Positions 1 to 64,000 of a stretch of DNA of 64,000 bases are shown here, piece after piece (the first letter of the stretch is position 1; each line of letters begins with the position of its first letter). The DNA comes from Ferruginibacter sp. (GTDB lineage Bacteria > Bacteroidota > Bacteroidia > Chitinophagales > Chitinophagaceae), in contig JABFQZ010000011.1 in assembly GCA_013141435.1 (NCBI GenBank), positions 103,230-167,229 on the forward strand. The letters are read 5' to 3'. Under the pieces are notes generated by a model. The model did no database searches, was not told the origin of the DNA, and saw only the letters and a list, made by a program, of their open reading frames with translations. Position numbers and translations under genes: made by a program.

Positions 1-1431
1 TTTAGCACTTCGCATTTTAGAAATAGCAAAGGTGGTTATAAAGGCATTAATTTATTTACAAGAGCCGATGGTAAATTGCAAATGACTTTTGGTACAGATA
101 CTACTGATACAGGGTTTCAAGACACAGTATTGGTTGCAAATGTTATTCAACCAAATCGTTGGTATCATTTTGCTATGAGCTGGGATACCCTTGTAAAAAC
201 ATATACCACTTATATAAATGGCATTCAAACAGCAACAGGCACTACCAATTATTGGCCTGCAAAATTTGAAAGTTTTAAAGCAGGTATTGGCTTGCAACCA
301 ACAGCCACAAATGCTTGGAATGGAAAAATAGATGAGCTAAGTATGTGGAATAAAATATTAAGCCTTACAGAAATTAGAGACCAATTAGCAAAGAAAATAA
401 ATGCTACGCAAGCAAATTATGCCAACCTTGCACACTATTATCGTTTTGATAATAATACCTGTGGAGGCAATGCCATAAGCGATTACAAAGGCACAGTGCA
501 TGGTATAATCTACAACACAAGTTTACCTATAAGTAGTGCGCCCATTGGCGATACGAGTCGCTACGACTACAGCGGCGTAATATCTACTGCTAGTGTGCCA
601 TTTGGTTTGGCAGGAAAAGATACCATTGCGGCAACAATAACTGCTGGTACAAATGTGCAAAGCGTACATGTGTATGGCGTAAATGAAAAACCAAATACAC
701 AAAATGGACAAGTAATTTTAGCAGGAAATGATAGATATGCTGGCGTATTTGTCGCAGCAGATACAAATCAACTAAATTATAATTTGAAATATAGTTACAA
801 TGTAAATCCATATTTGCCGCCCTCGTATATACACGACCAATTGCTCTTATACAAACGCACACACAATGCAGATGGTATTTGGGTTTTAGATGCAACGGCT
901 AATGTAGATTCTATTGCAAAAACATACATTACCACAGGAAGAAATAGTGAGTACATGTTGGGCTATTCCTTGGTTCCTGTACGCCCACATTTGGGGCCAG
1001 ATACAACAGTGTTTATTATTTGTGATAACGAAACGTATAATTTATTGCCTTTGTACAACACAGGAAGTTTTGCAACATCATGGAGTACAGCAACTCCAAC
1101 AGCTGCACCATTGGGTAGCTATAGTTTAATAGCCACAAGTAGTTTTGGGTATAAAGATACTGCAGTAGCTACAGTATCACAAAAGTTAGCCGTTTGGACT
1201 GGTGCTATAAGTAACGACTGGCACAATGCAGCCAATTGGAATAGCAATATTGTACCCGACTCTACTTTTCATGTTATTATTCCGGCTGGTACGCCTAACC
1301 CTTGTATAATCAGCGCTGCTAACGCATCAGCTGCAAGTGTGCAAGCAAAAACCAGTAGCAATTTCTCATTAATAAATAACCGAATATTATTGATAGCAGC
1401 AAGTTGTGGAGCATTGCCAGTATGGCCATAA
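1..1431 (+). CDS. Secreted LamG/concanavalin-like domain protein, 5' end outside window
   Basis: The frame is open from the first base, so the start lies upstream of the window. The visible 476 residues begin inside a jelly-roll (LamG/laminin-G-3-like) domain: 'NRWYHFAMSWD', 'TYINGIQ' and 'GKIDELSMWNK' are typical of its strands, and 'LAHYYRFDN' closes it. A low-complexity middle follows, then a C-terminal unit beginning 'WTGAISNDWHNAANW' with 'PDSTFHVIIPAG', the W-x-G...NW...VP...I-P pattern often repeated in T9SS cargo. It is probably an exported adhesin or glycan-binding protein. No T9SS sorting domain is visible at the end ('CGALPVWP'), so the C-terminus may be truncated or frameshifted. 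The next gene starts 20 bp downstream. The domain call is fairly secure; the function is inferred. Confidence 0.75.
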   Translation, partial: FSTSHFRNSKGGYKGINLFTRADGKLQMTFGTDTTDTGFQDTVLVANVIQPNRWYHFAMSWDTLVKTYTTYINGIQTATGTTNYWPAKFESFKAGIGLQPTATNAWNGKIDELSMWNKILSLTEIRDQLAKKINATQANYANLAHYYRFDNNTCGGNAISDYKGTVHGIIYNTSLPISSAPIGDTSRYDYSGVISTASVPFGLAGKDTIAATITAGTNVQSVHVYGVNEKPNTQNGQVILAGNDRYAGVFVAADTNQLNYNLKYSYNVNPYLPPSYIHDQLLLYKRTHNADGIWVLDATANVDSIAKTYITTGRNSEYMLGYSLVPVRPHLGPDTTVFIICDNETYNLLPLYNTGSFATSWSTATPTAAPLGSYSLIATSSFGYKDTAVATVSQKLAVWTGAISNDWHNAANWNSNIVPDSTFHVIIPAGTPNPCIISAANASAASVQAKTSSNFSLINNRILLIAASCGALPVWP

Positions 1432-1451
1432 AATAAATAATATCGTAAAAA

Positions 1452-1796
1452 ATGAATAACCCCAAAACACTTTTATTGCCCACCTGCAAAGGTTTAGAGT
1501 GCATATTATTTAACGAAATTGTACGTATTGAAGCATCTAGTAATTATAGCAAACTGTTTTTTAATAATGGTAAAACATTGGTAGTAGCTAAAGTGCTGCA
1601 TTGGTTTGAAGATAAATTACCCAAAGAAATTTTTACAAGGGTACACCGAAGCCATTTGATAAATATGCATTACATAAGTCATTATTGTTTAACCAAATGC
1701 AGTAGTATAACTTTAATAGATAATAGTTTAATTGTAATTGCCCGAAGAAAAAAAGTTGGTATAGAAAAAATATTAGGTACTAGAATAGCGGCTTAA
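1452..1796 (+). CDS. Stand-alone LytTR DNA-binding protein
   Basis: This 114-residue protein is almost entirely a LytTR domain. 'FNEIVRIEASSNYSKLFFNNGK' region (about residues 19-40) matches the 'I.yIea.gnY..v...dg' core, 'FTRVHRSHLINMHYI' (about 62-76) is the signature basic segment, and 'LIVIARRKK' ends the domain. There is no receiver domain, so this is a one-component regulator or the output half of a split system. The start ATG follows the preceding stop by 20 bp, so the two genes may share a transcript. Its target is unknown. The family call is secure. Confidence 0.85.
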   Translation: MNNPKTLLLPTCKGLECILFNEIVRIEASSNYSKLFFNNGKTLVVAKVLHWFEDKLPKEIFTRVHRSHLINMHYISHYCLTKCSSITLIDNSLIVIARRKKVGIEKILGTRIAA

Positions 1797-1941
1797 ACAT
1801 TATAAAATTAAAGCATGTATAAACTCTTTAAATAATACAAATTGAAAAGCCAACACCAAATTTTTATAATAATCATAAAACAAATTAATAACTTCTTGCA
1901 GTATCAGCTAGAAAACAACTATTCGAACATATTATCATAAA

Positions 1942-1973
1942 TTTGTTAAATACTTAAAAAAAGCCTACTTTTG
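1942..1973 (+). promoter_or_regulatory. Bacteroidota-type promoter of the rpsF cluster
   Basis: TTTG at 1942-1945 and TACTTTTG at 1966-1973, 20 bp apart, match the Bacteroidota primary-sigma consensus (TTTG at -33, TAnnTTTG at -7). Transcription would start near 1979, about 50 nt before rpsF. Confidence 0.75.
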
Positions 1974-2028
1974 CAGCCCGTTTACAATTAACGGATAATA
2001 ATATTTTAAAAAAACAAAAAACAGGGAA

Positions 2029-2388
2029 ATGAGCAATTACGAATTGATGGTGATTTTTACCCCTGTGCTATCTGAAGAGGAATTTAAAGCCGCTCAGAAA
2101 AAATACGAAACACTCGTTACAGAAAACGGTGGAACCGTAACGCACAGCAACCCATGGGGCTTAAAATCACTGGCGTATCCTATAGCCAAAAAGACTACAG
2201 GTCTTTATTGGGTAATGGAATACAGTGCGCCAACCAGCTTCAATGAAAAGTTGAAAATTCAACTTTTACGTGACGAATCAAGCATGCGTCACATGTACAC
2301 AGTACTCGATAAATACGCCGTGGAGTACAATGGTAGAAAGAGAAGTGGTGTAAAACATTTTGAACCATCACAAAAATCGGAAGCATAA
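2029..2388 (+). CDS. rpsF: 30S ribosomal protein bS6
   Basis: A 119-residue bS6. The N-terminal strand 'MSNYELMVIFTPVLSEEE', the central 'NPWGLKSLAYPIAKKT' and 'GLYWVMEYSA' are family hallmarks, and the tail is short and polar. The protein binds the central domain of 16S rRNA as a heterodimer with bS18, whose gene begins 3 bp downstream. A well-formed promoter lies upstream at 1942-1973. The order rpsF-rpsR-rplI is conserved in bacteria; here no ssb or priB gene separates the members. Confidence 0.97.
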   Translation: MSNYELMVIFTPVLSEEEFKAAQKKYETLVTENGGTVTHSNPWGLKSLAYPIAKKTTGLYWVMEYSAPTSFNEKLKIQLLRDESSMRHMYTVLDKYAVEYNGRKRSGVKHFEPSQKSEA

Positions 2389-2391
2389 ACC

Positions 2392-2658
2392 ATGGCAAAA
2401 GCAAATGAGATTAAATATCTAACAGCCGTAAAAGCTGAAAAGCGCCCAAAGAAATATTGTCGCTTTAAGAAAATGGGCATCCGTTATATTGATTATAAGG
2501 ATGGTGATTTCTTGAAAAAATTCTTAAACGAACAAGGTAAATTATTGCCTCGTCGCCTTACAGGAAACTCATTAAAGTTTCAACGTAAAGTGAGCGAAGC
2601 TGTAAAAAAAGCCCGTCAAATGGCAATTTTACCGTATGTTACTGATTTAATGAAATAA
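2392..2658 (+). CDS. rpsR: 30S ribosomal protein bS18
   Basis: An 88-residue bS18. '[16 protein letters not shown]' and the C-terminal '[17 protein letters not shown]' followed by '[10 protein letters not shown]' are diagnostic. It binds the 30S platform together with bS6. The gene starts 3 bp after rpsF and is certainly co-transcribed with it. The 188 bp to rplI hold an unusual repeat described separately. Confidence 0.97.
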
Positions 2659-2675
2659 TAGAAGAAATAAGATTT

Positions 2676-2749
2676 TAGACACAAGACACAAGATTTTAAA
2701 CACTAGCATTATTGCATTTTTTGTTCACTAATCTTGATACTTGATACTA
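2676..2749. repeat. Tandem heptads in inverted orientation between rpsR and rplI
   Basis: Two 20-nt segments, 2676-2695 (TAG-ACACAAG-ACACAAG-ATT) and 2730-2749, which reads TAG-TATCAAG-TATCAAG-ATT on the minus strand, form a mirror pair. Each holds two 7-nt units ending CAAG. 14 of 20 positions pair, so only a weak hairpin would form. Its role is unknown; intergenic heptad repeats are common in Bacteroidota. Confidence 0.5.
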
Positions 2750-2846
2750 ATATATTTCAATACTTTTTTTAACCACCCTAATCTTTAAGTAGAGAAAGGT
2801 TTTATTAATTTATAGATTAATAAAATTTGGGTAAAAATGCAAAATT

Positions 2847-3293
2847 ATGCAGGTAATATTAATACAAGATGTAAACAACCTTGGCGGATCTAACGAATTA
2901 GTAGAAGTAAAAAACGGTTATGGCCGCAATTTTCTTATACCCAAAAAATTAGCTGTAGAGGCAAGCCCTAGCAATTTAAAACAAATGCAAGAAAAAGTAA
3001 AACATCTTGCTAAAAAAGAAGCTAAATTATTGGCTGAATTAAATAGTGTAATAGCTGTTTTAAAAGATGGTGCTTTAAAAATTGGTGCTAAAACAGGTAC
3101 TACTGGCAAAATATTTGGTAGTGTTACAACTGTTCAAATAGCAAGAGCTATAAAAGAGCAAAAAGGCTACGAAATAGATCGTCGTCGTATTACTTTAGTA
3201 GATGAAATAAAAGAATTAGGTACTTACAAAGCAAACATTGATTTTGGTAACGGTAACGAAACCGAAGTTGAATTTGAAGTTGTAGCTGAATAA
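2847..3293 (+). CDS. rplI: 50S ribosomal protein bL9
   Basis: A 148-residue bL9. The N-terminal domain 'MQVILIQDVNNLGGSNELVEVKNGYGRNFLIPK' region (1-33) is near the family consensus, followed by the long connecting helix (about 45-75) and the C-terminal domain with 'GKIFGSVTTVQIARAI'. It binds 23S rRNA near the L1 stalk. It ends just before a strong terminator at 3308-3344, which closes the ribosomal cluster. Confidence 0.97.
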   Translation: MQVILIQDVNNLGGSNELVEVKNGYGRNFLIPKKLAVEASPSNLKQMQEKVKHLAKKEAKLLAELNSVIAVLKDGALKIGAKTGTTGKIFGSVTTVQIARAIKEQKGYEIDRRRITLVDEIKELGTYKANIDFGNGNETEVEFEVVAE

Positions 3294-3307
3294 TATTTTT
3301 TATAAGC

Positions 3308-3344
3308 AAAAAAGCCACTTACCAATACGGTAAGTGGCTTTTTT
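3308..3344 (+). terminator. Intrinsic terminator after rplI
   Basis: Perfect inverted repeat: left arm 3308-3323, 5-nt loop, right arm 3329-3344, core GCCACTTACC/GGTAAGTGGC with an A-run before and a T-run after. It lies 15 bp after the rplI stop. Confidence 0.9.
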
Positions 3345-3669
3345 ATGTGTTTAACTATTTTATCACTTTTGTCCTTTAAAAACTTTATTTACCTAATACC
3401 GATATTTTCACATTATAATAACAAGAATTTTTGAGTTTCTGTATTAAGCTATAAAAAGATGAAGTACTTTTGTTGCAGGTGGAATAGGATAATGGTATTG
3501 GAGAAAATGTATAAATAAAATTTGTAATAAAAGAAAATGTAGAAGTAAAACAAACAACACAGTTTTTTTTTCTCTGTCGTTTTATTTTTTTTGCCCTTAG
3601 CTAGAATAGATTTAAACAGATTTTTTCCTTCGATTTCTCTGTAATAAATATTTTCAATTCTTTTTAAAA
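3345..3669. other. Intergenic region, possible weak promoter
   Basis: AT-rich, with no open frame worth calling. TACTTTTG at 3465-3472 fits the -7 consensus on the plus strand but has no clear -33 box; use of it would give a leader of about 190 nt before the transglycosylase. A T-rich stretch (3561-3592) follows. Confidence 0.4.
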
Positions 3670-4854
3670 ATGATACAAAAAAGTACTATATTTTTATTTT
3701 TCTCATTAATATTTTCTTTGCAATTGATTGCTCAGGATAGTACGCTACTTGTAAACGATACGATTTTGCAAAATGAAAAAGAACAAGATGAATTAATTGA
3801 TGAAATTATAGAAAACAGAACAGTACCTAAAAGAGATAAAGTGCAATATTTTAGTCAACTTACAAGGTATGGGTTTAAAAATTTATTTCCTTCATATACA
3901 TACAATACAGCTGTAGCCTACACAAGCCAAGTAAACCCAAACGCCGAAAAATATATGCAAGATTATTTGAGAGCACATGGCAAATACTTAACAAACATGA
4001 AAAGTTGGTGTATACCGCATTTTAATTTAATAGACAATATACTTACACAATATGGTATTCCGAAAGAGTTAAAATATTTAGCAGTAATAGAAAGTAATCT
4101 TAAAACAACTGCTACAAGCTGGGTAGGTGCTGGTGGCCCATGGCAATTTATGCCATATACTGCCCGAGAAATGGGCTTGATAGTAAATGGTGTAATAGAT
4201 GAGCGTAGAGATTATTTTAAAAGTACACATGCGGCAGCTAGATATTTGTTGCAATTGTATAAGCAAACTAAAGATTGGTTATTGGTAATAGCCGCTTATA
4301 ATGGTGGTCCTGGTAGGGTTTTTTCGGCAATAAGAAATAGCGGTAGCCGAAATTTTTGGCAGCTACAATATTACTTACCCGAAGAGAGTAGAAACCATGT
4401 AAAAAAATTTATAGCTACACATTATATTATGGAAGCTGGTGGCAATGGTAATATAAATGCTTCCAATACTGGCTATGCTTTAAATACTGGAGGGAAAGGC
4501 AGTGCAGTAAATCCATACAATAATAAACCAACTATTACTGTACAAGAAATGGAAACAGCATCTACAGAAACCATTGCAGGAAAATACAGCTCGGTTATTA
4601 TTGCAAAAAATATTGCGGTAGATATTCTTACGTTCAATAGATATAATCCACTTTTCGATAATCAAATTGCTGCTAATGGCAAGTACGAACTTATATTGCC
4701 TGAAGATAAAATGCAATTATTTTTAGCAAACAAATACCAAATTTTAAATGAATGTGTACAAGTATATTTAGGTGATACCGAAGTGCCTGATAATGTAACA
4801 GTATATTCAAAAAACAAAGTAGCAAAGAAAAAAAGAAACGCTCATAAAAGATAA
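3670..4854 (+). CDS. MltD-like membrane-bound lytic transglycosylase (GH23)
   Basis: A 394-residue exported protein: the hydrophobic N-terminus ends 'LQLIAQ' (about residues 1-21). The SLT/GH23 domain covers about 118-250, with catalytic Glu141 in 'YLAVIESNL', then 'GAGGPWQFMP' and 'IAAYNGGPGRV', all family signatures. Such enzymes cleave the MurNAc-GlcNAc bond of peptidoglycan to form 1,6-anhydro ends. The C-terminal part (about 290-375, 'VIIAKNIAVDILTFNRYNP') resembles the module that follows SLT in many Bacteroidota MltD proteins, but no LysM repeat is evident. The tail is Lys/Arg-rich. It stands alone, upstream of a long non-coding gap. Confidence 0.88.
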   Translation: MIQKSTIFLFFSLIFSLQLIAQDSTLLVNDTILQNEKEQDELIDEIIENRTVPKRDKVQYFSQLTRYGFKNLFPSYTYNTAVAYTSQVNPNAEKYMQDYLRAHGKYLTNMKSWCIPHFNLIDNILTQYGIPKELKYLAVIESNLKTTATSWVGAGGPWQFMPYTAREMGLIVNGVIDERRDYFKSTHAAARYLLQLYKQTKDWLLVIAAYNGGPGRVFSAIRNSGSRNFWQLQYYLPEESRNHVKKFIATHYIMEAGGNGNINASNTGYALNTGGKGSAVNPYNNKPTITVQEMETASTETIAGKYSSVIIAKNIAVDILTFNRYNPLFDNQIAANGKYELILPEDKMQLFLANKYQILNECVQVYLGDTEVPDNVTVYSKNKVAKKKRNAHKR

Positions 4855-5093
4855 CGTAAGTGTTTTTGGATTCACATTCTTTTATAACACTATTCCTCCT
4901 TTCATAGAGTAATAACCTGAGTTCGGGTTAAGTTATTGCTAGAAACTATTGAATTTACTATAACTATTGAAATTTATTTTAAAAATAAAATACTAAATTC
5001 AATTTTTATTGCATGCCTTTGCAAAATATTTTAATAAAAGTAAAATTGCTTCAAAGTATAAATCAGATAGTTCGCAAATTATGGAGCTTTATC

Positions 5094-5274
5094 GGCCTTA
5101 GAAAAAAAGCGTTAAAAAAAATGAAATGCTTGTCGTTAAAAAATGAAATAAATGTTTCTAATGCTGAGATATATTCATAGCTCGTAAGTCGCACCACAGA
5201 TGGGCTTTATTCTGCTGCTCAAACTGATTTCATTTTAGACAAGCAATTCATTTTTTAGCTTTTTTTCTAAAGCC
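5094..5274. repeat. Long inverted repeat inside the non-coding element
   Basis: Left arm 5094-5134 (GGCCTTAGAAAAAAAGC ... ATGAAATGCTTGTC) and right arm 5238-5274 (GACAAGCAATTCAT ... GCTTTTTTTCTAAAGCC) are imperfectly complementary over about 37-41 nt, with a roughly 100-nt loop. Confidence 0.55.
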
Positions 5275-5286
5275 TTGATTTTTTTG

Positions 5287-5316
5287 TTACTTTTTTGTAT
5301 CAAGACAAAAAAGTAA
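5287..5316. repeat. Perfect 12-bp hairpin in the same element
   Basis: TTACTTTTTTGT (5287-5298), 6-nt loop ATCAAG, ACAAAAAAGTAA (5305-5316). Together with the CTTGAT upstream (5274-5279) it resembles a palindromic motif I recall as common in Bacteroidota intergenic DNA; that recollection is untested. Confidence 0.6.
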
Positions 5317-5537
5317 GCACTACTAAACCTATTTTGAAAAAAGAAAAAATTTATTTTTTAGATTTTCTTAACCAGAACTCAGGTTAATAATACCCTCCAC
5401 TTTTTTATATTTTTATAAATTACTTTTTTGCCAAACCAAAATTAGTAATAGACATTTACTGTCTTTAAAAAATAATACCCCGTTAAACAACGGAAAATAA
5501 AACCGTTGATTTTACAACTATTATTAGTTGCTAACTC

Positions 5538-5569
5538 ATTGCCTTAGAGTTAGTCATTTCGCATTTTTG
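5538..5569 (+). promoter_or_regulatory. Possible promoter of the OmpA-family cluster
   Basis: ATTG at 5538-5541, 20 bp, then CATTTTTG at 5562-5569 (one mismatch to TAnnTTTG). It would give a leader of about 120 nt before the gene at 5698, containing a T-rich/A-rich fold at 5597-5636. Confidence 0.35.
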
Positions 5570-5697
5570 TATTGTGTTATTTAAGTGTGATAATCTCTCA
5601 TTTTTTTTCTTAAGAAAAAATAAGTTAAAAGAGAAAATTTGTAAGTCGATACTCATCATAACACTAATCATTTAATAAATAAATAACAATTAACTTT

Positions 5698-7665
5698 ATG
5701 AAGAAAAATTATCTACCCCTAATTGCATTAATGATGTGTGTGCAATTAATTTATGGGCAGTCAACTACAACATCATCTACTAGCCAAACTTTTATACCAA
5801 AAAGTTACATTGGTATGCGTGGCGGCTATTTGCTTAAAAGTAAATATGCCAATACCAACCCTATGTGGTATTTAAAAGATGGCAAGTTTATTGAATTAAA
5901 TTTTGGCACAAGAGGCAATAATGGTGTATTTGGCTTTGGTGGTGCTTTAGGTTATTTAAACATTGCAAGAGATGCATCAAAATGGCAATCGGGCACTCTA
6001 AATCGAAAAATGATTTACGATAGTATTACTGGTGGTACACACCCTATAATTACTTCTGGGCTAGATGATAAATCGATAACATTTAGCAAACAAAACATTA
6101 CAGACGAATACCATAAAAACTTTAGAGGTGTATATTTATTAGCTGGTCCCGAAATTTGGTTAGGTAGTAAAGCTTTTAAAGTAAATGCTTATTTGCAAGC
6201 TGGTATTAGCTATAATAAAGTAGGGTATTATTATATAGCGGGCAATAAAACTATAGCTGACCCAGCTACTGTAATATTAACAGGCCCATTTGGGGCTGGT
6301 ACTCGTAATTATATAATGAAAGGAGATGCTGTTTTTGAACAATTTGGCATGTCCAATAAATATTTTAGTAAAATAGCTATGGTAGGTACTCCTGCAGCTG
6401 CATTTGCAATAAAAGAAGATGGACAGCTTAGTTTTTTGGCAAAGGCAGGTGTTAGTGCCGAGTATTTTGTATCGCCAAAAATATCGATACATGCTGGCGC
6501 AAGCTATTGGTATATTGCTGTGCCAAAAATGGAAGGTGCACAATATGCAAGTGGACAAGTTAGCTATTTTACAAATCCTGGAAACGTAAATACCAATAAT
6601 CAACTATTCGATTATCAAGACCCATACAAAACCAAAAACCTGGGCTATATAAGTGCCAATGTAGGTGTAAAATATTGGATAGGTGGCTCACATAAAACAA
6701 AAGCGCCAAAAACTGTACGTACTAAAAAAACTAAATGCTGTAGTACCTGCCCAGTATATGCTTTGGGCGTAACAGCTAGAGACAAATACACAAAAGAAAT
6801 ATTGCCTAACACAGATGTTGTTATAAAAAACAATGCTGGCGAAATTATTAAAACAGGTAAAACAAATTCGTTTGGAGTATTTGTATTTGAAAAAATTGTA
6901 GCCGGTGATTATACCATATCTGGCTTGTTAAATAATGTAGCTTTAGAAAACAGCAATATAAAAGAAAGCGAACTAATATGCGATCAAGTAATACAAAAAG
7001 AAATTATTTATGCCGACAGAAATTTTATTGTAAAAGGAAGAGCATTTGAGTGTAATAGTACTACACCTATATCTGGCATAAATGTAGTTTTAGAAAATAT
7101 CGATCTTGCTTTCAAAAAATCTACTATGACAGATGCCGATGGAAATTTTATGTTGCAATTGCCAGAAGCAGGAATTTTTTACTTGTATGGCCGCAAAGAA
7201 AACTTTTTATCGCAAACAGAAGAAGTAACATCAGATAATTATAACAGAGATAAAAACTTATTTGTAAAATTAGAAATATGTGCCGAAAAAGTGGATTGTG
7301 GTAAAGCAATAAATCTTAAAAACATATTGTTTGATTTAGATAAATATGCCATAAAAGCCGAAGCTAAAAAAGAATTAAATAGACTTGTACGCTTTATGCA
7401 AGATAACCCAAGTGTAAAAGTAGAAGTAGGCTCACATACTGATTGTAGAAATACCGATTCTTACAACCAAACATTATCAGAAAACAGAGCTAAAGCCTCA
7501 GTAGATTATGTTGTAAGCCAAGGAATAGCAAGCAACCGTATTACAGGTAAAGGTTATGGCGAAACACAATTGCTAAACAAATGTGCCGATGGTGTAAGCT
7601 GCTCAGAAGCGGAACACTCCATAAATAGAAGAACAGAAATGAAAGTTATTTGCCCAGGTAAATAA
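5698..7665 (+). CDS. OmpA-family outer membrane protein with two carboxypeptidase-like repeats
   Basis: A 655-residue protein with a signal peptide ending about residue 20 ('LIYGQ'). The N-terminal half (about 25-330) alternates aromatic strands and Gly, as in an outer-membrane barrel. A Lys/Cys linker ('KTKCCSTCP') follows, then two CarboxypepD_reg-like modules (about 350-425 and 450-525) with 'GVFVFEKIVAGDYTI' and 'DADGNFMLQLP'. The C-terminal OmpA domain (about 540-655) has 'KNILFDLDKYAIK', 'VEVGSHTDCRN', 'NRAKASVDYVVSQG' and 'RRTEMKV', and should hold peptidoglycan. The next gene is a paralogue of the same build. It probably links the outer membrane to the wall; any additional role is unknown. 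Confidence 0.85.
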   Translation: MKKNYLPLIALMMCVQLIYGQSTTTSSTSQTFIPKSYIGMRGGYLLKSKYANTNPMWYLKDGKFIELNFGTRGNNGVFGFGGALGYLNIARDASKWQSGTLNRKMIYDSITGGTHPIITSGLDDKSITFSKQNITDEYHKNFRGVYLLAGPEIWLGSKAFKVNAYLQAGISYNKVGYYYIAGNKTIADPATVILTGPFGAGTRNYIMKGDAVFEQFGMSNKYFSKIAMVGTPAAAFAIKEDGQLSFLAKAGVSAEYFVSPKISIHAGASYWYIAVPKMEGAQYASGQVSYFTNPGNVNTNNQLFDYQDPYKTKNLGYISANVGVKYWIGGSHKTKAPKTVRTKKTKCCSTCPVYALGVTARDKYTKEILPNTDVVIKNNAGEIIKTGKTNSFGVFVFEKIVAGDYTISGLLNNVALENSNIKESELICDQVIQKEIIYADRNFIVKGRAFECNSTTPISGINVVLENIDLAFKKSTMTDADGNFMLQLPEAGIFYLYGRKENFLSQTEEVTSDNYNRDKNLFVKLEICAEKVDCGKAINLKNILFDLDKYAIKAEAKKELNRLVRFMQDNPSVKVEVGSHTDCRNTDSYNQTLSENRAKASVDYVVSQGIASNRITGKGYGETQLLNKCADGVSCSEAEHSINRRTEMKVICPGK

Positions 7666-7672
7666 AAATTAT

Positions 7673-7707
7673 AAAATACAATGCAGTAAAAAACTGCATT
7701 GTATTTT
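7673..7707 (+). terminator. Hairpin terminator between the OmpA paralogues
   Basis: AAAATACAATGCAG (7673-7686), 7-nt loop, CTGCATTGTATTTT (7694-7707), a perfect 14-bp stem beginning 8 bp after the stop. It may only reduce read-through into the paralogue. Confidence 0.75.
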
Positions 7708-7777
7708 CTTTAAAATTAAATCTTTTGTTTCGCTGTAATCTTTGTTTCGTGGTGTGAAACAAATTAAACTTATAAAA

Positions 7778-9520
7778 ATGAAAAAAATAAAATTAGTAAT
7801 TACAATATGCTTACTTGTTATTTTTTCGATACAAGTACAAGCTCAAATAAAATCAGAATTAGATAATGTTGTGAGCAAAAGTTATTTTCAAATAGCTCCA
7901 AGAGTAGGTGCTGACATACCAAATTTTAACAATAATACCCCATTTATAAAATACAAAACTGGCATCGATATTGGACTTTCGGCCGATTATTATTGGGGTG
8001 TAATAGGCTTAGGTGCAGATATAGATTATATAAAAAATAACACACAAAGCACTTTCCCTGCCACCAATTTAATAAATGCAGCCAGTGTACCACTTACCAG
8101 TTTTTCTATTGTAGAAAATCCAGTAACCAGATTATTTTATGGCATTGGCCCAAGTTTTAAATACCAAAGTAATACAGGCAAATTTACTGCTGAGCTAAAT
8201 ACAAGAGTTGGTTTTTCGTCTATAAAAGGTGGTAGAGTAGAACATAAAGAAACTACAACTTTACCACAAGAGTTATTAAATTTTCATGCAGGTTATAATT
8301 CAAAAAATGTATTGTCCTACAAAACACATATAAGAACAAGCTATTTTTTCAATAGCAATTTTGGTGTAAGTGTTGGTGCATATTATTTGGTACACAATAA
8401 AGTAAAAGAACTTGTAGATCCTGCATTAGGTTTTTCGGCAAAATATATTCCAATAAATACATCGGTTACACCAAATACATATAGTGGTGCACCTTATTAC
8501 CGAGTAGATCCTTGCAATTGTACAGTAACATCGGTAGGTGTATTTGCAGGTGTAATATTAAAACTTGGCAAAAAAAATAAAGATAAAGAAGAATGCTTAC
8601 CAGAGTATAGTTTGGCCGTAACAGCCAAAGATAAATATACAGGCGAGCTTTTATCAAATACCCAAGTAGTAGTAAAAAACAACACAGGAGATGTGGTACT
8701 TACGGGTATTACAAATACGTTTGGTGTAATAGTTTTCGAAAAAATATTGCCCGATGATTATACCATTGAGGGTACATTGGCTACAGTAGCCTTGGAAGGT
8801 AATAATGCTACAAAAACTGAGTTTTTGCTGAATAAAAATAAAGTAGTGCAAAAACTTATTGTGTATGGCAATAAAAATTTTATCATAAAAGGCAAAATTT
8901 TTGAATGCAACACTACCAAAACAATTGCTGGTATAACAGTAGTTTTAGAAAACAAGGAGCAAGCATTTATAAAAACAACTATTACCGATGCTAATGGAAA
9001 TTACTTACTACAATTACCTGCTGCTGGCAATTATATTTTGTATGGTAAAAAAGATAAATTCTTTTCGCAAATAGAAGAAATAACTGCATCAAATTACAAC
9101 AGAGATAAAAATTTATTTGTAAAGTTAGAAATGTGTGCAGAGCCAATAGATTGTGGTAAAGCAATAAACTTAAAAAATATTTTATTTGATTTAGATAAAT
9201 ATAATATTAAAGACGATGCTAAACCAGAGCTTAACAAACTTGTACAATTTATGCTAGATAACCCTAGTGTAAAAGTAGAAGTAGGTTCCCATACCGATTG
9301 CCGTAGCAGCACAGAGTATAACCAAACATTATCGCAAAATAGAGCAAATGCATCTGTAGATTATGTAGTAAGCCAAGGCATAGCAAGAGATAGAATATCG
9401 GGAAAAGGCTATGGCGAAAGTAAATTGCTTAACGAATGTGCCGATGGAGTAAACTGCACCGAAGCACAACACAGCATAAATAGAAGAACAGAAATGAAAG
9501 TAATTTGTAATAACCAATAA
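7778..9520 (+). CDS. OmpA-family outer membrane protein, paralogue of the preceding gene
   Basis: A 580-residue protein; the ATG at 7778 is preferred over an upstream in-frame TTG (7742) because it begins directly with a signal peptide ('MKKIKLVITICLL', cut about residue 22). The order is a barrel (about 30-265), two CarboxypepD_reg-like modules (about 280-450), and an OmpA domain with 'KNILFDLDKYNIK', 'VEVGSHTDCRS' and 'RRTEMKVICN'. The C-terminal 300 residues are very close to the upstream protein while the barrels differ strongly, which suggests a tandem duplication followed by divergence of the surface-facing part. A VWA lipoprotein follows 73 bp downstream. Confidence 0.85.
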   Translation: MKKIKLVITICLLVIFSIQVQAQIKSELDNVVSKSYFQIAPRVGADIPNFNNNTPFIKYKTGIDIGLSADYYWGVIGLGADIDYIKNNTQSTFPATNLINAASVPLTSFSIVENPVTRLFYGIGPSFKYQSNTGKFTAELNTRVGFSSIKGGRVEHKETTTLPQELLNFHAGYNSKNVLSYKTHIRTSYFFNSNFGVSVGAYYLVHNKVKELVDPALGFSAKYIPINTSVTPNTYSGAPYYRVDPCNCTVTSVGVFAGVILKLGKKNKDKEECLPEYSLAVTAKDKYTGELLSNTQVVVKNNTGDVVLTGITNTFGVIVFEKILPDDYTIEGTLATVALEGNNATKTEFLLNKNKVVQKLIVYGNKNFIIKGKIFECNTTKTIAGITVVLENKEQAFIKTTITDANGNYLLQLPAAGNYILYGKKDKFFSQIEEITASNYNRDKNLFVKLEMCAEPIDCGKAINLKNILFDLDKYNIKDDAKPELNKLVQFMLDNPSVKVEVGSHTDCRSSTEYNQTLSQNRANASVDYVVSQGIARDRISGKGYGESKLLNECADGVNCTEAQHSINRRTEMKVICNNQ

Positions 9521-9523
9521 TTT

Positions 9524-9577
9524 TTTACACAACGAAGTTGCATTGTACAATTTGTTTATGTGGCTTTGTTGTGTAAA
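9524..9577 (+). repeat. Inverted repeat between OmpA paralogue and VWA gene
   Basis: TTTACACAACGAAG (9524-9537) and CTTTGTTGTGTAAA (9564-9577) pair with one mismatch around a 26-nt loop. It begins 3 bp after the OmpA stop and may act as a weak terminator or mRNA end. Confidence 0.55.
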
Positions 9578-9593
9578 ATAAAAAATAAACATT

Positions 9594-10424
9594 ATGAAAA
9601 AAATAAAATTTATTGTTGCTATGTTTTTTACAATAGCAATAAGTAGCTCTTGCAAAAAAACAACCTGCAATGTAGTAGAGCAAGATACATTTCCATACAA
9701 ATGCGAAACAGGCATGGATGTAGCATTTGTAGTAGATTATACAGGCAGTATGGGCTATGTCATTGATAGTATAAAAACAAATATAAATAGCATAGCCAAT
9801 ACAATTATTGCAAAATCGGGAGGAGATTACAGATTGTCGCTATCCATTTTTGATGAAACAAATAAAGGAGGAACTTTAAACTATTTAACCAAAGCAGATT
9901 ACTTGGTATTGCCTGCTCCACAAAAAATAAAAAAAACAACTGGAACTACGCATGATCAATATTTAACCATGATGGAAAAATTTAATACTGCAAATAAAAT
10001 ATCGTTTAATGCACAACTTGCAAAATTAAATACAGTGTCTTTTCCAATAGGTTGGGGAATGACTACAGCTCCAGAACCAGGTGGCATGCTAGCCGATGTA
10101 ATTATAAACAGCGCATTTGCTGGCGCATGGCGACCTTTTAAAAATAAATTTGTTATAATTATTACTGATGATGTAGATGGTGGCGATGACGGTATAGCAA
10201 ATCCAACGGATGATACATTTTTAACCAACCTTGCTTCACTGGCTAATGTAAATGGTGTACAATGTATTTTAGTCACTTCACAGCCTACTGTAGCTTCAAA
10301 TTATTCGTTAAAGTTAATAGCCAACAATACTGGCGCTATTCAAGCCACATCAGCAAATTTGCAAAATATAGCACCACTTATAAATCAGATGATAAATAAT
10401 ATTTGTGAAAATAATGGGAAGTAA
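9594..10424 (+). CDS. von Willebrand factor A domain lipoprotein
   Basis: A 276-residue protein. The N-terminus is a lipoprotein signal with Cys20 in 'ISSSC'. The VWA domain fills most of the rest: 'MDVAFVVDYTGSM' gives the metal-binding MIDAS as D48-x-T50-x-S52, slightly off the usual DxSxS, and 'KFVIIITDDVDGG' is the later MIDAS strand with acidic residues. Such domains bind protein partners through a divalent metal. Its position 73 bp after two OmpA-type proteins suggests one envelope-associated unit. The partner is unknown. A terminator follows at 10469-10499. Confidence 0.82.
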   Translation: MKKIKFIVAMFFTIAISSSCKKTTCNVVEQDTFPYKCETGMDVAFVVDYTGSMGYVIDSIKTNINSIANTIIAKSGGDYRLSLSIFDETNKGGTLNYLTKADYLVLPAPQKIKKTTGTTHDQYLTMMEKFNTANKISFNAQLAKLNTVSFPIGWGMTTAPEPGGMLADVIINSAFAGAWRPFKNKFVIIITDDVDGGDDGIANPTDDTFLTNLASLANVNGVQCILVTSQPTVASNYSLKLIANNTGAIQATSANLQNIAPLINQMINNICENNGK

Positions 10425-10468
10425 TATTATAATTTAACTACACTTTGGGGGAAGTGTATTTTATAAAT

Positions 10469-10499
10469 GCCGCTGCAAAATATTGCAAGCGGCTTTTTT
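10469..10499 (+). terminator. Terminator after the VWA gene
   Basis: GCCGCTGCAA (10469-10478) pairs with TTGCAAGCGGC (10483-10493) with one bulged base, followed by six Ts. Confidence 0.85.
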
Positions 10500-10526
10500 G
10501 TATAAAAGATATAGCTTTTATTAATT

Positions 10527-10575
10527 TAACATCCTTGTAAATTTCAAATCATATTTGAAATTTACAAGGATGTTA
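10527..10575. repeat. 49-bp near-perfect palindrome upstream of the AAA ATPase
   Basis: Two 23-bp arms, 10527-10549 and 10553-10575, perfectly complementary around the 3-nt centre CAT. The arm begins TAACATCCTTGTAAATTTC. A similar palindrome lies directly after the ATPase gene (11766-11806). The -33 promoter box falls in the right arm. Confidence 0.92.
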
Positions 10576-10584
10576 GTATATTTG
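10554..10584 (+). promoter_or_regulatory. Promoter of the AAA ATPase, overlapping the palindrome
   Basis: TTTG (10554-10557), 19 bp, TATATTTG (10577-10584). The -33 box is inside the palindrome's right arm and the start codon is only 4 nt past the -7 box, so the transcript would have little or no leader. Confidence 0.75.
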
Positions 10585-10588
10585 CAAT

Positions 10589-11758
10589 ATGATAAAAAGA
10601 GCTTTGCAACCAACTATTGAAAAAGCATTGAAGGTTTTTCCTGCCATAGTAATTCTTGGCCCAAGGCAAGTAGGTAAAACTACATTAGTAAAATTGGTAG
10701 CTAAAAATAGGCTCAAAAAATCTGTGTATATAGACCTTGAAAAAAATAGCGACTTTGAGAAATTAAAATATACCGCAGAGGAATTTATGCAAAGTTATAT
10801 AAATGAATGTGTATTAATAGATGAAGTACAGCGAATACCTAGTTTATTTCCATTGCTTAGAGCCATGATAGACGAAAAAAGAAAACCTGCTCGATATATT
10901 ATTACTGGTTCGGCTTCGCCAGATTTATTAAAAGGTGCATCTGAAAGTTTAGCTGGTAGAGTAATATATTTTTATTTACACCCTATAGGGCTACATGAAT
11001 TACCTGCTAAAATAGGTGTAAACAAACATTGGTTTAGAGGAGGTTTTCCTCAAGCCTTAACAATACGCAATAGCAATATGTTAGCGGCTTGGTTAGATTC
11101 ATTCATAACTACTTACATCGAAAAGGATTTGCCATTATTATTTGATATTAAATTTTCGTCTATTACCATGCGTAAACTCTGGAGCATGTTAGCCCACTTG
11201 CAAGGTGGTATTTTAAATGCCGAAAAACTTGGTGCATCTTTAGATATAACTGGTACTACAACAAAGCGATATTTAGATTATTTAGAGGCAGCATTTATTA
11301 TAACAAGGTTAAAACCTTATTATGTAAACATTGGTAAGCGACTAGTAAAAGCACCTAAAGTTTATATAAACGATACAGGTATTTTACATTTTTTATTACG
11401 AGTGCAAAATGAAAAAGAATTAACAAGTCATCCATCGGTGGGATCTTCTTGGGAGGGATACGTAATTAGTCAAATATTATATGCAAAAGAAAATAGGTTA
11501 GATATGTATTACTATCGTACGCAAGCTGGCGCAGAATGCGACTTAGTACTTGTACGAGGGCATGTAGTAAAAGCATGCATAGAAATAAAATTTAGTAAAG
11601 CACCTATTATTAGTAAAGGATATTATCAGGCTGTAGAAGATTTAAAATGCAACACAAAATTTATAATATGCCCTGCTGATGTTAATTATATTACTAAAGG
11701 AGGAATAAGAGTAATAGGCATTAGTGAATTTTTAATTAAATATTTAATAAATATTTAA
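10589..11758 (+). CDS. AAA ATPase with C-terminal DUF4143 nuclease-like domain (COG1373 type)
   Basis: A 389-residue protein. The AAA_14 ATPase domain has Walker A 'GPRQVGKT' at 24-31, Walker B 'VLIDE' at 75-79 and a sensor strand 'YIITGSAS' at 103-110. A winged-helix-like segment follows ('GASLDITGTTTKRYLDYLE', about 214-232). The C-terminal DUF4143 part has a PD-(D/E)XK-like core with Glu316, Asp318 and 'EIK' at 332-334. All key residues are intact, so an active ATPase is likely and a nuclease possible. The biological role of the family is not established. The gene is bounded by two similar long palindromes and has no operon partner, so it may be a selfish or self-regulated unit. Confidence 0.88.
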   Translation: MIKRALQPTIEKALKVFPAIVILGPRQVGKTTLVKLVAKNRLKKSVYIDLEKNSDFEKLKYTAEEFMQSYINECVLIDEVQRIPSLFPLLRAMIDEKRKPARYIITGSASPDLLKGASESLAGRVIYFYLHPIGLHELPAKIGVNKHWFRGGFPQALTIRNSNMLAAWLDSFITTYIEKDLPLLFDIKFSSITMRKLWSMLAHLQGGILNAEKLGASLDITGTTTKRYLDYLEAAFIITRLKPYYVNIGKRLVKAPKVYINDTGILHFLLRVQNEKELTSHPSVGSSWEGYVISQILYAKENRLDMYYYRTQAGAECDLVLVRGHVVKACIEIKFSKAPIISKGYYQAVEDLKCNTKFIICPADVNYITKGGIRVIGISEFLIKYLINI

Positions 11759-11765
11759 TTAATAT

Positions 11766-11806
11766 ATCCTAGTAAATTTCAAATTAAATTTGATATTTAC
11801 TAGGAT
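11766..11806. repeat. 41-bp palindrome downstream of the AAA ATPase
   Basis: Arms 11766-11785 (ATCCTAGTAAATTTCAAATT) and 11787-11806 pair with one mismatch around a single base. The arm differs from that of the upstream palindrome (ATCCTTGTAAATTTCAAAT) at about one position, so both are copies of one motif. It begins 7 bp after the stop codon. Confidence 0.9.
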
Positions 11807-11949
11807 GTAAATTTGAATAAAATTAGCAAACTAAATATAAATATGTTTGCCACACTTTGATAAGTATGAGTAATTGTACCACAATAATTGCCATATAATT
11901 ATTCATACCATGTAATATTGTTACAACAGAAAATTGCTAACTTAGTTTG

Positions 11950-12864
11950 TTAATGCTTAAGATTTATTTTTCTCTTCACACTAAAAATTATTGGTTCGCT
12001 TCTTCCTTCACTATTAATATCAGTACCTATTGGAGTACCAAGGGCATCTAAAGCTTGTATGCTCCAAATAAATAGTTTGCCGTTCCATCCTTTACAACCA
12101 CCGCATTTTACACTTTGTGCAATGCTTATTGTATCATCGCTTAAATCGTTTACATTACCTAATATACCTTGTGGTTGCCAAATAAATTGAGTAGCGGCAA
12201 TTATATTTTTATCCAATAAGGGTTGGTTGCTTCGCAATGCTTGCATAGGTTGTTGGTTTTCTAAAATTTCAAAAACTTGTAAGCGATATTGCACTTTTTC
12301 TTGCGGTCGTGGGGCAAGTGGTGTCCACCTAAACATTATAGCTGTTTGTGCTTTTGCAATATCAAGTACTTGTTCATTAGCAGGCATTATGCCAATAGGT
12401 AATTGCACAGCTGCCAAATAAAATGTGCCACATTTTGGCGTAGTAAGTGGTTGAAAAGTAGCAGGCTCTACAAGCTCTACACATAGTTGATAATTATCGG
12501 CAGAGAGTTTACCAGTTCTATTTAAAGCGTTTTGAAATTTGCTTGTAAATTGTTGCATTTCTAAAGGGTACACAGTAGCTGCATTTAAAATTGTTTGCCC
12601 ATTTTGCAAAACTAAAGTTGGGGCTAAATTTAAGTTAGTTATAGAAACCTCCGTACCATCAGCCGATTTAAGGGTTGTTTTTATTTTTACAGATCTTGCA
12701 CCTCCTGCAATATTATTTGCAACAAATGTAATGGTGCCTTGCGTTATAGCCCACTTACTTAATGTGGCTGGTGGGCGTGGGTTTACAATTAAATTAGTAG
12801 TAAGCTGAGCATTTGCTATTGTTGTGCAAAGTACAAATAATGCTATAAGTATTTTATTTTTCAT
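11950..12864 (-). CDS. Secreted fn3-like protein of a local paralogous family
   Basis: A 304-residue exported protein. The ATG at 12864 is preferred over an in-frame TTG at 12885 because it starts the signal peptide ('MKNKILIALFVLCTTIANAQ'). The N-terminal half is strand-rich. The C-terminal half carries the motif 'IMFRWTPLAPRPQEKVQYRL' and then 'SNQPLLDKNI' and 'LFIWSIQALDALG', matching the proteins at 18449-20245 and 20344-21171 and resembling fibronectin-III folds. It is the last gene of a minus-strand block that follows a two-component system. It has no enzymatic motif and no sorting domain. The function is unknown; a surface-structure component is inferred. Confidence 0.72.
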   Translation of the reverse strand: MKNKILIALFVLCTTIANAQLTTNLIVNPRPPATLSKWAITQGTITFVANNIAGGARSVKIKTTLKSADGTEVSITNLNLAPTLVLQNGQTILNAATVYPLEMQQFTSKFQNALNRTGKLSADNYQLCVELVEPATFQPLTTPKCGTFYLAAVQLPIGIMPANEQVLDIAKAQTAIMFRWTPLAPRPQEKVQYRLQVFEILENQQPMQALRSNQPLLDKNIIAATQFIWQPQGILGNVNDLSDDTISIAQSVKCGGCKGWNGKLFIWSIQALDALGTPIGTDINSEGRSEPIIFSVKRKINLKH

Positions 12865-12937
12865 GATGTTATTTTTATTACGCAAAGTAACAAAAGTTAC
12901 AAAGTACGCATTGGTGTTTGTAGTCTTATTCTATTGT

Positions 12938-14674
12938 CTAAAATCTATATTGAAACCCTGTACGTACAGCACTTTCTAAATAATTTGCGCCAATGTATGG
13001 TACACCCAATGCATTGCCATATTTATAATAATTGGTTGTAAAATAATTTGTCCAAGTAAATTTTTTGCTCAATTTTACATCTACATTACAGCTTGCAATA
13101 ATATTATTTTCGGGTGTAAAACTATTAAAAGTACTTAGAGTATATTGCAACTGCCCTCTTAACTTTACTTTATCTTTTGCCACTGGCACAGCAAGTCCAG
13201 CACTTATTGTAGCAAAAGTTATTTTAGCTCCTGAGGCATCATTATAAAAATACAAAAGGCTAAAATCGGGAGATATTTTTTTGGTAAAATAAACTGGTAT
13301 GTAAGATAGTAAACCAGTGTGTGTATTATTTAAAGTAGTAGTACCAACGCCACCACCAAAAGGAATAAGTGTTTCTTTATAATTACTATAATTGTAACTC
13401 AAACTAAGTGTGTTGCTCATTTTAGTGTTAGTCCAAGTATAGGTTGGATTTACACCAGCATCGGTGCTTACATTTTTAATACTAGTACCACCTGGCATTA
13501 AAACCCCAGGTGTGTTAAATCCAAAATTATTAAAACTTACATTTAAGCTAAACTTATCGTTAAACTGTGTAAACCAATTAAGCATACCAATGAGTTGTTT
13601 GGTTTGTGGAGCAGAGCCAGATACATTATTGAAACGTTGACCAATACTTGCTACCACATTGCTTTTATTTTTCCAAGCATTAAATCTAGTGTTTATTGTA
13701 TAATCAAACTTATCGGGCTGCATATACGGATAGCCAGGCAACTGAAAGCCAGCACCTACATACTTTGCACCCATACCTAAATCGAAATTAGTAGATTTTT
13801 TACCAAAAGAAAGATTAGCTGCATAATCAGATTTGGTAGAATTTTTTGCCTCTATAAATGGTTTAAAGCCTTTCATAGCTGGGTTTACCAAAGCATTTTC
13901 ATCGGTTGTATAAATAGAATTTGCTCCTTCCGATTTTATATAATAGCCTTTTTTAAAATCTTTATTTACTTGCATACTTACGGTAAATCCTTCTTCGGGC
14001 AATGGTGTAGGTGTGCCGGGAACAGGCGGTGGGATTATTGCAGAGCTTATATTATCTTTTCCTTTTGCAAAATTAAAAGCAAGCAAATAATTATTTTCTT
14101 TTTCTTTACCTATGCTAAACATGTAATGAGTACGCTTGTATGCACCTAATACACCAGGTGCTGGTAAAGCTGCATAATTTATACCTTGCTGTGATTGACC
14201 TGCAAAAAATTTAAACCTATAATCGCCGGGTTTTAACGAAAAGCCTGCACCAAAAATACCTATGTCGCCTGTAGATAAATCGGAGTATTTTAGGTATTGT
14301 GTACCCAACTGAAACTCTGCCCATTTATAGGTAGGGTTTAGCCCAAAATTATTCATTGGGTTGGTAAGATACTGCCCTATATTTTGATTTTTTATACCAG
14401 CAAATGGTCCTGCAAAATTTGTAGGAAAAGCTGCAAAATTAAAATTCATTGGCATCGAAAAATTTTTGCTAAAATTTATTGTAGGCATAAAATTAAATCG
14501 TACTTGGTTCCATGGGCGACGTTGCGGATAGCCTGCCCAACCTACAGGCCTAGTGGTAAGCCCATAGCCCTCGTAGGTTACACCGGCTGTGCCACTTATG
14601 GTTACTGGACTTTTCTTTTGTGCTTGGCTTTGCAAAAATGCTAGTGAAAAGAAAATGATAAAAACTTGTTTCAT
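12938..14674 (-). CDS. Probable outer-membrane beta-barrel protein
   Basis: A 578-residue protein with a signal peptide ending about residue 18 ('FLQSQAQ'). The remainder is a long series of alternating amphipathic strands rich in Tyr, Phe, Asn and Gly ('FNFMPTINFSKNFSMPMNF', 'TLSLSYNYSNYKETL'), and the last residue is Phe ('TGFQYRF'), as in outer-membrane barrels. I do not recognise a named family. It sits between a T9SS cargo gene and an fn3-like secreted protein, so it may be the membrane-embedded part of the surface system made by this block. Confidence 0.7.
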   Translation of the reverse strand: MKQVFIIFFSLAFLQSQAQKKSPVTISGTAGVTYEGYGLTTRPVGWAGYPQRRPWNQVRFNFMPTINFSKNFSMPMNFNFAAFPTNFAGPFAGIKNQNIGQYLTNPMNNFGLNPTYKWAEFQLGTQYLKYSDLSTGDIGIFGAGFSLKPGDYRFKFFAGQSQQGINYAALPAPGVLGAYKRTHYMFSIGKEKENNYLLAFNFAKGKDNISSAIIPPPVPGTPTPLPEEGFTVSMQVNKDFKKGYYIKSEGANSIYTTDENALVNPAMKGFKPFIEAKNSTKSDYAANLSFGKKSTNFDLGMGAKYVGAGFQLPGYPYMQPDKFDYTINTRFNAWKNKSNVVASIGQRFNNVSGSAPQTKQLIGMLNWFTQFNDKFSLNVSFNNFGFNTPGVLMPGGTSIKNVSTDAGVNPTYTWTNTKMSNTLSLSYNYSNYKETLIPFGGGVGTTTLNNTHTGLLSYIPVYFTKKISPDFSLLYFYNDASGAKITFATISAGLAVPVAKDKVKLRGQLQYTLSTFNSFTPENNIIASCNVDVKLSKKFTWTNYFTTNYYKYGNALGVPYIGANYLESAVRTGFQYRF

Positions 14675-14809
14675 GTTGGTTAGTTTAATGGTGGTATTAT
14701 ATGCTATTTAGTATTTGGCTTAAAAGGATTTTTGCATAATTGTGTATCATTTATTTAATAGAATTATACTTTACAGTATATTTTAAAATTCATTAAAAAA
14801 AATATTTTG

Positions 14810-16024
14810 CTATTCCTTTACAAATCTCACACTCACCCTTTCTCCATTTACTTCACTTACAAATAAATAAGTACCTGCTACTAGTGTACTTATATTTTTA
14901 GATATTTTATTTATACCGCTTTGCAATTGCATATTGCCAGTAGCAACAGTATTGCCCGTTGTATTAATAATTTTAAACGATACAGTATTTGCAATTTTAC
15001 TTTCTAATACAATATTAGCCGTTTCTTTTACTGGGTTTGGTGCTATAATTATTGTGGTATTATTTGTTTTTAGTAAAAGTTTTACTGTTGCAGATATACT
15101 TACTTTACCATCAAATGCAATGGCTTTTATTCGATAATAATTAAGTGCATTTGGTTTGTTATCTTGAATCCAATAATTATTTTGCGTTGTAGTATTACCC
15201 TTCGATAATACATTTTCTATTTTTATAAAATTTATACCATCAACACTTTTTTCAATTTCAAATTTGGCATTATTGTTTTCGTATAATGTGCTCCAATTAA
15301 GCATTACAGTATTGTTTAACTGGGTTGCCGTAAGTTTTAAATCGCTTATGGCAAGCACACCTGTGGTGCTCCATAAAAACCAATGTTGTGCAGTTATTTT
15401 TGCTCCGCCACTTGCACTGCCATCGCTGCCTGTCCAACTTGTAAAGCAACCAGCACTTGTACCATCGTAATAAATTGTTCTGCTAATAATATATGTAGTA
15501 CTTGGGCTTACGGTATATTGTCTATATTTTACTGCAGGGTCTAAACCAGATGTAATTAAAGTAGGTGTTAGTAAATTTGTACCACAAACACCAGTAGATT
15601 TTTCTATTATTTTATAATCTTGACACATAGCATTACAAGTATTTTTTACTTGGCAAATATTTATTGCATTTAAAGTTATGTCTGTTGCGCCTGTGGTAAA
15701 CTCTGTAGAAAATTCATGTTTTACAACACCAGTTCCGTTCAACATCATATTATCTGAACGCACATCTTGCCAAGCCACAGGTATTGTAGGTTGGCCATAG
15801 CCACTTTGAGTAGTTAAGTAACTGTTGATAGCTGCATCGGCCAAGCCTTGTGTAGCAAATACAGATTTATTGCATGATGTGCCAGCTTGAGCCTCGGCAC
15901 AATTACAAGGGCTAGCAATATCTATGGCCTGCAATGCGCCTGCACCTGTGCATGGGTCAGGTATTTGTGCTATTGTATTTGAAAAAAATACAATGGTTAT
16001 TATGCTAAAAATTATTTTTTTCAT
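14810..16024 (-). CDS. Secreted protein with T9SS type A C-terminal sorting domain
   Basis: A 404-residue exported protein: signal peptide about 1-19 ('FFSNTIAQ'), a Cys-containing N-terminal region ('PCNCAEAQAGTSCNK'), an fn3-like stretch ('LNWSTLYENNNAKFEIEKS', about 240-260), and a C-terminal sorting domain starting 'IIAPNPVKETANIVLES' and ending 'GTYLFVSEVNGERVSVRFVKE' region. The sorting domain directs export through the type IX system and anchoring at the surface. It is the only protein of this block with a clear sorting domain. The function of the body is unknown. Confidence 0.8.
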   Translation of the reverse strand: MKKIIFSIITIVFFSNTIAQIPDPCTGAGALQAIDIASPCNCAEAQAGTSCNKSVFATQGLADAAINSYLTTQSGYGQPTIPVAWQDVRSDNMMLNGTGVVKHEFSTEFTTGATDITLNAINICQVKNTCNAMCQDYKIIEKSTGVCGTNLLTPTLITSGLDPAVKYRQYTVSPSTTYIISRTIYYDGTSAGCFTSWTGSDGSASGGAKITAQHWFLWSTTGVLAISDLKLTATQLNNTVMLNWSTLYENNNAKFEIEKSVDGINFIKIENVLSKGNTTTQNNYWIQDNKPNALNYYRIKAIAFDGKVSISATVKLLLKTNNTTIIIAPNPVKETANIVLESKIANTVSFKIINTTGNTVATGNMQLQSGINKISKNISTLVAGTYLFVSEVNGERVSVRFVKE

Positions 16025-16091
16025 TTTTTTATATATTTATTTTTTAATCGCACAAAGTGAACTAAGGATACTAAGTACGTAAATGTTTTTT

Positions 16092-16124
16092 ATATCGGTT
16101 GGTGTATATTGCACCAACCGATAT
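16092..16124. repeat. 13-bp hairpin between two cluster genes
   Basis: ATATCGGTTGGTG (16092-16104), 7-nt loop, CACCAACCGATAT (16112-16124), perfect. On the plus strand it is followed by a T-run; on the minus strand, where the genes lie, an A-run follows instead, so it is a poor terminator in the gene direction and may mark an mRNA processing point. Confidence 0.65.
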
Positions 16125-16129
16125 TTTTT

Positions 16130-18418
16130 TTATCTTAATAAAGTTACATGACCAATATAACTTGCTTTATTATTTTTTTGTGCATCTTCAGCATTAGGAG
16201 CATGCATTCTAAATTGTGGGTGTCCTCCATCCGGATCAAATGTAGCATTACCACCATTAGGGTTTCCTGTAGCTGGGTCTGCATTGCCTCCTGGGCATTC
16301 GGTAAAGCCTACACGTACTATTTTTGTACACTCTTCGCACTTATTATTGCGGTAAGTAATTTTTATGTACAGTACTATTTTTATACAGCAACAACTTAAA
16401 GGGTTTACACCTGGTACTTTAATACTTAGGTTTAAATTAGTACCCATTGGTATTGTTGTAGGAGTGGTAGTACTAAAATTAATTTCTCTGGGGTTGTTGT
16501 TGCCATTAAATGGAGATACACTAGGGTAAGATGTGATTGTAGGTGTAAAGCCACTAATACCACCACTTATTATACTACCCCATTGATTGGGTGTATTGTA
16601 ACATTGTAAGCAAGCCGGGTTATCGCTTGTAATTTGAAAATCTACAATATTGGCTCTTACATTTGTGTATGTATCAGCACCACCGCCAAGTACAAATGTT
16701 GCATTTAGGGTAGATGCTAAAGGATGGGTTTGCACACTTACACTACTTGCACCAGAGTCAAATTCAAACGATACTTTATCTTTACAATTATCGCAAGGTG
16801 GCTCGCATTTTTGTGTTTGTATAAACCTAATTACACAAGGTGGACACCATTTGCCATTGCATTTTACTTTTATAGTAACAGTGTATGTGCCTACTTGGTT
16901 TGCAATTAATGTTGTACCTCCCAAACTATACGAAACCTGCAAAGGCCCAGTAGGTGGTTGTATAGTGGTTATGATACTATCTGGTTGGCAATTAGCTCCA
17001 CAAGGGCTATCCACACTTATAATATATGGTTGAAAACATTTTAATTTATCTGTATAGGTTTCACCACATGCTAATTTTAAAGTGTCCGAATGCAATGCAC
17101 CATTTGCACCACTTGCCCATGTCAAATATATTTTTGGGTTTTGCGAGCATTGACAAGCTAGTGTACAAGCAACAGTGGTGTCTAATATTTCTATATCACC
17201 ATAGTGTCCTTTATACATACTTGTACCGCTAAGATCATTGTTTACGTCTATATTTATACCTGTATTAGAGCCTGCTCCAGTTTGATTATTAAAGCCTGTA
17301 ACACCATAACATAAAGAAAATGTAGGAGCTGGTGGCAGTGCATTACCAAAAGTTATTGCATCTGCAGTTGTGTAGATTGATGTATCACAAAAAATTACTT
17401 TATTTTTATTTATTTGAAATTCAGAAAAATCTAACCCTCCTGCGCAATTTCTGTAAGGTGCAATTCCGTATCCAATTTGAAAATTTGCTGCAGCATTTAC
17501 CCAACTGGCTCCTACATAATTATATTTAATAACTGTAGATGCATGGGCATAGCCACCTATTGAAGCATTTGGCACATTCCATACACTATTGCTATTTGTT
17601 TTTTGTGCTAAAATTATTTGATTGCCAGTTTTACTAAAAGCAATATCAGTAATTGGGTCAGCATTGTTAGTTAATGACGCTATAGGAATTTCGGTTGTTT
17701 GAGTTACCCCAAACAAACCTGCAGCTAATAAATCAATGGAATAAATACCAGTTGTAGCAGCATTAAAACCATTTCTACTAAAATATAGTTTTGGAGTACC
17801 TCCAATATTTCGTATTGCTAAACCACACGGTTTATCTGTAGCTGCCCATCCAGTAGGAGAATAGGTTGCAGCCGTAGCATATGTAGTTGCATTTATGCTA
17901 TAAATTTTTCCATCTTTTAAATTGGATATGTACAAGTATCCATTAAAATATTTAATATTTCCTAAAGCATTATCTGTAGCTAAACCACCTAAATTTAGAT
18001 CTTTAACCAATGATGGTGTACCAGTAATACCATCAATTTTGTAAACACCTCCTGTAGATTTACCTACTATTTGTGTTCCAAAAAAACCAGTTGCAGTTAC
18101 AAAAATGTTCTTATTGTTGTCAATAGTAACTCCAAATATTTTTCCGAGATTTGCACTTGTCCATCTTGCATCATAATACATAAACGACCCCCAACTTAAT
18201 ACAGGATTAGCTATAGACCCAACATTAGGAGCTGCAGCCGCAGTATTTCCTGTTCTTAAAACCTCCATTACCAAATTTTTTGGAGGTGTACCAGATCCAA
18301 AATACCAAACAGTATCATTAAATGTTACTACAGCATCTCCAGCAGTTAAAATTTGAGCCTCTATTTTTGGCAAAAAAATTGTAACTAGTATTGCTAATAT
18401 TATTATTATCTTTTTCAT
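16130..18418 (-). CDS. Large secreted protein: propeller-like N-terminus, Cys-rich C-terminus
   Basis: A 762-residue exported protein (signal peptide about 1-21, 'FLPKIEAQ'). Residues about 80-380 carry repeats such as 'IFGVTIDNNKNIFVTA', 'NIKYFNGYLYISN' and 'DIAFSKTGNQIILAQK', which resemble beta-propeller (NHL/SMP-30-like) blades. The part after about 400 is rich in paired cysteines ('CTLACQCSQNPKIYL', 'WCPPCVIRF', 'CEPPCDNCK'). Its last 200 residues ('VDFQITSDNPACLQC', 'LSCCCIKIVLYIKITYRNN', 'CEECTKIVRV') are homologous to the C-terminus of the next upstream protein (18449-20245). There is no sorting domain. The role is unknown; the shared Cys-rich module suggests one assembly. Confidence 0.7.
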   Translation of the reverse strand: MKKIIIILAILVTIFLPKIEAQILTAGDAVVTFNDTVWYFGSGTPPKNLVMEVLRTGNTAAAAPNVGSIANPVLSWGSFMYYDARWTSANLGKIFGVTIDNNKNIFVTATGFFGTQIVGKSTGGVYKIDGITGTPSLVKDLNLGGLATDNALGNIKYFNGYLYISNLKDGKIYSINATTYATAATYSPTGWAATDKPCGLAIRNIGGTPKLYFSRNGFNAATTGIYSIDLLAAGLFGVTQTTEIPIASLTNNADPITDIAFSKTGNQIILAQKTNSNSVWNVPNASIGGYAHASTVIKYNYVGASWVNAAANFQIGYGIAPYRNCAGGLDFSEFQINKNKVIFCDTSIYTTADAITFGNALPPAPTFSLCYGVTGFNNQTGAGSNTGINIDVNNDLSGTSMYKGHYGDIEILDTTVACTLACQCSQNPKIYLTWASGANGALHSDTLKLACGETYTDKLKCFQPYIISVDSPCGANCQPDSIITTIQPPTGPLQVSYSLGGTTLIANQVGTYTVTIKVKCNGKWCPPCVIRFIQTQKCEPPCDNCKDKVSFEFDSGASSVSVQTHPLASTLNATFVLGGGADTYTNVRANIVDFQITSDNPACLQCYNTPNQWGSIISGGISGFTPTITSYPSVSPFNGNNNPREINFSTTTPTTIPMGTNLNLSIKVPGVNPLSCCCIKIVLYIKITYRNNKCEECTKIVRVGFTECPGGNADPATGNPNGGNATFDPDGGHPQFRMHAPNAEDAQKNNKASYIGHVTLLR

Positions 18419-18448
18419 CTTTCTATATTTTATTTGATGACTTAAATT

Positions 18449-20245
18449 TTATTTAATTAGATGAGTATTATCAGTTGTTTGGATAATATTTGGCTCACCA
18501 CATGCATTTATTGCTTGCTGTAATTCAGTTTTTCTATGCTTGCGTTTACTTTCATAACATTTTACAATGCTGCATGTTTTACACACTCCATTATCCATAA
18601 AGGTTACGGTGTAGCGTATGCAAAATCTAAAACAATCTGTACAGCAACTAAGCTGTGTTTGTGGTGGTAGGCTAATGTTTAAATACGTATCGTTGTTTAA
18701 GGTTGCGCCTGCAAGTGAGTTTGCTATAAAATCTAGTTGATGGCTACTAGGTATTGGTGTACCACCAGGGCCAGCTACACTTGTACCTGCATTGGTAAAA
18801 CTGGTGCCGCTAATAGTGCCACTTACTATATTACCAAAATAATAATCGTTGGTATTGCATTTTTTACAATCGCCTTCGGTGTACCAATAAAAATCTACAA
18901 TTTCGGTACTTAGTTTTACTACCTTATAAGGGCTAAACGATACATCGTTATGCAGTGTTAGTATATTATTGGTAGAGGTAGAATCGTATTTTATTTCTGA
19001 TTGTATTTCCCATTTCACTACATTGCTATCGCATAGGTTGCAGCGGCAGGGCGTAAGTGGTATTGAATCGGATAATGGGTTTGAGGTACAATCGCTACCA
19101 TCGGCACCTGCATAATTTGAAAATGCTTTTACTTTAATATGTGTTTGAGCAGCTGGTACAGAAATATCGAAACATACTTTTTGAGCTCCTCCGGCAGGTA
19201 TTACAAAACTAAATACAGGTGTAACCGCACTTATAATGTTACCAGCAATTATACTAGTTAAGTTAGTAACAGTTAAAGCATTTGAAGTGCTATTATTTTT
19301 GTTATAAAGCCAAGTACATACATTATAAATATTGCCTCCATTTGCAGTTTGCCCTTTACAAATAACAGTTGTACTATCCTTCAAATTTTTTGTAAATTCT
19401 AAATGGCACTCAGGCGAGCCTACACTAAATGCTGTGGGAGTACTACTGCCAAAACTCTTTGGTGTGCCTTGAGCTGCCTCTCTTGCAACTGCTTCCACAC
19501 TCCAAACAAAATCGCACAGGTATGGTGGGCGGCATGGCCCAGTATAAATATTTGTAACTATGGCTTGTGTAATATTATCTACATCTTTTGTTACAATAGG
19601 CTGATTGGTACGCATTGCCTGTGTACTACTTTGCCCTTGCATTAATTGCCACACTTTTAAGCGATATGTTACTTGCTCTTTTGGTTTTGGCACAACTGGT
19701 GTCCATCTAAATGTTAGTGCGCCTTTTACTTCTTCTGGTTTAAACCTTTTTTCGTTGGCTGGGCTAATATTTTGTGGTGGGCTGTAACTTTCGGCTTCTT
19801 GCTTTTTATCGGCAATGGTAAAGGGTTTGCAGTTTTCGCCAATTATTCTACCATCGAAGCTGTAAAACTGTACACACAACTCGTAGCTACCTGGTTTCAG
19901 AGTACATTCTTGCCCTAATAAGCTAAGCACATTGGTACCAGTCCAATTTTTATTGGCGGAGTTAAATCCACTTATTGGCGCTGTTTGTGGTGTGTAAGTA
20001 CCGCAAACTTTGCTACCGCCACTTTTAATAGTAACAAGTATTTTACTTTCTTGCACCATACCATTTATTTGTCCGTTTACCAATTTTGTTTGTGCCAGTA
20101 TCATTACAGGTGGCAATGCTGTAGCCCATTCGGCAGTATTTGCTGGTGGGTTTGCTGGTAGGTTAATGGTAATGGGGCTTATAAGATTTTGCCCATTAGC
20201 AAAAAACGAAATAACTGCCAGCAGAAGTGTGAAAATGTGTTTCAT
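18449..20245 (-). CDS. Secreted fn3-like protein with Cys-rich C-terminal module
   Basis: A 598-residue protein. The ATG at 20245 is chosen because it begins the signal peptide ('MKHIFTLLLAVISFFANGQ'); an in-frame GTG at 20344 would add 33 non-signal residues. The N-terminal part is strand-rich, then the fn3-like unit with 'LTFRWTPVVPKPKEQVTYRL' and 'WQLMQGQSSTQAMRTNQP'. The C-terminal 200 residues form the Cys-rich module ('CRCNLCDSNVVKWEI', 'VDFYWYTEGDCKKC', 'LSCCTDCFRFCIRYTVTF', 'CKTCSIVKC') shared with the protein at 16130-18418. It thus combines both families of the cluster. It is probably a structural surface protein; no known function. Confidence 0.72.
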   Translation of the reverse strand: MKHIFTLLLAVISFFANGQNLISPITINLPANPPANTAEWATALPPVMILAQTKLVNGQINGMVQESKILVTIKSGGSKVCGTYTPQTAPISGFNSANKNWTGTNVLSLLGQECTLKPGSYELCVQFYSFDGRIIGENCKPFTIADKKQEAESYSPPQNISPANEKRFKPEEVKGALTFRWTPVVPKPKEQVTYRLKVWQLMQGQSSTQAMRTNQPIVTKDVDNITQAIVTNIYTGPCRPPYLCDFVWSVEAVAREAAQGTPKSFGSSTPTAFSVGSPECHLEFTKNLKDSTTVICKGQTANGGNIYNVCTWLYNKNNSTSNALTVTNLTSIIAGNIISAVTPVFSFVIPAGGAQKVCFDISVPAAQTHIKVKAFSNYAGADGSDCTSNPLSDSIPLTPCRCNLCDSNVVKWEIQSEIKYDSTSTNNILTLHNDVSFSPYKVVKLSTEIVDFYWYTEGDCKKCNTNDYYFGNIVSGTISGTSFTNAGTSVAGPGGTPIPSSHQLDFIANSLAGATLNNDTYLNISLPPQTQLSCCTDCFRFCIRYTVTFMDNGVCKTCSIVKCYESKRKHRKTELQQAINACGEPNIIQTTDNTHLIK

Positions 20246-20343
20246 ACGCTTTAGTTTTTGGTTGTTTAATTTAATTGGTTTATTTATTTCTAATTTATTA
20301 TACAAAAGAATGCGATAGCACCTTTTATTATTTCCGCTATTCA

Positions 20344-21171
20344 CTATTTTATTTTAAACGAATACAATTCACTCATGCCACTATTTCTTCCTATTGGTTT
20401 ACCATCTTTATCTATTGCTTGTACACTCCACACAAAATCGCATAGGTAAGGTAGTTTGCAAGGGCTAGTTATTAAATTTGTAATAACTGCTTGTGTAATA
20501 TTGGTAACTTCTTTTTCTATTATTGGCTCATTTGCTTTCATTGCCTGCACTCCTGTTTGCCCCTGCATAAGTTGCCATACTCTTAGCTTATAAGTTACTG
20601 TATAGTTTGGTTTTGGTGTTACGGGCATCCATCTAAATGTTATTGGTAAGTTTATGGTAGTTTCTTTAAATGTTTTTTCGTTGGCTGGTGTTATATTTTG
20701 TGGGGCACTATAGGTAATTGCAAAATCTCCTACCATAAATTCTTTGCAAAACTCTCGGCTTATTGGGTAATTATCTATATTAAAAAACTGTGCACATAAA
20801 GTGTACGTATTTGTAGTAAGCTTAGGGCATTGTGCAAGTATATTTACCAATTCGTTTACTGTAAAATTATGCACCGCAAATGCATCCATTATTGTAGCTG
20901 CTTGTATGGTATTGCCACAAATTTTTGAACCAGCTAATTTTATTTGCAAAACAAGCTTTACCTCTTTTAATTGTATGGTTGGCAATTTTTGTGCTACCAA
21001 CATTACGCTTGCAGGTATGCTAGCCCATGTACTTACATCTGCTGGTAATTTATTTTTTACAGTAAAGCTTACAATATTTATTTGATTAAGGGGCTGCTGA
21101 GCAAATGGGTTATTGCACAAAAACAAGCTGCTTATAAAAATTAATGTATGTATGTAATTTATATTTTTCAT
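20344..21171 (-). CDS. Secreted fn3-like protein, first gene after the LytTR sites
   Basis: A 275-residue exported protein with a signal peptide about 1-24 ('LFLCNNPFAQQ'). It matches the first half of the next protein closely: 'ITFRWMPVTPKPNYTVTYKL', 'WQLMQGQTGVQAMKANEP', 'CDFVWSVQAIDKDGKPIG'. It has no Cys-rich tail, so it looks like the short version of the family. Being first in the block and 49 bp from a pair of direct repeats typical of LytTR operators, it is likely the promoter-proximal gene of the regulon. The function is unknown. Confidence 0.72.
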   Translation of the reverse strand: MKNINYIHTLIFISSLFLCNNPFAQQPLNQINIVSFTVKNKLPADVSTWASIPASVMLVAQKLPTIQLKEVKLVLQIKLAGSKICGNTIQAATIMDAFAVHNFTVNELVNILAQCPKLTTNTYTLCAQFFNIDNYPISREFCKEFMVGDFAITYSAPQNITPANEKTFKETTINLPITFRWMPVTPKPNYTVTYKLRVWQLMQGQTGVQAMKANEPIIEKEVTNITQAVITNLITSPCKLPYLCDFVWSVQAIDKDGKPIGRNSGMSELYSFKIK

Positions 21172-21188
21172 TTAACACCATAAAAGTG

Positions 21189-21196
21189 GTAAACTA
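21189..21196 (-). promoter_or_regulatory. Possible weak -7 box of the secreted block
   Basis: On the minus strand TAGTTTAC (21196-21189) matches TAnnTTTG at six of eight positions. The -33 position would then fall at the proximal LytTR-type repeat, which fits an activator-dependent promoter. This is inference. Confidence 0.3.
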
Positions 21197-21218
21197 TTAC
21201 ATAATAAAAAAGGCAGAT

Positions 21219-21258
21219 TGTATAAGTGTAAGGAAATGCTGTATAAGTGTAGCGAAAT
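21219..21258 (-). promoter_or_regulatory. Candidate LytTR operator: two direct repeats 21 bp apart
   Basis: The 11-mer GTATAAGTGTA occurs at 21220-21230 and 21241-21251, and GAAAT follows each copy at the same distance. On the minus strand each reads TTTCnnTACACTTATACA. A 21-bp period is two helical turns, as in AgrA- and ComE-type LytTR sites (ACAnTT core, 9 bp plus 12 bp). The pair lies between the LytTR regulator gene and the first secreted gene. Confidence 0.6.
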
Positions 21259-21378
21259 ATTGAGATATGAGTATTGAGAAAATAGTTTTTAAGTTAGGAT
21301 TTCAATTTTTTTCATTTAAAATTTAAAAAGTTCGGTTTTACTATCTAAAAAAATACAAAGACTACTTACTACATTTAT

Positions 21379-22140
21379 TCATTTTTTTCTCAACCATTTT
21401 TCAAATCTATTAAGTAACTCATCTTTTCGCCTTGAGGCTACACTTAGGTTTATACCGTTTTCTAAAACAACTTCGCCACCACTGCCTTTTATATATTCTT
21501 TTATATAATGCAGGTTTATTATATACTTGTCGTGAATGCGTACAAATGTATCTGCTGATAACAATTTTTCGTATTCGCCAAGTTGGCGACTAACCATAAC
21601 TTTGGTATTGTTTTGCAAATAAAAATTACAATAATTACCGTTGCTTTCAATATACAAAATATTTTCGCCATTTACAAATTGTAAACCTTGCATAGTAGGC
21701 AATGCTATTTTTTTTATTTCGTTTATTTGGTGTGTATTTTGTAGCATCGAAAATATATTTTCGGTATAAGTTTTTGTAGCAATTTTATTTTTTGCTTTTT
21801 CTACTGCAGCTACTAATTTTTCGGTTACTATTGGTTTTGTAATATAAGCTACTGCATTATAGTCAAAAGCTTCTAAAGCATATTGGTTAAAAGCGGTTAC
21901 AAAAATTACTTCAAAATTTAATGGTTCTAGTTTTTTCAACAGCTCTAGCCCTGTCATACCAGGCATATCTATATCCATAAAAACCAATTGTGGCTGCAAT
22001 TCTTTTATCATTTGCAAACCATTGTTTGCATTACTAGTTGTTTCTATTATTTCTATTGCTTCACAATTTTCTACTAATATCAATTTTAAAAATGCAATGT
22101 TATTAGGTTCATCATCTACAATTATTGTTTTGATGCTCAT
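21379..22140 (-). CDS. LytTR-family response regulator
   Basis: A 253-residue two-domain regulator. The receiver (about 1-120) has acidic 'DDEP' at 9-12, phospho-acceptor Asp56 in 'VFMDIDMPG', and later 'VTAFNQYALEAF' and 'ITKP'. The LytTR output domain (about 145-250) has 'ENILYIESNGNYCNFYL' and 'FVRIHDKYIINLHYIKEY'. Its start codon overlaps the stop of the kinase gene by 4 bp, the usual mark of translational coupling, so the two form one two-component system. The most likely target is the block of secreted proteins immediately downstream, given the direct repeats at 21219-21258. Confidence 0.93.
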   Translation of the reverse strand: MSIKTIIVDDEPNNIAFLKLILVENCEAIEIIETTSNANNGLQMIKELQPQLVFMDIDMPGMTGLELLKKLEPLNFEVIFVTAFNQYALEAFDYNAVAYITKPIVTEKLVAAVEKAKNKIATKTYTENIFSMLQNTHQINEIKKIALPTMQGLQFVNGENILYIESNGNYCNFYLQNNTKVMVSRQLGEYEKLLSADTFVRIHDKYIINLHYIKEYIKGSGGEVVLENGINLSVASRRKDELLNRFEKWLRKK

Positions 22141-25040
22141 ATATTTTCTTCTAATTTAAAAGTTAAAATTACTAGAGTGCCTATTTTGTTTTTTGCTTGT
22201 TGATATTGTACATCTATATTATACAAATTGGCTCTACGTTGTTGTAATGTAGTACCCTGCGATAGATGGTTTGGATTTTCTAATTCATTAATTTTTTTAG
22301 ATTTATTTAGCCCCACACCATTATCGTTTATTGTTAAAATTATATTGCTATTTTGTATAGATGCTTCAATAATAATTTCGCCATCATTATTAGGCAAATG
22401 CCTTATACCATGCTTAATAGCATTTTCTAAAAATGGCTGTAGCAGCATTGGCGGCACCAATATTTCTTTTGTATTTATATTTTCGTTTACAACAATGTTA
22501 TAATGCAAACTATTTCCAAGCCTAAGTTTTTCTAACTCTAAATAATTTTTGCTATACTCAAGTTCATCTTGTAAAGATATTTTTTGAATGCCTGAAAAAT
22601 CTAAAGTTTTGCGAAGCAAGTACGAAAATTTATCTAAATATAAATCGGTTTCGATAAATCTTTTTTGATGATTTAAAAACTTGATAGAATTGAGGCAATT
22701 AAAAACAAAATGTGGGTTTATTTGTGCTTTCAATGCTTTTAATTCTAAGTCGGATAATTTTTTTTGTGTTAATAAAACTTGTATGCTTTGTTCCCGTTTA
22801 ATACTATTCCTTTTCTCAGTTAAATAATAAATAAGAGCTCCACCCATCAGTGCTATTACTATCCAGAAGAATCCAGTTTTCCAAAAAGGAGCAACAATAT
22901 TAAAAGTTATTTCAGCCACTTTTTTTGATGGGTTTCCATCTCTATTTAAAGCCCTAATTTGTATTCTATATTTTCCGGCAGCAAGTTGTGGTAAAGGCAA
23001 ATTATCTAAAAGGGTTTGTGCCCACAAGCCATTATTAATTCGGTATTCGTAAACCCTATCAGCTGTTGTAGCTAAATCGGCTGCTGAAAATGATATTGAA
23101 ATATTGTTGTGCTTATAATCTAAATTAAAAACATTTTGCAACGCTGTGTCTTTATTATTTAATTTTACAGCTGTAATAAAAATATCGATATCGGGCACAT
23201 TAATATTTATATTGCTTGGTATAATGCTTATGCCCGAAGTGGTTGCTACATAAATAGTGTCATTTTTTTCGGCTATATCGTTTATTTGTTTGGCAGCAAT
23301 ACCATCTGCAGTAGTAAACATATCTATTTTATATTCAAATTTACTATTTTGATATTGATACCTTACCCTACCCAATGCTAAATTTGTACCTACCCATATT
23401 TCTCCTTTTTTATTAGCAAAAATACTTCTACAATTATTACCTAATAACTTTGCACCTAATGCTATTTTTGCAATGGGTGCATTATTTTTAAGGACTACCA
23501 AAGTATCTGAGGCTAATCCAACCCACAGTATTTCGTCTAATTTATTATATGCCAACGAACTTACTCTGTTAGAAAGTATTGGATATATATTTCCAAAATT
23601 GATTAACTTTTTATAGTTCTTCCAGTAATACAATCCTGTATTTGACCCTACATATATATTTGTATCGGATTGGGCTGCAAGTGCAGTTACTCTTATATTG
23701 GCAGAATCGTTTTTTTTTAAAGTAAGCCAATTCACTTTTGCAACAAAAGAGCTATTACCAGTAATTAAAGTACTATCGTTTAATAATATAAAATCTTTAT
23801 TGACATAGTTTTTCTTTTTGTTTAAAATATCCAACACTTTATTTTGCTTATTTATTAATACTAACGCACCTTCTTGTGCTACTAAAAGTCTATTTTTTGT
23901 GGCTACTATTTGTCTTACCCAGCCCGAATAATTTTTATCTTTTGCTATAGAAATTATTTTGTAATCGTATGGGGCATTATACAAATACACTTGCCCATTG
24001 TTTGTACCTGCTGCCAATTGATTGCCATTAAAACATAGGGTATTAAAATTACGCTGAAATGGTTCGTCGCTTATCGTTAAAATTCCTTTTTGCTGGTAGC
24101 GAATTAACCCATTTTCTTTTGTACAAATCCAAGTGTTTTCATATTTATCTTCGTATACATAATTTACCATTGCATTAAATGAAAACGATTGCTGGCTCAT
24201 ATTTAGGGTTGCAGTATCGGCAAAATAAATATTACCACTTGCCGAAGTAATAGCTATTTGCTTATTGGTAAAAAAAATATTTGATATTGCAAACGGTAAA
24301 ATTTGTTCTATTTTTTTACCTACATTTCCATCAGGCAAAATTTGTAGTTTAACTAATTTAGTAGAGTCGGCAATGTAAAGTTGATTATTTGCAAAAGCTG
24401 TTCGCCCTACATTATAGTTTAACGCTACCGATTTAATAGGTAACATATTTTTAAAAATACGTAGCGAATCGGAAGATACAACCATATATTTTTCATTAGA
24501 GAGGTCTATAACTCTAGTTGAACCTAAATTATTTTTATTTTTTACATAAAAATTAAAACATTTTTTATTTTTATAAATAAAAATTTGCCCATTAATGTTA
24601 ATAAATGATATGCCTCCATTTTCAAGTGGATTACAATAAGAAATATAACTTAGTGCTATTTTTTTTAATTCCAAATTAGTTTTACCACTTATAAATTTAT
24701 CGGAAATTGGGTCGTAATGAGCTGGTGTACGCTGAAAAGGCATTACCCATATTACACCTTCGTTATCTATATTTACACTTAAAATATCGTTATCGGGCAA
24801 GCCTTGGGCAATAGTGTAATTTTTAAAGTTTTTACCATCAAATCGGCTTACACCATTTTCGGTAGCTACCCATAAAAAACCTTTTTTATCTACTACACAA
24901 TTATAAATATCGTTTGTAGGCAAGCCTTCTCGTATGCTATAATATGTGTAAGCAGGCTGTTGGGCAAAAATATTACTTGCCCCAAAAAGTGCTAAACAGG
25001 TAAATAGTATCGTAATGGTTTTAAACAATGGTAAGCTCAA
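22137..25040 (-). CDS. Sensor histidine kinase, Reg_prop/Y_Y_Y with LytS-type kinase domain
   Basis: A 967-residue membrane sensor. The signal sequence (about 1-26, 'SNIFAQQ') leads into a long periplasmic part with Reg_prop-type propeller repeats ('GFLWVATENGVSRFDGKNF', 'GEIWVGTNLALGRV') up to about 600. A Y_Y_Y domain follows ('YEYRINNGLWAQTLLDNL'), then one membrane helix (about 720-740, 'FFWIVIALMGGALIYYL') and a LytS-type kinase with phospho-accepting His777 in 'QINPHFVFNCLNSI' and ATP site 'NDNGVGL'. This resembles the outer part of hybrid two-component sensors for polysaccharides, but the receiver is a separate protein encoded by the overlapping next gene. The ligand is unknown. Confidence 0.9.
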   Translation of the reverse strand: MSLPLFKTITILFTCLALFGASNIFAQQPAYTYYSIREGLPTNDIYNCVVDKKGFLWVATENGVSRFDGKNFKNYTIAQGLPDNDILSVNIDNEGVIWVMPFQRTPAHYDPISDKFISGKTNLELKKIALSYISYCNPLENGGISFININGQIFIYKNKKCFNFYVKNKNNLGSTRVIDLSNEKYMVVSSDSLRIFKNMLPIKSVALNYNVGRTAFANNQLYIADSTKLVKLQILPDGNVGKKIEQILPFAISNIFFTNKQIAITSASGNIYFADTATLNMSQQSFSFNAMVNYVYEDKYENTWICTKENGLIRYQQKGILTISDEPFQRNFNTLCFNGNQLAAGTNNGQVYLYNAPYDYKIISIAKDKNYSGWVRQIVATKNRLLVAQEGALVLINKQNKVLDILNKKKNYVNKDFILLNDSTLITGNSSFVAKVNWLTLKKNDSANIRVTALAAQSDTNIYVGSNTGLYYWKNYKKLINFGNIYPILSNRVSSLAYNKLDEILWVGLASDTLVVLKNNAPIAKIALGAKLLGNNCRSIFANKKGEIWVGTNLALGRVRYQYQNSKFEYKIDMFTTADGIAAKQINDIAEKNDTIYVATTSGISIIPSNININVPDIDIFITAVKLNNKDTALQNVFNLDYKHNNISISFSAADLATTADRVYEYRINNGLWAQTLLDNLPLPQLAAGKYRIQIRALNRDGNPSKKVAEITFNIVAPFWKTGFFWIVIALMGGALIYYLTEKRNSIKREQSIQVLLTQKKLSDLELKALKAQINPHFVFNCLNSIKFLNHQKRFIETDLYLDKFSYLLRKTLDFSGIQKISLQDELEYSKNYLELEKLRLGNSLHYNIVVNENINTKEILVPPMLLQPFLENAIKHGIRHLPNNDGEIIIEASIQNSNIILTINDNGVGLNKSKKINELENPNHLSQGTTLQQRRANLYNIDVQYQQAKNKIGTLVILTFKLEENI

Positions 25041-25364
25041 TATAAGGAATAATAATAAACGAATAGCAAAAAATAAATTTTATACTTAAAGCTGCCATTT
25101 CTAAAATATCTTATCCTTCTAATTTTAGAAAAATTGCTATAAAATGTATTTGCAACACTAAACTTTATACATATTAAAAATAATAGCTAAAATGGCTAAA
25201 GATAAAATATGATACAAAATTGCAAATAAGAATACTAAAAAAATATACTAAAATTGATTTTTAGATTGATATTACACTTATATTTGTATCGTCTGTTGGA
25301 GATTTAGTTTAAATGTTGGCTGATTTTATCTTTTTGTAAGTAGTTTTCAGTTCATTGTATCGCT
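25041..25364. promoter_or_regulatory. Intergenic region with probable RRM-gene promoter and leader
   Basis: Between the divergent kinase and RRM genes. TATATTTG at 25279-25286 is a perfect -7 box, with TTG at 25254-25256 as a loosely spaced (22 bp) -33 box. It would give a leader of about 115 nt for the RRM gene, which suggests post-transcriptional control. No other gene is visible. Confidence 0.5.
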
Positions 25365-25388
25365 AATAACCCAGGCGTTATTTTTTTA
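25365..25388 (+). promoter_or_regulatory. Terminator-like hairpin in the leader of the RRM gene
   Basis: AATAAC (25365-25370), loop CCAGGC, GTTATT (25377-25382), then a T-run, ending about 20 bp before the start codon. The stem is short (6 bp). It could be an attenuator or a target of the RNA-binding protein itself; unproven. Confidence 0.4.
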
Positions 25389-25406
25389 TTTAAAAAGTTT
25401 ATTACA

Positions 25407-25847
25407 ATGAACATTTACGTAGGTAATCTTAGTTGGTCTATGACTGATGAAGATTTAAACACACTCTTCACAGAGTACGGCACTGTTAGCAGTGCAAAAA
25501 TTCTTAAAGACAAAATGAATGGCCGTAGCAAAGGTTTTGGCTTTGTAGAAATGGAAGACGATGAAGCAGCAAAAGCTGCCATTGCTGCATTAAACGAAGT
25601 TGAAATTCAAGGTCGTAAATTAATCGTAAACGAATCTCAGCCAAGAGCTGAAGGCGACGATTATAAAAAACGCAGTGGTGGCGGTGGTTACGGCGGTGGC
25701 GGTAACAGAGGCGGTGGCGGATACGGTGGCGGTGGTGGCCGTAGTAGTGGTGGATATGGCGGTGGCGGTGGTCGCAGCAGTGGTGGTGGATACGGTAGCG
25801 GTGGCGGACGCAGCGGTGGCGGCGGTGGTTACAGCAAAGATTATTAA
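25407..25847 (+). CDS. Gly-rich RNA-binding protein with one RRM domain
   Basis: A 146-residue protein. The RRM occupies about 1-80, with RNP2 'IYVGNL' at 3-8 and RNP1 'KGFGFVEM' at 42-49, both with the aromatic residues that stack on RNA. Residues about 89-146 are a Gly/Tyr/Ser/Arg tail ('GGGGYGGGGNRGGGG'-type), as in bacterial and plant glycine-rich proteins. Such proteins bind single-stranded RNA and are often cold-induced in Bacteroidota and cyanobacteria. The long leader with a terminator-like hairpin fits self-regulation, but this is not shown. Confidence 0.93.
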   Translation: MNIYVGNLSWSMTDEDLNTLFTEYGTVSSAKILKDKMNGRSKGFGFVEMEDDEAAKAAIAALNEVEIQGRKLIVNESQPRAEGDDYKKRSGGGGYGGGGNRGGGGYGGGGGRSSGGYGGGGGRSSGGGYGSGGGRSGGGGGYSKDY

Positions 25848-25989
25848 TATCAAAGTTATAAAAACATGCTTTAAAAGTTCCTTTCAGAAATGAAGGGAAT
25901 TTTTTTTGCAAAAAATAACCCAAATGTGGTATTTTATTTTATAATTTATTATTGTTGCTTTGCATTTTAAACACTAAAACAAATATAAA

Positions 25990-26688
25990 ATGAAAAAGAT
26001 TACTTTAATTTTTGTTTGCAATTTTTTATTGCTTACCACATTTGCTCAAAATGAAAAAGGCTCAAAATTGGTTGGTGTAGGCATTGGTGGATTTTCCTTT
26101 ACAAATAGCGATAGTAAAACCAGTTATACGAATACAACAACGGTATATAATAGTAAAGGTTCTAGCTATTCAATAGGTATAAATCCAAATGTGGCTTGGT
26201 TTCTTAGCAAAAACTTGGCTGTTGGTGGGTTATTAGGCATCTCATTTTATTCTTCAAAATCTAATAGCAGCAACACATCTTCTGTAAATACATCAGATAA
26301 TAAAAGTAGCCAACCGTCTGTATATATTGGGCCATATGCTAGATATTACTTTGGTGGAAGTACTAAGGGTATGCCTTTTGCACAAGTAAATATGCAATAT
26401 GGTATGTATGGTGGCAAATCAAATTCTAAAAGTAGTACTGGCACTTTTAGCGACACAAAAACAAAACCTAAAGGCGATTGGAATGCAGGTGTAAGTGTTG
26501 GCTACGAGCATTTTGTAAGTAGCTATGTAGGTTTATATGCATCGGTTGGGTTTAACTATGGTAAATCTAAAACTCAGTATGATTATACTCCATCTACAGG
26601 CACACCATATTCATACACTAACGAATATTCTAGATTTTATGTTCCTATAAATTTGGGTTTGCAAGTGCATTTGCCAGCAAAAAAATAA
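25990..26688 (+). CDS. Small outer-membrane beta-barrel protein
   Basis: A 232-residue protein with a signal peptide about 1-20 ('LLLTTFAQN'). The rest has about eight amphipathic strands with Gly/Ser/Tyr-rich turns ('SYSIGINPNVAWFLSKNLAVGGLLGI', with no long charged region; 'VYIGPYARYYFGG', 'GLYASVGFNYG') and ends 'NLGLQVHLPAKK'. This is the usual appearance of an OmpX/OmpW-like small barrel (OMP_b-brl type). No specific function can be assigned. A strong terminator follows. Confidence 0.72.
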   Translation: MKKITLIFVCNFLLLTTFAQNEKGSKLVGVGIGGFSFTNSDSKTSYTNTTTVYNSKGSSYSIGINPNVAWFLSKNLAVGGLLGISFYSSKSNSSNTSSVNTSDNKSSQPSVYIGPYARYYFGGSTKGMPFAQVNMQYGMYGGKSNSKSSTGTFSDTKTKPKGDWNAGVSVGYEHFVSSYVGLYASVGFNYGKSKTQYDYTPSTGTPYSYTNEYSRFYVPINLGLQVHLPAKK

Positions 26689-26706
26689 TTTTTTTATTAG
26701 ATTAAT

Positions 26707-26738
26707 ACAAGCCGATATTTTAATTAATATCGGCTTGT
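26707..26738 (+). terminator. Terminator after the small barrel gene
   Basis: ACAAGCCGATATT (26707-26719), 6-nt loop, AATATCGGCTTGT (26726-26738), perfect 13-bp stem followed by TTTGTG. Confidence 0.85.
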
Positions 26739-27072
26739 TTGTGTTTTATTTTTTAGAAAATTACACACAATAAAAAGTAGTAATTATTTTATAAATGAAT
26801 TGTACCATTTATAAATAGAATTTGTATTATACCGATTGAACAAACAATATAGTCCAACATTGGTTAAAGGCACATTTTACTATTTGGTTGTTCCATCGGC
26901 ATTTACTTTGTTTACAAAGATTACCACTAAATAAAGGCTAAGTACAAAGTTTTTACTACACTATTAATGCTAAATTGAAATACAAATGTAGAATGGTGCG
27001 ACGCCAATGAAGCTTAATTGGTGCTGCAAATGCTGGTAACAAAAGAGTTAGAAAACAGAATGTTTTTTGGTT
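26739..27072. other. Intergenic region without a recognisable gene
   Basis: AT-rich with one more GC-rich patch at 26990-27040 holding a short imperfect inverted repeat (GCCAAT...ATTGGTGC, 27003-27024). It may be a remnant of a dispersed repeat. No promoter or gene is supported. Confidence 0.35.
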
Positions 27073-27966
27073 TTAACTTAATATATCTTTTCGTTTGAAA
27101 AAGTACACTGCTGCTCCTAAAAATATGAATATATGTGCTAATAAAATAATTAAGCTATTGCGTATGGCTGTCCAGTTTTCGAGGCTGCCTTTTATGGGTA
27201 CATTATCTATATCGGTGGCTATGTAAAAAAAGCCTTTCCAACCTACTAGGTACGATGTAAAGAGCCATGGTTTTATGGTTTTGTCTATTATTGGTACATT
27301 CATATTGGATATGATAGTGCATACTATTACTATGCATACTGTTGCAATTATTGGACCTATGGAGTTTTCGGCAAATACTGAAAGTAAAATTGCTAAAGCG
27401 GCTATAACTGTGAGTGCTACTGCAGCATATGCAAATGCTGCAAAATAACGCCACATAATATCGTTTTGTGTAATTTGTAGTATTTGTGATTCGTCGCCTT
27501 TGGCTCTAAATATTAGCATATCGCCTGTGCCAAAAATAAGCATACTTATAAATAGTGCCATTATAGCCATAAATACTAAAAGAGCTATGGTGTATATTGT
27601 AGATGCAATGAATTTTGCAAAAATTATTTTTGTACGGCTAATGGGTTTGGTAAGCAAAAGCCTTAGTGTGCCCATGTTTGCTTCGCCACTTATGGCATCG
27701 CCTGCTACAAGTGCTACCAATATTGGTATTTGTATTAGCAATGTGTTTAATATAATATAGCACATAAAATACCCATTAATAGCTTTGTTCCTATCAAGCT
27801 CAAAGGTGTCGCCTGCACTTTGCAAAAGCATATTTATGTAACTTGTACCATCGGCTTTAAATGCAAATTGAAAAATAGAAACAATAGCTGCTATTGATGC
27901 AAATGCAATGTATGTACGTGGACGTTTTGATATTTTGTATAACTCAATTTGTAAAAGGCTCCACAT
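27073..27966 (-). CDS. ABC transporter permease (ABC-2 type)
   Basis: A 297-residue membrane protein with about six hydrophobic helices. 'GDAISGEANMGTLRLLLTKPISRTKIIFAK' region (about 90-120) is the signature cytoplasmic segment of ABC-2/NosY-like permeases that accompanies a short N-terminal helix and 'YIILNTLLIQIPILVALVAG'. Its start overlaps the ATPase gene by 23 bp, so the two are translationally coupled and form a two-gene exporter. The substrate is unknown; many such pairs export peptides or act in antibiotic resistance. Confidence 0.87.
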   Translation of the reverse strand: MWSLLQIELYKISKRPRTYIAFASIAAIVSIFQFAFKADGTSYINMLLQSAGDTFELDRNKAINGYFMCYIILNTLLIQIPILVALVAGDAISGEANMGTLRLLLTKPISRTKIIFAKFIASTIYTIALLVFMAIMALFISMLIFGTGDMLIFRAKGDESQILQITQNDIMWRYFAAFAYAAVALTVIAALAILLSVFAENSIGPIIATVCIVIVCTIISNMNVPIIDKTIKPWLFTSYLVGWKGFFYIATDIDNVPIKGSLENWTAIRNSLIILLAHIFIFLGAAVYFFKRKDILS

Positions 27967-28879
27967 GTGTATTGTTGTTGGTGAGTGATAAAAAATAATC
28001 TTCTAATGAATGGCGTGGGGTTACAGAAAGTATATTGGTATTATTTAATGAAAGCATTTCTATTAAATCTGGCACTTCGTTTTTGCTCATACGTATTTTG
28101 ATGCTAGCACTGTTAATTTTTTCGATACATTTTGCCCATTTTGTATTTTGTAACTTTTGTTGTGTATCTATATTATTAGTAGTATTTATTTCAACAAGAG
28201 TATTTGCTGGATCTAAAAGTTGGGCTACATTACCTTCTACAATTTTTTGTCCTTTGTTTATTATTAACATTCGGTTGGCTACTACTTCAATTTCTGATAA
28301 TAAGTGTGAGGAAACTATAACTGTTTTGCTCATTTCTTTACTTAATCGCAAAATAAGGTTTCGCATATCGGCTATGCCTTGAGGGTCGAGCCCATTTGTG
28401 GGTTCATCTAAAATAATGAGTTTGGGTTGATGTACCAATGCTACAGCTATGCCCATGCGCTGTTTCATACCTTGGCTAAAGGTTTTTACTTTATCGTTGC
28501 ACCTTTCGGCTAAGCCTACCATTTCTAACTGGTCCATTACTAATTGCTTGGTAACTTTTACCCCACTCAATTTTGCAAATAAATGTACATTATCATAAGC
28601 CGATAGGTATTTATACATATCTGGTCGTTCAATAATAGCTCCAGATTGCCTTAAAAGTGTATTGTTGCCTTGTTTAATCTTATTATTAAAAAAAAAGATT
28701 TCTCCAGATGTGGGTGCTATTAATTGCAAAATCATACGAAGTGTAGTAGATTTACCTGCGCCGTTTTGTCCCAAAAATCCATATACATCTCCTTCGTTTA
28801 CAGTAAATTGCAGATTTTTTACTACATCTACATTTGCAAATCTTTTTGTTAAATTCCTTGCTTCGAGTAGTATATTCAT
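27944..28879 (-). CDS. ABC transporter ATP-binding protein
   Basis: A 311-residue ATPase. Walker A 'GQNGAGKST' at 37-45, signature 'FSQGMKQRM' about 138-146, Walker B 'LIILDEPTNGLDP' about 155-167 and the switch His in 'VIVSSHLL' are all intact. The 'SQGMKQR' form and a C-terminal extension of about 90 residues are typical of the CcmA/BcrA/NatA-type exporters. It is paired with the overlapping permease gene. No regulator is adjacent. Confidence 0.93.
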   Translation of the reverse strand: MNILLEARNLTKRFANVDVVKNLQFTVNEGDVYGFLGQNGAGKSTTLRMILQLIAPTSGEIFFFNNKIKQGNNTLLRQSGAIIERPDMYKYLSAYDNVHLFAKLSGVKVTKQLVMDQLEMVGLAERCNDKVKTFSQGMKQRMGIAVALVHQPKLIILDEPTNGLDPQGIADMRNLILRLSKEMSKTVIVSSHLLSEIEVVANRMLIINKGQKIVEGNVAQLLDPANTLVEINTTNNIDTQQKLQNTKWAKCIEKINSASIKIRMSKNEVPDLIEMLSLNNTNILSVTPRHSLEDYFLSLTNNNTHVEPFTN

Positions 28880-29058
28880 TGGGTAAAAATACTTTAATTG
28901 TTGGTGCTTTTAAAAAAAACAAAAAAAAAGATAGTAGTTTTACTATAATTACAAAAAAATAGTATATTTGCAATATAGCATTAGAAAAATAACTACATTT
29001 TTTCTTTAAAAAGAAACCTAAGTTGTCTTTAAAAAGTCTATTTAAAACAAGCAAAAAA

Positions 29059-29376
29059 ATGAAAGCAATTTTAACTATTTTAAGTATTTTAATAATAAAT
29101 TTTAGTTTTGCAACTACTAATCCAAAATTAAAAATTGGATTTAGCGGTAATACTACTACATTAGAAGTTAGATTAAATGCTGTAAAAGCAAGCGATGTTA
29201 CTTTTACTATTACAAACGCAGTTGGTGTAATTGTAAATACTAAAATTACTACTTTAAAAAAAGGATCTAACAATATTTCACTTTTAGATATAATAAATTT
29301 AGAAGAAGGAACATACACTGTTAGTTTAATTGAAGCTGGCAAAACTTTTACTACTCAATTTGTAAATTTTAAATAG
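29059..29376 (+). CDS. Small secreted protein resembling a stand-alone T9SS sorting-domain fold
   Basis: A 105-residue exported protein. The ATG at 29059 is preferred to an upstream in-frame TTG (29023) because it begins the signal peptide ('MKAILTILSILIINFSFA'). The mature ~87 residues, with 'DVTFTITNAVGVIVNT', 'LKKGSNNISLLDIINLEEGTY' and the C-terminal 'TTQFVNFK', follow the strand pattern of T9SS C-terminal domains and of DUF3244-type proteins, here without any cargo. TATATTTG at 28963-28970 may be its -7 box. A terminator follows. The function is unknown. Confidence 0.68.
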   Translation: MKAILTILSILIINFSFATTNPKLKIGFSGNTTTLEVRLNAVKASDVTFTITNAVGVIVNTKITTLKKGSNNISLLDIINLEEGTYTVSLIEAGKTFTTQFVNFK

Positions 29377-29433
29377 AATAATATTTTATATAATATTCAT
29401 GTGTTCGAACAGTTTGCATGAATCTACGAATAC

Positions 29434-29464
29434 AATGCCGCTCCCCTAAGAGCGGCATTATTTT
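29434..29464 (+). terminator. Terminator after the small secreted protein
   Basis: AATGCCGCT (29434-29442), 8-nt loop, AGCGGCATT (29451-29459), perfect 9-bp GC-rich stem followed by ATTTT. Confidence 0.88.
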
Positions 29465-29826
29465 ATACAGATTGTTTTGATTTCAAAATTTAAAAAACTG
29501 TTTACAACTTTAATTGTATCACAAAAAACTAAGTTTGCAAACCCAAAAAGGCACAAAGAGGAGTATATCTTTTTGCCTTTTTGGGTGCATTTTCTTAGAA
29601 ATTTGCGGTAAAATTTGTCTTTGTGTTTTTAGAGATTTTCTTAAGTTAGAGAGATATGGTATAAATAATATGAAATATGCTTAAGTTGTAATAATTCCAA
29701 TTATGAAATAATAGTCAATTTCTCGTATCTTAAAATCAGACTAAACTGCTACCAAATCGGCATACCATTCAAAAATTTTTATAAGCAACTTTACCAATTA
29801 TAAAATAAAATTGGAATAAGATAGTA
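29465..29826. other. Intergenic region with a 13-bp hairpin
   Basis: ACCCAAAAAGGCA (29541-29553) and TGCCTTTTTGGGT (29574-29586) pair perfectly around 20 nt. Variants of CAAAG/CTTTG heptads surround it. No gene is visible. The hairpin is not close to a stop codon, so terminator function is doubtful. Confidence 0.5.
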
Positions 29827-31263
29827 TTATTTATTTCCCATCTCCATAATCATATCCGAAATTTGCAACAAAAGCACTTCATCATTTTTATTGCATAATA
29901 CTTGCACCCCAAAAGGCATGTTATTGCTATGCGAAAATATTGGTAACGCAATTGCAGGTACACCAGTTAAGTTTGCAAAAACCGTAAAAATATCTGCCAA
30001 ATACATAGCTATTGGGTCTTTATCATTTTGCCCAATATCAAAAGCTGTGCAAGGGCTCACAGGCATTATTATTGCATCGTATTCATCAAAAATTTCAGTT
30101 ATTTTTTTTACCAAAAGGTTTCTTATTTTTTGCGCCTTACTATAAAAGGCATCGTAGTATCCAGTGCTAAGTACAAATGTGCCAAGCATAATACGTCGTT
30201 TTACCTCAGCACCAAAACCCTCGGTTCGGTTATTCAAATAAAATTCCGACAAGTTTTCGGGCACTATTTTACTCACATGGCCATATCGCACACCGTCATA
30301 TCTGCTTAGGTTGCTACTTGCTTCGGCAGTAGTAAGTACATAATATGCAGGCACAATAAATTCCAATAAATCAAAATTTATTTCGGCTACATGGTGGTTA
30401 TTATCTTTCAAATCCTTTTGAAACAATTTTATTTTCGATGCTATTTCTGCATCTATCCCATCATGCTCTAAAGCTTGTTTTAAAAAAGCTATTTTGTATT
30501 TTTTTTCGGGGCTATGTTTTGCAAATTCAGAAGTAGATTTTAGCACATTCATTGTACTATCCTTTTCATCTGGCTTGCTCATTATTTCTAACAACAAAGC
30601 CACATCTCCTACAGTTTTTCCAAAAATACCTATTTGATCAAATGATGATGCATACGCAATAAGTCCATATCTAGAAATAGTACCGTAACTAGGTTTTAAG
30701 CCAATAATACCGCAAAAATCGGCAGGTTGCCTTACCGAACCGCCAGTATCGCTACCTAGCGATAGCATACACATATTAGCTTGCACCGCCACAGCACTTC
30801 CGCCAGATGAACCGCCTGGCACTTTTGTTTCGTTAAGTGCATTAAGCACTTTGCCATAAACAGAATTTTCGTTGGTGCTACCCATTGCAAATTCATCGCA
30901 ATTGCATGAGCCAATTATTATTGCATCTTCATCTATCAAATACTGTAAAGCACTAGCGGTGTATAGCGATTCAAAGCCATCTAAAATTTTTGATGCCGCA
31001 GTAACCTTATGACCATTATAGCAAATAACATCTTTAATAGCAATAACTACACCATGTAGTTTTTTTAAAGGCAACCCTTGTTTTCGTTGCTCATCTAAAA
31101 CTATCGCTTTAGCCATAGCTTCCTTTGTATAAACCTCTACAAATGCATTTAAGTGTTGCTTTTCATTAATATTTTTTAAATAAATATTTACAGCTTCTGC
31201 ACAAGTATATTGGCCATTGCTTAAATCTTTATGATAATTATTTATAGTAGTAAAAACAAACAT
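29827..31263 (-). CDS. gatA: Asp-tRNA(Asn)/Glu-tRNA(Gln) amidotransferase subunit A
   Basis: A 478-residue amidase-signature protein. The ATG at 31263 is chosen over an upstream frame extension to 31320, since family members begin close to 'YHKDLSNGQYTCAEAVNIYL'. The catalytic triad is visible: Lys in 'VVIAIKDVI', Ser in 'GSDTGGSVRQPADFCG' and the preceding 'GGSSGGSAVAV' segment. GatA releases ammonia from glutamine, which GatB uses to amidate mischarged tRNA. gatB and gatC are not in the window. The next gene on the same strand is tatA, 84 bp upstream. Confidence 0.95.
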   Translation of the reverse strand: MFVFTTINNYHKDLSNGQYTCAEAVNIYLKNINEKQHLNAFVEVYTKEAMAKAIVLDEQRKQGLPLKKLHGVVIAIKDVICYNGHKVTAASKILDGFESLYTASALQYLIDEDAIIIGSCNCDEFAMGSTNENSVYGKVLNALNETKVPGGSSGGSAVAVQANMCMLSLGSDTGGSVRQPADFCGIIGLKPSYGTISRYGLIAYASSFDQIGIFGKTVGDVALLLEIMSKPDEKDSTMNVLKSTSEFAKHSPEKKYKIAFLKQALEHDGIDAEIASKIKLFQKDLKDNNHHVAEINFDLLEFIVPAYYVLTTAEASSNLSRYDGVRYGHVSKIVPENLSEFYLNNRTEGFGAEVKRRIMLGTFVLSTGYYDAFYSKAQKIRNLLVKKITEIFDEYDAIIMPVSPCTAFDIGQNDKDPIAMYLADIFTVFANLTGVPAIALPIFSHSNNMPFGVQVLCNKNDEVLLLQISDMIMEMGNK

Positions 31264-31347
31264 GGTACAAAATTGAAAAGCCAAATTGTATAAAATTTCC
31301 TGCAAAGGTTTATTACACAATTTGGCTTGTAAAAATTATTTTAAAAA

Positions 31348-31557
31348 TTACTTTACATTATCTTTTTCCTTCATTCCAGCTTCTATTTCGTCTTTCACAT
31401 TATTTTTAGCATCGTTAAATTCACGCATACCTTTACCTACACCTCTCATAAGCTCTGGTATTTTTTTTCCTCCAAAAAAAAGTAAAACTGCAAGTAATAT
31501 TAATATCCACTCCGAGCCACCAGGCATTGAAAACAATAAAATATTATTAAAATACAT
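31348..31557 (-). CDS. tatA: Sec-independent translocase subunit TatA/TatE
   Basis: A 69-residue protein with one N-terminal membrane helix ('[22 protein letters not shown]', about residues 15-36), the Phe-Gly hinge '[10 protein letters not shown]' and an amphipathic, charged tail ('[21 protein letters not shown]'-type). TatA oligomers form the pore of the twin-arginine export system. A perfect -7 box (TACCTTTG on the minus strand, 31583-31576) sits 19 nt before the start. tatC is not in the window. Confidence 0.92.
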
Positions 31558-31575
31558 AAAATTTATTTTAGACTA

Positions 31576-31583
31576 CAAAGGTA
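31576..31583 (-). promoter_or_regulatory. -7 box of tatA
   Basis: TACCTTTG on the minus strand matches TAnnTTTG exactly, 19 nt before the tatA start. No TTTG is seen at -33. Confidence 0.5.
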
Positions 31584-31789
31584 ATTGTTTTTTGTGAGAG
31601 TAATTTTTTGATGTGTTAATTTTTTTGTGCTCTCAGCATTTTATCTATATTCATTTTTTGTTCGGCCTCCTTTGCTGTTCCGTACATACAAATATGCTAT
31701 CGCATTTGTATGCACATCGCTCAGTCTGCCGCAGCTGCCAAGCTATAAATCATTTACCAACATTTACCAAAGCAAAAATACAAATACAA
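31584..31789. other. Non-coding stretch with a hairpin and a GC-richer patch
   Basis: CATACAAAT (near 31685-31693) and ATTTGTATG (near 31704-31712) form a 9-bp stem. The surrounding 31650-31750 is richer in G and C than its neighbours and has an unexplained coding-like look on the minus strand, but no start and no recognisable protein. It may be a relic or a dispersed repeat. Confidence 0.4.
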
Positions 31790-31819
31790 AAAAAGCGAAA
31801 CAGTAATGTTTCGCTTTTT
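31790..31819 (-). terminator. Terminator of rplS
   Basis: AAAAAGCGAAACA (31790-31802), 4-nt loop, TGTTTCGCTTTTT (31807-31819), perfect 13-bp stem, with a T-run in the minus direction. It lies 25 bp past the rplS stop. Confidence 0.88.
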
Positions 31820-31843
31820 AATATATTTAAAATAACTATTGTA

Positions 31844-32215
31844 TTATCCTTTCTTTTTAAGACCAACAGCCATTCTTTTTTCTTTAATACGAGCACTTTT
31901 ACCGCTTCTTTCACGCAAGAAGTATAATTTAGCTCTTCTTACTCTACCTACTTTGTTAAGCACAATACTTTCAATATTAGGAGAATATACAGGAAATAAA
32001 CGTTCTACACCTACACCATCGCTCATTTTACGTACAGTAAAAGTTGCTGTAGAGCCTACACCTTGACGTTTAATTACATCTCCTTTAAAACTCTGAATAC
32101 GCTCTTTTACTCCTTCTACAATTTTGTAGTTTACGGTTACATTATCACCTGCTTTAAAAGTAGGAAGTGTTGGTATTGTTGTTAATTGTTCGTGTACAAA
32201 TGCTACTGCGTCCAT
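31844..32215 (-). CDS. rplS: 50S ribosomal protein bL19
   Basis: A 123-residue bL19. '[29 protein letters not shown]' region (about 20-48), '[22 protein letters not shown]' and '[24 protein letters not shown]' are close to the family consensus. The protein sits at the 30S-50S interface. It is monocistronic here: promoter box at 32236-32243, terminator at 31790-31819. The usual rimM-trmD neighbours are absent. Confidence 0.97.
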
Positions 32216-32235
32216 ATCTATTCTTTTTTGGAGTG

Positions 32236-32243
32236 CAAATGTA
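32236..32243 (-). promoter_or_regulatory. -7 box of rplS
   Basis: TACATTTG on the minus strand matches TAnnTTTG exactly, 20 nt before the rplS start. The -33 box is weak (TATTT). Confidence 0.6.
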
Positions 32244-32377
32244 GGGAAAAATTGATGAATAATAAATAGAAGACTCTATTTTTTTAAAAATTAGTTATAA
32301 TTAATTAAAAATCATATACTTATTTTATCGACATCAATATATTTTACATTACACTAACCAGTATCTTTTACAAGTTT

Positions 32378-32950
32378 TCACAATTTCCCTATTATCTCTT
32401 CATCAAATGGTTTTGTACCACTATCAAACTTGGCAATTATTACACCATTTTCGTTTATCAAAAATTTATTAAAATTCCATTTTATGGTGGCATCTAATAC
32501 ACCGTTTTCCGATTTATTTTTCAACCATTTGTAAATAGGTGCAGTATCATCACCTTTTACCGATATTTTTTCGGCCATAGGAAAAGTAACACCATAATTT
32601 TTTGTACAAAATTCTTTTATATCGGTATTTGAACCTGGCTCTTGTCCCAAAAAGTTATTTGCAGGAAATCCAACTACTACTAGTTTGTCTTTATATTTTA
32701 GGTACAATGCTTCCAAATCCTTGTATTGTGGCGTATAGCCACATTTAGATGCAGTGTTTACTATCAATATTTTTTTGCCTTTAAAATCGGCAAAATTAAT
32801 TGTACTACCATCTAAACCTTTTACTTTAAATTGATGTACCGATGTTGCACTATCAGCAACAGGCTTTGTAGTATTGATATTACTTACTTTACTGTTACTA
32901 CATTGCGATGCTGTACTTATTAATAAAGCAGCAGTTATTAACTTTAGCAT
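32378..32950 (-). CDS. Glutathione-peroxidase-family lipoprotein
   Basis: A 190-residue protein. The N-terminus looks like a lipoprotein signal with Cys17 ('STASQC'), so it should be membrane-anchored on the periplasmic side. The peroxidase fold has the peroxidatic Cys70 in 'VNTASKCGYTPQY', the Gln in 'FPANNFLGQEPG' and the Trp-Asn in 'IKWNFNKFLI', the catalytic tetrad of the family; Cys replaces selenocysteine. Such enzymes usually take electrons from thioredoxin rather than glutathione. It likely reduces hydroperoxides in the envelope. The same-strand gene upstream is also a lipoprotein, 33 bp away, so the two may be co-transcribed. Confidence 0.9.
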   Translation of the reverse strand: MLKLITAALLISTASQCSNSKVSNINTTKPVADSATSVHQFKVKGLDGSTINFADFKGKKILIVNTASKCGYTPQYKDLEALYLKYKDKLVVVGFPANNFLGQEPGSNTDIKEFCTKNYGVTFPMAEKISVKGDDTAPIYKWLKNKSENGVLDATIKWNFNKFLINENGVIIAKFDSGTKPFDEEIIGKL

Positions 32951-32983
32951 ATTTTTTTTTAAAAAGATATAAGAATTTGTTTG

Positions 32984-34366
32984 TTATTGTTTTTCGTAAG
33001 CGCCAATATCTGGTAAGCCTACGCTCCTATTATTATCATCTAAATCTTTAAGCAAAAAAGTTGCTACACCTTTGTTTAAATTTGGTGCAGTTGCATTTTT
33101 TGTAATTCTAAAATCGTAAAAACGTCGGCTATTATCTATGCTGTCAAATAAAGGGTCAATATTTTTTAATGATGCATTTATTGTAACATTGGTAGGATCG
33201 GCAACAGCTCGGTACAAACAGTGATCGATATTTACAACAAAACTGCTCCCTACTTTTGATGTTTGTATTTCGTTTTGCACAAAACCTGCATCGCCATATA
33301 CTATACAGTTTTGCAGTAAAGTATTTAAAGGTTTTGTTTGACTATTGCTATTAGCATCTGTTAATAATATACCCGAATTTTTGTGCAATACATAATTATT
33401 AGAGTAAGATGCAATAGTACAATGTAAAAACGTATAACTACCGCCATAGCTAACTTCTACAGCTCTTCCACAATTACTTACAAGGCAATTTTCGACTAGT
33501 ATTTTTGTATCACTAAACAATAAACCAGCATCGTAAGCATTATCAATAATACATTGTTTTAAAATTAATTTTGGGTTTGCATTTGTAGTAGGTGCAGTAA
33601 CTACTATTGCTTGATATGCATTTTTTACTTGAGCAAATTGCATCACATTATCTTTACTCAAACTATTAAAATAAATGCCTGGCCATGCTGCCGGAAATCC
33701 ATTGTATGGTTCATCTAATCTATCACCTGAAAAAATAATTGGTTGTGCTTTTGATCCATTACAAATTAGTGTACCATCTATAATTATTGGAGCATTGGCA
33801 TGGCAATATATTTTTGTACCTGCATTAATTGTTAGTTGCCCTATACTTGCTACTTGCAAGCTGCCAAGTATAATATAAGGCAAAGTATTTGTAAAATTTA
33901 CATTGCTAATAATAATACCATTGCGTATAAAATTGGCATTTTGGCCAAAAGCTTCAAGATTTATTTTTGCATTATTACCATTAAAATGTATTAATATACT
34001 ATCGCTAATAATAAACGGAAGGCTTGCTGCGGTAGGGTTTATTGTAACTGTTACAAATACATAAATACTATCATTTGCTGCTATTTCTATATTGTTTAAT
34101 TCATTTGCAGCAATTCCGTTTACATTCATTTTAAATGCCGAAGTAGTGCCTCCGCCAAGTTTTATTTTGCTCAGCAAAAGTTTTTGCTCATTGGTATTAA
34201 AAATTTTAAACGATTTTGTTATTGACCCAGTTGTAGTAAAAATAGTGTCAAATTTTAAGCTATCTACTGAGGTTCTTAGTCGTGCATCGGCACTTGTAAT
34301 AAAGTTTTCTTTTTTGCATGATAAAAAAAAGAAACCAACAATAAAAATGGTTATTATATATTTCAT
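32984..34366 (-). CDS. Lipoprotein with right-handed beta-helix domain
   Basis: A 460-residue lipoprotein (Cys17 in 'FFFLSCKKE'). The N-terminal part (about 30-140) resembles an immunoglobulin-like strand domain ('SFKIFNTNEQKLLLSKIKLGGG'). Residues about 150-420 show the short repeated strands and turns of a right-handed parallel beta-helix ('AGTKIYCHANAPIIIDGTLICNG', 'LLFSDTKILVENCLVSNCG'), and the end 'VGLPDIGAYEKQ' is a motif common to Bacteroidota beta-helix lipoproteins. It is probably surface- or periplasm-facing. Substrate binding or hydrolysis cannot be inferred. Confidence 0.78.
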   Translation of the reverse strand: MKYIITIFIVGFFFLSCKKENFITSADARLRTSVDSLKFDTIFTTTGSITKSFKIFNTNEQKLLLSKIKLGGGTTSAFKMNVNGIAANELNNIEIAANDSIYVFVTVTINPTAASLPFIISDSILIHFNGNNAKINLEAFGQNANFIRNGIIISNVNFTNTLPYIILGSLQVASIGQLTINAGTKIYCHANAPIIIDGTLICNGSKAQPIIFSGDRLDEPYNGFPAAWPGIYFNSLSKDNVMQFAQVKNAYQAIVVTAPTTNANPKLILKQCIIDNAYDAGLLFSDTKILVENCLVSNCGRAVEVSYGGSYTFLHCTIASYSNNYVLHKNSGILLTDANSNSQTKPLNTLLQNCIVYGDAGFVQNEIQTSKVGSSFVVNIDHCLYRAVADPTNVTINASLKNIDPLFDSIDNSRRFYDFRITKNATAPNLNKGVATFLLKDLDDNNRSVGLPDIGAYEKQ

Positions 34367-34480
34367 GTGTTCGTATTTATTGTGGTTATAACTTCCAACA
34401 AATTGAGATAATTCACCAAAAGATTTTAATTGTAATCTGCCTGTAATGGCTCATACAATTAATTCAAATTTACAACGAAA

Positions 34481-35182
34481 TTATTTAGTTGCAGTTGTTA
34501 AAGTTACTATACTAATTTTTGCTCCATCTATGGCAGCAATTTTTTGTGCGCAAGCTTCTAATGTAGCACCCGTTGTTATTACATCATCTACAAGTGCTAT
34601 GTGTTTATTTCTTAGTATTTCTGGCATTTCTACCTTAAAACTTTCTGCTACATTATCCCATCTTTCTGTTCGGTGTTTTTTAGTTTGGGTTTCGGTAAAA
34701 TGAATTCGAGTTACATTACTTGTAAGCACTGGTACGTTCATTATCTCACTCATGCCATCGCATATTATTTTGGCTTGGTTAAACCCTCTTTTAAATTCCT
34801 TTTCGGCATATAAGGGTAAGGGTATTAAATAATCAATATTTTTAAACCTATTACTTTCCACAATCTTTTCTGCCATCATTTTACTAAGATAAATACCTAT
34901 TTCTTTATTGCCTTTGTATTTAAAATCATGCACTAAAGTTTGCATCAATTGCCCTTTCGAAAAATAAAAACCAGCATGTGCATTTTCTATTTGCAATCTT
35001 CCATAAAATATTTTTTCAATAGGATTGTCGGAGTATTTTTCAAACTCAGTATATGGTAGGTCGTGTATGCAATGCAAGCAAAGTAAATCATTGGGTTTTA
35101 ATAAATCGCTGCCACAGCCTGTACAAATATGAGGGTAAAATAAATGTGCGGCAGATTGGAAGAGGGTTTTAAAAGAAGGCAT
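34481..35182 (-). CDS. comF: ComF-family phosphoribosyltransferase-like protein
   Basis: A 233-residue protein with an N-terminal zinc ribbon (Cys20, Cys23, Cys35, Cys38 in 'HICTGCG' and 'LLCLHC') and a phosphoribosyltransferase domain. 'YLIPLPLYAEKEFKRGFNQAKII' region and the PRPP loop 'HIALVDDVITTGATLEAC' (about 190-207) are the family marks, along with 'TKKHRTERWDNV'. ComF proteins support uptake of transforming DNA, though the activity is not well defined. The gene stands next to radA on the same strand, another gene of DNA processing. Confidence 0.93.
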   Translation of the reverse strand: MPSFKTLFQSAAHLFYPHICTGCGSDLLKPNDLLCLHCIHDLPYTEFEKYSDNPIEKIFYGRLQIENAHAGFYFSKGQLMQTLVHDFKYKGNKEIGIYLSKMMAEKIVESNRFKNIDYLIPLPLYAEKEFKRGFNQAKIICDGMSEIMNVPVLTSNVTRIHFTETQTKKHRTERWDNVAESFKVEMPEILRNKHIALVDDVITTGATLEACAQKIAAIDGAKISIVTLTTATK

Positions 35183-35356
35183 ATATTATTTTTTTGGCTA
35201 AAGAGGAAATAAGAGTGAAAGAGTTATATAATTATTTTTCACTCTTAACTCGTAATTACTTAAAAATAAGTTTACAAAACAGATTTATATTAATGTCAAT
35301 CGAATTTAATGAAATTAATCTTTTTCTCATTGTAACTCCTTCTAACTATATACTTA

Positions 35357-36730
35357 CTAAAACAAATACTGATAAACCTCCTCCACCTTACCCAAAGTAA
35401 TTACTTCTATCCCAAATTTAAGTTTACCTAAGCTTTTGGCATTATATTTAGATATAATAATTTTTTCAAAACCCAATTTTTCTGCTTCGGCAATACGTTG
35501 TTCAATTCTATTTACTGCTCTTATTTCGCCACTTAAGCCAACTTCGCCAGCAAAACAAACTTTTTGAGGTAGCGGAACATCTTCATAACTACTCAATAAA
35601 GCACATACAATAGCCAAATCTATGCTTGGATCTTCCACTTTTATGCCGCCAGCTATATTTATAAATACATCTTTTACTCCAAAATGAAAGCCTCCACGTT
35701 TTTCTAACACAGCCAAAAGTAGTTGTAAACGCCTGAGATCGAATCCACTAACTGTTCTTTGCGGTGTTCCATACACACTCTGGGTTACCAAAGCCTGCGT
35801 TTCAATCAAAAGTGGGCGCATACCTTCAATGGTGGCAGCAATGGCAATTCCACTTAATTCATCTTCTTTTTGTGTTATTAATATTTCTGAAGGGTTCAAA
35901 ACTGGTCGCATTCCTTCGCCAGTCATTTCATAAATTCCCAATTCTGATGTGCTACCAAATCTGTTTTTTAATGTTCGTAAAATACGATATGCATAATGCC
36001 TATCTCCTTCAAATTGCAACACAGTATCTACCATGTGCTCCAATATTTTTGGCCCAGCTATTGTTCCATCTTTTGTAATATGCCCAATCAAAAAAACAGG
36101 TGTGTTTGTTTCTTTTGCATAACGTTGTAGCTCCGATGCACATTCTCTTATTTGTGAAATACTACCAGGCGATGATTCTACAAATGGCGATTGTAAAGTT
36201 TGAATTGAATCTACAATAACCAACTCAGGTTGCAATTTTTTTATTTCCTTAAAAATTGTTTGGGTATTTGTTTCGGTAAGCAAATAAAAATTATCACTTT
36301 CTGTACCAACTCTATCGGCTCGCATTTTTATTTGCTGCTCACTTTCTTCGCCACTTATATATAATGTACGCACCTGCTTAAGTTGCAATCCAATTTGTAA
36401 AAATAAAGTTGACTTTCCAATGCCAGGTTCTCCAGCTACTAGTACAATACTTCCTGCCACAATTCCTCCTCCAAGTACTCTATTCAATTCTGTATCGTTA
36501 CTAATAATTCTTTTTTCTTCGCCACTTACCACATCGTTTATCGATATAGTTTTTAAACTGCTAGTACCACTAAAGTCACGCCAGTCTTCTTTTGTAGCCT
36601 TATCATTTCCTTTTACAATTACTTCTTCTACATACGTATTCCATTCATTACAACTACTGCATTTACCAACCCACTTTGCACTTTCCTGCCCACAATTTTG
36701 GCAAAAAAATGTAGATTTTGTTTTACTCAT
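35357..36730 (-). CDS. radA: DNA repair protein RadA
   Basis: A 457-residue RadA. The zinc finger has Cys10, Cys13, Cys24 and Cys27 ('FFCQNCGQESAKWVGKCSSC'). Walker A is 'GEPGIGKS' at 100-107, the RadA-specific 'LKNRFGSTSELG' follows the core, and the C-terminal Lon-like domain ('SGIAIAATIEGMRPLL', 'VFINIAGGIKVEDPSIDLA') is complete. RadA is a hexameric helicase-like ATPase that extends RecA-made D-loops in recombination and transformation. Its neighbourhood with comF fits a role in natural transformation. Confidence 0.96.
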   Translation of the reverse strand: MSKTKSTFFCQNCGQESAKWVGKCSSCNEWNTYVEEVIVKGNDKATKEDWRDFSGTSSLKTISINDVVSGEEKRIISNDTELNRVLGGGIVAGSIVLVAGEPGIGKSTLFLQIGLQLKQVRTLYISGEESEQQIKMRADRVGTESDNFYLLTETNTQTIFKEIKKLQPELVIVDSIQTLQSPFVESSPGSISQIRECASELQRYAKETNTPVFLIGHITKDGTIAGPKILEHMVDTVLQFEGDRHYAYRILRTLKNRFGSTSELGIYEMTGEGMRPVLNPSEILITQKEDELSGIAIAATIEGMRPLLIETQALVTQSVYGTPQRTVSGFDLRRLQLLLAVLEKRGGFHFGVKDVFINIAGGIKVEDPSIDLAIVCALLSSYEDVPLPQKVCFAGEVGLSGEIRAVNRIEQRIAEAEKLGFEKIIISKYNAKSLGKLKFGIEVITLGKVEEVYQYLF

Positions 36731-37433
36731 AAAATAAAATTACGGAGAACGATTGTAGAAAAAGATTTTATCATTTTTATTTTTTTTATTGGCCCAGCAA
36801 AAACAAAGCTATGGGCATCATCGTTGTGTCACTCACTTCATCGGCAAACCATTTTTCAACTTTCCTTATGTATTAGTTGATGATAGAGTTTAACACAAAG
36901 AATTGCCAAGCTATAGAAAAAAATATTTTATTTATATGCATTGTATTTTTTTTAAAATGAATAGAGTTCATTTATAAAAAATAATTTTACTGTCATTTTG
37001 TTATAAATAGAAAATTAAAAAAATTATTTTGCTATAAGAATATATTTTTTTTAAAAAAAAATATGTTTTAAAAAAAAAGAAAAAAGAAAAAAATAATTTC
37101 ATAAATAAACTATACTCACAACAACAAAAAATAGAATTACAAAAAATAAAATTGCAATTTTTTGTATAACAAAAATCAAAATTTTTTATTGACTAAAAAG
37201 AAAAAGAGCCATCATTGCTGACAGCTCTTTTACTTACTAACCCATTAAATTCTACAGCTAAAGTACAAAATAGAACCAAATTAAAAAATTTATTTTAAAA
37301 CATTTTTTTTTGCAAATACAATTTTGGAAGCATTACAAAATACATAATTAACACTTTATCATACACTTATAAATTTTTTAATCGATTATTTTATTGACTT
37401 GCCTAAATATTTAATAAAAAATGTTAATAACTA
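36731..37433. other. Long AT-rich gap, with hairpin and a possible coding relic
   Basis: 36786-36872 holds a short open frame on the minus strand with a protein-like sequence (ending 'TTMMPIALFLLGQ') but no start codon. 36940-37190 is extremely AT-rich with A/T runs. AAAAGAGC (37202-37209) and GCTCTTTT (37224-37231) form an 8-bp hairpin. No gene is supported. Confidence 0.45.
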
Positions 37434-37465
37434 TTTGGTTTATATTTTAAACTACTTTATGTTTG
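37434..37465 (+). promoter_or_regulatory. Promoter of the TonB-dependent receptor gene
   Basis: TTTG (37434-37437), 20 bp, TATGTTTG (37458-37465), a perfect Bacteroidota promoter. The leader would be only about 10 nt. Confidence 0.8.
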
Positions 37466-37480
37466 TATAAATTTTACAAA

Positions 37481-39745
37481 ATGAAACATTTTTTTCTACT
37501 TATAATAATGTTTGCCACTTTAGCAGTAGATGCCCAAGTGAAAATTAGTGGTAAAATAACTAGTACCCAAAACAAACCATTAAAAGGAGTTAGCATTACA
37601 ATTATAGACTCTTATGATGGTTCTACAACCGATTCTTTAGGCAATTTTAGTTTTTTGACAAGCGAAACAGGTGTAAAAGTAATTTCTGCCACTATGGCAG
37701 GCTTTAGAGAATTTAAGAATAATATCAATATTATTAAAGATGACATTACATTAAATATTACAATAAAAGAATTGATAACTGAACTAAATGCAGTAGTGGT
37801 AACAGCAGGTGCTTTTGAAGCAAGCGATAAAAAGAAAGGAGCAGCGCTAACCTCATTAGATGTGGTTACCACACCTGGTGCACAAGGCGAAATTACGGGA
37901 GCATTTAAAACATTGCCTGGAACACAACAAGTAGGCGAAAGTGAAGGGCTTTTTGTGCGTGGAGGAACTGCTACCGAAAGTAAAATTTTCATTGATGGTA
38001 CTTTAGTAAATAATTTCTTTTTTAGTAGTTTGCCTGGAGTTTCTACCCGAGGACGTTTCAATCCTTTTCTTTTTAAAGGACAAGTTTTTTCTACTGGAGG
38101 TTATTCAGCATTATATGGTCAAGCACTTTCGGCATCTTTAGCCTTAGAAAGTGCCGATTTGCCCGAAAAAACTGAAGGCAATATAAACTTATCAGCAGTA
38201 GGTGTTGGCGCAGGTATTCAAAAACTTGCAAAAAATAAAAATGCTGCTTGGGGTATTACCTATAATTATACAAATGTTGGTTTAGCATTTGCATTAATTA
38301 AACTCCAAAATATCGATTTTTTTAAAACACCAATTGGTCATCAAGGCGATTTTAATTTTAGAATAAAAACTAAAAATGGAGGCATGATAAAATACTATGG
38401 CTACTTGAGTTGGAACCGAACTGGTATTCGAAATCTAGACATAGATTCGAGTACTTTAAAAGATGCATTTAGTATAGAAAATGTGAATACTTTTCAAAAT
38501 ATTACTTGGAAAGAAAATATTGGAAAAGGTTGGAAAATAAATACGGCATTAAGTTATAGTACCAATAAAGACAATATAGAAAATGAGTTGCAAGATGCAA
38601 ACAATAACAAAACTCAATTTTTTGTACCATCTGGCTATTTGTTTAAAAATTTTTCGCTTACAAACAAAGCAATTTATGCACAAGCTAGAATGGTAATTGA
38701 TAAAAAAATTGGTGGGCTAAATGCAATTAGATTTGGAACAGATTATTTTTATAGCAAAGAAAATGCAACTTATACTATTTTTAACGGCAATAAATTTACA
38801 GATAGTGTTACAGATAACCTTAATGCAATATTTGCCGAAACCGATTTATACATAACTAAAGATATTGCAGTAAAAGCAGGTACTAGGTTAGAGCATTCTA
38901 CTTTTATGAAAAAATGGAATATTGCTCCACGAGCATCTATAGCCTATAAATTAAAAAACAAAAGTCAGGTTAGTTTTGCTTACGGTATTTTTTACCAAAA
39001 TCCAGAGCGAAAATACTTACCAACTTTAACCAATGGTTTAAATTTTGCCAAAGCAACTCATTATATTTTGCAATATCAATTGGTAAATAACGGCCGTAAT
39101 TTTAGAACAGAATTGTTTTATAAAAACTATGCAAATTTATTTAAAACTCAGCCAAATGCAAATGGTAGAGAAGTAGCAGCAAATAATAATGGTGATGGCT
39201 TTGCAAAAGGTATTGAGTTTTTTTGGAGAGATAAAAAAACAATAAAAAATTTAGATTATTGGATTTCTTATTCTTACTTAGATACAAAAAGAAACTATTT
39301 AAATTACCCTGATAATATTACCCCAAATTTTGCTGCCAAGCATACCGCATCATTTGTAGCTAAAAAATTTGTTACTAAATGGAAAACAGGATTTAATATG
39401 AGTTATACAATAGCAAGTGGAAGACCATATTATAATATTGGATACAATAGCTTACTAAGCAAATATGTAATAAAAGAACAAGGCAAAACAATAAATTACA
39501 ATAGCTTAGGGTTTAGTTTTAATTACTTACCAAACTTAGGTAAAACAAACAAAAAAAGCTTTATAGTTTGGGTAGTATCTGTTTCAAATTTGCTAAATCA
39601 AAAACAAGAATTTGGATATAATTTTTCGCAACTAAACACTAATAAAGTAGCAAGCGCACCTCCATACAAACGTTTTGTTTATGCAGGTTGCTTTATAAGT
39701 TTTGGCATAGATAAAACAAATGACGCCATTAACAATAATCTTTAA
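37481..39745 (+). CDS. TonB-dependent outer membrane receptor with carboxypeptidase-like domain
   Basis: A 754-residue receptor. The ATG at 37481 starts the signal peptide ('MKHFFLLIIMFATLAVDAQ') and lies 15 nt after a perfect promoter. A CarboxypepD_reg-like domain (about 20-100, 'ISGKITSTQNKPLKGVSI') is followed by the plug ('LPGTQQVGESEGLFVRGGTATESKIFIDG' region, about 145-175) and a 22-strand-type barrel with the usual closing aromatic strands ('FVYAGCFISFGIDK'). At 754 residues it is much shorter than SusC-type receptors and has no SusD partner, so it more likely imports a siderophore, metal complex or cofactor. The downstream genes lie on the same strand. Confidence 0.9.
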   Translation: MKHFFLLIIMFATLAVDAQVKISGKITSTQNKPLKGVSITIIDSYDGSTTDSLGNFSFLTSETGVKVISATMAGFREFKNNINIIKDDITLNITIKELITELNAVVVTAGAFEASDKKKGAALTSLDVVTTPGAQGEITGAFKTLPGTQQVGESEGLFVRGGTATESKIFIDGTLVNNFFFSSLPGVSTRGRFNPFLFKGQVFSTGGYSALYGQALSASLALESADLPEKTEGNINLSAVGVGAGIQKLAKNKNAAWGITYNYTNVGLAFALIKLQNIDFFKTPIGHQGDFNFRIKTKNGGMIKYYGYLSWNRTGIRNLDIDSSTLKDAFSIENVNTFQNITWKENIGKGWKINTALSYSTNKDNIENELQDANNNKTQFFVPSGYLFKNFSLTNKAIYAQARMVIDKKIGGLNAIRFGTDYFYSKENATYTIFNGNKFTDSVTDNLNAIFAETDLYITKDIAVKAGTRLEHSTFMKKWNIAPRASIAYKLKNKSQVSFAYGIFYQNPERKYLPTLTNGLNFAKATHYILQYQLVNNGRNFRTELFYKNYANLFKTQPNANGREVAANNNGDGFAKGIEFFWRDKKTIKNLDYWISYSYLDTKRNYLNYPDNITPNFAAKHTASFVAKKFVTKWKTGFNMSYTIASGRPYYNIGYNSLLSKYVIKEQGKTINYNSLGFSFNYLPNLGKTNKKSFIVWVVSVSNLLNQKQEFGYNFSQLNTNKVASAPPYKRFVYAGCFISFGIDKTNDAINNNL

Positions 39746-39816
39746 AAATAAATAATTTCTAACCCCTTTACTCAATATACATATTTAGTTTTTTGGGTAA
39801 AACAAATTTTAAAAAC

Positions 39817-40464
39817 ATGAAAAAAATAACACTTCTTTTACTTGCAACTACAATTATATTTTCAACATTTGCGCAAAGTAAAAAGTACAACGATGCTATG
39901 TTAAAAAATATAGCACAAATTGATTCGGCATTTTTAAAACCCGAAACTTTTATAAGTTTATCAAACAACTTTGAGCGTATAGGCAATAAAGAAAAAAGCC
40001 AATGGTTGCCTTTTTATTATGCGGCATTATGCAGAGTTAATTATGCATATATGCAAAAAGATGTAAATGGCAACGATGCTATTGCAACTTATGCAACTAC
40101 ATTAATAAACAAAGCAGACTCTTTACAACAAAATAATTCAGAAATTAGTTGTATAAAAAGTATGATAGCCAGTGTACAAATGCTTGTAAACCCACAACAG
40201 CGTTATATGACTTATGGCACTACTGTGCAAAAAGAATTGCAAAATGCAATGAAACAAGATAGCACAAACCCACGCCCATACTTACTAAAAGGACAAGGGC
40301 TAAAATATACGCCAGCACAATTTGGAGGCGGTTGTAAAACAGCTTTACCAATTTTAAAAACAGCTTTAGAAAAATTTACAACCTTTAAACCAGCAATGGA
40401 TATTGCTCCAAACTGGGGGGATGAGTATAACAATAAAATGATAAAAGAGTGTGAGGGCAAGTAA
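39817..40464 (+). CDS. Secreted helical protein of unknown function, TPR-like
   Basis: A 215-residue exported protein; the ATG at 39817 begins the signal peptide ('MKKITLLLLATTIIFSTFAQ') and is preferred to an in-frame TTG at 39793. The mature part is helical with repeated Tyr/Ala/Leu spacing ('YYAALCRVNYAYM', 'TLINKADSLQQNN', 'LLKGQGLKYTPAQFGGGCKTALPIL'), as in tetratricopeptide-like proteins of Bacteroidota. It follows the receptor gene by 71 bp and may be co-transcribed. No specific role can be assigned. Confidence 0.62.
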   Translation: MKKITLLLLATTIIFSTFAQSKKYNDAMLKNIAQIDSAFLKPETFISLSNNFERIGNKEKSQWLPFYYAALCRVNYAYMQKDVNGNDAIATYATTLINKADSLQQNNSEISCIKSMIASVQMLVNPQQRYMTYGTTVQKELQNAMKQDSTNPRPYLLKGQGLKYTPAQFGGGCKTALPILKTALEKFTTFKPAMDIAPNWGDEYNNKMIKECEGK

Positions 40465-40565
40465 GCGGTAGTGGCAATAAAAAGTTAGCAATAAAACAAA
40501 TACTTGCTTAAAACCTTTTCGCACTTTGCAATCTTTGCTTCTTTGCGTAAAACAAACCAAACATT

Positions 40566-41171
40566 ATGAACGAACAAAATTTTTCTCCAAATGATAGTCT
40601 AAAATTAATAGACGATATGATAAACCAAGCAAAAAATAGAGTTACCGAAAACGGTTTTTTATTTTTACTTTGGGGATGGGTCATATTTTTTAATGCCTTA
40701 CTCACATTTATAAGCATAAAATTCAATCTTTTTAAAACACCAGGGTTAATATGGATAAGCTGTATTTTTACTACAATTTACCAAGTATATTATTTGATTA
40801 GAAAAAAGAAATCGGAAAAAGTAAAAACCTATAGTGATTCAATGATAGACCATATATGGATTTGCTTCGGCTTTGCCATGTTTACATTATCTGTAATAGC
40901 TACTAAAAATAATTTATGGGAAAATATAAACCCAATTGTAATTTTACTTTACGGTATTCCAACTTATTTATCAGGTAGAGTAATGCAATTTAAACCATTG
41001 GTAATAGGCGGTATAAGCTGTTGGCTGTTGGCAATAATAGCTAGTTTTTTGCAACCACTTTATTATTTGATAGTGCTAGATGTAGCTGTAGCAGTGGCTT
41101 GGATAATTCCAGGGTATATTTTAAGAAATAAATATAATTTGCAAAATAAATTAAACATACATAATGTTTAA
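40566..41171 (+). CDS. Multi-pass membrane protein of unknown function
   Basis: A 201-residue protein. The first 40 residues are polar ('NDSLKLIDDMINQAKNR'); then come about five hydrophobic helices ('FLLWGWVIFFNALLTF', 'IWICFGFAMFTLSVIA', 'LVIGGISCWLLAIIASFL', 'LYYLIVLDVAVAVAWIIPGYIL'). It overlaps the downstream winged-helix regulator gene by 8 bp. That gene order is common in Bacteroidota, where the membrane protein may be the regulator's signal partner; this is inference. Confidence 0.7.
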   Translation: MNEQNFSPNDSLKLIDDMINQAKNRVTENGFLFLLWGWVIFFNALLTFISIKFNLFKTPGLIWISCIFTTIYQVYYLIRKKKSEKVKTYSDSMIDHIWICFGFAMFTLSVIATKNNLWENINPIVILLYGIPTYLSGRVMQFKPLVIGGISCWLLAIIASFLQPLYYLIVLDVAVAVAWIIPGYILRNKYNLQNKLNIHNV

Positions 41172-41448
41172 GGAACTAAATCCCATATTACATTCGCAAC
41201 TACGATTAGCTATAATGAGCTTACTCATAAGTGTAAAAGAAGCTGAGTTTACTTTTTTAAAAGAAAAAACAAATGCTACAGCAGGTAATTTAAGTGTGCA
41301 AATTGCAAAATTAAAAGATGTAAATTATATTGAAGTAATTAAGCAGTTTAAAGATAATTACCCACTTACTATTTGCAAAATTACTCAAGTAGGAGTACAA
41401 GCTTTTGAAGAATATGTAGCTGCTTTACAATCTTACACAAGAAATTAA
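41164..41448 (+). CDS. Small winged-helix transcriptional regulator (HTH_34/ArsR-like)
   Basis: A 94-residue DNA-binding protein: 'PILHSQLRLAIMSLLISVKEAEFTFLKEKTNATAGNLSVQIAKLKDVNYIEV' region (8-58) is a winged helix-turn-helix with recognition helix 'ATAGNLSVQIAKL', and the wing is 'VIKQFKDNYPLTICKIT'. Such proteins (PF13601 type) dimerise and often regulate adjacent membrane-protein genes. The ORF overlaps the upstream membrane gene by 8 bp, so expression is coupled. Its effector is unknown. Confidence 0.82.
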   Translation: MFKELNPILHSQLRLAIMSLLISVKEAEFTFLKEKTNATAGNLSVQIAKLKDVNYIEVIKQFKDNYPLTICKITQVGVQAFEEYVAALQSYTRN

Positions 41449-41707
41449 GAATAATAAGTTTTGTAATTATAATTTTATCCAATTTAAAAAGTAATGAGGG
41501 TGAGGCGAAGTACTTAGTCTTCACTATTAATGGCGCATTGCATAAGTTTGGTGCTTACAAACTAATGTTTGATCAGACTAATTTATATTTCTTAAAGGTA
41601 TTATACCAATGTGATTAAATATTTCAATCAGCAAAAGAGCGACAACTACGTACACAGCGATTTTAATAAACCAATTTAATTGTCATATTGATATTATGCT
41701 GCATATA
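41449..41707. other. Intergenic DNA without a supported gene
   Basis: It includes a few short frames with protein-like codons (for example 41603-41680 on the plus strand) but none with a start codon or a recognisable product. Together with the hairpin at 41708-41790 it may be a decayed insertion. Confidence 0.4.
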
Positions 41708-41790
41708 GCCTGCATGGGCAGTAGTAGCTCCTGCACATAAATAACTTTTAAATATGCACAAATTTTTGTGCAGGACTACTACAGACAGGC
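41708..41790. repeat. Large cruciform-like inverted repeat
   Basis: GTAGTAGCTCCTGCACA (41721-41737) pairs with TGTGCAGGACTACTAC (41767-41782) with a single bulged base, and GCCTG (41708-41712) with CAGGC (41786-41790). An inner palindrome TGCACAAA..TTTGTGCA also lies in the loop (about 41755-41772). TTATTCTGCTGCTCA just downstream (41809-41823) also occurs at 5207-5221. It is probably a dispersed repeat. Confidence 0.55.
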
Positions 41791-41890
41791 AGATACAAAT
41801 GTTTGATTTTATTCTGCTGCTCATGCTCCAAAAAATATAACACATTTTATAGTATAGTCTTTTGTATCTTTAAGCTATAAAAATAATAGT

Positions 41891-43294
41891 ATGAAAATTT
41901 CTTTTCATGGAGCTGCACAAACGGTTACTGGCTCTAAGCATTTAATTACTTTAGATAATGGCAAAAAACTATTGTTGGATTGTGGGCTTTTTCAGGGCAT
42001 GGGCGACAAAACAGAAATGCTTAATACTACTTTTGGCTTTGATGCAAGAGCGGTAGATTATGTAATACTTTCGCATGCACATATAGATCATTGTGGGCTT
42101 TTGCCTAAGCTGGTAAAAGATGGCTATAAAGGCCCAATATTTGCTACACCAGCCACCAAAGATTTGGCTGCAATACTTATGGAAGATAGTGCTGGCATAC
42201 AAGAAAGCGAAACTAAAATGCGAAATAAGAGATTAGCTTTAGAAGGGCGACCTTTGGGCAAGCCACTATACAATACCTTAGATGCATTTGCTGCAACTGA
42301 TAAATTTGTGCAAATAGAATACGATAATTGGCATAAAATTGATAATAACATTGAATTTAGTTTTACCGATGCTGGGCACATTATTGGCAGTGCATCGGTA
42401 CATATTCGTATTACCGAAAATGGCAAACAAACCAACATTACTTTTAGCGGAGATATTGGTAGGTATAGAGATATTATTTTAAAAGCTCCTGCACCGTTTG
42501 AGCAAGCCGATTATATTTTACTAGAATCTACTTACGGTAATAGTTTACATGAAGAGTTTACACCATCTTCAGATTTGCTTTTGGAATGGATAGAAAAAAC
42601 TTGTATGCAAAAAAAAGGAAAACTTATTTTGCCTGCATTTAGTGTAGGGCGTACACAAGAAATTTTGTATGCTCTTAATCAGTTGAGTTTAGAAAACCGC
42701 TTGCCAGCAACCGATTATTTTGTAGATAGTCCACTAAGTGTAGAGGCTACTAGTGTTATAAAAAACCACCCCGAAAATTTTAATGATAAAATACAACAAG
42801 TAATGAAAGTGGATAAGGATCCGTTTGATTTTCCGGGTTTGCATTTTACAAAATCGGTAGATGATTCGAAACGTTTAAATTTTAGAAGAGAGCCTTGTGT
42901 TATAATATCGGCCAGCGGAATGGCCGATGCTGGTAGGGTAAAACACCACATTAGTAACAATATTGAAAACAGTAGAAATAGTATTTTGCTTACGGGCTAT
43001 TGTGAGCCTCACAGCCTTGGTGGCAGGCTAAAAAATGGCGATAAAGAAGTACGTATTTATGGCCAATGGCATGAGGTAAATGCCGAAATTGGGCAAATAC
43101 GTAGCATGAGTGCTCATGGCGACTATAACGATTTGTTACACTTTTTAGAGTGCCAAAACCCTGCAAAGGTTCAAACACTTTTTTTGGTGCATGGCGAATA
43201 TAAAGTACAGCAAGATTTTAGCAAAAAGCTTACCAGTAAAGGTTTTGGCAGGGTTGTAATACCAGCAATGCATGAAGAAGTTTTGCTTTCTTAA
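41891..43294 (+). CDS. MBL-fold/beta-CASP RNA-processing nuclease
   Basis: A 467-residue metallo-beta-lactamase-fold enzyme. Motif II 'HAHIDH' at 62-67 binds the metals, 'FTDAGHIIGSASVHI' and 'ITFSGDIGRY' are motifs III and IV, and the beta-CASP insert has 'LPAFSVGRTQEIL' and 'IISASGMADAGRVKHHI', with the C-terminal 'SAHGDYNDLLHFL'. This is the build of the bacterial and archaeal CPSF-like nucleases (Ysh1/aRNase family), which cleave RNA. It is complete and monocistronic. The RNA targets are unknown. Confidence 0.92.
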   Translation: MKISFHGAAQTVTGSKHLITLDNGKKLLLDCGLFQGMGDKTEMLNTTFGFDARAVDYVILSHAHIDHCGLLPKLVKDGYKGPIFATPATKDLAAILMEDSAGIQESETKMRNKRLALEGRPLGKPLYNTLDAFAATDKFVQIEYDNWHKIDNNIEFSFTDAGHIIGSASVHIRITENGKQTNITFSGDIGRYRDIILKAPAPFEQADYILLESTYGNSLHEEFTPSSDLLLEWIEKTCMQKKGKLILPAFSVGRTQEILYALNQLSLENRLPATDYFVDSPLSVEATSVIKNHPENFNDKIQQVMKVDKDPFDFPGLHFTKSVDDSKRLNFRREPCVIISASGMADAGRVKHHISNNIENSRNSILLTGYCEPHSLGGRLKNGDKEVRIYGQWHEVNAEIGQIRSMSAHGDYNDLLHFLECQNPAKVQTLFLVHGEYKVQQDFSKKLTSKGFGRVVIPAMHEEVLLS

Positions 43295-43322
43295 GAAAAC
43301 TTTTTGCAGAGTTTTCAAAATA

Positions 43323-43354
43323 TTTGGTCGTTAAGTTGAAGTTGTTTATCTTTG
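43323..43354 (+). promoter_or_regulatory. Promoter of the tRNA-Glu gene
   Basis: TTTG (43323-43326), 20 bp, TATCTTTG (43347-43354), a perfect Bacteroidota promoter ending 17 nt before the tRNA. Confidence 0.8.
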
Positions 43355-43371
43355 CAATCCGAAATTAAAAC

Positions 43372-43443
43372 GCCGTGTTGGTCAACCGGTTAAGACGCCT
43401 CCCTTTCACGGAGGAATAACGGGTTCGATTCCCGTACATGGTA
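43372..43443 (+). tRNA. tRNA-Glu (anticodon TTC)
   Basis: The 72-nt cloverleaf is complete. The acceptor stem GCCGTGT pairs with ACATGGT including two G-U pairs. The anticodon stem CCTCC/GGAGG flanks loop CTTTCAC with anticodon TTC (43405-43407). The T-arm is ACGGG-TTCGATT-CCCGT. It has its own promoter (43323-43354) and a strong terminator (43446-43488). CCA is not encoded; the base after the acceptor stem is A. Confidence 0.95.
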
Positions 43444-43445
43444 CT

Positions 43446-43488
43446 AGATACAAAAAATCCTCTCCATTAGAGAGGATTTTTTGTATCT
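43446..43488 (+). terminator. Strong terminator of the tRNA-Glu gene
   Basis: A perfect 19-bp stem: 43446-43464 (AGATACAAAAAATCCTCTC), 5-nt loop, 43470-43488. The T-run lies in the right arm. It would act in both directions. Confidence 0.92.
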
Positions 43489-43498
43489 AATACTTTTT

Positions 43499-43521
43499 AT
43501 CGTTTTGTTGAGCAAAACGAT
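43499..43521. repeat. 9-bp hairpin upstream of the UVR-motif gene
   Basis: ATCGTTTTG (43499-43507), loop TTGAG, CAAAACGAT (43513-43521). Its function is unknown; it has no T-tail. Confidence 0.5.
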
Positions 43522-43633
43522 GTCTTCATTTATCCCAAAATAATTTTTCTGGAAAAAAGCAAAAAGATTTTCTTAGCGACACGGTTTGGCATAGTATGCT
43601 ATTAATTTTGAACTCTAAATTAAGCAAAGCGAA

Positions 43634-43828
43634 ATGAAAGAAATTGAAAATTTAAAAGAAGCTAAAGAAAAATTGCAAGTTTTACAAAATAAAATAGACA
43701 AAATAAAAGAATTAAAATTGAGTGCTATTAAGGAACAGCAATTTGATTTGGCAGCTACATTTAGAGATAATGAAAAAAAATTGCAAGATGAAATAGAATT
43801 GTTAGCCGAAATGTTAATAGTACATTAA
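43634..43828 (+). CDS. Small UVR-motif protein
   Basis: A 64-residue protein, largely helical and charged. Residues about 25-58 ('KELKLSAIKEQQFDLAATFRD', then 'EKKLQDEIELLAEM') fit the UVR motif, the helical hairpin through which UvrB and UvrC bind each other and which also occurs in small ClpC/McsA-associated proteins. A stand-alone UVR peptide could compete with or bridge such partners; this is inference. No obvious operon partner; the next gene begins about 100 bp on. Confidence 0.65.
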   Translation: MKEIENLKEAKEKLQVLQNKIDKIKELKLSAIKEQQFDLAATFRDNEKKLQDEIELLAEMLIVH

Positions 43829-43934
43829 AAGATTCGATTTTTATTTCAAAAAAATCATTATACATCTAATACTAATTTAGTGTAGTTGAAAAACATCAAT
43901 GCGGTATCTAAAAATAATGAAACAAAGTTTATTT

Positions 43935-44567
43935 ATGAACATAACTATGATAGCCGACACACATGGCTTGCATGATGATATTAGGCTTACTAAAGGAGAT
44001 GTTTTGATACATGCAGGCGATATAACTGAATATGGAACTGAGGAAGAAGTAATGGATTTTTTGAAATGGTTTTCTAAACAAGTATTTGCCTATAAAATTT
44101 TCATAGCAGGCAATCATGATTTATTTTTAGAAGAATGTACTATTTTACAGAGAAAGAAATTGATACCAAAAAATATTATTTATCTAAACAACAATGGGGT
44201 TGAAATAAATGGGCTTAAAATTTGGGGAAGCCCTGTAACACCTTACTTTTTGGGTATGGCTTTTAATGCCCATGAGGGGGCTGCAATAAAAAAGCATTGG
44301 GATAAAATACCTATTGAAACAGATGTTTTAATAACCCATGGCCCACCTTTTGGGAAATTGGATAATGAACTTGGTTGCAAAAGCTTATTAAATAGGGTGC
44401 TAGTGGTAAAGCCAAAAATACATTGTTTTGGGCATATACATGAGCAGGAAAATAGTATTACAAAGAATGGTATTTCGTTTATAAATGCGGCAATGGTAAA
44501 TAGTTTAAAGCCTATAGATAAGGATAATTATAAAATTGTAAGGAAACCAGTAATCATAAATTTATAA
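43935..44567 (+). CDS. Metallophosphoesterase
   Basis: About 210 residues from the ATG at 43935, chosen because the family normally begins directly with the first metal motif ('MNITMIADTHG'); in-frame ATGs at 43899 and 43917 would add 12 or 6 residues. Metal motifs: D-x-H in 'ADTHG', 'LIHAGDI', 'FIAGNHDLF', 'LITHGPPFG', 'HCFGHIHEQ', all intact and in the usual order of calcineurin-like phosphatases. The substrate may be a phosphodiester or a protein; it cannot be told from sequence. A nuclease-WYL pair follows 93 bp on. Confidence 0.9.
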   Translation: MNITMIADTHGLHDDIRLTKGDVLIHAGDITEYGTEEEVMDFLKWFSKQVFAYKIFIAGNHDLFLEECTILQRKKLIPKNIIYLNNNGVEINGLKIWGSPVTPYFLGMAFNAHEGAAIKKHWDKIPIETDVLITHGPPFGKLDNELGCKSLLNRVLVVKPKIHCFGHIHEQENSITKNGISFINAAMVNSLKPIDKDNYKIVRKPVIINL

Positions 44568-44660
44568 CTTAACTTAGCTAGACTTTTTAATAATTCTAAA
44601 CATAAAGCCCGCATGAGATTTAATTTTAGGGGCTTTTTGAATCATACAAAATAAATAAAT

Positions 44661-45878
44661 ATGGAAATTCTTAGCTTATTAAATCAAGTTGCACTCATAA
44701 ATAAAAAGTATGAAGATATTGCCGATATAACAGGTGATAGATTTAATATATTTCAGATATTAGGACTATCAAGTTCAGAAGTTAGACTTCACTCTGCATT
44801 AATTGCAGAATTGCTAAATCCCAAAGGCAGTCATGGCTTAAAAGATACCTTTTTGGCTCTTTTTATAGAAAAGCTTTTTAAATATGATGAAAGCTTAAAA
44901 GGTAGTTTTTTTTCTTCAGAAAATGCAAATGTTATTGTTGAAAAATGGATTGGTTATGTTGATAATGAAAATCACAGTGGTGGTTATATTGATATTTTAA
45001 TTGAGTTGCAAAATCAAAAATCAATTATTATTGAAAATAAAATTAATGCAAGTGACCAAGATGGACAGCTAAGAAGATATTATAATTATAATAAAAAAAG
45101 TATTATAATATATCTCACGTTAGATGGAAAAGAAGCTAATGAATTGACAACAAAAAATTTGGAATATGTTAAGGATAAAATTTCACCTCTTTGCTTTTCT
45201 TATAAAGATTTTATAAAAGAATGGTTAGAGGTTTGTAAAAAAGAGACTGTCAATTACCCATTAATTAGAGAAACAATTACACAATATATAAATTTAATAA
45301 AACACCTAACTCATCAATCAACTAATAAACTTCAAGAAATGGAAATTGAGAAATTAATTTTAAGCTCAAAGGAAAAGTATGAAAGTGCAGAAAAAGTATC
45401 GAATGCATTACAAAGTTTAAGGATATTATTTAAAGATACTTTAAAAAAAATAATTCAAAATTGGAATGAGAAATATAACCCGATAGCGATAGAATTGTTT
45501 ACTTATAAAGAGTATAAATTCTTTATTAGCGTTTCGGATGAATGGGGGTTTTTTCATTATAATTTTTATCCACTTGCCAGTAATGTTTTAGGTTTTGCAA
45601 ATCAAACTGAACTTTTGCAATTTAGAGAGGTTGCAAAATCTTTTGAAAAAGGAAAAAACTTTAGACTTGAAAATGAAAATTACTCTGCATGGATTTTGTC
45701 AAAATTTTTTGGTGAGAAATTTACTATAGAATCTTATAATTTGTTGCTTAATGAAAGTAACTCTTTAGTAGAAAAAATATTAAATGAAGCAGACGATTTA
45801 ATTAATCACATTCTTACAGAAGTTAAGAAGATGTCTGAAACTGACCCAAACATTATAATAAACGAAAAATTTCTTTAA
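44661..45878 (+). CDS. PD-(D/E)XK nuclease superfamily protein (PF14281-like)
   Basis: A 405-residue protein. The N-terminal 'EVRLHSALIAELLNPKGSHG' (about 40-59) is typical of PDDEXK_20 proteins. The catalytic core is intact: Asp111 in 'GYIDILIEL', 'IIENK' with Glu125 and Lys127, and Gln136 in 'DGQLRRYY'. The C-terminal 200 residues are helical and charged, with no motif I recognise. It ends 4 bp before a WYL-domain regulator, so the two are surely co-transcribed. A nuclease paired with a WYL regulator suggests a phage-defence or stress module; the substrate is unknown and no methyltransferase is adjacent. Confidence 0.82.
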   Translation: MEILSLLNQVALINKKYEDIADITGDRFNIFQILGLSSSEVRLHSALIAELLNPKGSHGLKDTFLALFIEKLFKYDESLKGSFFSSENANVIVEKWIGYVDNENHSGGYIDILIELQNQKSIIIENKINASDQDGQLRRYYNYNKKSIIIYLTLDGKEANELTTKNLEYVKDKISPLCFSYKDFIKEWLEVCKKETVNYPLIRETITQYINLIKHLTHQSTNKLQEMEIEKLILSSKEKYESAEKVSNALQSLRILFKDTLKKIIQNWNEKYNPIAIELFTYKEYKFFISVSDEWGFFHYNFYPLASNVLGFANQTELLQFREVAKSFEKGKNFRLENENYSAWILSKFFGEKFTIESYNLLLNESNSLVEKILNEADDLINHILTEVKKMSETDPNIIINEKFL

Positions 45879-45882
45879 TTAA

Positions 45883-46800
45883 ATGTCCAAACGTGCCTAC
45901 ATATCCCGTTACCTTATAATAATAAAAAAGCTTAAAGCCAAGCCTTACTCCACATGTGAAGAACTGCAAGCACATCTAGAAAAACAATTTGATGTTTTGC
46001 AAATGCAAGATGAGTTATTAAATATGGGAATTTCTAAAAGAACATTACAAAGAGATTTTAAAGAAATAGGGAATTTATTTGGGGTAGATATAGAATATTC
46101 AAAAAAAGAAAAAGGTTACTTTATTACACAAGGCGAAATGGAGAGTATGAATTTTGAAAGAATGATGGAGGCATTCGACATGTTTAATTCTTTAAAAATT
46201 GCACAAGATTTACCTCCGTTTATTTATTTAGAAAAAAGGAAACCACTAGGAACAGAAAATTTATATGGCTTATTACATGCTATAAAAAATAAGTTTCAAA
46301 TAAAGTTTGTGTATCAAAAGTTTTGGGAAACTGAAATAAGCCAGCGAACAGTAGAACCTTATGCATTAAAGGAATTTAAAAATAGATGGTATCTTTTAGC
46401 AAAAAATGGTAAAGAAGGAGCAATTAAAACTTTTGCCCTTGATAGACTTAGTAATCTTGAAATAACAAATAAGCCTTTTGAATTTCCTTTAGCCACTGAT
46501 ATTGAAAAAAGCTTTAATTTTTGCTTTGGAATTATTAGTCCTAGTGATGAAACGCCTCAAGAAATTCTGTTGTCCTTTAATGCATTTCAAGGTAAATATA
46601 TAAAAAGCTTGCCATTACACCATAGCCAAGAAATTGTAAAAGATGATGATACTGAATTGCAAGTAAAATTAAAACTATACATAACCTACGATTTTGAAAT
46701 GGAGTTACTTTCATTTGGCAACAATGTAAAAGTTTTGAAGCCTCAAAGGTTAATAAATGAGATTAAAGAATCTCATAAGAATGCTTTTGAGCAGTATTAA
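45883..46800 (+). CDS. WYL-domain transcriptional regulator
   Basis: A 305-residue protein. The N-terminus is a winged helix-turn-helix ('MGISKRTLQRDFKEI', about 48-62). The WYL domain (about 130-230) has 'FKNRWYLLAKN' with Trp169-Tyr170-Leu171 and 'IKTFALDRLSNLEIT'. The C-terminal WCX region runs to the end. WYL proteins sense a nucleotide or nucleic-acid-like ligand and repress or activate adjacent operons, often in defence islands and in type I-F CRISPR systems. Its start lies 4 bp after the nuclease stop. A terminator follows directly. Confidence 0.92.
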   Translation: MSKRAYISRYLIIIKKLKAKPYSTCEELQAHLEKQFDVLQMQDELLNMGISKRTLQRDFKEIGNLFGVDIEYSKKEKGYFITQGEMESMNFERMMEAFDMFNSLKIAQDLPPFIYLEKRKPLGTENLYGLLHAIKNKFQIKFVYQKFWETEISQRTVEPYALKEFKNRWYLLAKNGKEGAIKTFALDRLSNLEITNKPFEFPLATDIEKSFNFCFGIISPSDETPQEILLSFNAFQGKYIKSLPLHHSQEIVKDDDTELQVKLKLYITYDFEMELLSFGNNVKVLKPQRLINEIKESHKNAFEQY

Positions 46801-46810
46801 AAACATATTA

Positions 46811-46849
46811 GCATAAAAAAGCGGTGCAACATGCACCGCTTTTTTATGC
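46811..46849. terminator. Bidirectional terminator between convergent genes
   Basis: A perfect 18-bp stem (46811-46828 and 46832-46849, GCATAAAAAAGCGGTGCA arm) around the loop ACA. It serves the WYL gene on the plus strand and the DUF1508 gene on the minus strand, whose stop codon (46844-46846) lies inside the right arm. Confidence 0.9.
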
Positions 46850-47170
46850 TTCTTCTACCTTAGCATCAGGAGCATTTTTCCTCACAGATGCAATACCAGT
46901 TTCTCTACTTTTTTCTGATTCATACATTTCACTTTTACCAATAACTTTTGCATTTCTTGCTTTAAGGTTAAAATAAGGTTTGCCATTTTTAGCTGTCAAT
47001 TTTTCAAATCTGCTATCAATTGCAGCATTTACTCGAATAGAATTAATACCTTTTTTGCAAGCAGGTTTTGTTGTGTAGCCCTCGCTTGATAAAATAATTT
47101 CACCGTTGTTTGCCTTTAGGTTAAAATAGAATTGACCATTCTTGCCTGTTTTAATTACAAATTTTCCCAT
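46844..47170 (-). CDS. DUF1508 (YegP-like) protein, two repeats
   Basis: A 108-residue protein with two DUF1508 units: 'GKFVIKTGKNGQFYFNLKANNGEIILSSEGY' region (2-32) and 'RFEKLTAKNGKPYFNLKARNAKVIGKSEMY' region (about 54-83), each followed by 'GI.S.R.NA'. YegP-type proteins are small, abundant and of unknown function, often stress-linked. It is complete and monocistronic; its stop codon lies inside the shared terminator. Confidence 0.92.
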   Translation of the reverse strand: MGKFVIKTGKNGQFYFNLKANNGEIILSSEGYTTKPACKKGINSIRVNAAIDSRFEKLTAKNGKPYFNLKARNAKVIGKSEMYESEKSRETGIASVRKNAPDAKVEEA

Positions 47171-47333
47171 AAGTGTACATTTTAAATTTTACGCTAATTT
47201 AATAACAATTAGATACATAGCAATCAACTCTAACTTTTTCATTTAGCTTAATGTAATCATAAGTTATCTAAAGTTGCCAATTTCCTCCAAATCTTGCATA
47301 ATCATGTTCGATGTTATTAGCCTTCCTTGTACA

Positions 47334-47363
47334 AAAAAGCCTCTCATTTCTGAGAGGCTTTTT
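47334..47363 (-). terminator. Terminator of pyk
   Basis: AAAAAGCCTCTCA (47334-47346), loop TTTC, TGAGAGGCTTTTT (47351-47363), perfect 13-bp stem, 18 bp past the pyk stop. Confidence 0.9.
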
Positions 47364-47381
47364 ACTTTATTAGAATATTTA

Positions 47382-48872
47382 TTAACTAACTTTTGTAATC
47401 TTAATAATATTTGTAGGTAAGTGTAAAGCTACTGGTGTGCTACCTGTATTTACAACAATATCGTTGGTTTTTACAAACCCTCTTTCTTTTAATATATTTA
47501 TTTGGTCGTAAATAATATTATCTAAACTTTCTTCTTCGGCATAATAAAATGCTCGTACGCCCCAGCTCAAACTTAATTGGTTTATCAGGCTTTTTTCTTT
47601 ACTAAAAATAAATAATGGAGATTTTGGTCTGTAGCTACTTAGCATGAAACCTGTGTAGCCACTTTGTGTCATACCTATTAGAGCAGTAGCTTGGCTATCT
47701 TTAGCTAAGTTGCAAGCACTATAACATATAGCATCGCTAATAAATGATGGGGAATGTGGTTGCGGAGTTAAAATATCATCTCTATCGTAATCGTATAATG
47801 TTTTTTCGGCTTCCAATATTATTTTGCTCATTGTTTCTACAACCAATGTAGGGTAAAGCCCAGTAGCTGTTTCGCCGCTAAGCATTACGGCATCAGCACC
47901 TTCTAATACAGCATTGGCTACATCGCTTACCTCACTCCTATTGGGTTTTGTACGGTCGAGCATGCTTTCCATCATTTGCGTAGCTACAATTACAGGCTTG
48001 GCTCTGTGCATACATTTTTTAATAATATCTTTTTGTATAATTGGCACTTGCTCTATTGGCACTTCTACTCCTAAATCGCCTCTAGCTACCATAATGCCAT
48101 CGCTTTCTACAATAATATCTCTAAGGTTTTTTAATGCTTCGGGCATTTCTATTTTGGCAATTACTTTTATTTTGCTTTCATTTTCGCTTAAAATATTTTT
48201 TAGTTTTATTATATCTTCTGTTTTTCGTACAAATGAAAGTGCAACCCAATCTAATTTATGTTGTATAATAAATTTAAGATCTTCAAAATCTTTTTCTGTC
48301 ATTGATGGCATTGTAAGTTCACTATCTGGCAGGTTTACGCCTTTTTTTGGTGTTAGTACACCACCAAGTGTTACACGCATCAAAACTTCTTTATTGTTCA
48401 ATACTTTTACTACACTCAATTCCATTTTTCCATCATCTAAAAAAATGCGTTCGCCTATTTTTACATCGGTTGTAAGGTTTGGATATGACACATAAATTTT
48501 TTCGTTTGTACCTACAATTTTTTCTGTAGTAAAAATAAATTCGTCGCCTTCTTTTAATGTAAGTTTACCATTTTCTAATTCTCCGACTCTTAGTTTTGGG
48601 CCTTGCAAATCGCCTAGTATAGCAATATTGTATGGCTCTTCTTTTATAATTCGCCTTATATTTTCTATTACAACAAGTTTATCGGCATGCGCTCCATGCG
48701 AAAAATTTAACCTAAAAACATTTACTCCTGCTTTTACAAGAGCTAGTAAACCTTCGTATGTATCGCATGCTGGGCCTACAGTTGCTACTATTTTAGTTCT
48801 TTTTTGCGAATGCATTAATCCTGCTTCTTTATCCATACCAGTGTGTAGGTATTTATCTAAATTTTTCGACAT
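47382..48872 (-). CDS. pyk: Pyruvate kinase
   Basis: A 496-residue enzyme of glycolysis converting PEP and ADP to pyruvate and ATP. 'KIVATVGPACDTYEGLLALVKAGVNVFRLNFSHG' region (28-60) and 'IMVARGDLGVEVP', 'AKPVIVATQMMESM', 'GADAVMLSGETATG' are family signatures with the K+/Mg2+ and PEP-binding residues in place. The C-terminal domain is present, so it should be tetrameric and possibly allosteric. pfkA lies 81 bp upstream on the same strand, so two glycolytic genes are adjacent and may be co-transcribed. The start ATG is preceded by a 14-bp tandem repeat. Confidence 0.97.
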   Translation of the reverse strand: MSKNLDKYLHTGMDKEAGLMHSQKRTKIVATVGPACDTYEGLLALVKAGVNVFRLNFSHGAHADKLVVIENIRRIIKEEPYNIAILGDLQGPKLRVGELENGKLTLKEGDEFIFTTEKIVGTNEKIYVSYPNLTTDVKIGERIFLDDGKMELSVVKVLNNKEVLMRVTLGGVLTPKKGVNLPDSELTMPSMTEKDFEDLKFIIQHKLDWVALSFVRKTEDIIKLKNILSENESKIKVIAKIEMPEALKNLRDIIVESDGIMVARGDLGVEVPIEQVPIIQKDIIKKCMHRAKPVIVATQMMESMLDRTKPNRSEVSDVANAVLEGADAVMLSGETATGLYPTLVVETMSKIILEAEKTLYDYDRDDILTPQPHSPSFISDAICYSACNLAKDSQATALIGMTQSGYTGFMLSSYRPKSPLFIFSKEKSLINQLSLSWGVRAFYYAEEESLDNIIYDQINILKERGFVKTNDIVVNTGSTPVALHLPTNIIKITKVS

Positions 48873-48880
48873 GTTTATTT

Positions 48881-48922
48881 GTTAATTGTTATTTGTTAAT
48901 TGATATTCGTTAATTGTATTTT
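48881..48922. repeat. Three tandem 14-bp repeats upstream of pyk
   Basis: GTTAATTGTTATTT (48881-48894), GTTAATTGATATTC (48895-48908) and GTTAATTGTATTTT (48909-48922) form a head-to-tail array that starts 8 bp upstream of the pyk start. Such AT-rich units are frequent before Bacteroidota start codons. Copy number may vary between strains. Confidence 0.6.
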
Positions 48923-48953
48923 ATTAGTAACATTTTAATACATGGCATTAAAA

Positions 48954-49937
48954 TTACGTTGCCAATATTTTTACTATTTTCATCCACTCTTCGCTAATTC
49001 GTTGTTTCTTTTTTACTGCTTCGTTTATAGGTGTGTAGCTTATTTTATTATTTACTACTCCTATAAAAACATTGAATTTTTCTTCTAAAATGCACTCTAC
49101 AGCATGGTAACCCATACGGCTTGCTATTACCCTATCAAAACAACTTGGTGCACCGCCTCTTTGTATATGCCCCAAAATACAAACCCTTAAATCTATTTTT
49201 GGGAGTTCTTTACTTAACAATTTAGCCAATTCATCTGCTCCTCCAAAGTCATCGCCTTCGGCTATTACTATTATATTTACTAGTTTTTTTCTTTTTTCTT
49301 TTTCTTTAAAAGATTCTATAAGGTCGGCTACTTTGGTTTTTTTCTCAGGTATTAGTATATGCTCGGCACCTGTAGATATACCACTATGTAGTGCAATATA
49401 ACCTGCATCTCTTCCCATTACTTCTACTATAAATAACCTATCGTGTGCATCGGCGGTATCTCTAATTTTATCAATAGCTTCTACGGCTGTGTTTACTGCT
49501 GTATCAAAGCCAATGGTAAAATCGGTACCAGCTATGTCTTTATCTATAGTACCTGGCAAACCAACACATGGAATATTAAATTCGTTACTAAAAATTTGTG
49601 CTCCTTTAAAACTACCATCGCCACCTATAATTATTAAAGCTTCGATACCATGCTTTTTTAAATTTTGATATGCTTTTTTTCGACCTTCGGGTGTAAAAAA
49701 ATCTTGGCACCTACTGGTTTTAAGTATAGTACCGCCTCTTTGTATTATGTTGGCTACACTTTTGCTTTCTAATTTTATAATTTCATTATCTACCATACCA
49801 CTGTAGCCACGCATAATGCCATAAACTTCCATACCATAATAAATACCAGTACGTACTACTGCTCGTATAGCTGCATTCATACCTGGGCTATCGCCACCGC
49901 TTGTAAGTACTCCAATTTTTGTTATTTTCTTTTTCAT
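48954..49937 (-). CDS. pfkA: ATP-dependent 6-phosphofructokinase
   Basis: A 327-residue PfkA. 'GVLTSGGDSPGMNAAIRAV' (N-terminus) binds ATP, 'IIGGDGSFKGA' has Gly after the GGD, the mark of ATP rather than pyrophosphate use, and 'GTIDKDIAGTDFTIGFDTA' carries the catalytic Asp. 'GHIQRGGAPSCFDRVIASRMG' is the C-terminal sugar-binding segment. It makes fructose-1,6-bisphosphate, the committed step of glycolysis, and sits directly upstream of pyk. Confidence 0.97.
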   Translation of the reverse strand: MKKKITKIGVLTSGGDSPGMNAAIRAVVRTGIYYGMEVYGIMRGYSGMVDNEIIKLESKSVANIIQRGGTILKTSRCQDFFTPEGRKKAYQNLKKHGIEALIIIGGDGSFKGAQIFSNEFNIPCVGLPGTIDKDIAGTDFTIGFDTAVNTAVEAIDKIRDTADAHDRLFIVEVMGRDAGYIALHSGISTGAEHILIPEKKTKVADLIESFKEKEKRKKLVNIIVIAEGDDFGGADELAKLLSKELPKIDLRVCILGHIQRGGAPSCFDRVIASRMGYHAVECILEEKFNVFIGVVNNKISYTPINEAVKKKQRISEEWMKIVKILAT

Positions 49938-50049
49938 TTATTTTCTATTCTATTTAAAATATTAATTTATTTTTTACCAAAAAAAAACAGTGAACTGAGT
50001 TTTCGCAGCATTCTCATTTGCCAACTGTTCTTTAGTATTTACCAGCACT

Positions 50050-51825
50050 TTACATTCTTTCTGGCACTTCTGCCCCTAATAATTGCATTCCACTTTTTAA
50101 AATATTACTCGTTATCATTGCTATTTGCAAACGCAATTGTTTTTTTTCTTCATTTTCTGCTTTTGCAATAGATAATTCGGCATAAAAAGAATTAAATGTT
50201 TTTGCAAGGTTGAAAATATAAATTGCAATTTTTGATGGATCTAATTCTTTTGCAGCTTCTAAAATTACAGCAGGGAATTGCTCTACAGCAACTAATACTT
50301 CTTTTTCATTTTTTAACAAAGAGGTAGAAATTAGTTTTGAAATATCTATTGTTTCTTTTCGCAAAATACTTTTTATACGAGCATACGTGTATTGTACAAA
50401 TGGACCTGTAAAACCATGAAAATCTATAGACTCTTCGGGGTTAAAAACCATTTTCTTTTTAGGATCTACTCTAAGCAAATAAAATTTCATAGCACCTAAG
50501 CCTATAGTTTTGTATAGATGTACCAACTCATCTGCTGTAAAATCTTTAACTTTTCCTAACTCCTCTGTATGCCTTTTAGATGTGCTTATCATTTCTTCTA
50601 CCAAATCATCGGCATCTACTACAGTTCCTTCACGGCTTTTCATTTTGCCGCTTGGTAGCTCTACCATTCCATACGATAAATGATATATTGCATTTGCAGA
50701 TGATACTCCTAATTTTTGTGCAATGAGTTTTAGTACTTTCATGTGGTAATTCTGCTCATCGCCAATTACATAAATGCTTTCATCTATTTTATACTCATCG
50801 TATTTTTGTTGTGCCAATCCAATATCTTGTGTTATATACACACTTGTACCATCTTTGCGTAGTACTAGTTTTTCATCTAATCCATCGGCAGTTAAATCTA
50901 TCCAAACACTACCATCATCTTTTTTGTAAAAAACATTTTTATTTAAGCCTAGTTGTACAATTTCTTTTCCTAACAAATAGGTGTTGCTTTCGTAATAAGT
51001 TTTATCAAAATCGCTTCCTATGTTTTTATAAGTTACATCAAAGCCTGCGTATACCCAACTATTCATTTCTTTCCAAAGTTGCATTACTTCTGGCTTACCA
51101 GCTTCCCAGTCTTGCAGCATTTGCTGTGTAGCCAGCATTATTTGGGTTTGCTTTTCAGCTTCTTTTTCTGTTTTTCCAGTTGCTACAAGCTCGGCAATTT
51201 GGCGTTTTTGTTCGTCGTTAAATTTTACATAATATTCGCCCACAAAATGATCTCCTTTTGTATTTGTACTTTGTGGTGTGGCACCTTTTGCAAATAGTTG
51301 CCATGCTATCATGCTCTTGCAAATATGTATACCTCTATCGTTTACAATGCAGCTTTTAAATACTTCGTACCCACATGCTTTTAATATTTGAGCTACGCTA
51401 AAGCCCAAAAAATTGTTTCGCAAATGCCCAAGGTGCAATGGCTTATTGGTGTTTGGCGATGAGTACTCTACCATTACTTTTTTGCCATTTAATGGCTGTG
51501 TACCATAGCAGATATCGTTGTAGTTTTTGTGTAATAATTGCAACCAAAAGTTATCCGTTATGGTAAGGTTTAAAAAACCTTTTATGATATTAAAAGCTGT
51601 AAAAAGTGTAGGGTTATTATTTACCAAATCGTTGCCTAACTCTTGCCCCAATGCATCGGGAGATTTGCCTGTAGTTTTTAACAATGAAAAAAGTACTACG
51701 GTATAATCGCCTTCAAACTCTGGCTTGGTAAGATTTATTTGAAAATCTTTTTCGGTAAATGTTGTATTGTAAAGGCTATTTAAACTTTTTACTACTGCCT
51801 CTTGCAGACTTTTTACTATGCTCAT
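50050..51825 (-). CDS. argS: Arginyl-tRNA synthetase
   Basis: A 591-residue class I synthetase. The Arg-N domain is at the start, 'NKPLHLGHLRNNFLG' is the HIGH region, 'GKMKSREGTVVDADDLVEEM' is the KMSKS-like segment, and the C-terminal DALR anticodon-binding domain is present ('GPFVQYTYARIKSIL'). It charges tRNA-Arg. An exact -7 box lies 5 nt before the start codon, so the message may be leaderless. Confidence 0.96.
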   Translation of the reverse strand: MSIVKSLQEAVVKSLNSLYNTTFTEKDFQINLTKPEFEGDYTVVLFSLLKTTGKSPDALGQELGNDLVNNNPTLFTAFNIIKGFLNLTITDNFWLQLLHKNYNDICYGTQPLNGKKVMVEYSSPNTNKPLHLGHLRNNFLGFSVAQILKACGYEVFKSCIVNDRGIHICKSMIAWQLFAKGATPQSTNTKGDHFVGEYYVKFNDEQKRQIAELVATGKTEKEAEKQTQIMLATQQMLQDWEAGKPEVMQLWKEMNSWVYAGFDVTYKNIGSDFDKTYYESNTYLLGKEIVQLGLNKNVFYKKDDGSVWIDLTADGLDEKLVLRKDGTSVYITQDIGLAQQKYDEYKIDESIYVIGDEQNYHMKVLKLIAQKLGVSSANAIYHLSYGMVELPSGKMKSREGTVVDADDLVEEMISTSKRHTEELGKVKDFTADELVHLYKTIGLGAMKFYLLRVDPKKKMVFNPEESIDFHGFTGPFVQYTYARIKSILRKETIDISKLISTSLLKNEKEVLVAVEQFPAVILEAAKELDPSKIAIYIFNLAKTFNSFYAELSIAKAENEEKKQLRLQIAMITSNILKSGMQLLGAEVPERM

Positions 51826-51830
51826 ACGCT

Positions 51831-51838
51831 CAAATATA
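51831..51838 (-). promoter_or_regulatory. -7 box of argS
   Basis: TATATTTG on the minus strand matches TAnnTTTG exactly and ends 5 nt before the argS ATG. No clear TTTG at -33. Confidence 0.5.
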
Positions 51839-51912
51839 CCACAAACAAATGTTTTTTTCTAATTTGATATTAGCGAAGGATGAAAAAATAATTTTACAAA
51901 TACTTTTGCAAT

Positions 51913-51943
51913 AAAAAACCTCCGTTTTTGGCGGAGGTTTTTT
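51913..51943 (-). terminator. Terminator of the Oar-like receptor gene
   Basis: AAAAAACCTCCG (51913-51924), 7-nt loop, CGGAGGTTTTTT (51932-51943), perfect 12-bp stem, 19 bp past the receptor stop. Confidence 0.9.
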
Positions 51944-51962
51944 ATTGTTATTTTAGTAAGTT

Positions 51963-54900
51963 TTAGAAATTTAGTCTAACACCTAAATTCATTCTCCAAG
52001 TATTACCTGCTGTTATTACATGCTCAAAAGTTTGAGTAGGTAATTGCCCGTTTATTAAATTTAAACGATAAGTAGGAGCAACAAGTGTAGTACCAGAAGT
52101 TGCAGCTGTCAACAATCTTGCATTTGGTACACTTGTACGTTTAGTAACTCCCCAATCACTATTTAGTAAATTGGTAAAGTTTTCTATTTCCATACTTAAT
52201 TGAATACCTCTTTTTTTGTTTTTTAAAGGAGTGATATCCTGTAAAACCCTAAAATCTAAGCTACTAAAGAATGGCAATAATGCAGCATTTCTTTCAGCGT
52301 ATTGACCTTTTCGTTTGCTTAAATATTTATCTTGATCAATATAAGCAAAAAATGCAGCACTTTGTTGTGCAGGAGTATAAATACCATTAGTTACAAAAGT
52401 AATTTCTGAGGCATTTTTTGGTATATACATTAAATCAGTATTACTAACACCATCGGCATTAATATCTCCACCAACAGTATAACTAAACGAACCTTGTGTA
52501 AAGCCAGTATAAACTAAACTTAATGTAGTAGAAGTATATTTATTCCAATTTAATTTATATGACGCATAAGAAATTAGCCTATGACGTGTAGAAAAATCGT
52601 TGTTAGATAAAGATAAATTATTATTACCAGTACGACTAGGTATTGCATTCCAAGCACTGTTAGCTGTAGCTCCAGGGTTGCCACTTATATCCATACCAGA
52701 TGTGTTGGTATAGGCTGCAGTGAAATCCCAGTTTTTAGCAAATCTTCTTGCTATTTGTGCAGTAAGTGATAACCCAAATCCTTTATTTGTGTTAGAAAAA
52801 ACCATTGCATCGTTTAAAGTACTATTTAATCTTCTTGTTGCACTTGTATATACTGGTCTGTTATCTGGTCCAAACATTGTACCAACTGGTGTACCTTGAT
52901 TGGCATTATAATAAATTAATTGATTAATATCTTTATTATAAATCGCATCAAAACTTAATGTCCAATTTTCGTCTAATTTATGATCTAAACCTCCACTAAT
53001 TCTTAAAACTTGTGGCATTTTAAAATTAGGATCTACATAAGCTAAATTTGTAATTGCAGAGTTTACTGGTAAAGCTCTTATTTGAGATTCATATTGATTA
53101 GGATTTGGACTAAACTTATAATTTCCATAAGCATATGTAGTTCCTACTCCAGAACCAAGTGTTAAAGCTACTGTTTTAGTAGTAGTATAAGAATTACTAG
53201 GTTGGTTTGTAAACCATACAAAAGGGAAACGACCTGTAAATACTCCTACACCACCTCTAAATATATTTTTTTTGTTTCCTTCAATATCCCAGTTAAATCC
53301 AATTCTAGGACTGATATATGTTCTTTCTTTTGGCCAAGAAGCACTTTGGATTTTAAATGCAGTACCATTCAAATCTCTTAACGGGAAAGAATCTACTGAC
53401 TTATTACCAGTTAATTGATTATTAAAAAAAGGTTTATCAAATCTAACTCCATAAGAAAGTTTAAAATTATCGGTCATTTTCCACTCATCTTGAGCATATA
53501 TAGATGCTTGAGCAAAATCTAATTCCACAGCTTCTTTACCAGGTACTGAAGGGAAAGTATATGCAACAGATATTGGTGTACTATCTTTAATAAACGCATC
53601 TAAACTATTAAACCTATAGTACATTGTACCAAAACGATAAAATGAATTATTAACATATATTTTTTCATAACCAACACCAGCTGTAATAGTGTGCTTGTTA
53701 ATATTATAAGTAAAATTATTATTAATATTAAAAGTGTTATTTTCTACATTGTTTTTGTAGGTAAATAATTCATAACCAGTACTCATTATATTATCACTAC
53801 TTATAACATTAGGCGTAGCAGGGTTCCCATTCATGATATCAATAAAAGGAAAAGGGCTAGATTTAGTTGTTCTACCATCATTTGCTTTAGTATAGGTTAC
53901 TAGAAGTTGATTTGATACTCTTGAATTGAAATTGCTTTTTAACTCAGCTGCGAATAACTGTAGGTTATTTTCAAAACCATAATTACTATTTTGAAAACTC
54001 ATTGAATTTTGACCAAATCTATTGTTAGGTAAAGCACTAAAAGGATTGCTCGTACCATTCAATTGTTGATCATCAATATTATTGTACTTGTTGTACCTTA
54101 GAGAAACTGAATGCTTGTCTGATATATTCCAGTCTAATCTTCCAAAAACTTTATAATTTTTTACAGCAAAATTGTCAAAATTTTCAAATTTTCCGGTTTC
54201 GTAATTATACTTAGTTTTTAAGAAATTACTCAATTTTGCTAAGCTATCGTAATGAGCCCTTGAAGTATTAGCATCTGGAGTAACACCTGTTTTGGTAGGG
54301 TTCCATAATATACCTGGGGCGCTTCTTTCTTCAAACTCTGCTGTAACAAAATAAAATAGTTTGTTTTTGATAATAGCACCTCCAACTCTAGCACCTTTTG
54401 TAATTGTTGATGAATTTACAACTGTTACTGGTTGCTTCACAGCTTCTCTTCCAATAAATCCTTGATCTCTAAAAAAATAAAATAAACTTCCAGTTAAAGT
54501 GTTGTTACCTTTCTTTGTAGTTGCACTTAAACCAGCCCCTGTAAAATTTGCTTGACGTACGTCGAACGGAGAAATACTTACTGCAATTTCATCTATTGCA
54601 TCTAAAGAAATTGGTTGACTACTACCGCCAGGTAAAGGATCACTTCTTAAACCAAAGTTGTTATTAAAATTAGCACCGTCAATTTGTGTATTATTATATC
54701 TTCCATCTCTACCTCCAAAACTATTACCGCCACCTGCTTGTGGAGTAAGCGTAGCAATATTTGTAATACTTCTTGATATGTTAGGAACAGAAGAAATTAC
54801 TCTGTTACTAAAATTACTTGTTGTACCCGTTTTTACTGTTCTAGTTTTTTTTGCCTCTACTACAACACCTGTTAATGTGCTTTCTGAAGAATAACTAGTG

Positions 54901-55220
54901 AATTCCAGCACTTCTGTATTACCAAGTTGCAAATAAATATCATTTTTTGGTGATATTTTTGAACCTACATGTGTTACAGAAACTGAATAAGGCCCACCAG
55001 GATCTAAATTGGGAATGAAAAAACGACCAGTTTTATCTGTTTGTACAGTTTTTATAGAGCCATTGGTAGTATTGGTTGCCTTTACCGTTGCACCAGATAC
55101 GATTGCACCCTTTTCATCTTTTACTGTACCACTCAAACTACTTGTGGTTACTTGCGCCTTCATGGCAAATGGCATAGCAAACATTGCTATTAAAATAGGA
55201 ATAATTTTTTTAAAATACAT
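51963..55220 (-). CDS. Oar-like TonB-dependent outer membrane protein
   Basis: A 1085-residue receptor. The signal peptide (about 1-22, 'FAMPFAMKAQ') leads into a CarboxypepD_reg domain ('LSGTVKDEKGAIVSGATVKATN', about 28-115), then a TonB plug-like region ('RSITNIATLTPQAGGGNSFGG', 'TQIDGANFNNNFGLR') and a large barrel ending 'TWRMNLGVRLNF' with terminal Phe. Length and order match the Oar family (Myxococcus Oar, Bacteroidota homologues), whose substrates are mostly unknown; some take part in surface or signal transport. It is alone on its strand with its own terminator. Confidence 0.93.
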   Translation of the reverse strand: MYFKKIIPILIAMFAMPFAMKAQVTTSSLSGTVKDEKGAIVSGATVKATNTTNGSIKTVQTDKTGRFFIPNLDPGGPYSVSVTHVGSKISPKNDIYLQLGNTEVLEFTSYSSESTLTGVVVEAKKTRTVKTGTTSNFSNRVISSVPNISRSITNIATLTPQAGGGNSFGGRDGRYNNTQIDGANFNNNFGLRSDPLPGGSSQPISLDAIDEIAVSISPFDVRQANFTGAGLSATTKKGNNTLTGSLFYFFRDQGFIGREAVKQPVTVVNSSTITKGARVGGAIIKNKLFYFVTAEFEERSAPGILWNPTKTGVTPDANTSRAHYDSLAKLSNFLKTKYNYETGKFENFDNFAVKNYKVFGRLDWNISDKHSVSLRYNKYNNIDDQQLNGTSNPFSALPNNRFGQNSMSFQNSNYGFENNLQLFAAELKSNFNSRVSNQLLVTYTKANDGRTTKSSPFPFIDIMNGNPATPNVISSDNIMSTGYELFTYKNNVENNTFNINNNFTYNINKHTITAGVGYEKIYVNNSFYRFGTMYYRFNSLDAFIKDSTPISVAYTFPSVPGKEAVELDFAQASIYAQDEWKMTDNFKLSYGVRFDKPFFNNQLTGNKSVDSFPLRDLNGTAFKIQSASWPKERTYISPRIGFNWDIEGNKKNIFRGGVGVFTGRFPFVWFTNQPSNSYTTTKTVALTLGSGVGTTYAYGNYKFSPNPNQYESQIRALPVNSAITNLAYVDPNFKMPQVLRISGGLDHKLDENWTLSFDAIYNKDINQLIYYNANQGTPVGTMFGPDNRPVYTSATRRLNSTLNDAMVFSNTNKGFGLSLTAQIARRFAKNWDFTAAYTNTSGMDISGNPGATANSAWNAIPSRTGNNNLSLSNNDFSTRHRLISYASYKLNWNKYTSTTLSLVYTGFTQGSFSYTVGGDINADGVSNTDLMYIPKNASEITFVTNGIYTPAQQSAAFFAYIDQDKYLSKRKGQYAERNAALLPFFSSLDFRVLQDITPLKNKKRGIQLSMEIENFTNLLNSDWGVTKRTSVPNARLLTAATSGTTLVAPTYRLNLINGQLPTQTFEHVITAGNTWRMNLGVRLNF

Positions 55221-55555
55221 ATATATTGTTTTTATGCCGCAAAGAAACTAAATCTTTAGCTAAAAACACTAATTTTTATTAACAATTTGTTATGATATTA
55301 TTGTTAACACTTAATTTTTTAGTAGAAATTGTAGTTTTTCCTTTTATCGCAAATTTTATGGCATTTTTATTTTTTTTAAAGGATTTTTACAAGTGCCAAG
55401 ATTTAATTTAAAAACCAAAAGGGTTTAATCTAACAAAGGTTTTCATAATGGCTGCAGTAGAAAAGTAGTGATAGAATTAATGAAATATGTGGTATTACAT
55501 TTTGAGATATTTTAATTTTGTACCTTTAAATTAAAAATATTTATACCATAACCAA
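55221..55555. other. Divergent intergenic region, promoter for the PolX-like gene
   Basis: TAATTTTG at 55513-55520 (plus strand) fits the -7 consensus exactly and lies 35 nt before the PolX-like start; no TTTG is at -33. The receptor promoter must lie at the left end on the minus strand but no match is clear. There is no gene here. Confidence 0.4.
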
Positions 55556-57217
55556 ATGACCAATAACGAAATTGCAGATAAATTTTCTACCCTTGCAAAG
55601 CTGATGGATATACATGGAGAAAATAGTTTTAAAAGTAAATCGTACGCAATTGCTGCATTTAATATTGAAAAATTAAATGTTGGGCTTAGTGAATTGGAAC
55701 ATAAAAAAATAGAAACCTTACAAGGTATTGGTGCATCGGCTGCAAAGAAAATAATTGAATTATTAACTACCGGAAAAATTTTACAATTAGAAGATATTTT
55801 ATTTTCTACTCCAAAAGGTGTGGTGGAAATGTTAAATATTAAAGGAATTGGTCCAAAAAAAATAAATATTATTTGGAAACAAATGGAGCTTGAAAGCATT
55901 GGCGAATTACTATATGCTTGCCAAGAAAATAGATTAAAATTATACAAAGGCTTTGGCGAAAAAACACAGCAAAATGTTTTGGAAAGTATTGAATTTTATT
56001 TGAGAAACAAAGGCAACTTTTTGTATGCTCAATTGGTTTTTGGGGCTGAGCAATTTATTATTTATTTAAAAAACACATTTGTAGGCAAACAAATTTTTGT
56101 AACTGGTCAATATGCAAGGCAATTAGAAATTATTACTTTACTTGAATATATTGTAGCCGAAAAAATAGAGGTAATTGATGAAAAGCTATCAATACAAAAG
56201 GCTTTTGAATTGATAGAAAAAGGGAAAGATTATTTGGTTTACAAATCGGCTATTGGTATAAAAGTGAAAATACATTCGGCAATTGAAAATGTTATTGAAA
56301 AATTAATTGAAACCTCATCGTCGGAAAAAATTTACCAAAAATTAAGCAATAGTAATACTGCAGTAGCAAAAAATGAGCAAGAATATTTTAGCATTAGAAA
56401 GCTACCTTTTATACCTGCATTTTTGAGGGAAGACGAAAACATTCTATTGCTTGAAAAAGAATTTACACAACATATACAAACAGCCGATATAAAGGGCTTA
56501 ATACATTGCCATAGCAACTGGAGCGATGGAAATAATACCATTGAAGAAATGGCTAAAGCTGCTCAAAGCAGAGGTATGGAATACTTGGTAATAAGTGACC
56601 ATAGTAAAACTGCATCGTACGCACAAGGCCTAAAGGAAGATAAAATAAAAGCACAACATCAATACATAAATGAGTTGAATGTAAAGCTTGCTCCGTTTAA
56701 AATTTTTAAAAGTATAGAAAGCGATATTTTGAATGATGGTAGTTTAGATTATTCAGATAATGTACTTTCTACTTTTGATGTTGTAATAGCAAGTGTACAC
56801 AGCAATTTGAAAATGACTGAAGAAAAAGCCATGGCTAGATTGATGGCTGCTATTGAAAACCCTTATACAACTATACTTGGGCATTTAACTGGTAGGTTAT
56901 TGCTGAGCCGCCCTAGTTACCCTTTAAATTTTAAAACTATAATAGATGCTTGTGCTGCACACAATGTGGTTATAGAATTAAATGCAAACCCAAATAGGTT
57001 AGATATAGATTGGAGAGAAATAAAATATGCTCTTGAAAAAAATGTATTAATATCTATAAACCCCGATAGCCACAGTATTGAAGGTATAGACGATATTAAA
57101 TATGGAGTATTAGTAGCACAGAAAGCAATGCTTACTAAAGAAAATAATTTAAGCAGTTTTTCGTTGGCAAAAATGGAGCAATTTATACAACAAAGAAAAC
57201 AAATAAAAAACATTTAA
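55556..57217 (+). CDS. PolX-like HhH/PHP protein with degenerate polymerase site
   Basis: A 553-residue protein with the PolX layout: helix-hairpin-helix motifs ('LQGIGASAAKKI', 'IKGIGPKKINII', 'YKGFGEKTQQNV'), a nucleotidyltransferase-type segment, and a C-terminal PHP domain (about 312-553). The PHP metal ligands are intact: His317, His319, Asp324, Asp348-His349, Glu388, His415, His443, Asp504, His506. The polymerase motif (normally GS-x-RR...GDID) reads 'GQYARQLEIITLLEYIV': Ser is Gln185, the first Arg is Ala187 and the two catalytic Asp are Leu195 and Glu197. So the 3'-5' exonuclease/AP-type PHP activity is plausible but polymerisation is not. Ends overlapping by 4 bp the convergent kinase gene. 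Confidence 0.88.
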   Translation: MTNNEIADKFSTLAKLMDIHGENSFKSKSYAIAAFNIEKLNVGLSELEHKKIETLQGIGASAAKKIIELLTTGKILQLEDILFSTPKGVVEMLNIKGIGPKKINIIWKQMELESIGELLYACQENRLKLYKGFGEKTQQNVLESIEFYLRNKGNFLYAQLVFGAEQFIIYLKNTFVGKQIFVTGQYARQLEIITLLEYIVAEKIEVIDEKLSIQKAFELIEKGKDYLVYKSAIGIKVKIHSAIENVIEKLIETSSSEKIYQKLSNSNTAVAKNEQEYFSIRKLPFIPAFLREDENILLLEKEFTQHIQTADIKGLIHCHSNWSDGNNTIEEMAKAAQSRGMEYLVISDHSKTASYAQGLKEDKIKAQHQYINELNVKLAPFKIFKSIESDILNDGSLDYSDNVLSTFDVVIASVHSNLKMTEEKAMARLMAAIENPYTTILGHLTGRLLLSRPSYPLNFKTIIDACAAHNVVIELNANPNRLDIDWREIKYALEKNVLISINPDSHSIEGIDDIKYGVLVAQKAMLTKENNLSSFSLAKMEQFIQQRKQIKNI

Positions 57218-60200
57218 GCCAGTGGTAAAACTACCAAAAAAGTAGTGCCTTTACTTGATGTTTGAAAACTTATTGTACCTCCAGCTTGCTCTACAATACG
57301 CTTACACATTGCAAGCCCAAGCCCAGTGCCCGATGTTTTTGTTGTAAAATTTGGTGTAAAAATTTTAGATTGCATTTCTTCTTTTATACCATCGCCATTA
57401 TCCGAAATAGTAAGCTCTACAAAATTATTTTTTACAATTTGATTAATGGTAATTATTGCTTTTTTATTGTTGCTCACAGATTGAATTGCATTTAATATTA
57501 AATTATTAAATAAGCTATTAATTTGTGTTTTATCAGAAAAAATAAATACATCTTTTAAAATTATGTGCCAATTAAAAACTGAATTTTCGTAAGTACTATA
57601 TAATTGCTTTAAAGAAATAAGGGTTTCTGTCAAATTAAAATTTGTAGGTTTTGCATTTTCTATATTTGCAAATCTGCTAAATTCTCCTGCAATAAAACTT
57701 AAATGATCTATTTGCGTAACCAATGTTTCGGATACTTTGATGCTTAAATCTTTTATATTGGGTGCATTTTCATCGATCGCTTTTTGCAAAAATTGCATGC
57801 TCAATTTCATTGGTGTTAATGGGTTTTTTATTTCGTGTGCTACTTGTTTTGCCATTTCCTGCCAAGCACTTTCTCTTTCCTTTTTTGCAAGTGCAGCAGC
57901 ACTTTCGTCGAGCTTTTTTACCATTTTATTGTATTCCAATACTAGGTCTCCAATTTCATCTTTCCTATGCCATATTATTGGTTCGTTTTGTTTTTCTAAA
58001 TGTATATTTTTCATTTTATTGGTAATAAAAGAAAAAGAATTAGCTATTCTATTTGCAATAAATAAAGAAACAATGCCAGCAATTATTAATATAAAGGCAT
58101 TGAGATTGATAATGGTAACTAAGAAATTTGAAATTTCATCTTTTAGCTTTGCGCCAGATGTAAAGAATGGAATATTAAGATAACCAATTACTTTATTATT
58201 GCAAATAGTTACTGGCATGTAAATGCTTACAAAATTTAATTTCCCGATACTTTCATTTTGATAAAATTGAATTTCTTTACCTCCATATAAATGTGTGTAT
58301 GCAATTGGCGATATTTTTTTGCTAATAATGCCTTTTTCGTATGGTAGCAAAATTGATGATGCACGTAAATATCCAAGCGTATCATAAAAATTAACATCAA
58401 AAGAGTGAATATTGGATAACTTTGTAATACTACTTTGTAAGGAATATGTTTCATCAAAATTTTGCGTAGCTTGTAATGCATTTTTAACAGAAATGTTTTT
58501 TTCAATTTCGCTAGTTAAATCATTTTTTATAGCTCTTATAGAATTACTTAATAATTTTCTATTACTATCTTCCGACTTATTTACAAAAAATAAAATTGTA
58601 GCTATACCAATAATAATAAACGATAAAATACTGAAAAATATAATAGAGCCTAAAACTTGTTGTTTTATATTTATTTGTGTTTTGAAAAGATTGTTAATAA
58701 TCTTAAACTTAATTTTATATAAATAAGTAAAAAAAGAAAAAAATATTGCTATGATTATAAATGCATAAAATAAATAAGAAAACAATGTAATAAATTCTAA
58801 TAAGTATTTATTTTCTTTTACAATTACAATAAATTTATTGGCGTTAACCTTATACCACAACTCATTGTATTCCTTTTTATCTATTTGCAAAAACGAATTA
58901 ATTCCAAAATTAAATTGATTATACTTTGCTGTAAAATTATAATTGTTGTGGCTAGTAACTAAAATATTGTTTTCGTATGTAGCATAAGAGTATATTAGCG
59001 AATTATCAATTGAATTATAATGACCTCTATTAAAAAGCTCGGGGTACAAAATTTTATTTGAAGATTTTCTTGAATTGATGATTACAAAAATATACCCAAG
59101 CAAATTCTTTGTGGAGTCTTGTATTTCTCTACGAAAAATATAATTGTATTTATCGAACCCTACATCGTACAAAAAAACACCTGGCACATTTGTAGGTTTT
59201 CCTTGTGTATTTAAAATACTATTAATGGCATTATAAGTTACAGTTTCGTTGTTGTGCAATGGATTTTCAAACTTATCAAAAACCAATATATTGGTTTCAT
59301 GTGTATTGTTGAAACTGCTAAAAATATTATTTGTTAAACTATCTTTTAAAGCTAATGAGGATACTTTATTTTTGAATAAATAAAATTTTTGGGTTAAACT
59401 TTCCGACTTAAAATCGGTAAGTACACTGTTTAAAATTGCATCATTAATAGTACTAGTTTTTGAAGCTATTATTTCAGCATAATGTTTTCTGTTTTGTAAC
59501 TCTTTGCTAGTGTTTTCGTAGATTATAATGCCAGAGATAGATAGCGAAAAATAAATAATCCAAAAAACATATGCCGAAAGTGTTGATTTATTAATTGCTT
59601 TATTTGTTAAACTTAAATACAAAATAATTAAGAATAACAAAAGCCAGCTAAGCAAAATTAAATTTAAAACTATATTTGTATTACCTATTTGAAAACTTAG
59701 AAAAACTAAAGCTTCGATAGCCACAAGTAGTAGAAAAAATAAGAAGTTATTTTGATAATTTTTTTTTAGGAAAACTAAAATTATTTTGCATAAATAGAAA
59801 TGACTAAGCGCCAACCCACATAAAATAATTAGAGCTACTACTCCAAAAAAATCTAATGAAAAAAAGTTTAAAACATCGAAAGAAATTTTAGAATCGGATA
59901 CCAATGTTTGTATTATACTACAGGTTTTTTGAGTTATTAATAAAACAAAAAATGCTAAAAAAGGCATCAATGCCCATATTCTAATTTTATTTATGGGTAA
60001 TATTAATTTAATAAGCTTTGTAAATTTGCTTTCTACAAAAAATACAACCCACAAAAGAAACATAATATTTATAAATAAATCGCCTAAGGATCTGAGCACA
60101 ATGCCTGAGCCATATATAGCAGGGTTAAAAAGTTCGAATTGTCTTAAATTAAAAAATTGGTAATTGAAATAGCTAAAAAAACGAATGAATAGTAATGAAG

Positions 60201-60954
60201 TAAATAAAAAGATTGATGCCTTTGGTGCACCATAAAATTTATAAATATGCTCAGCCAATAAATGGAGAAATATAAAAACTGGAAAAAAAGCTAAAATTCT
60301 TAACCAAATAGTTATTTTGCTTTCTATTGTTGTATTTATACTTTTATTAGTTACTAACGAAAAAAGAAAATCATTTTTATTTGTTTTTACAAATGTGTCT
60401 GCATTTTCTTTAGAAATAGAAAAATATATTTCGTCTATTTTTTTATTTGCAAAAGTATTTTGTAAATAATTATTGGTAATAGCATAATTCCATTTTACAG
60501 GCATTAATGTTATAAATAAAAAGCTGTTGCTAATTTTTCTTTGTGCAAAAAAATATCCATTTTCTAGAGCTACCAATTCTTTTGCTTTGCCAAAAAAAAT
60601 GAGAGCAGAGTCTGGTAAGGTAGTTTGTGTATCCCAAAAAATTAAATCAGCTTTTTTATCATTAATTTTATAAACAAATAAATAATTTATTTTTTCTAAT
60701 AGCTTCTCACTACTTATATCGGTAAAGTTTTTTGTAGTAATGTTCGATATTAATGTAGAGTCGGCTATAAATGAATTGAAATTGTTTTCGGCTTTTGTAA
60801 TATCTCTTTGCAAAATTTTAGTAGCTTTTGCTAACTCTGTCTTTTCCGAAAATTTTTGATTTGTAAATACCGATATGCTCACAAGCAATAAACTCAAGAG
60901 CAACAAATAGATATGGTTTTGTAAAAATTTGTTTCTAAATATGGTAAGTTGCAA
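57214..60954 (-). CDS. Large membrane sensor histidine kinase, NtrY-like
   Basis: A 1246-residue kinase with an unusually long N-terminal half. About ten to twelve hydrophobic helices lie between residues 10 and 560 in several blocks, then a periplasmic loop, a helix pair, a HAMP domain ('NRIANSFSFITNKMKNIHLE', about 950-1000) and the kinase core with His1040 in 'AHEIKNPLTPMKLSMQFL'; the ATP site is 'DNGDGIKEEM' and 'TSGTGLGLAMCKRIVEQ'. The H-box form with 'NPLTPM' is NtrY-like. It starts with TTG at 60954, 11 bp after mazG; no better start was found. No response regulator is adjacent. The signal is unknown. Confidence 0.88.
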   Translation of the reverse strand: MQLTIFRNKFLQNHIYLLLLSLLLVSISVFTNQKFSEKTELAKATKILQRDITKAENNFNSFIADSTLISNITTKNFTDISSEKLLEKINYLFVYKINDKKADLIFWDTQTTLPDSALIFFGKAKELVALENGYFFAQRKISNSFLFITLMPVKWNYAITNNYLQNTFANKKIDEIYFSISKENADTFVKTNKNDFLFSLVTNKSINTTIESKITIWLRILAFFPVFIFLHLLAEHIYKFYGAPKASIFLFTSLLFIRFFSYFNYQFFNLRQFELFNPAIYGSGIVLRSLGDLFINIMFLLWVVFFVESKFTKLIKLILPINKIRIWALMPFLAFFVLLITQKTCSIIQTLVSDSKISFDVLNFFSLDFFGVVALIILCGLALSHFYLCKIILVFLKKNYQNNFLFFLLLVAIEALVFLSFQIGNTNIVLNLILLSWLLLFLIILYLSLTNKAINKSTLSAYVFWIIYFSLSISGIIIYENTSKELQNRKHYAEIIASKTSTINDAILNSVLTDFKSESLTQKFYLFKNKVSSLALKDSLTNNIFSSFNNTHETNILVFDKFENPLHNNETVTYNAINSILNTQGKPTNVPGVFLYDVGFDKYNYIFRREIQDSTKNLLGYIFVIINSRKSSNKILYPELFNRGHYNSIDNSLIYSYATYENNILVTSHNNYNFTAKYNQFNFGINSFLQIDKKEYNELWYKVNANKFIVIVKENKYLLEFITLFSYLFYAFIIIAIFFSFFTYLYKIKFKIINNLFKTQINIKQQVLGSIIFFSILSFIIIGIATILFFVNKSEDSNRKLLSNSIRAIKNDLTSEIEKNISVKNALQATQNFDETYSLQSSITKLSNIHSFDVNFYDTLGYLRASSILLPYEKGIISKKISPIAYTHLYGGKEIQFYQNESIGKLNFVSIYMPVTICNNKVIGYLNIPFFTSGAKLKDEISNFLVTIINLNAFILIIAGIVSLFIANRIANSFSFITNKMKNIHLEKQNEPIIWHRKDEIGDLVLEYNKMVKKLDESAAALAKKERESAWQEMAKQVAHEIKNPLTPMKLSMQFLQKAIDENAPNIKDLSIKVSETLVTQIDHLSFIAGEFSRFANIENAKPTNFNLTETLISLKQLYSTYENSVFNWHIILKDVFIFSDKTQINSLFNNLILNAIQSVSNNKKAIITINQIVKNNFVELTISDNGDGIKEEMQSKIFTPNFTTKTSGTGLGLAMCKRIVEQAGGTISFQTSSKGTTFLVVLPLA

Positions 60955-60965
60955 TTTATATATTT

Positions 60966-61760
60966 TTAAACATTGTAATTTTTTTCTTCTTTTTTTACTT
61001 CATTCCACATGTCATCCATTTCTTGTAATGTCATATCATGTAATGCCTTGTTTTGTGCTGTTGCCATGGTTTCAATAGCAATAAATCGGCGTATAAATTT
61101 TTTATTGGTTCTTTCCAAAGCAGCATCAGCATCTACCTGCAAAAACCTTGCTAGGTTTACAAAAGAAAAAATAACATCACCCATTTCGTCTTCAATATTA
61201 TCTTGCACTTTACTTTTTATTGCCTCTTGCAATTCGCCCATCTCTTCATTTACTTTTGCAAAAACTTGCTCTACATTTTCCCATTCAAAACCTACTGTTT
61301 TACTTTTTTCTTGCAACCTTATTGCTTTTACCAAGCTAGGCAATGATTTTGGCACTCCACCTAAAATAGATTTTTTTCCTTCCTTAAGTTTTAATTTTTC
61401 CCAATTTTCTTTCACATCAGCTTCGGTTACTACTTCTTTTAAACCTTCTGCCAATTTTCCATTTCCATAAATATGTGGGTGCCTTCTTATAAGTTTATCG
61501 CAAATGCCATTTAGTACTTCATCTAAAGTAAATTTATTTTCTTCTTTGCCAATACGAGCATAAAAAACAATATGCAACAACAAATCGCCTAGCTCTTCTT
61601 TAATATTGTTCCAATCGTTGTTGTCTATAGCATCGGCCAATTCGTAAGTTTCTTCTATAGTTAAATGCCTAAGGGTTTGTATGGTTTGCTTTTTATCCCA
61701 TGGGCATTTTTCTCTGAGCTCATCCATTATTGTTATTAGGCGCAAAAAAGTAGTATGCAT
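60966..61760 (-). CDS. mazG: Nucleoside triphosphate pyrophosphohydrolase MazG
   Basis: A 264-residue protein with two MazG folds: N-terminal 'CPWDKKQTIQTLRHLTIEETYELADAI' region (19-46) and 'NIKEELGDLLLHIVFYARI', C-terminal 'KVNEEMGELQEAIKS' and 'IEDEMGDVIFSFVNLARF'. The EExxE...D Mg2+-binding residues are present in both halves. It hydrolyses NTPs to NMPs and PPi and limits (p)ppGpp or damaged nucleotides. It is on the same strand as, and 2 bp from, the DUF3667 gene, and just upstream of the kinase, so the three may form one operon. Confidence 0.95.
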   Translation of the reverse strand: MHTTFLRLITIMDELREKCPWDKKQTIQTLRHLTIEETYELADAIDNNDWNNIKEELGDLLLHIVFYARIGKEENKFTLDEVLNGICDKLIRRHPHIYGNGKLAEGLKEVVTEADVKENWEKLKLKEGKKSILGGVPKSLPSLVKAIRLQEKSKTVGFEWENVEQVFAKVNEEMGELQEAIKSKVQDNIEDEMGDVIFSFVNLARFLQVDADAALERTNKKFIRRFIAIETMATAQNKALHDMTLQEMDDMWNEVKKEEKNYNV

Positions 61761-61762
61761 TA

Positions 61763-62764
61763 TTACATTTTATAAATAGAAAAAATAAGAAGCAATGTTG
61801 AAAAAAATAAAGCTAAAATAAAAAACAAAAAAGTTATAAAAACTAGTTTTGCAATAGTTTTAATTTTTGCTTGTTCGTAAAAAGTACGCAAAGCTCTGTA
61901 TAAATAATAAAATACACCTAACCCTATTAAAATATTTACATCATAAAGCCAATGAAAATATTTAAACTCAGCTAATTTGCCCAATATATTTAAGAATAAT
62001 ATTTGTATATAAACAAAAATATAAAAATGTATAGCAAAAATAATATTGGATACATAATAAAACTTTTTGTTTCGTACATAAAGCAATTTTAAAATTAATG
62101 CAAAAAAGGGCAACGATAAAATTAGAATATGCGGAAGCTTATTTGTAATGCTTTCGTAAAAGTCATCATCAAATTTTTGGGAATTGCCTTTATATTTTTC
62201 ATTTAATTGAGTAACTTTTCTAGAAATCTTTTTACCAATAAAGCCTTTATTTATTTTTCCTAATTTATCTAATGAATCAAATTGCTTTAAATCTTTAAAC
62301 TTATCATTACGAAACGAAAAACCTGTTTTACTTGTTACAATTTTAATAGAATCTTTTAATTCATCATTAATTATTGCCTTTACTTTTTCGGTAGAATCGT
62401 TATTCCAATATTCATTTTTGTTATTGTAATTACTATTGTTATCTAATTTTAAAAAAAAACTAGTCATAACCAAAAAAAACAAAAAAGATGTAAACACATA
62501 AAATTGTACTGGGTTTAAATAGGTTGCCCTGCGCCCATTCATATATTCTTTCGATAAAAACCCAGGCTTGGTAATAATATATTTTAGCGAACTAAAAAAT
62601 TTACCATCGAAATGGGTAATATCTTTAAAAAAATGAGAAGCCAAATGCCAAACCGATTCTTGTGGTTCTAAATTTTGCTGCCCACAAATACTACAAAATC
62701 TACCATTTACGATAGCATTGCAGTTTAAACAGTTATTTTCTTTGCGTTGTTTTAGATGGCTCAC
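61763..62764 (-). CDS. DUF3667 membrane protein with zinc ribbon
   Basis: A membrane protein of about 333 residues. The start is uncertain: GTG at 62764 puts the zinc ribbon near the N-terminus, as in relatives; an in-frame TTG at 62815 would add 17 residues. The ribbon has four Cys ('CLNCNAIVNGRFCSICGQQN'). Then comes a conserved soluble part ('FDGKFFSSLKYIITKPGFLSKEYMNGRRATYLNPVQFY' region), one helix, a polar loop (about 110-190) and four more helices ('ILILSLPFFALILKLLYV', 'FVFITFLFFILALFFSTLLLI'). Known only as DUF3667 in Bacteroidota. It precedes mazG by 2 bp on the same strand. Confidence 0.78.
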   Translation of the reverse strand: MSHLKQRKENNCLNCNAIVNGRFCSICGQQNLEPQESVWHLASHFFKDITHFDGKFFSSLKYIITKPGFLSKEYMNGRRATYLNPVQFYVFTSFLFFLVMTSFFLKLDNNSNYNNKNEYWNNDSTEKVKAIINDELKDSIKIVTSKTGFSFRNDKFKDLKQFDSLDKLGKINKGFIGKKISRKVTQLNEKYKGNSQKFDDDFYESITNKLPHILILSLPFFALILKLLYVRNKKFYYVSNIIFAIHFYIFVYIQILFLNILGKLAEFKYFHWLYDVNILIGLGVFYYLYRALRTFYEQAKIKTIAKLVFITFLFFILALFFSTLLLIFSIYKM

Positions 62765-62851
62765 ATTTTTTTTGTTAAAAATAATAAACTTTAGGCGCTT
62801 GTATTCAAAAATCAATATTATACCTTGTATTTTTACATAAAATATAAAAAA

Positions 62852-63676
62852 TTGAAAAAAACAACATTGCTTTTTCTTAGTAGTCTAATAGTTAATTTAG
62901 TTACTGCACAATATTATTATAAAGATATTGTAAGCAACAATCAAGTACATGCCGATATGAACACTTATAAAGAAAATAAAATAAAGAGCATAACGATAAA
63001 AAGTTTTGAAGATAATGGCATGGAAAGCGATGGATTTATTTGCGAAAAAAAAATAAATAAAAAATACAGCAAAACCGAATTGTTTACTGGTGCAAATAGT
63101 AAAGCCACAGCATTATTTACTTCGTATTTTAATAAACAAGGTAAATTGACAAGCACTAATGATAGCTCCGAAATATCGGTTACAAAAATAAATTACAATT
63201 ACGATACTAATGGCAAAGTACTTTCTATATTTTCGTCAATAAGCTCTAGCGACGATGATTTTGAAAATAAAATTACCGAAGAACACATTTATATATATAG
63301 TAATGAAGTAATAACAAAAATGCTAAAAATTAAAAACAATAAGGATACTACCACTATACTTTTTTCGTTAGATGAAAAAGGAAATATTGCTGTAGAAAAA
63401 GATACAAAAAATGCAACAAAATATTATTATTACTACGATGCACAAAATAGATTAACTGATATTGTACAAGCCAATGAGTACAATAAAAACTTAAAACCAG
63501 AATATATTTTTGAGTATAACAATGCTGGGCAAATAACTCAAATGACTAGTGTAGAAGAAGGTAGTAGTAATTACTTTGTATGGAAATACAGTTATGCAAA
63601 CGGCTTGCGTACAAAAGAAAGATGCTTTACCAACGAAAAAAGATTGATGGGTAGTATTGAATATGAATACAAGTAG
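62852..63676 (+). CDS. Secreted protein with YD-repeat-like C-terminus, function unknown
   Basis: About 275 residues. The TTG at 62852 is preferred to one at 62825 because it opens a signal peptide ('LKKTTLLFLSSLIVNLVTAQ'); no ATG is available. The mature part has strand-turn repeats such as 'KINYNYDTNGKVLSIFS', 'YYYYDAQNRLTDIVQAN', 'IFEYNNAGQITQMTSVEE', which resemble RHS/YD units but without a toxin tail. The gene is monocistronic with a strong terminator. Its function is unknown. Confidence 0.65.
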   Translation: MKKTTLLFLSSLIVNLVTAQYYYKDIVSNNQVHADMNTYKENKIKSITIKSFEDNGMESDGFICEKKINKKYSKTELFTGANSKATALFTSYFNKQGKLTSTNDSSEISVTKINYNYDTNGKVLSIFSSISSSDDDFENKITEEHIYIYSNEVITKMLKIKNNKDTTTILFSLDEKGNIAVEKDTKNATKYYYYYDAQNRLTDIVQANEYNKNLKPEYIFEYNNAGQITQMTSVEEGSSNYFVWKYSYANGLRTKERCFTNEKRLMGSIEYEYK

Positions 63677-63680
63677 TGTA

Positions 63681-63724
63681 AAAAAAGAGATGCCAACTTT
63701 ATAAAAAGTTGGCATCTCTTTTTT
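63681..63724 (+). terminator. Terminator of the YD-repeat protein gene
   Basis: A perfect 20-bp stem, 63681-63700 and 63705-63724, around ATAA, ending in a T-run. It starts 5 bp after the stop codon. Confidence 0.92.
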
Positions 63725-63739
63725 ATAGAACAAAAAATA

Positions 63740-63922
63740 TTAATTCTTAAAAATATTCTCATCTACTTTTATGTTAGTTTCAATAGTTTCAAAAACTATA
63801 GGTCCTCTAGCAGATGTGATGGTGTAAGGAAACCAGTAACCATCTTTGTTTTGTTTATAATCACTCAATGTTGTCCTGTCTTCGCCACTGGGACACCCAA
63901 GCCTAAAATTCAAATATTTTAG
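63740..63922 (-). pseudogene. C-terminal remnant of an exported protein, no start
   Basis: On the minus strand an open stretch of 60 codons reads '...GEDRTTLSDYKQNKDGYWFPYTIT...' and ends 'NIKVDENIFKN'. 'TLSDYK..DGYWFPYT' is the usual end of Bacteroidota outer-membrane lipoprotein-sorting-type or M16-associated proteins. The frame is closed upstream by a TAG (63923-63925) and has no plausible start, so it is a truncated or frameshifted gene. A second frame ends inside it (63903). Confidence 0.5.
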
Positions 63923-64000
63923 CTAAATATTTTTGTTCTTCTGTGATTAGAATCGTTTTGTATGTTACTTTTTTTGTTATTGGATGTTCTACTTTAACAG
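63903..64000 (-). CDS. C-terminal end of an unidentified gene entering from the right edge
   Basis: The minus-strand frame is open from the window edge and stops at 63903; the visible end reads 'VEHPITKKVTYKTILITEEQ' and continues to 'LAKIFEF'. I do not recognise it. It overlaps the remnant at 63740-63922 in another frame, so one of them, or both, may be the product of a frameshift in a single gene. Confidence 0.4.
   Translation of the reverse strand, partial: VKVEHPITKKVTYKTILITEEQKYLAKIFEF

Follow-up and report, generated by a model that had tools for sequence, protein, structure and literature searches.

The closest described relatives of the gene studied here go under the name PDC-S01 (COG1373, AAA_14-DUF4143), a very common candidate defence gene that is as yet unvalidated (PMC12988326, PMC13356809). 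With 29,494 and 9,986 counted, PDC-S01 (COG1373/DUF4143) ranks with the most numerous of the unvalidated defence candidates in bacteria and archaea, and is described as joining an ATPase to a PD-(D/E)XK-type domain (PMC12988326). In the portions of text available, these two papers give its abundance, distribution and domain make-up, and a term search of the main text of PMC12988326 returned no mention of a palindrome, inverted repeat, operator or autoregulation. COG1373 also stands in a table of genes common to gut genera (PMC10782964), and IniR carries an SSO1545-like ATPase domain in a paper whose available text yielded no mention of a palindrome (PMC5760070). Literature searches on DUF4143, COG1373, PDC-S01 and SSO1545 returned no palindrome, operator, base-reading code or DNA target.

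Two other kinds of system invite comparison. Toxin-antitoxin operons are autoregulated promoter/operator genes, and the likeness is that the promoter is overlain by a palindrome to which the encoded protein likely binds; the present locus differs in being a single gene with a very long two-part site and a nuclease domain among the predicted readers, and part of the DUF4143 family has a second matched copy of the site after the stop codon. IS200/IS605 and REP-associated transposases belong to elements with palindromic ends and an HUH (Y1) transposase. They share with our locus a gene between hairpin-forming ends, whereas here the gene encodes an ATPase-nuclease and the long dyads are predicted to be read as double-stranded DNA.

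The gene lies in a stretch of 64,000 nucleotides of Ferruginibacter sp. DNA, which was analysed as a whole and is called the window below (Table 1). Its product resembles PDC-S01 in profile matches (seven PADLOC PDC-S01 models, best E 1.4e-87) and in its ATPase plus PD-(D/E)XK-type domain make-up, and the window adds the palindromic element to the published description. The combination of ATPase and DUF4143 domains proposed in the initial annotation is borne out by PF13173 (AAA_14; E 2.8e-29, 102.2 bits, curated cut-off 27) and PF13635 (DUF4143; E 1.6e-39, 135.6 bits, curated cut-off 28.1); the family number we take to be COG1373, and neither this protein nor its homologue from L040 had a match in NCBIfam. 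An AF2 model of the protein (mean pLDDT 90.7) has a helix at residues 222-234. In structure searches its ATPase/winged-helix part resembled the archaeal proteins SSO1545 (2fna) and PABY2304 (2qen), at 18% sequence identity over an aligned range that stops before the nuclease part, and less specifically STAND NTPases (plant NLRs, CED-4, bacterial AVAST5), from which the window protein differs by a nuclease-like C-terminal domain; other AAA+ proteins score about equally, and the common fold shows no function. Matches to nuclease folds were absent, but model residues beyond about 300 were barely covered, which makes this absence uninformative, and the winged-helix and nuclease identities used below are predictions.

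Table 1. Features of the palindrome-bracketed gene, in window positions.
Feature	Position	Strand	Basis
Upstream palindrome, perfect 23-nt arms	10527..10575	.	repeat finder
37-bp two-half-site core of the upstream palindrome	10533..10569		
TTTG, -33-like promoter element inside the right palindrome arm	10554..10557	+	sequence
TATATTTG, -7-like promoter element (TAnnTTTG), 19 nt after TTTG	10577..10584	+	sequence
AAA_14-DUF4143 gene (COG1373-like, PADLOC PDC-S01), 389 aa	10589..11758	+	ORF list, Pfam, PADLOC profiles
Codons of residues 222-223, predicted recognition-helix start, predicted readers of half-site bases 12-13	11252..11257	+	covariation, structure model
Codon of residue 313 (Ala), loop before E316/D318, predicted reader of base 3 (T)	11525..11527	+	covariation, held-out check
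Downstream palindrome, full extent	11763..11809		
Downstream palindrome, second copy, direct register, conserved core	11766..11808	.	repeat finder
37-bp core of the downstream palindrome	11768..11804		

The two near-identical palindromes reported around the ATPase gene are real; aligned in direct register over 43 nt, the copies show 88% identity. The upstream arms are complementary at 23 of 23 positions around a loop of 3 nt, as had been claimed, and the right end lies 13 nt before the ATG (14 in the initial annotation). The downstream repeat, said to have 20-bp arms, is likewise a palindrome but an imperfect one (91% arm complementarity over 23 nt), and its conserved core begins 7 nt past the stop codon. 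With at most two mismatches, the window has 11 occurrences of the arm TTGTAAATTTCAAAT, including the four arms of the two palindromes, against a mean of 3.1 in shuffled windows, none of 100 of which reached 11. Between the palindromes, the AAA_14-DUF4143 gene is the only open reading frame of at least 70 aa, so that no second, paired gene was found at that size; no transposase is among the Pfam matches of its protein, and no HUH (Y1) transposase was found between the ends. Five DUF4143 matches were found in the own genome (G000, 3.06 Mb), and another of these genes, at G000:C34, is flanked in the same way, though by another palindrome. Nearby, a perfect AT-only palindrome with 15-nt arms (TTAATTAAATATTTA and its complement; 11732-11762) covers the last codons and the stop just 5' of the downstream palindrome, two tandem genes (5698-7665 and 7742-9520) have OmpA-like C-terminal ends and look like paralogues, and part of the segment 8800-10520, used as a query, matches its own contig again at 76% identity over about 670 bp.

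Relatives across many bacterial phyla carry an element made of two copies of a half-site with the consensus CC(T/A)TGnAA(A/T)T. The half-site model was refined on 109 loci (80 named and 29 hand-picked, many of the latter already known to carry palindromes), with spans of 28-48 bp allowed and with same-place copies, partial genes, weak or distant matches and L042 (a near copy of L036) left out. Half-site scores were at least 6 in 103 of the 109 loci and below 6 in the other six. The element spans exactly 37 bp in 84 of these 103 loci and 38 bp in seven, and the 80 named loci alone give 64 and seven of 77, respectively. Element strength lay above 99.9% of 3042 control windows in 85 of 108 upstream regions (65 of 79 for the named loci), base 3 pairs between the half-sites in 93% of 91 elements (43% expected), and relative to the start codon the right end clusters at about -21, -4, -1, +3 and +7. 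In plasmid homologues from alpha- and gammaproteobacteria, a related interrupted palindrome touches the start codon. Another DUF4143 subfamily, represented by L002 and L017 in the own genome and the same genus, has tandem interleaved upstream palindromes of the ATTCC...GGAAT type rather than a single 37-bp site.

The position of the element coincides with predicted promoters. A sigma-70-like pair (e.g., TTGCAA-N17-CATAAT) stands just 5' of the start in 15 of the 41 loci whose element ends at -2 to 0, and in 19 of 92 loci overall compared with 9 of 4916 control windows; it mostly begins at -35 or -36, within the palindrome. Promoters of Bacteroidota follow a TTTG and TAnnTTTG consensus, on which the two promoter elements of Table 1 are assigned. 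In the order of the window genome, 53 of 96 DUF4143 genes have TAnnTTTG in the 30 nt before the start, 18 of them at exactly -12, compared with 14 of 951 control windows further upstream. By this consensus, the palindrome covers the predicted promoter of its own gene, and transcription in the window is predicted to begin at or near the ATG.

The element also appears to be matched to the protein encoded beside it. Covariation was examined in 141 loci chosen for their element, reduced to 130 by removal of near-identical proteins, of which 95 fall in the main subfamily; in the counts that follow, the two arms of one locus are not independent. Asn or Gln at residue 313 goes with A at half-site base 3 in 30 of 30 arms, Asp or Glu with C in 24 of 26, His with G in 4 of 4 and Ala, the residue in the window, with T in 64 of 68, whereas Gly is found with A in 12 arms, T in seven and G in one, so the code is incomplete. 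With close relatives left out, residue 313 ranks first of 369 protein columns for base 3. Residue 223 tracks base 13 and residue 222, less surely, base 12 (rank 4 on the tree); the pairs 312/base 6 and 212/base 11 had good mutual information but were rejected after ranking only 320 and 219 on the tree.

As a held-out check, 26 further loci were processed, leaving 20 loci and 40 arms after removal of L433, L439 and L172 (no element), L182 (a repeat of a training locus) and the redundancy of L435, L436 and L440, which are one sequence. When L448, L250, L252 and L253 are also set aside, whose proteins are 88-99% identical to a training protein, the base-3 rule is right in 28 of 32 arms, and for the held-out loci with predictions other than T the identity to the nearest training protein is 48-67%. 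At chance sites in the loci lacking an element, the rule is wrong for L439 and L172 and gives no prediction for L433.

In the model, residue 313 occupies the turn directly before E316 and D318 of the predicted nuclease core, and residues 222-223 start the recognition helix of the predicted winged helix. Because these residues covary with half-site bases and sit in the nuclease loop and the recognition helix, the palindrome reader is very probably the gene's own protein. What appears to be new, judging from sequence comparison, is that the 37-bp site is family-wide and follows a residue-to-base code in which the nuclease domain takes part. That domain is strongly conserved: E289, E316 and K334 are present in 130 of 130 loci, E332 in 129 and D318 in 127, residues that we presume to form the PD-(D/E)XK motif, and the Walker residues K30 and D78 are present in all 130.

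We therefore favor, with a probability of roughly 60%, a reading in which the 37-bp palindromes are bound by the gene's own protein as a symmetric dimer that likely switches its own gene off. Each protomer would take one half of the site, reading the outer half-site via the loop beside the nuclease active site and the inner half-site by the winged helix. Protein bound at the upstream copy would repress its own gene, the simplest consequence given that the site covers the promoter, and repression would be lifted when the ATP/ADP state or incoming nucleic acid alters the oligomer. The downstream copy would be a second cognate site, the gene being gained, lost or copied as a palindrome-gene-palindrome unit, with recombination between the two copies occasionally collapsing the unit to a lone palindrome. 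The earlier suggestion of an autoregulated gene is thus supported as to the palindrome over a predicted promoter and the covariation, from which repression itself is deduced. The near-invariant catalytic residues, which a pure repressor would not need, appear to count against this reading; together with the Walker residues they suggest that nuclease activity is maintained, so that the protein might cut at the palindromes or act on a second target.

The conserved active site is also among the attractions of the other possibility raised in the initial annotation, a self-moving homing or transposon-like cassette, in which the nuclease would cut at both palindromes, the ATPase would drive excision or insertion, and autoregulation would be a by-product. 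We consider this unlikely, and the evidence that bears on it, beyond the catalytic residues and the base-reading residue 313 beside them, concerns the downstream copies and the insertion sites. Downstream repeats were compared with the gene's own upstream repeat in the order of the window genome, for the best 100 of the DUF4143 matches listed, which were not selected for palindromes; four loci were excluded because the ATP-loop was missing, the frame was open or the flank was too short. With the threshold above the 99.5th percentile of swapped-locus comparisons (about 0.5 loci expected by chance; maximum of this null 0.92, from related loci), 23 of the 96 genes have a matched downstream copy. 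The other 73 have none, so a second copy is not needed in general.

Repeat sequences vary by subfamily (CCTTGnAAAT, TGGACAAAT, TTTTACAAAT, CCCCG) yet match within a locus. Direct register was best in 15 of the 23, inverted register in five, with three ties, often by a margin of only 1-3 of 41 positions. The two copies of L325 are identical over 41 nt, and some copies share asymmetric bases, which points to copying between both sites rather than independent convergence. In four of the 23 bracketed loci (L334, L343, L256 and L295) the repeats are not simple palindromes; those around the DUF4143 genes of L334, L343 and L295 are matched all the same, and in L334 they look iteron-like. Outside the order such copies are rare: the cross-phylum set has a clear downstream copy in 6 of 108 loci, five in the own order plus L086, and in the named loci, mostly from outside the order, a strong copy occurs in 1 of 80 (L086) compared with the upstream element in 65 of 79. 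L086 itself (Chitinophagaceae) is identical over 6 kb to L205 of G119, which belongs to the own order. The rarity of the strong downstream copy tells against a cassette and against a purely mobile reading of the mobile or selfish element first proposed, of which the unit-like presence and absence described next is the part that stands.

Gene and palindromes together behave as a presence/absence unit in relatives, as far as alignments of orthologous sites indicate (gene names are our own readings of the proteins). The unit of G132 follows a murA-like gene, and no palindrome of score 11 was found within 330 bp after that gene in six relatives (L222-L227); in two of these, L224 and L227, the next gene is retained and the junction shows no DUF4143 gene. 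On the upstream side of a TetR-like gene, G132 and G150 (69% identical) have the unit, whereas in G144, G163, G167, G160, G208 and G209 the flanks adjoin and no palindrome was found. G050 has at this site a lone palindrome identical to the downstream copy of G150 at 32 of 37 positions, compared with 16-19 of 37 in eleven other unit-less loci. This lone palindrome is best read as a remnant after gene loss by recombination between the copies, with insertion beside a pre-existing palindrome as the alternative reading of the same alignment. A lone palindrome in G087 has no counterpart in G050 and cannot be polarised, and for the flank of L214 the best matches in its genus outside G050 are mostly 65-72% identical. 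G103 has two lone palindromes of one class, and its flank is uninformative, with matches in 3 of 8 genomes, one of them G103 itself. The claim of a self-contained unit thus holds for relatives; for the window itself an empty site was not found among 59 genomes of the genus, where the upstream flank had no more than short matches beyond its own genome.

Absence of the gene and both palindromes from orthologous sites would fit a cassette, but none of the insertion boundaries coincides cleanly with the palindromes on both sides. In G132, additional sequence of 88 and 130 bp lies beyond the palindromes at the TetR site, which makes this boundary inexact. In G053, palindrome-gene-palindrome lies between cysK-like and cystathionine-synthase-like genes, and in G101 and G066, whose flanks are 87-91% identical, the gene is absent and there is a hairpin resembling a terminator, whose outer CAACCTTG arm is the same (found by scan in L057, by eye in L058); this site is therefore not cleanly empty, a point against the favored reading. 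Two apparent boundaries were rejected: Thermus plasmids had seemed to share a clean 1.35-kb unit, but the match limits in L246 coincide with IS elements, and in Rhizobium plasmids the homology of L043 begins at the left palindrome edge for L253 and L040 and 39-47 bp earlier for L250 and L252; at 70-83% identity, selection alone could give such an edge. No target-site duplications were noticed, by eye rather than with a search tool.

Near-identical copies suggest carriage by other elements, being found near tRNA-Arg (L016), within shared flanks or near plasmid recombinase genes. L016 and L018, from two species of the own genus, share a 1409-bp DUF4143 unit at 95% identity in different surroundings, along with 150 bp upstream and 101 bp downstream, and have a short repeated flank in common; L016 has a tRNA-Arg gene immediately 5' of the unit, and none was found in L018. 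L346 and L352 share the gene region only, at 72% DNA identity, and among the seven pairs examined none of the near-identical copies was bounded by the palindromes. Plasmid genes in L036-L043, L442, L444, L447 and L448 lie near replication, ParA, recombinase or integrase genes. Viral contigs matched in no case with the window protein alone as query and in eight with an alignment as query. In L254, short stretches at about 3000-3112 match dozens of genomic places in that genus, as a dispersed repeat family. Finally, the bracketed gene of L204, one of 13 hand-picked bracketed loci checked for these residues and outside the 130-locus set, has lost the residue aligned with E316, which counts against a cassette.

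A third possibility is that PDC-S01 is an anti-phage defence gene whose operator keeps expression low and whose nuclease hits invader DNA with similar sites, or DNA generally, the palindromes serving for control only. The profile matches given above and the place of PDC-S01 among the commonest, though unvalidated, candidate systems (PMC12988326) speak for it, as may the Thermus relative TT_P0211, listed with a 6.6-fold expression change in plasmid-bearing cells (PMC4406477), a single data point that fits inducible control of the family. As an account of the locus it is improbable, because it leaves unexplained why a downstream copy should be matched to each gene; a defensive role is compatible with binding of the palindromes by the gene's own protein, not exclusive of it.

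It is more improbable still that the palindromes act as RNA hairpins, the upstream one as a leader structure and the downstream one as a terminator. T-rich sequence follows several downstream copies (L254, L324), and seven mostly short hairpins occur away from DUF4143 genes in the order; however, the upstream palindrome of the window lies 5' of the predicted transcription start and would go untranscribed, two independent hairpins need not match each other locus by locus, and neither residue-base covariation nor a fixed 37-bp span would be expected. In the 49 more symmetric elements, 89.3% of cells are paired compared with 69.8% in shuffles, and the covariation score is 0.506 compared with 0.145 in shuffles and at most 0.088 when slid. 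Cells in this set changed on both sides in 153 cases and on one side (G-U type) in 18, a ratio that fits double-stranded DNA better than an RNA hairpin.

That the palindromes belong to the COG1373/DUF4143 family, as proposed earlier, was assessed in 149 genomes of the order. The arm-consensus pattern CCTTGNAAAT-N(4-30)-ATTTNCAAGG occurs at only 12 places and its reversed control at none; each of the five with the 37-nt geometry lies directly beside a DUF4143 gene, and the other seven (five of 25 nt, one of 31 and one of 40) have no adjoining one. This first, broad pattern was rejected as a definition of lone repeats because it also caught the seven mostly short hairpins, and a covariance model of the 37-nt dyad (R1) was used instead, which scores both window sites (G000:C28:113762-113798 and G000:C28:114997-115033, both in its training set). 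At E <= 0.01 the model finds 57 separate sites, 40 of them within 1.5 kb of a DUF4143 match among the matches listed and one more at a truncated DUF4143 gene. Palindromes apart from the gene are thus a minority: no DUF4143 was found near 16 of the 57 sites (12 inspected and without a frame in the fetched stretch, four judged from the matches listed) and, at E <= 1e-4, near 6 of 34, the other 28 lying with DUF4143. The unlinked sites include L206 and L216, between convergent genes. Strong lone 37-nt palindromes in stretches free of DUF4143 were seen in L201, L206, L210, L216 and L220, several at 3' ends or between convergent genes. Dispersed repeats that flank the gene by chance would account for the unlinked sites, and are close to negligible as an explanation given that the regions around the listed matches, where 40 of the 57 sites fall, are a tiny part of the 149 genomes and that the own-versus-swapped-locus control and the recognition code disfavor them.

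Under the favored reading of a palindrome bound by its own protein, the fixed 37-bp site and residue-to-base code can serve at once as a substrate for studies of binding, cleavage and structure, and targets become predictable from sequence. Palindrome-bracketed PDC-S01 raises the question of whether these are defence genes, selfish genes or both. A further reading, which we hold to be doubtful, is a self-targeting cassette in which an ATP-driven, sequence-specific nuclease, guided by the loop and winged-helix code, would both repress and cut its own palindromes, so that the gene would spread, home or excise and leave lone palindromes behind. If that were true, a very common, unvalidated 'defence' family would in essence be a selfish element that recognises itself and whose specificity is readable.
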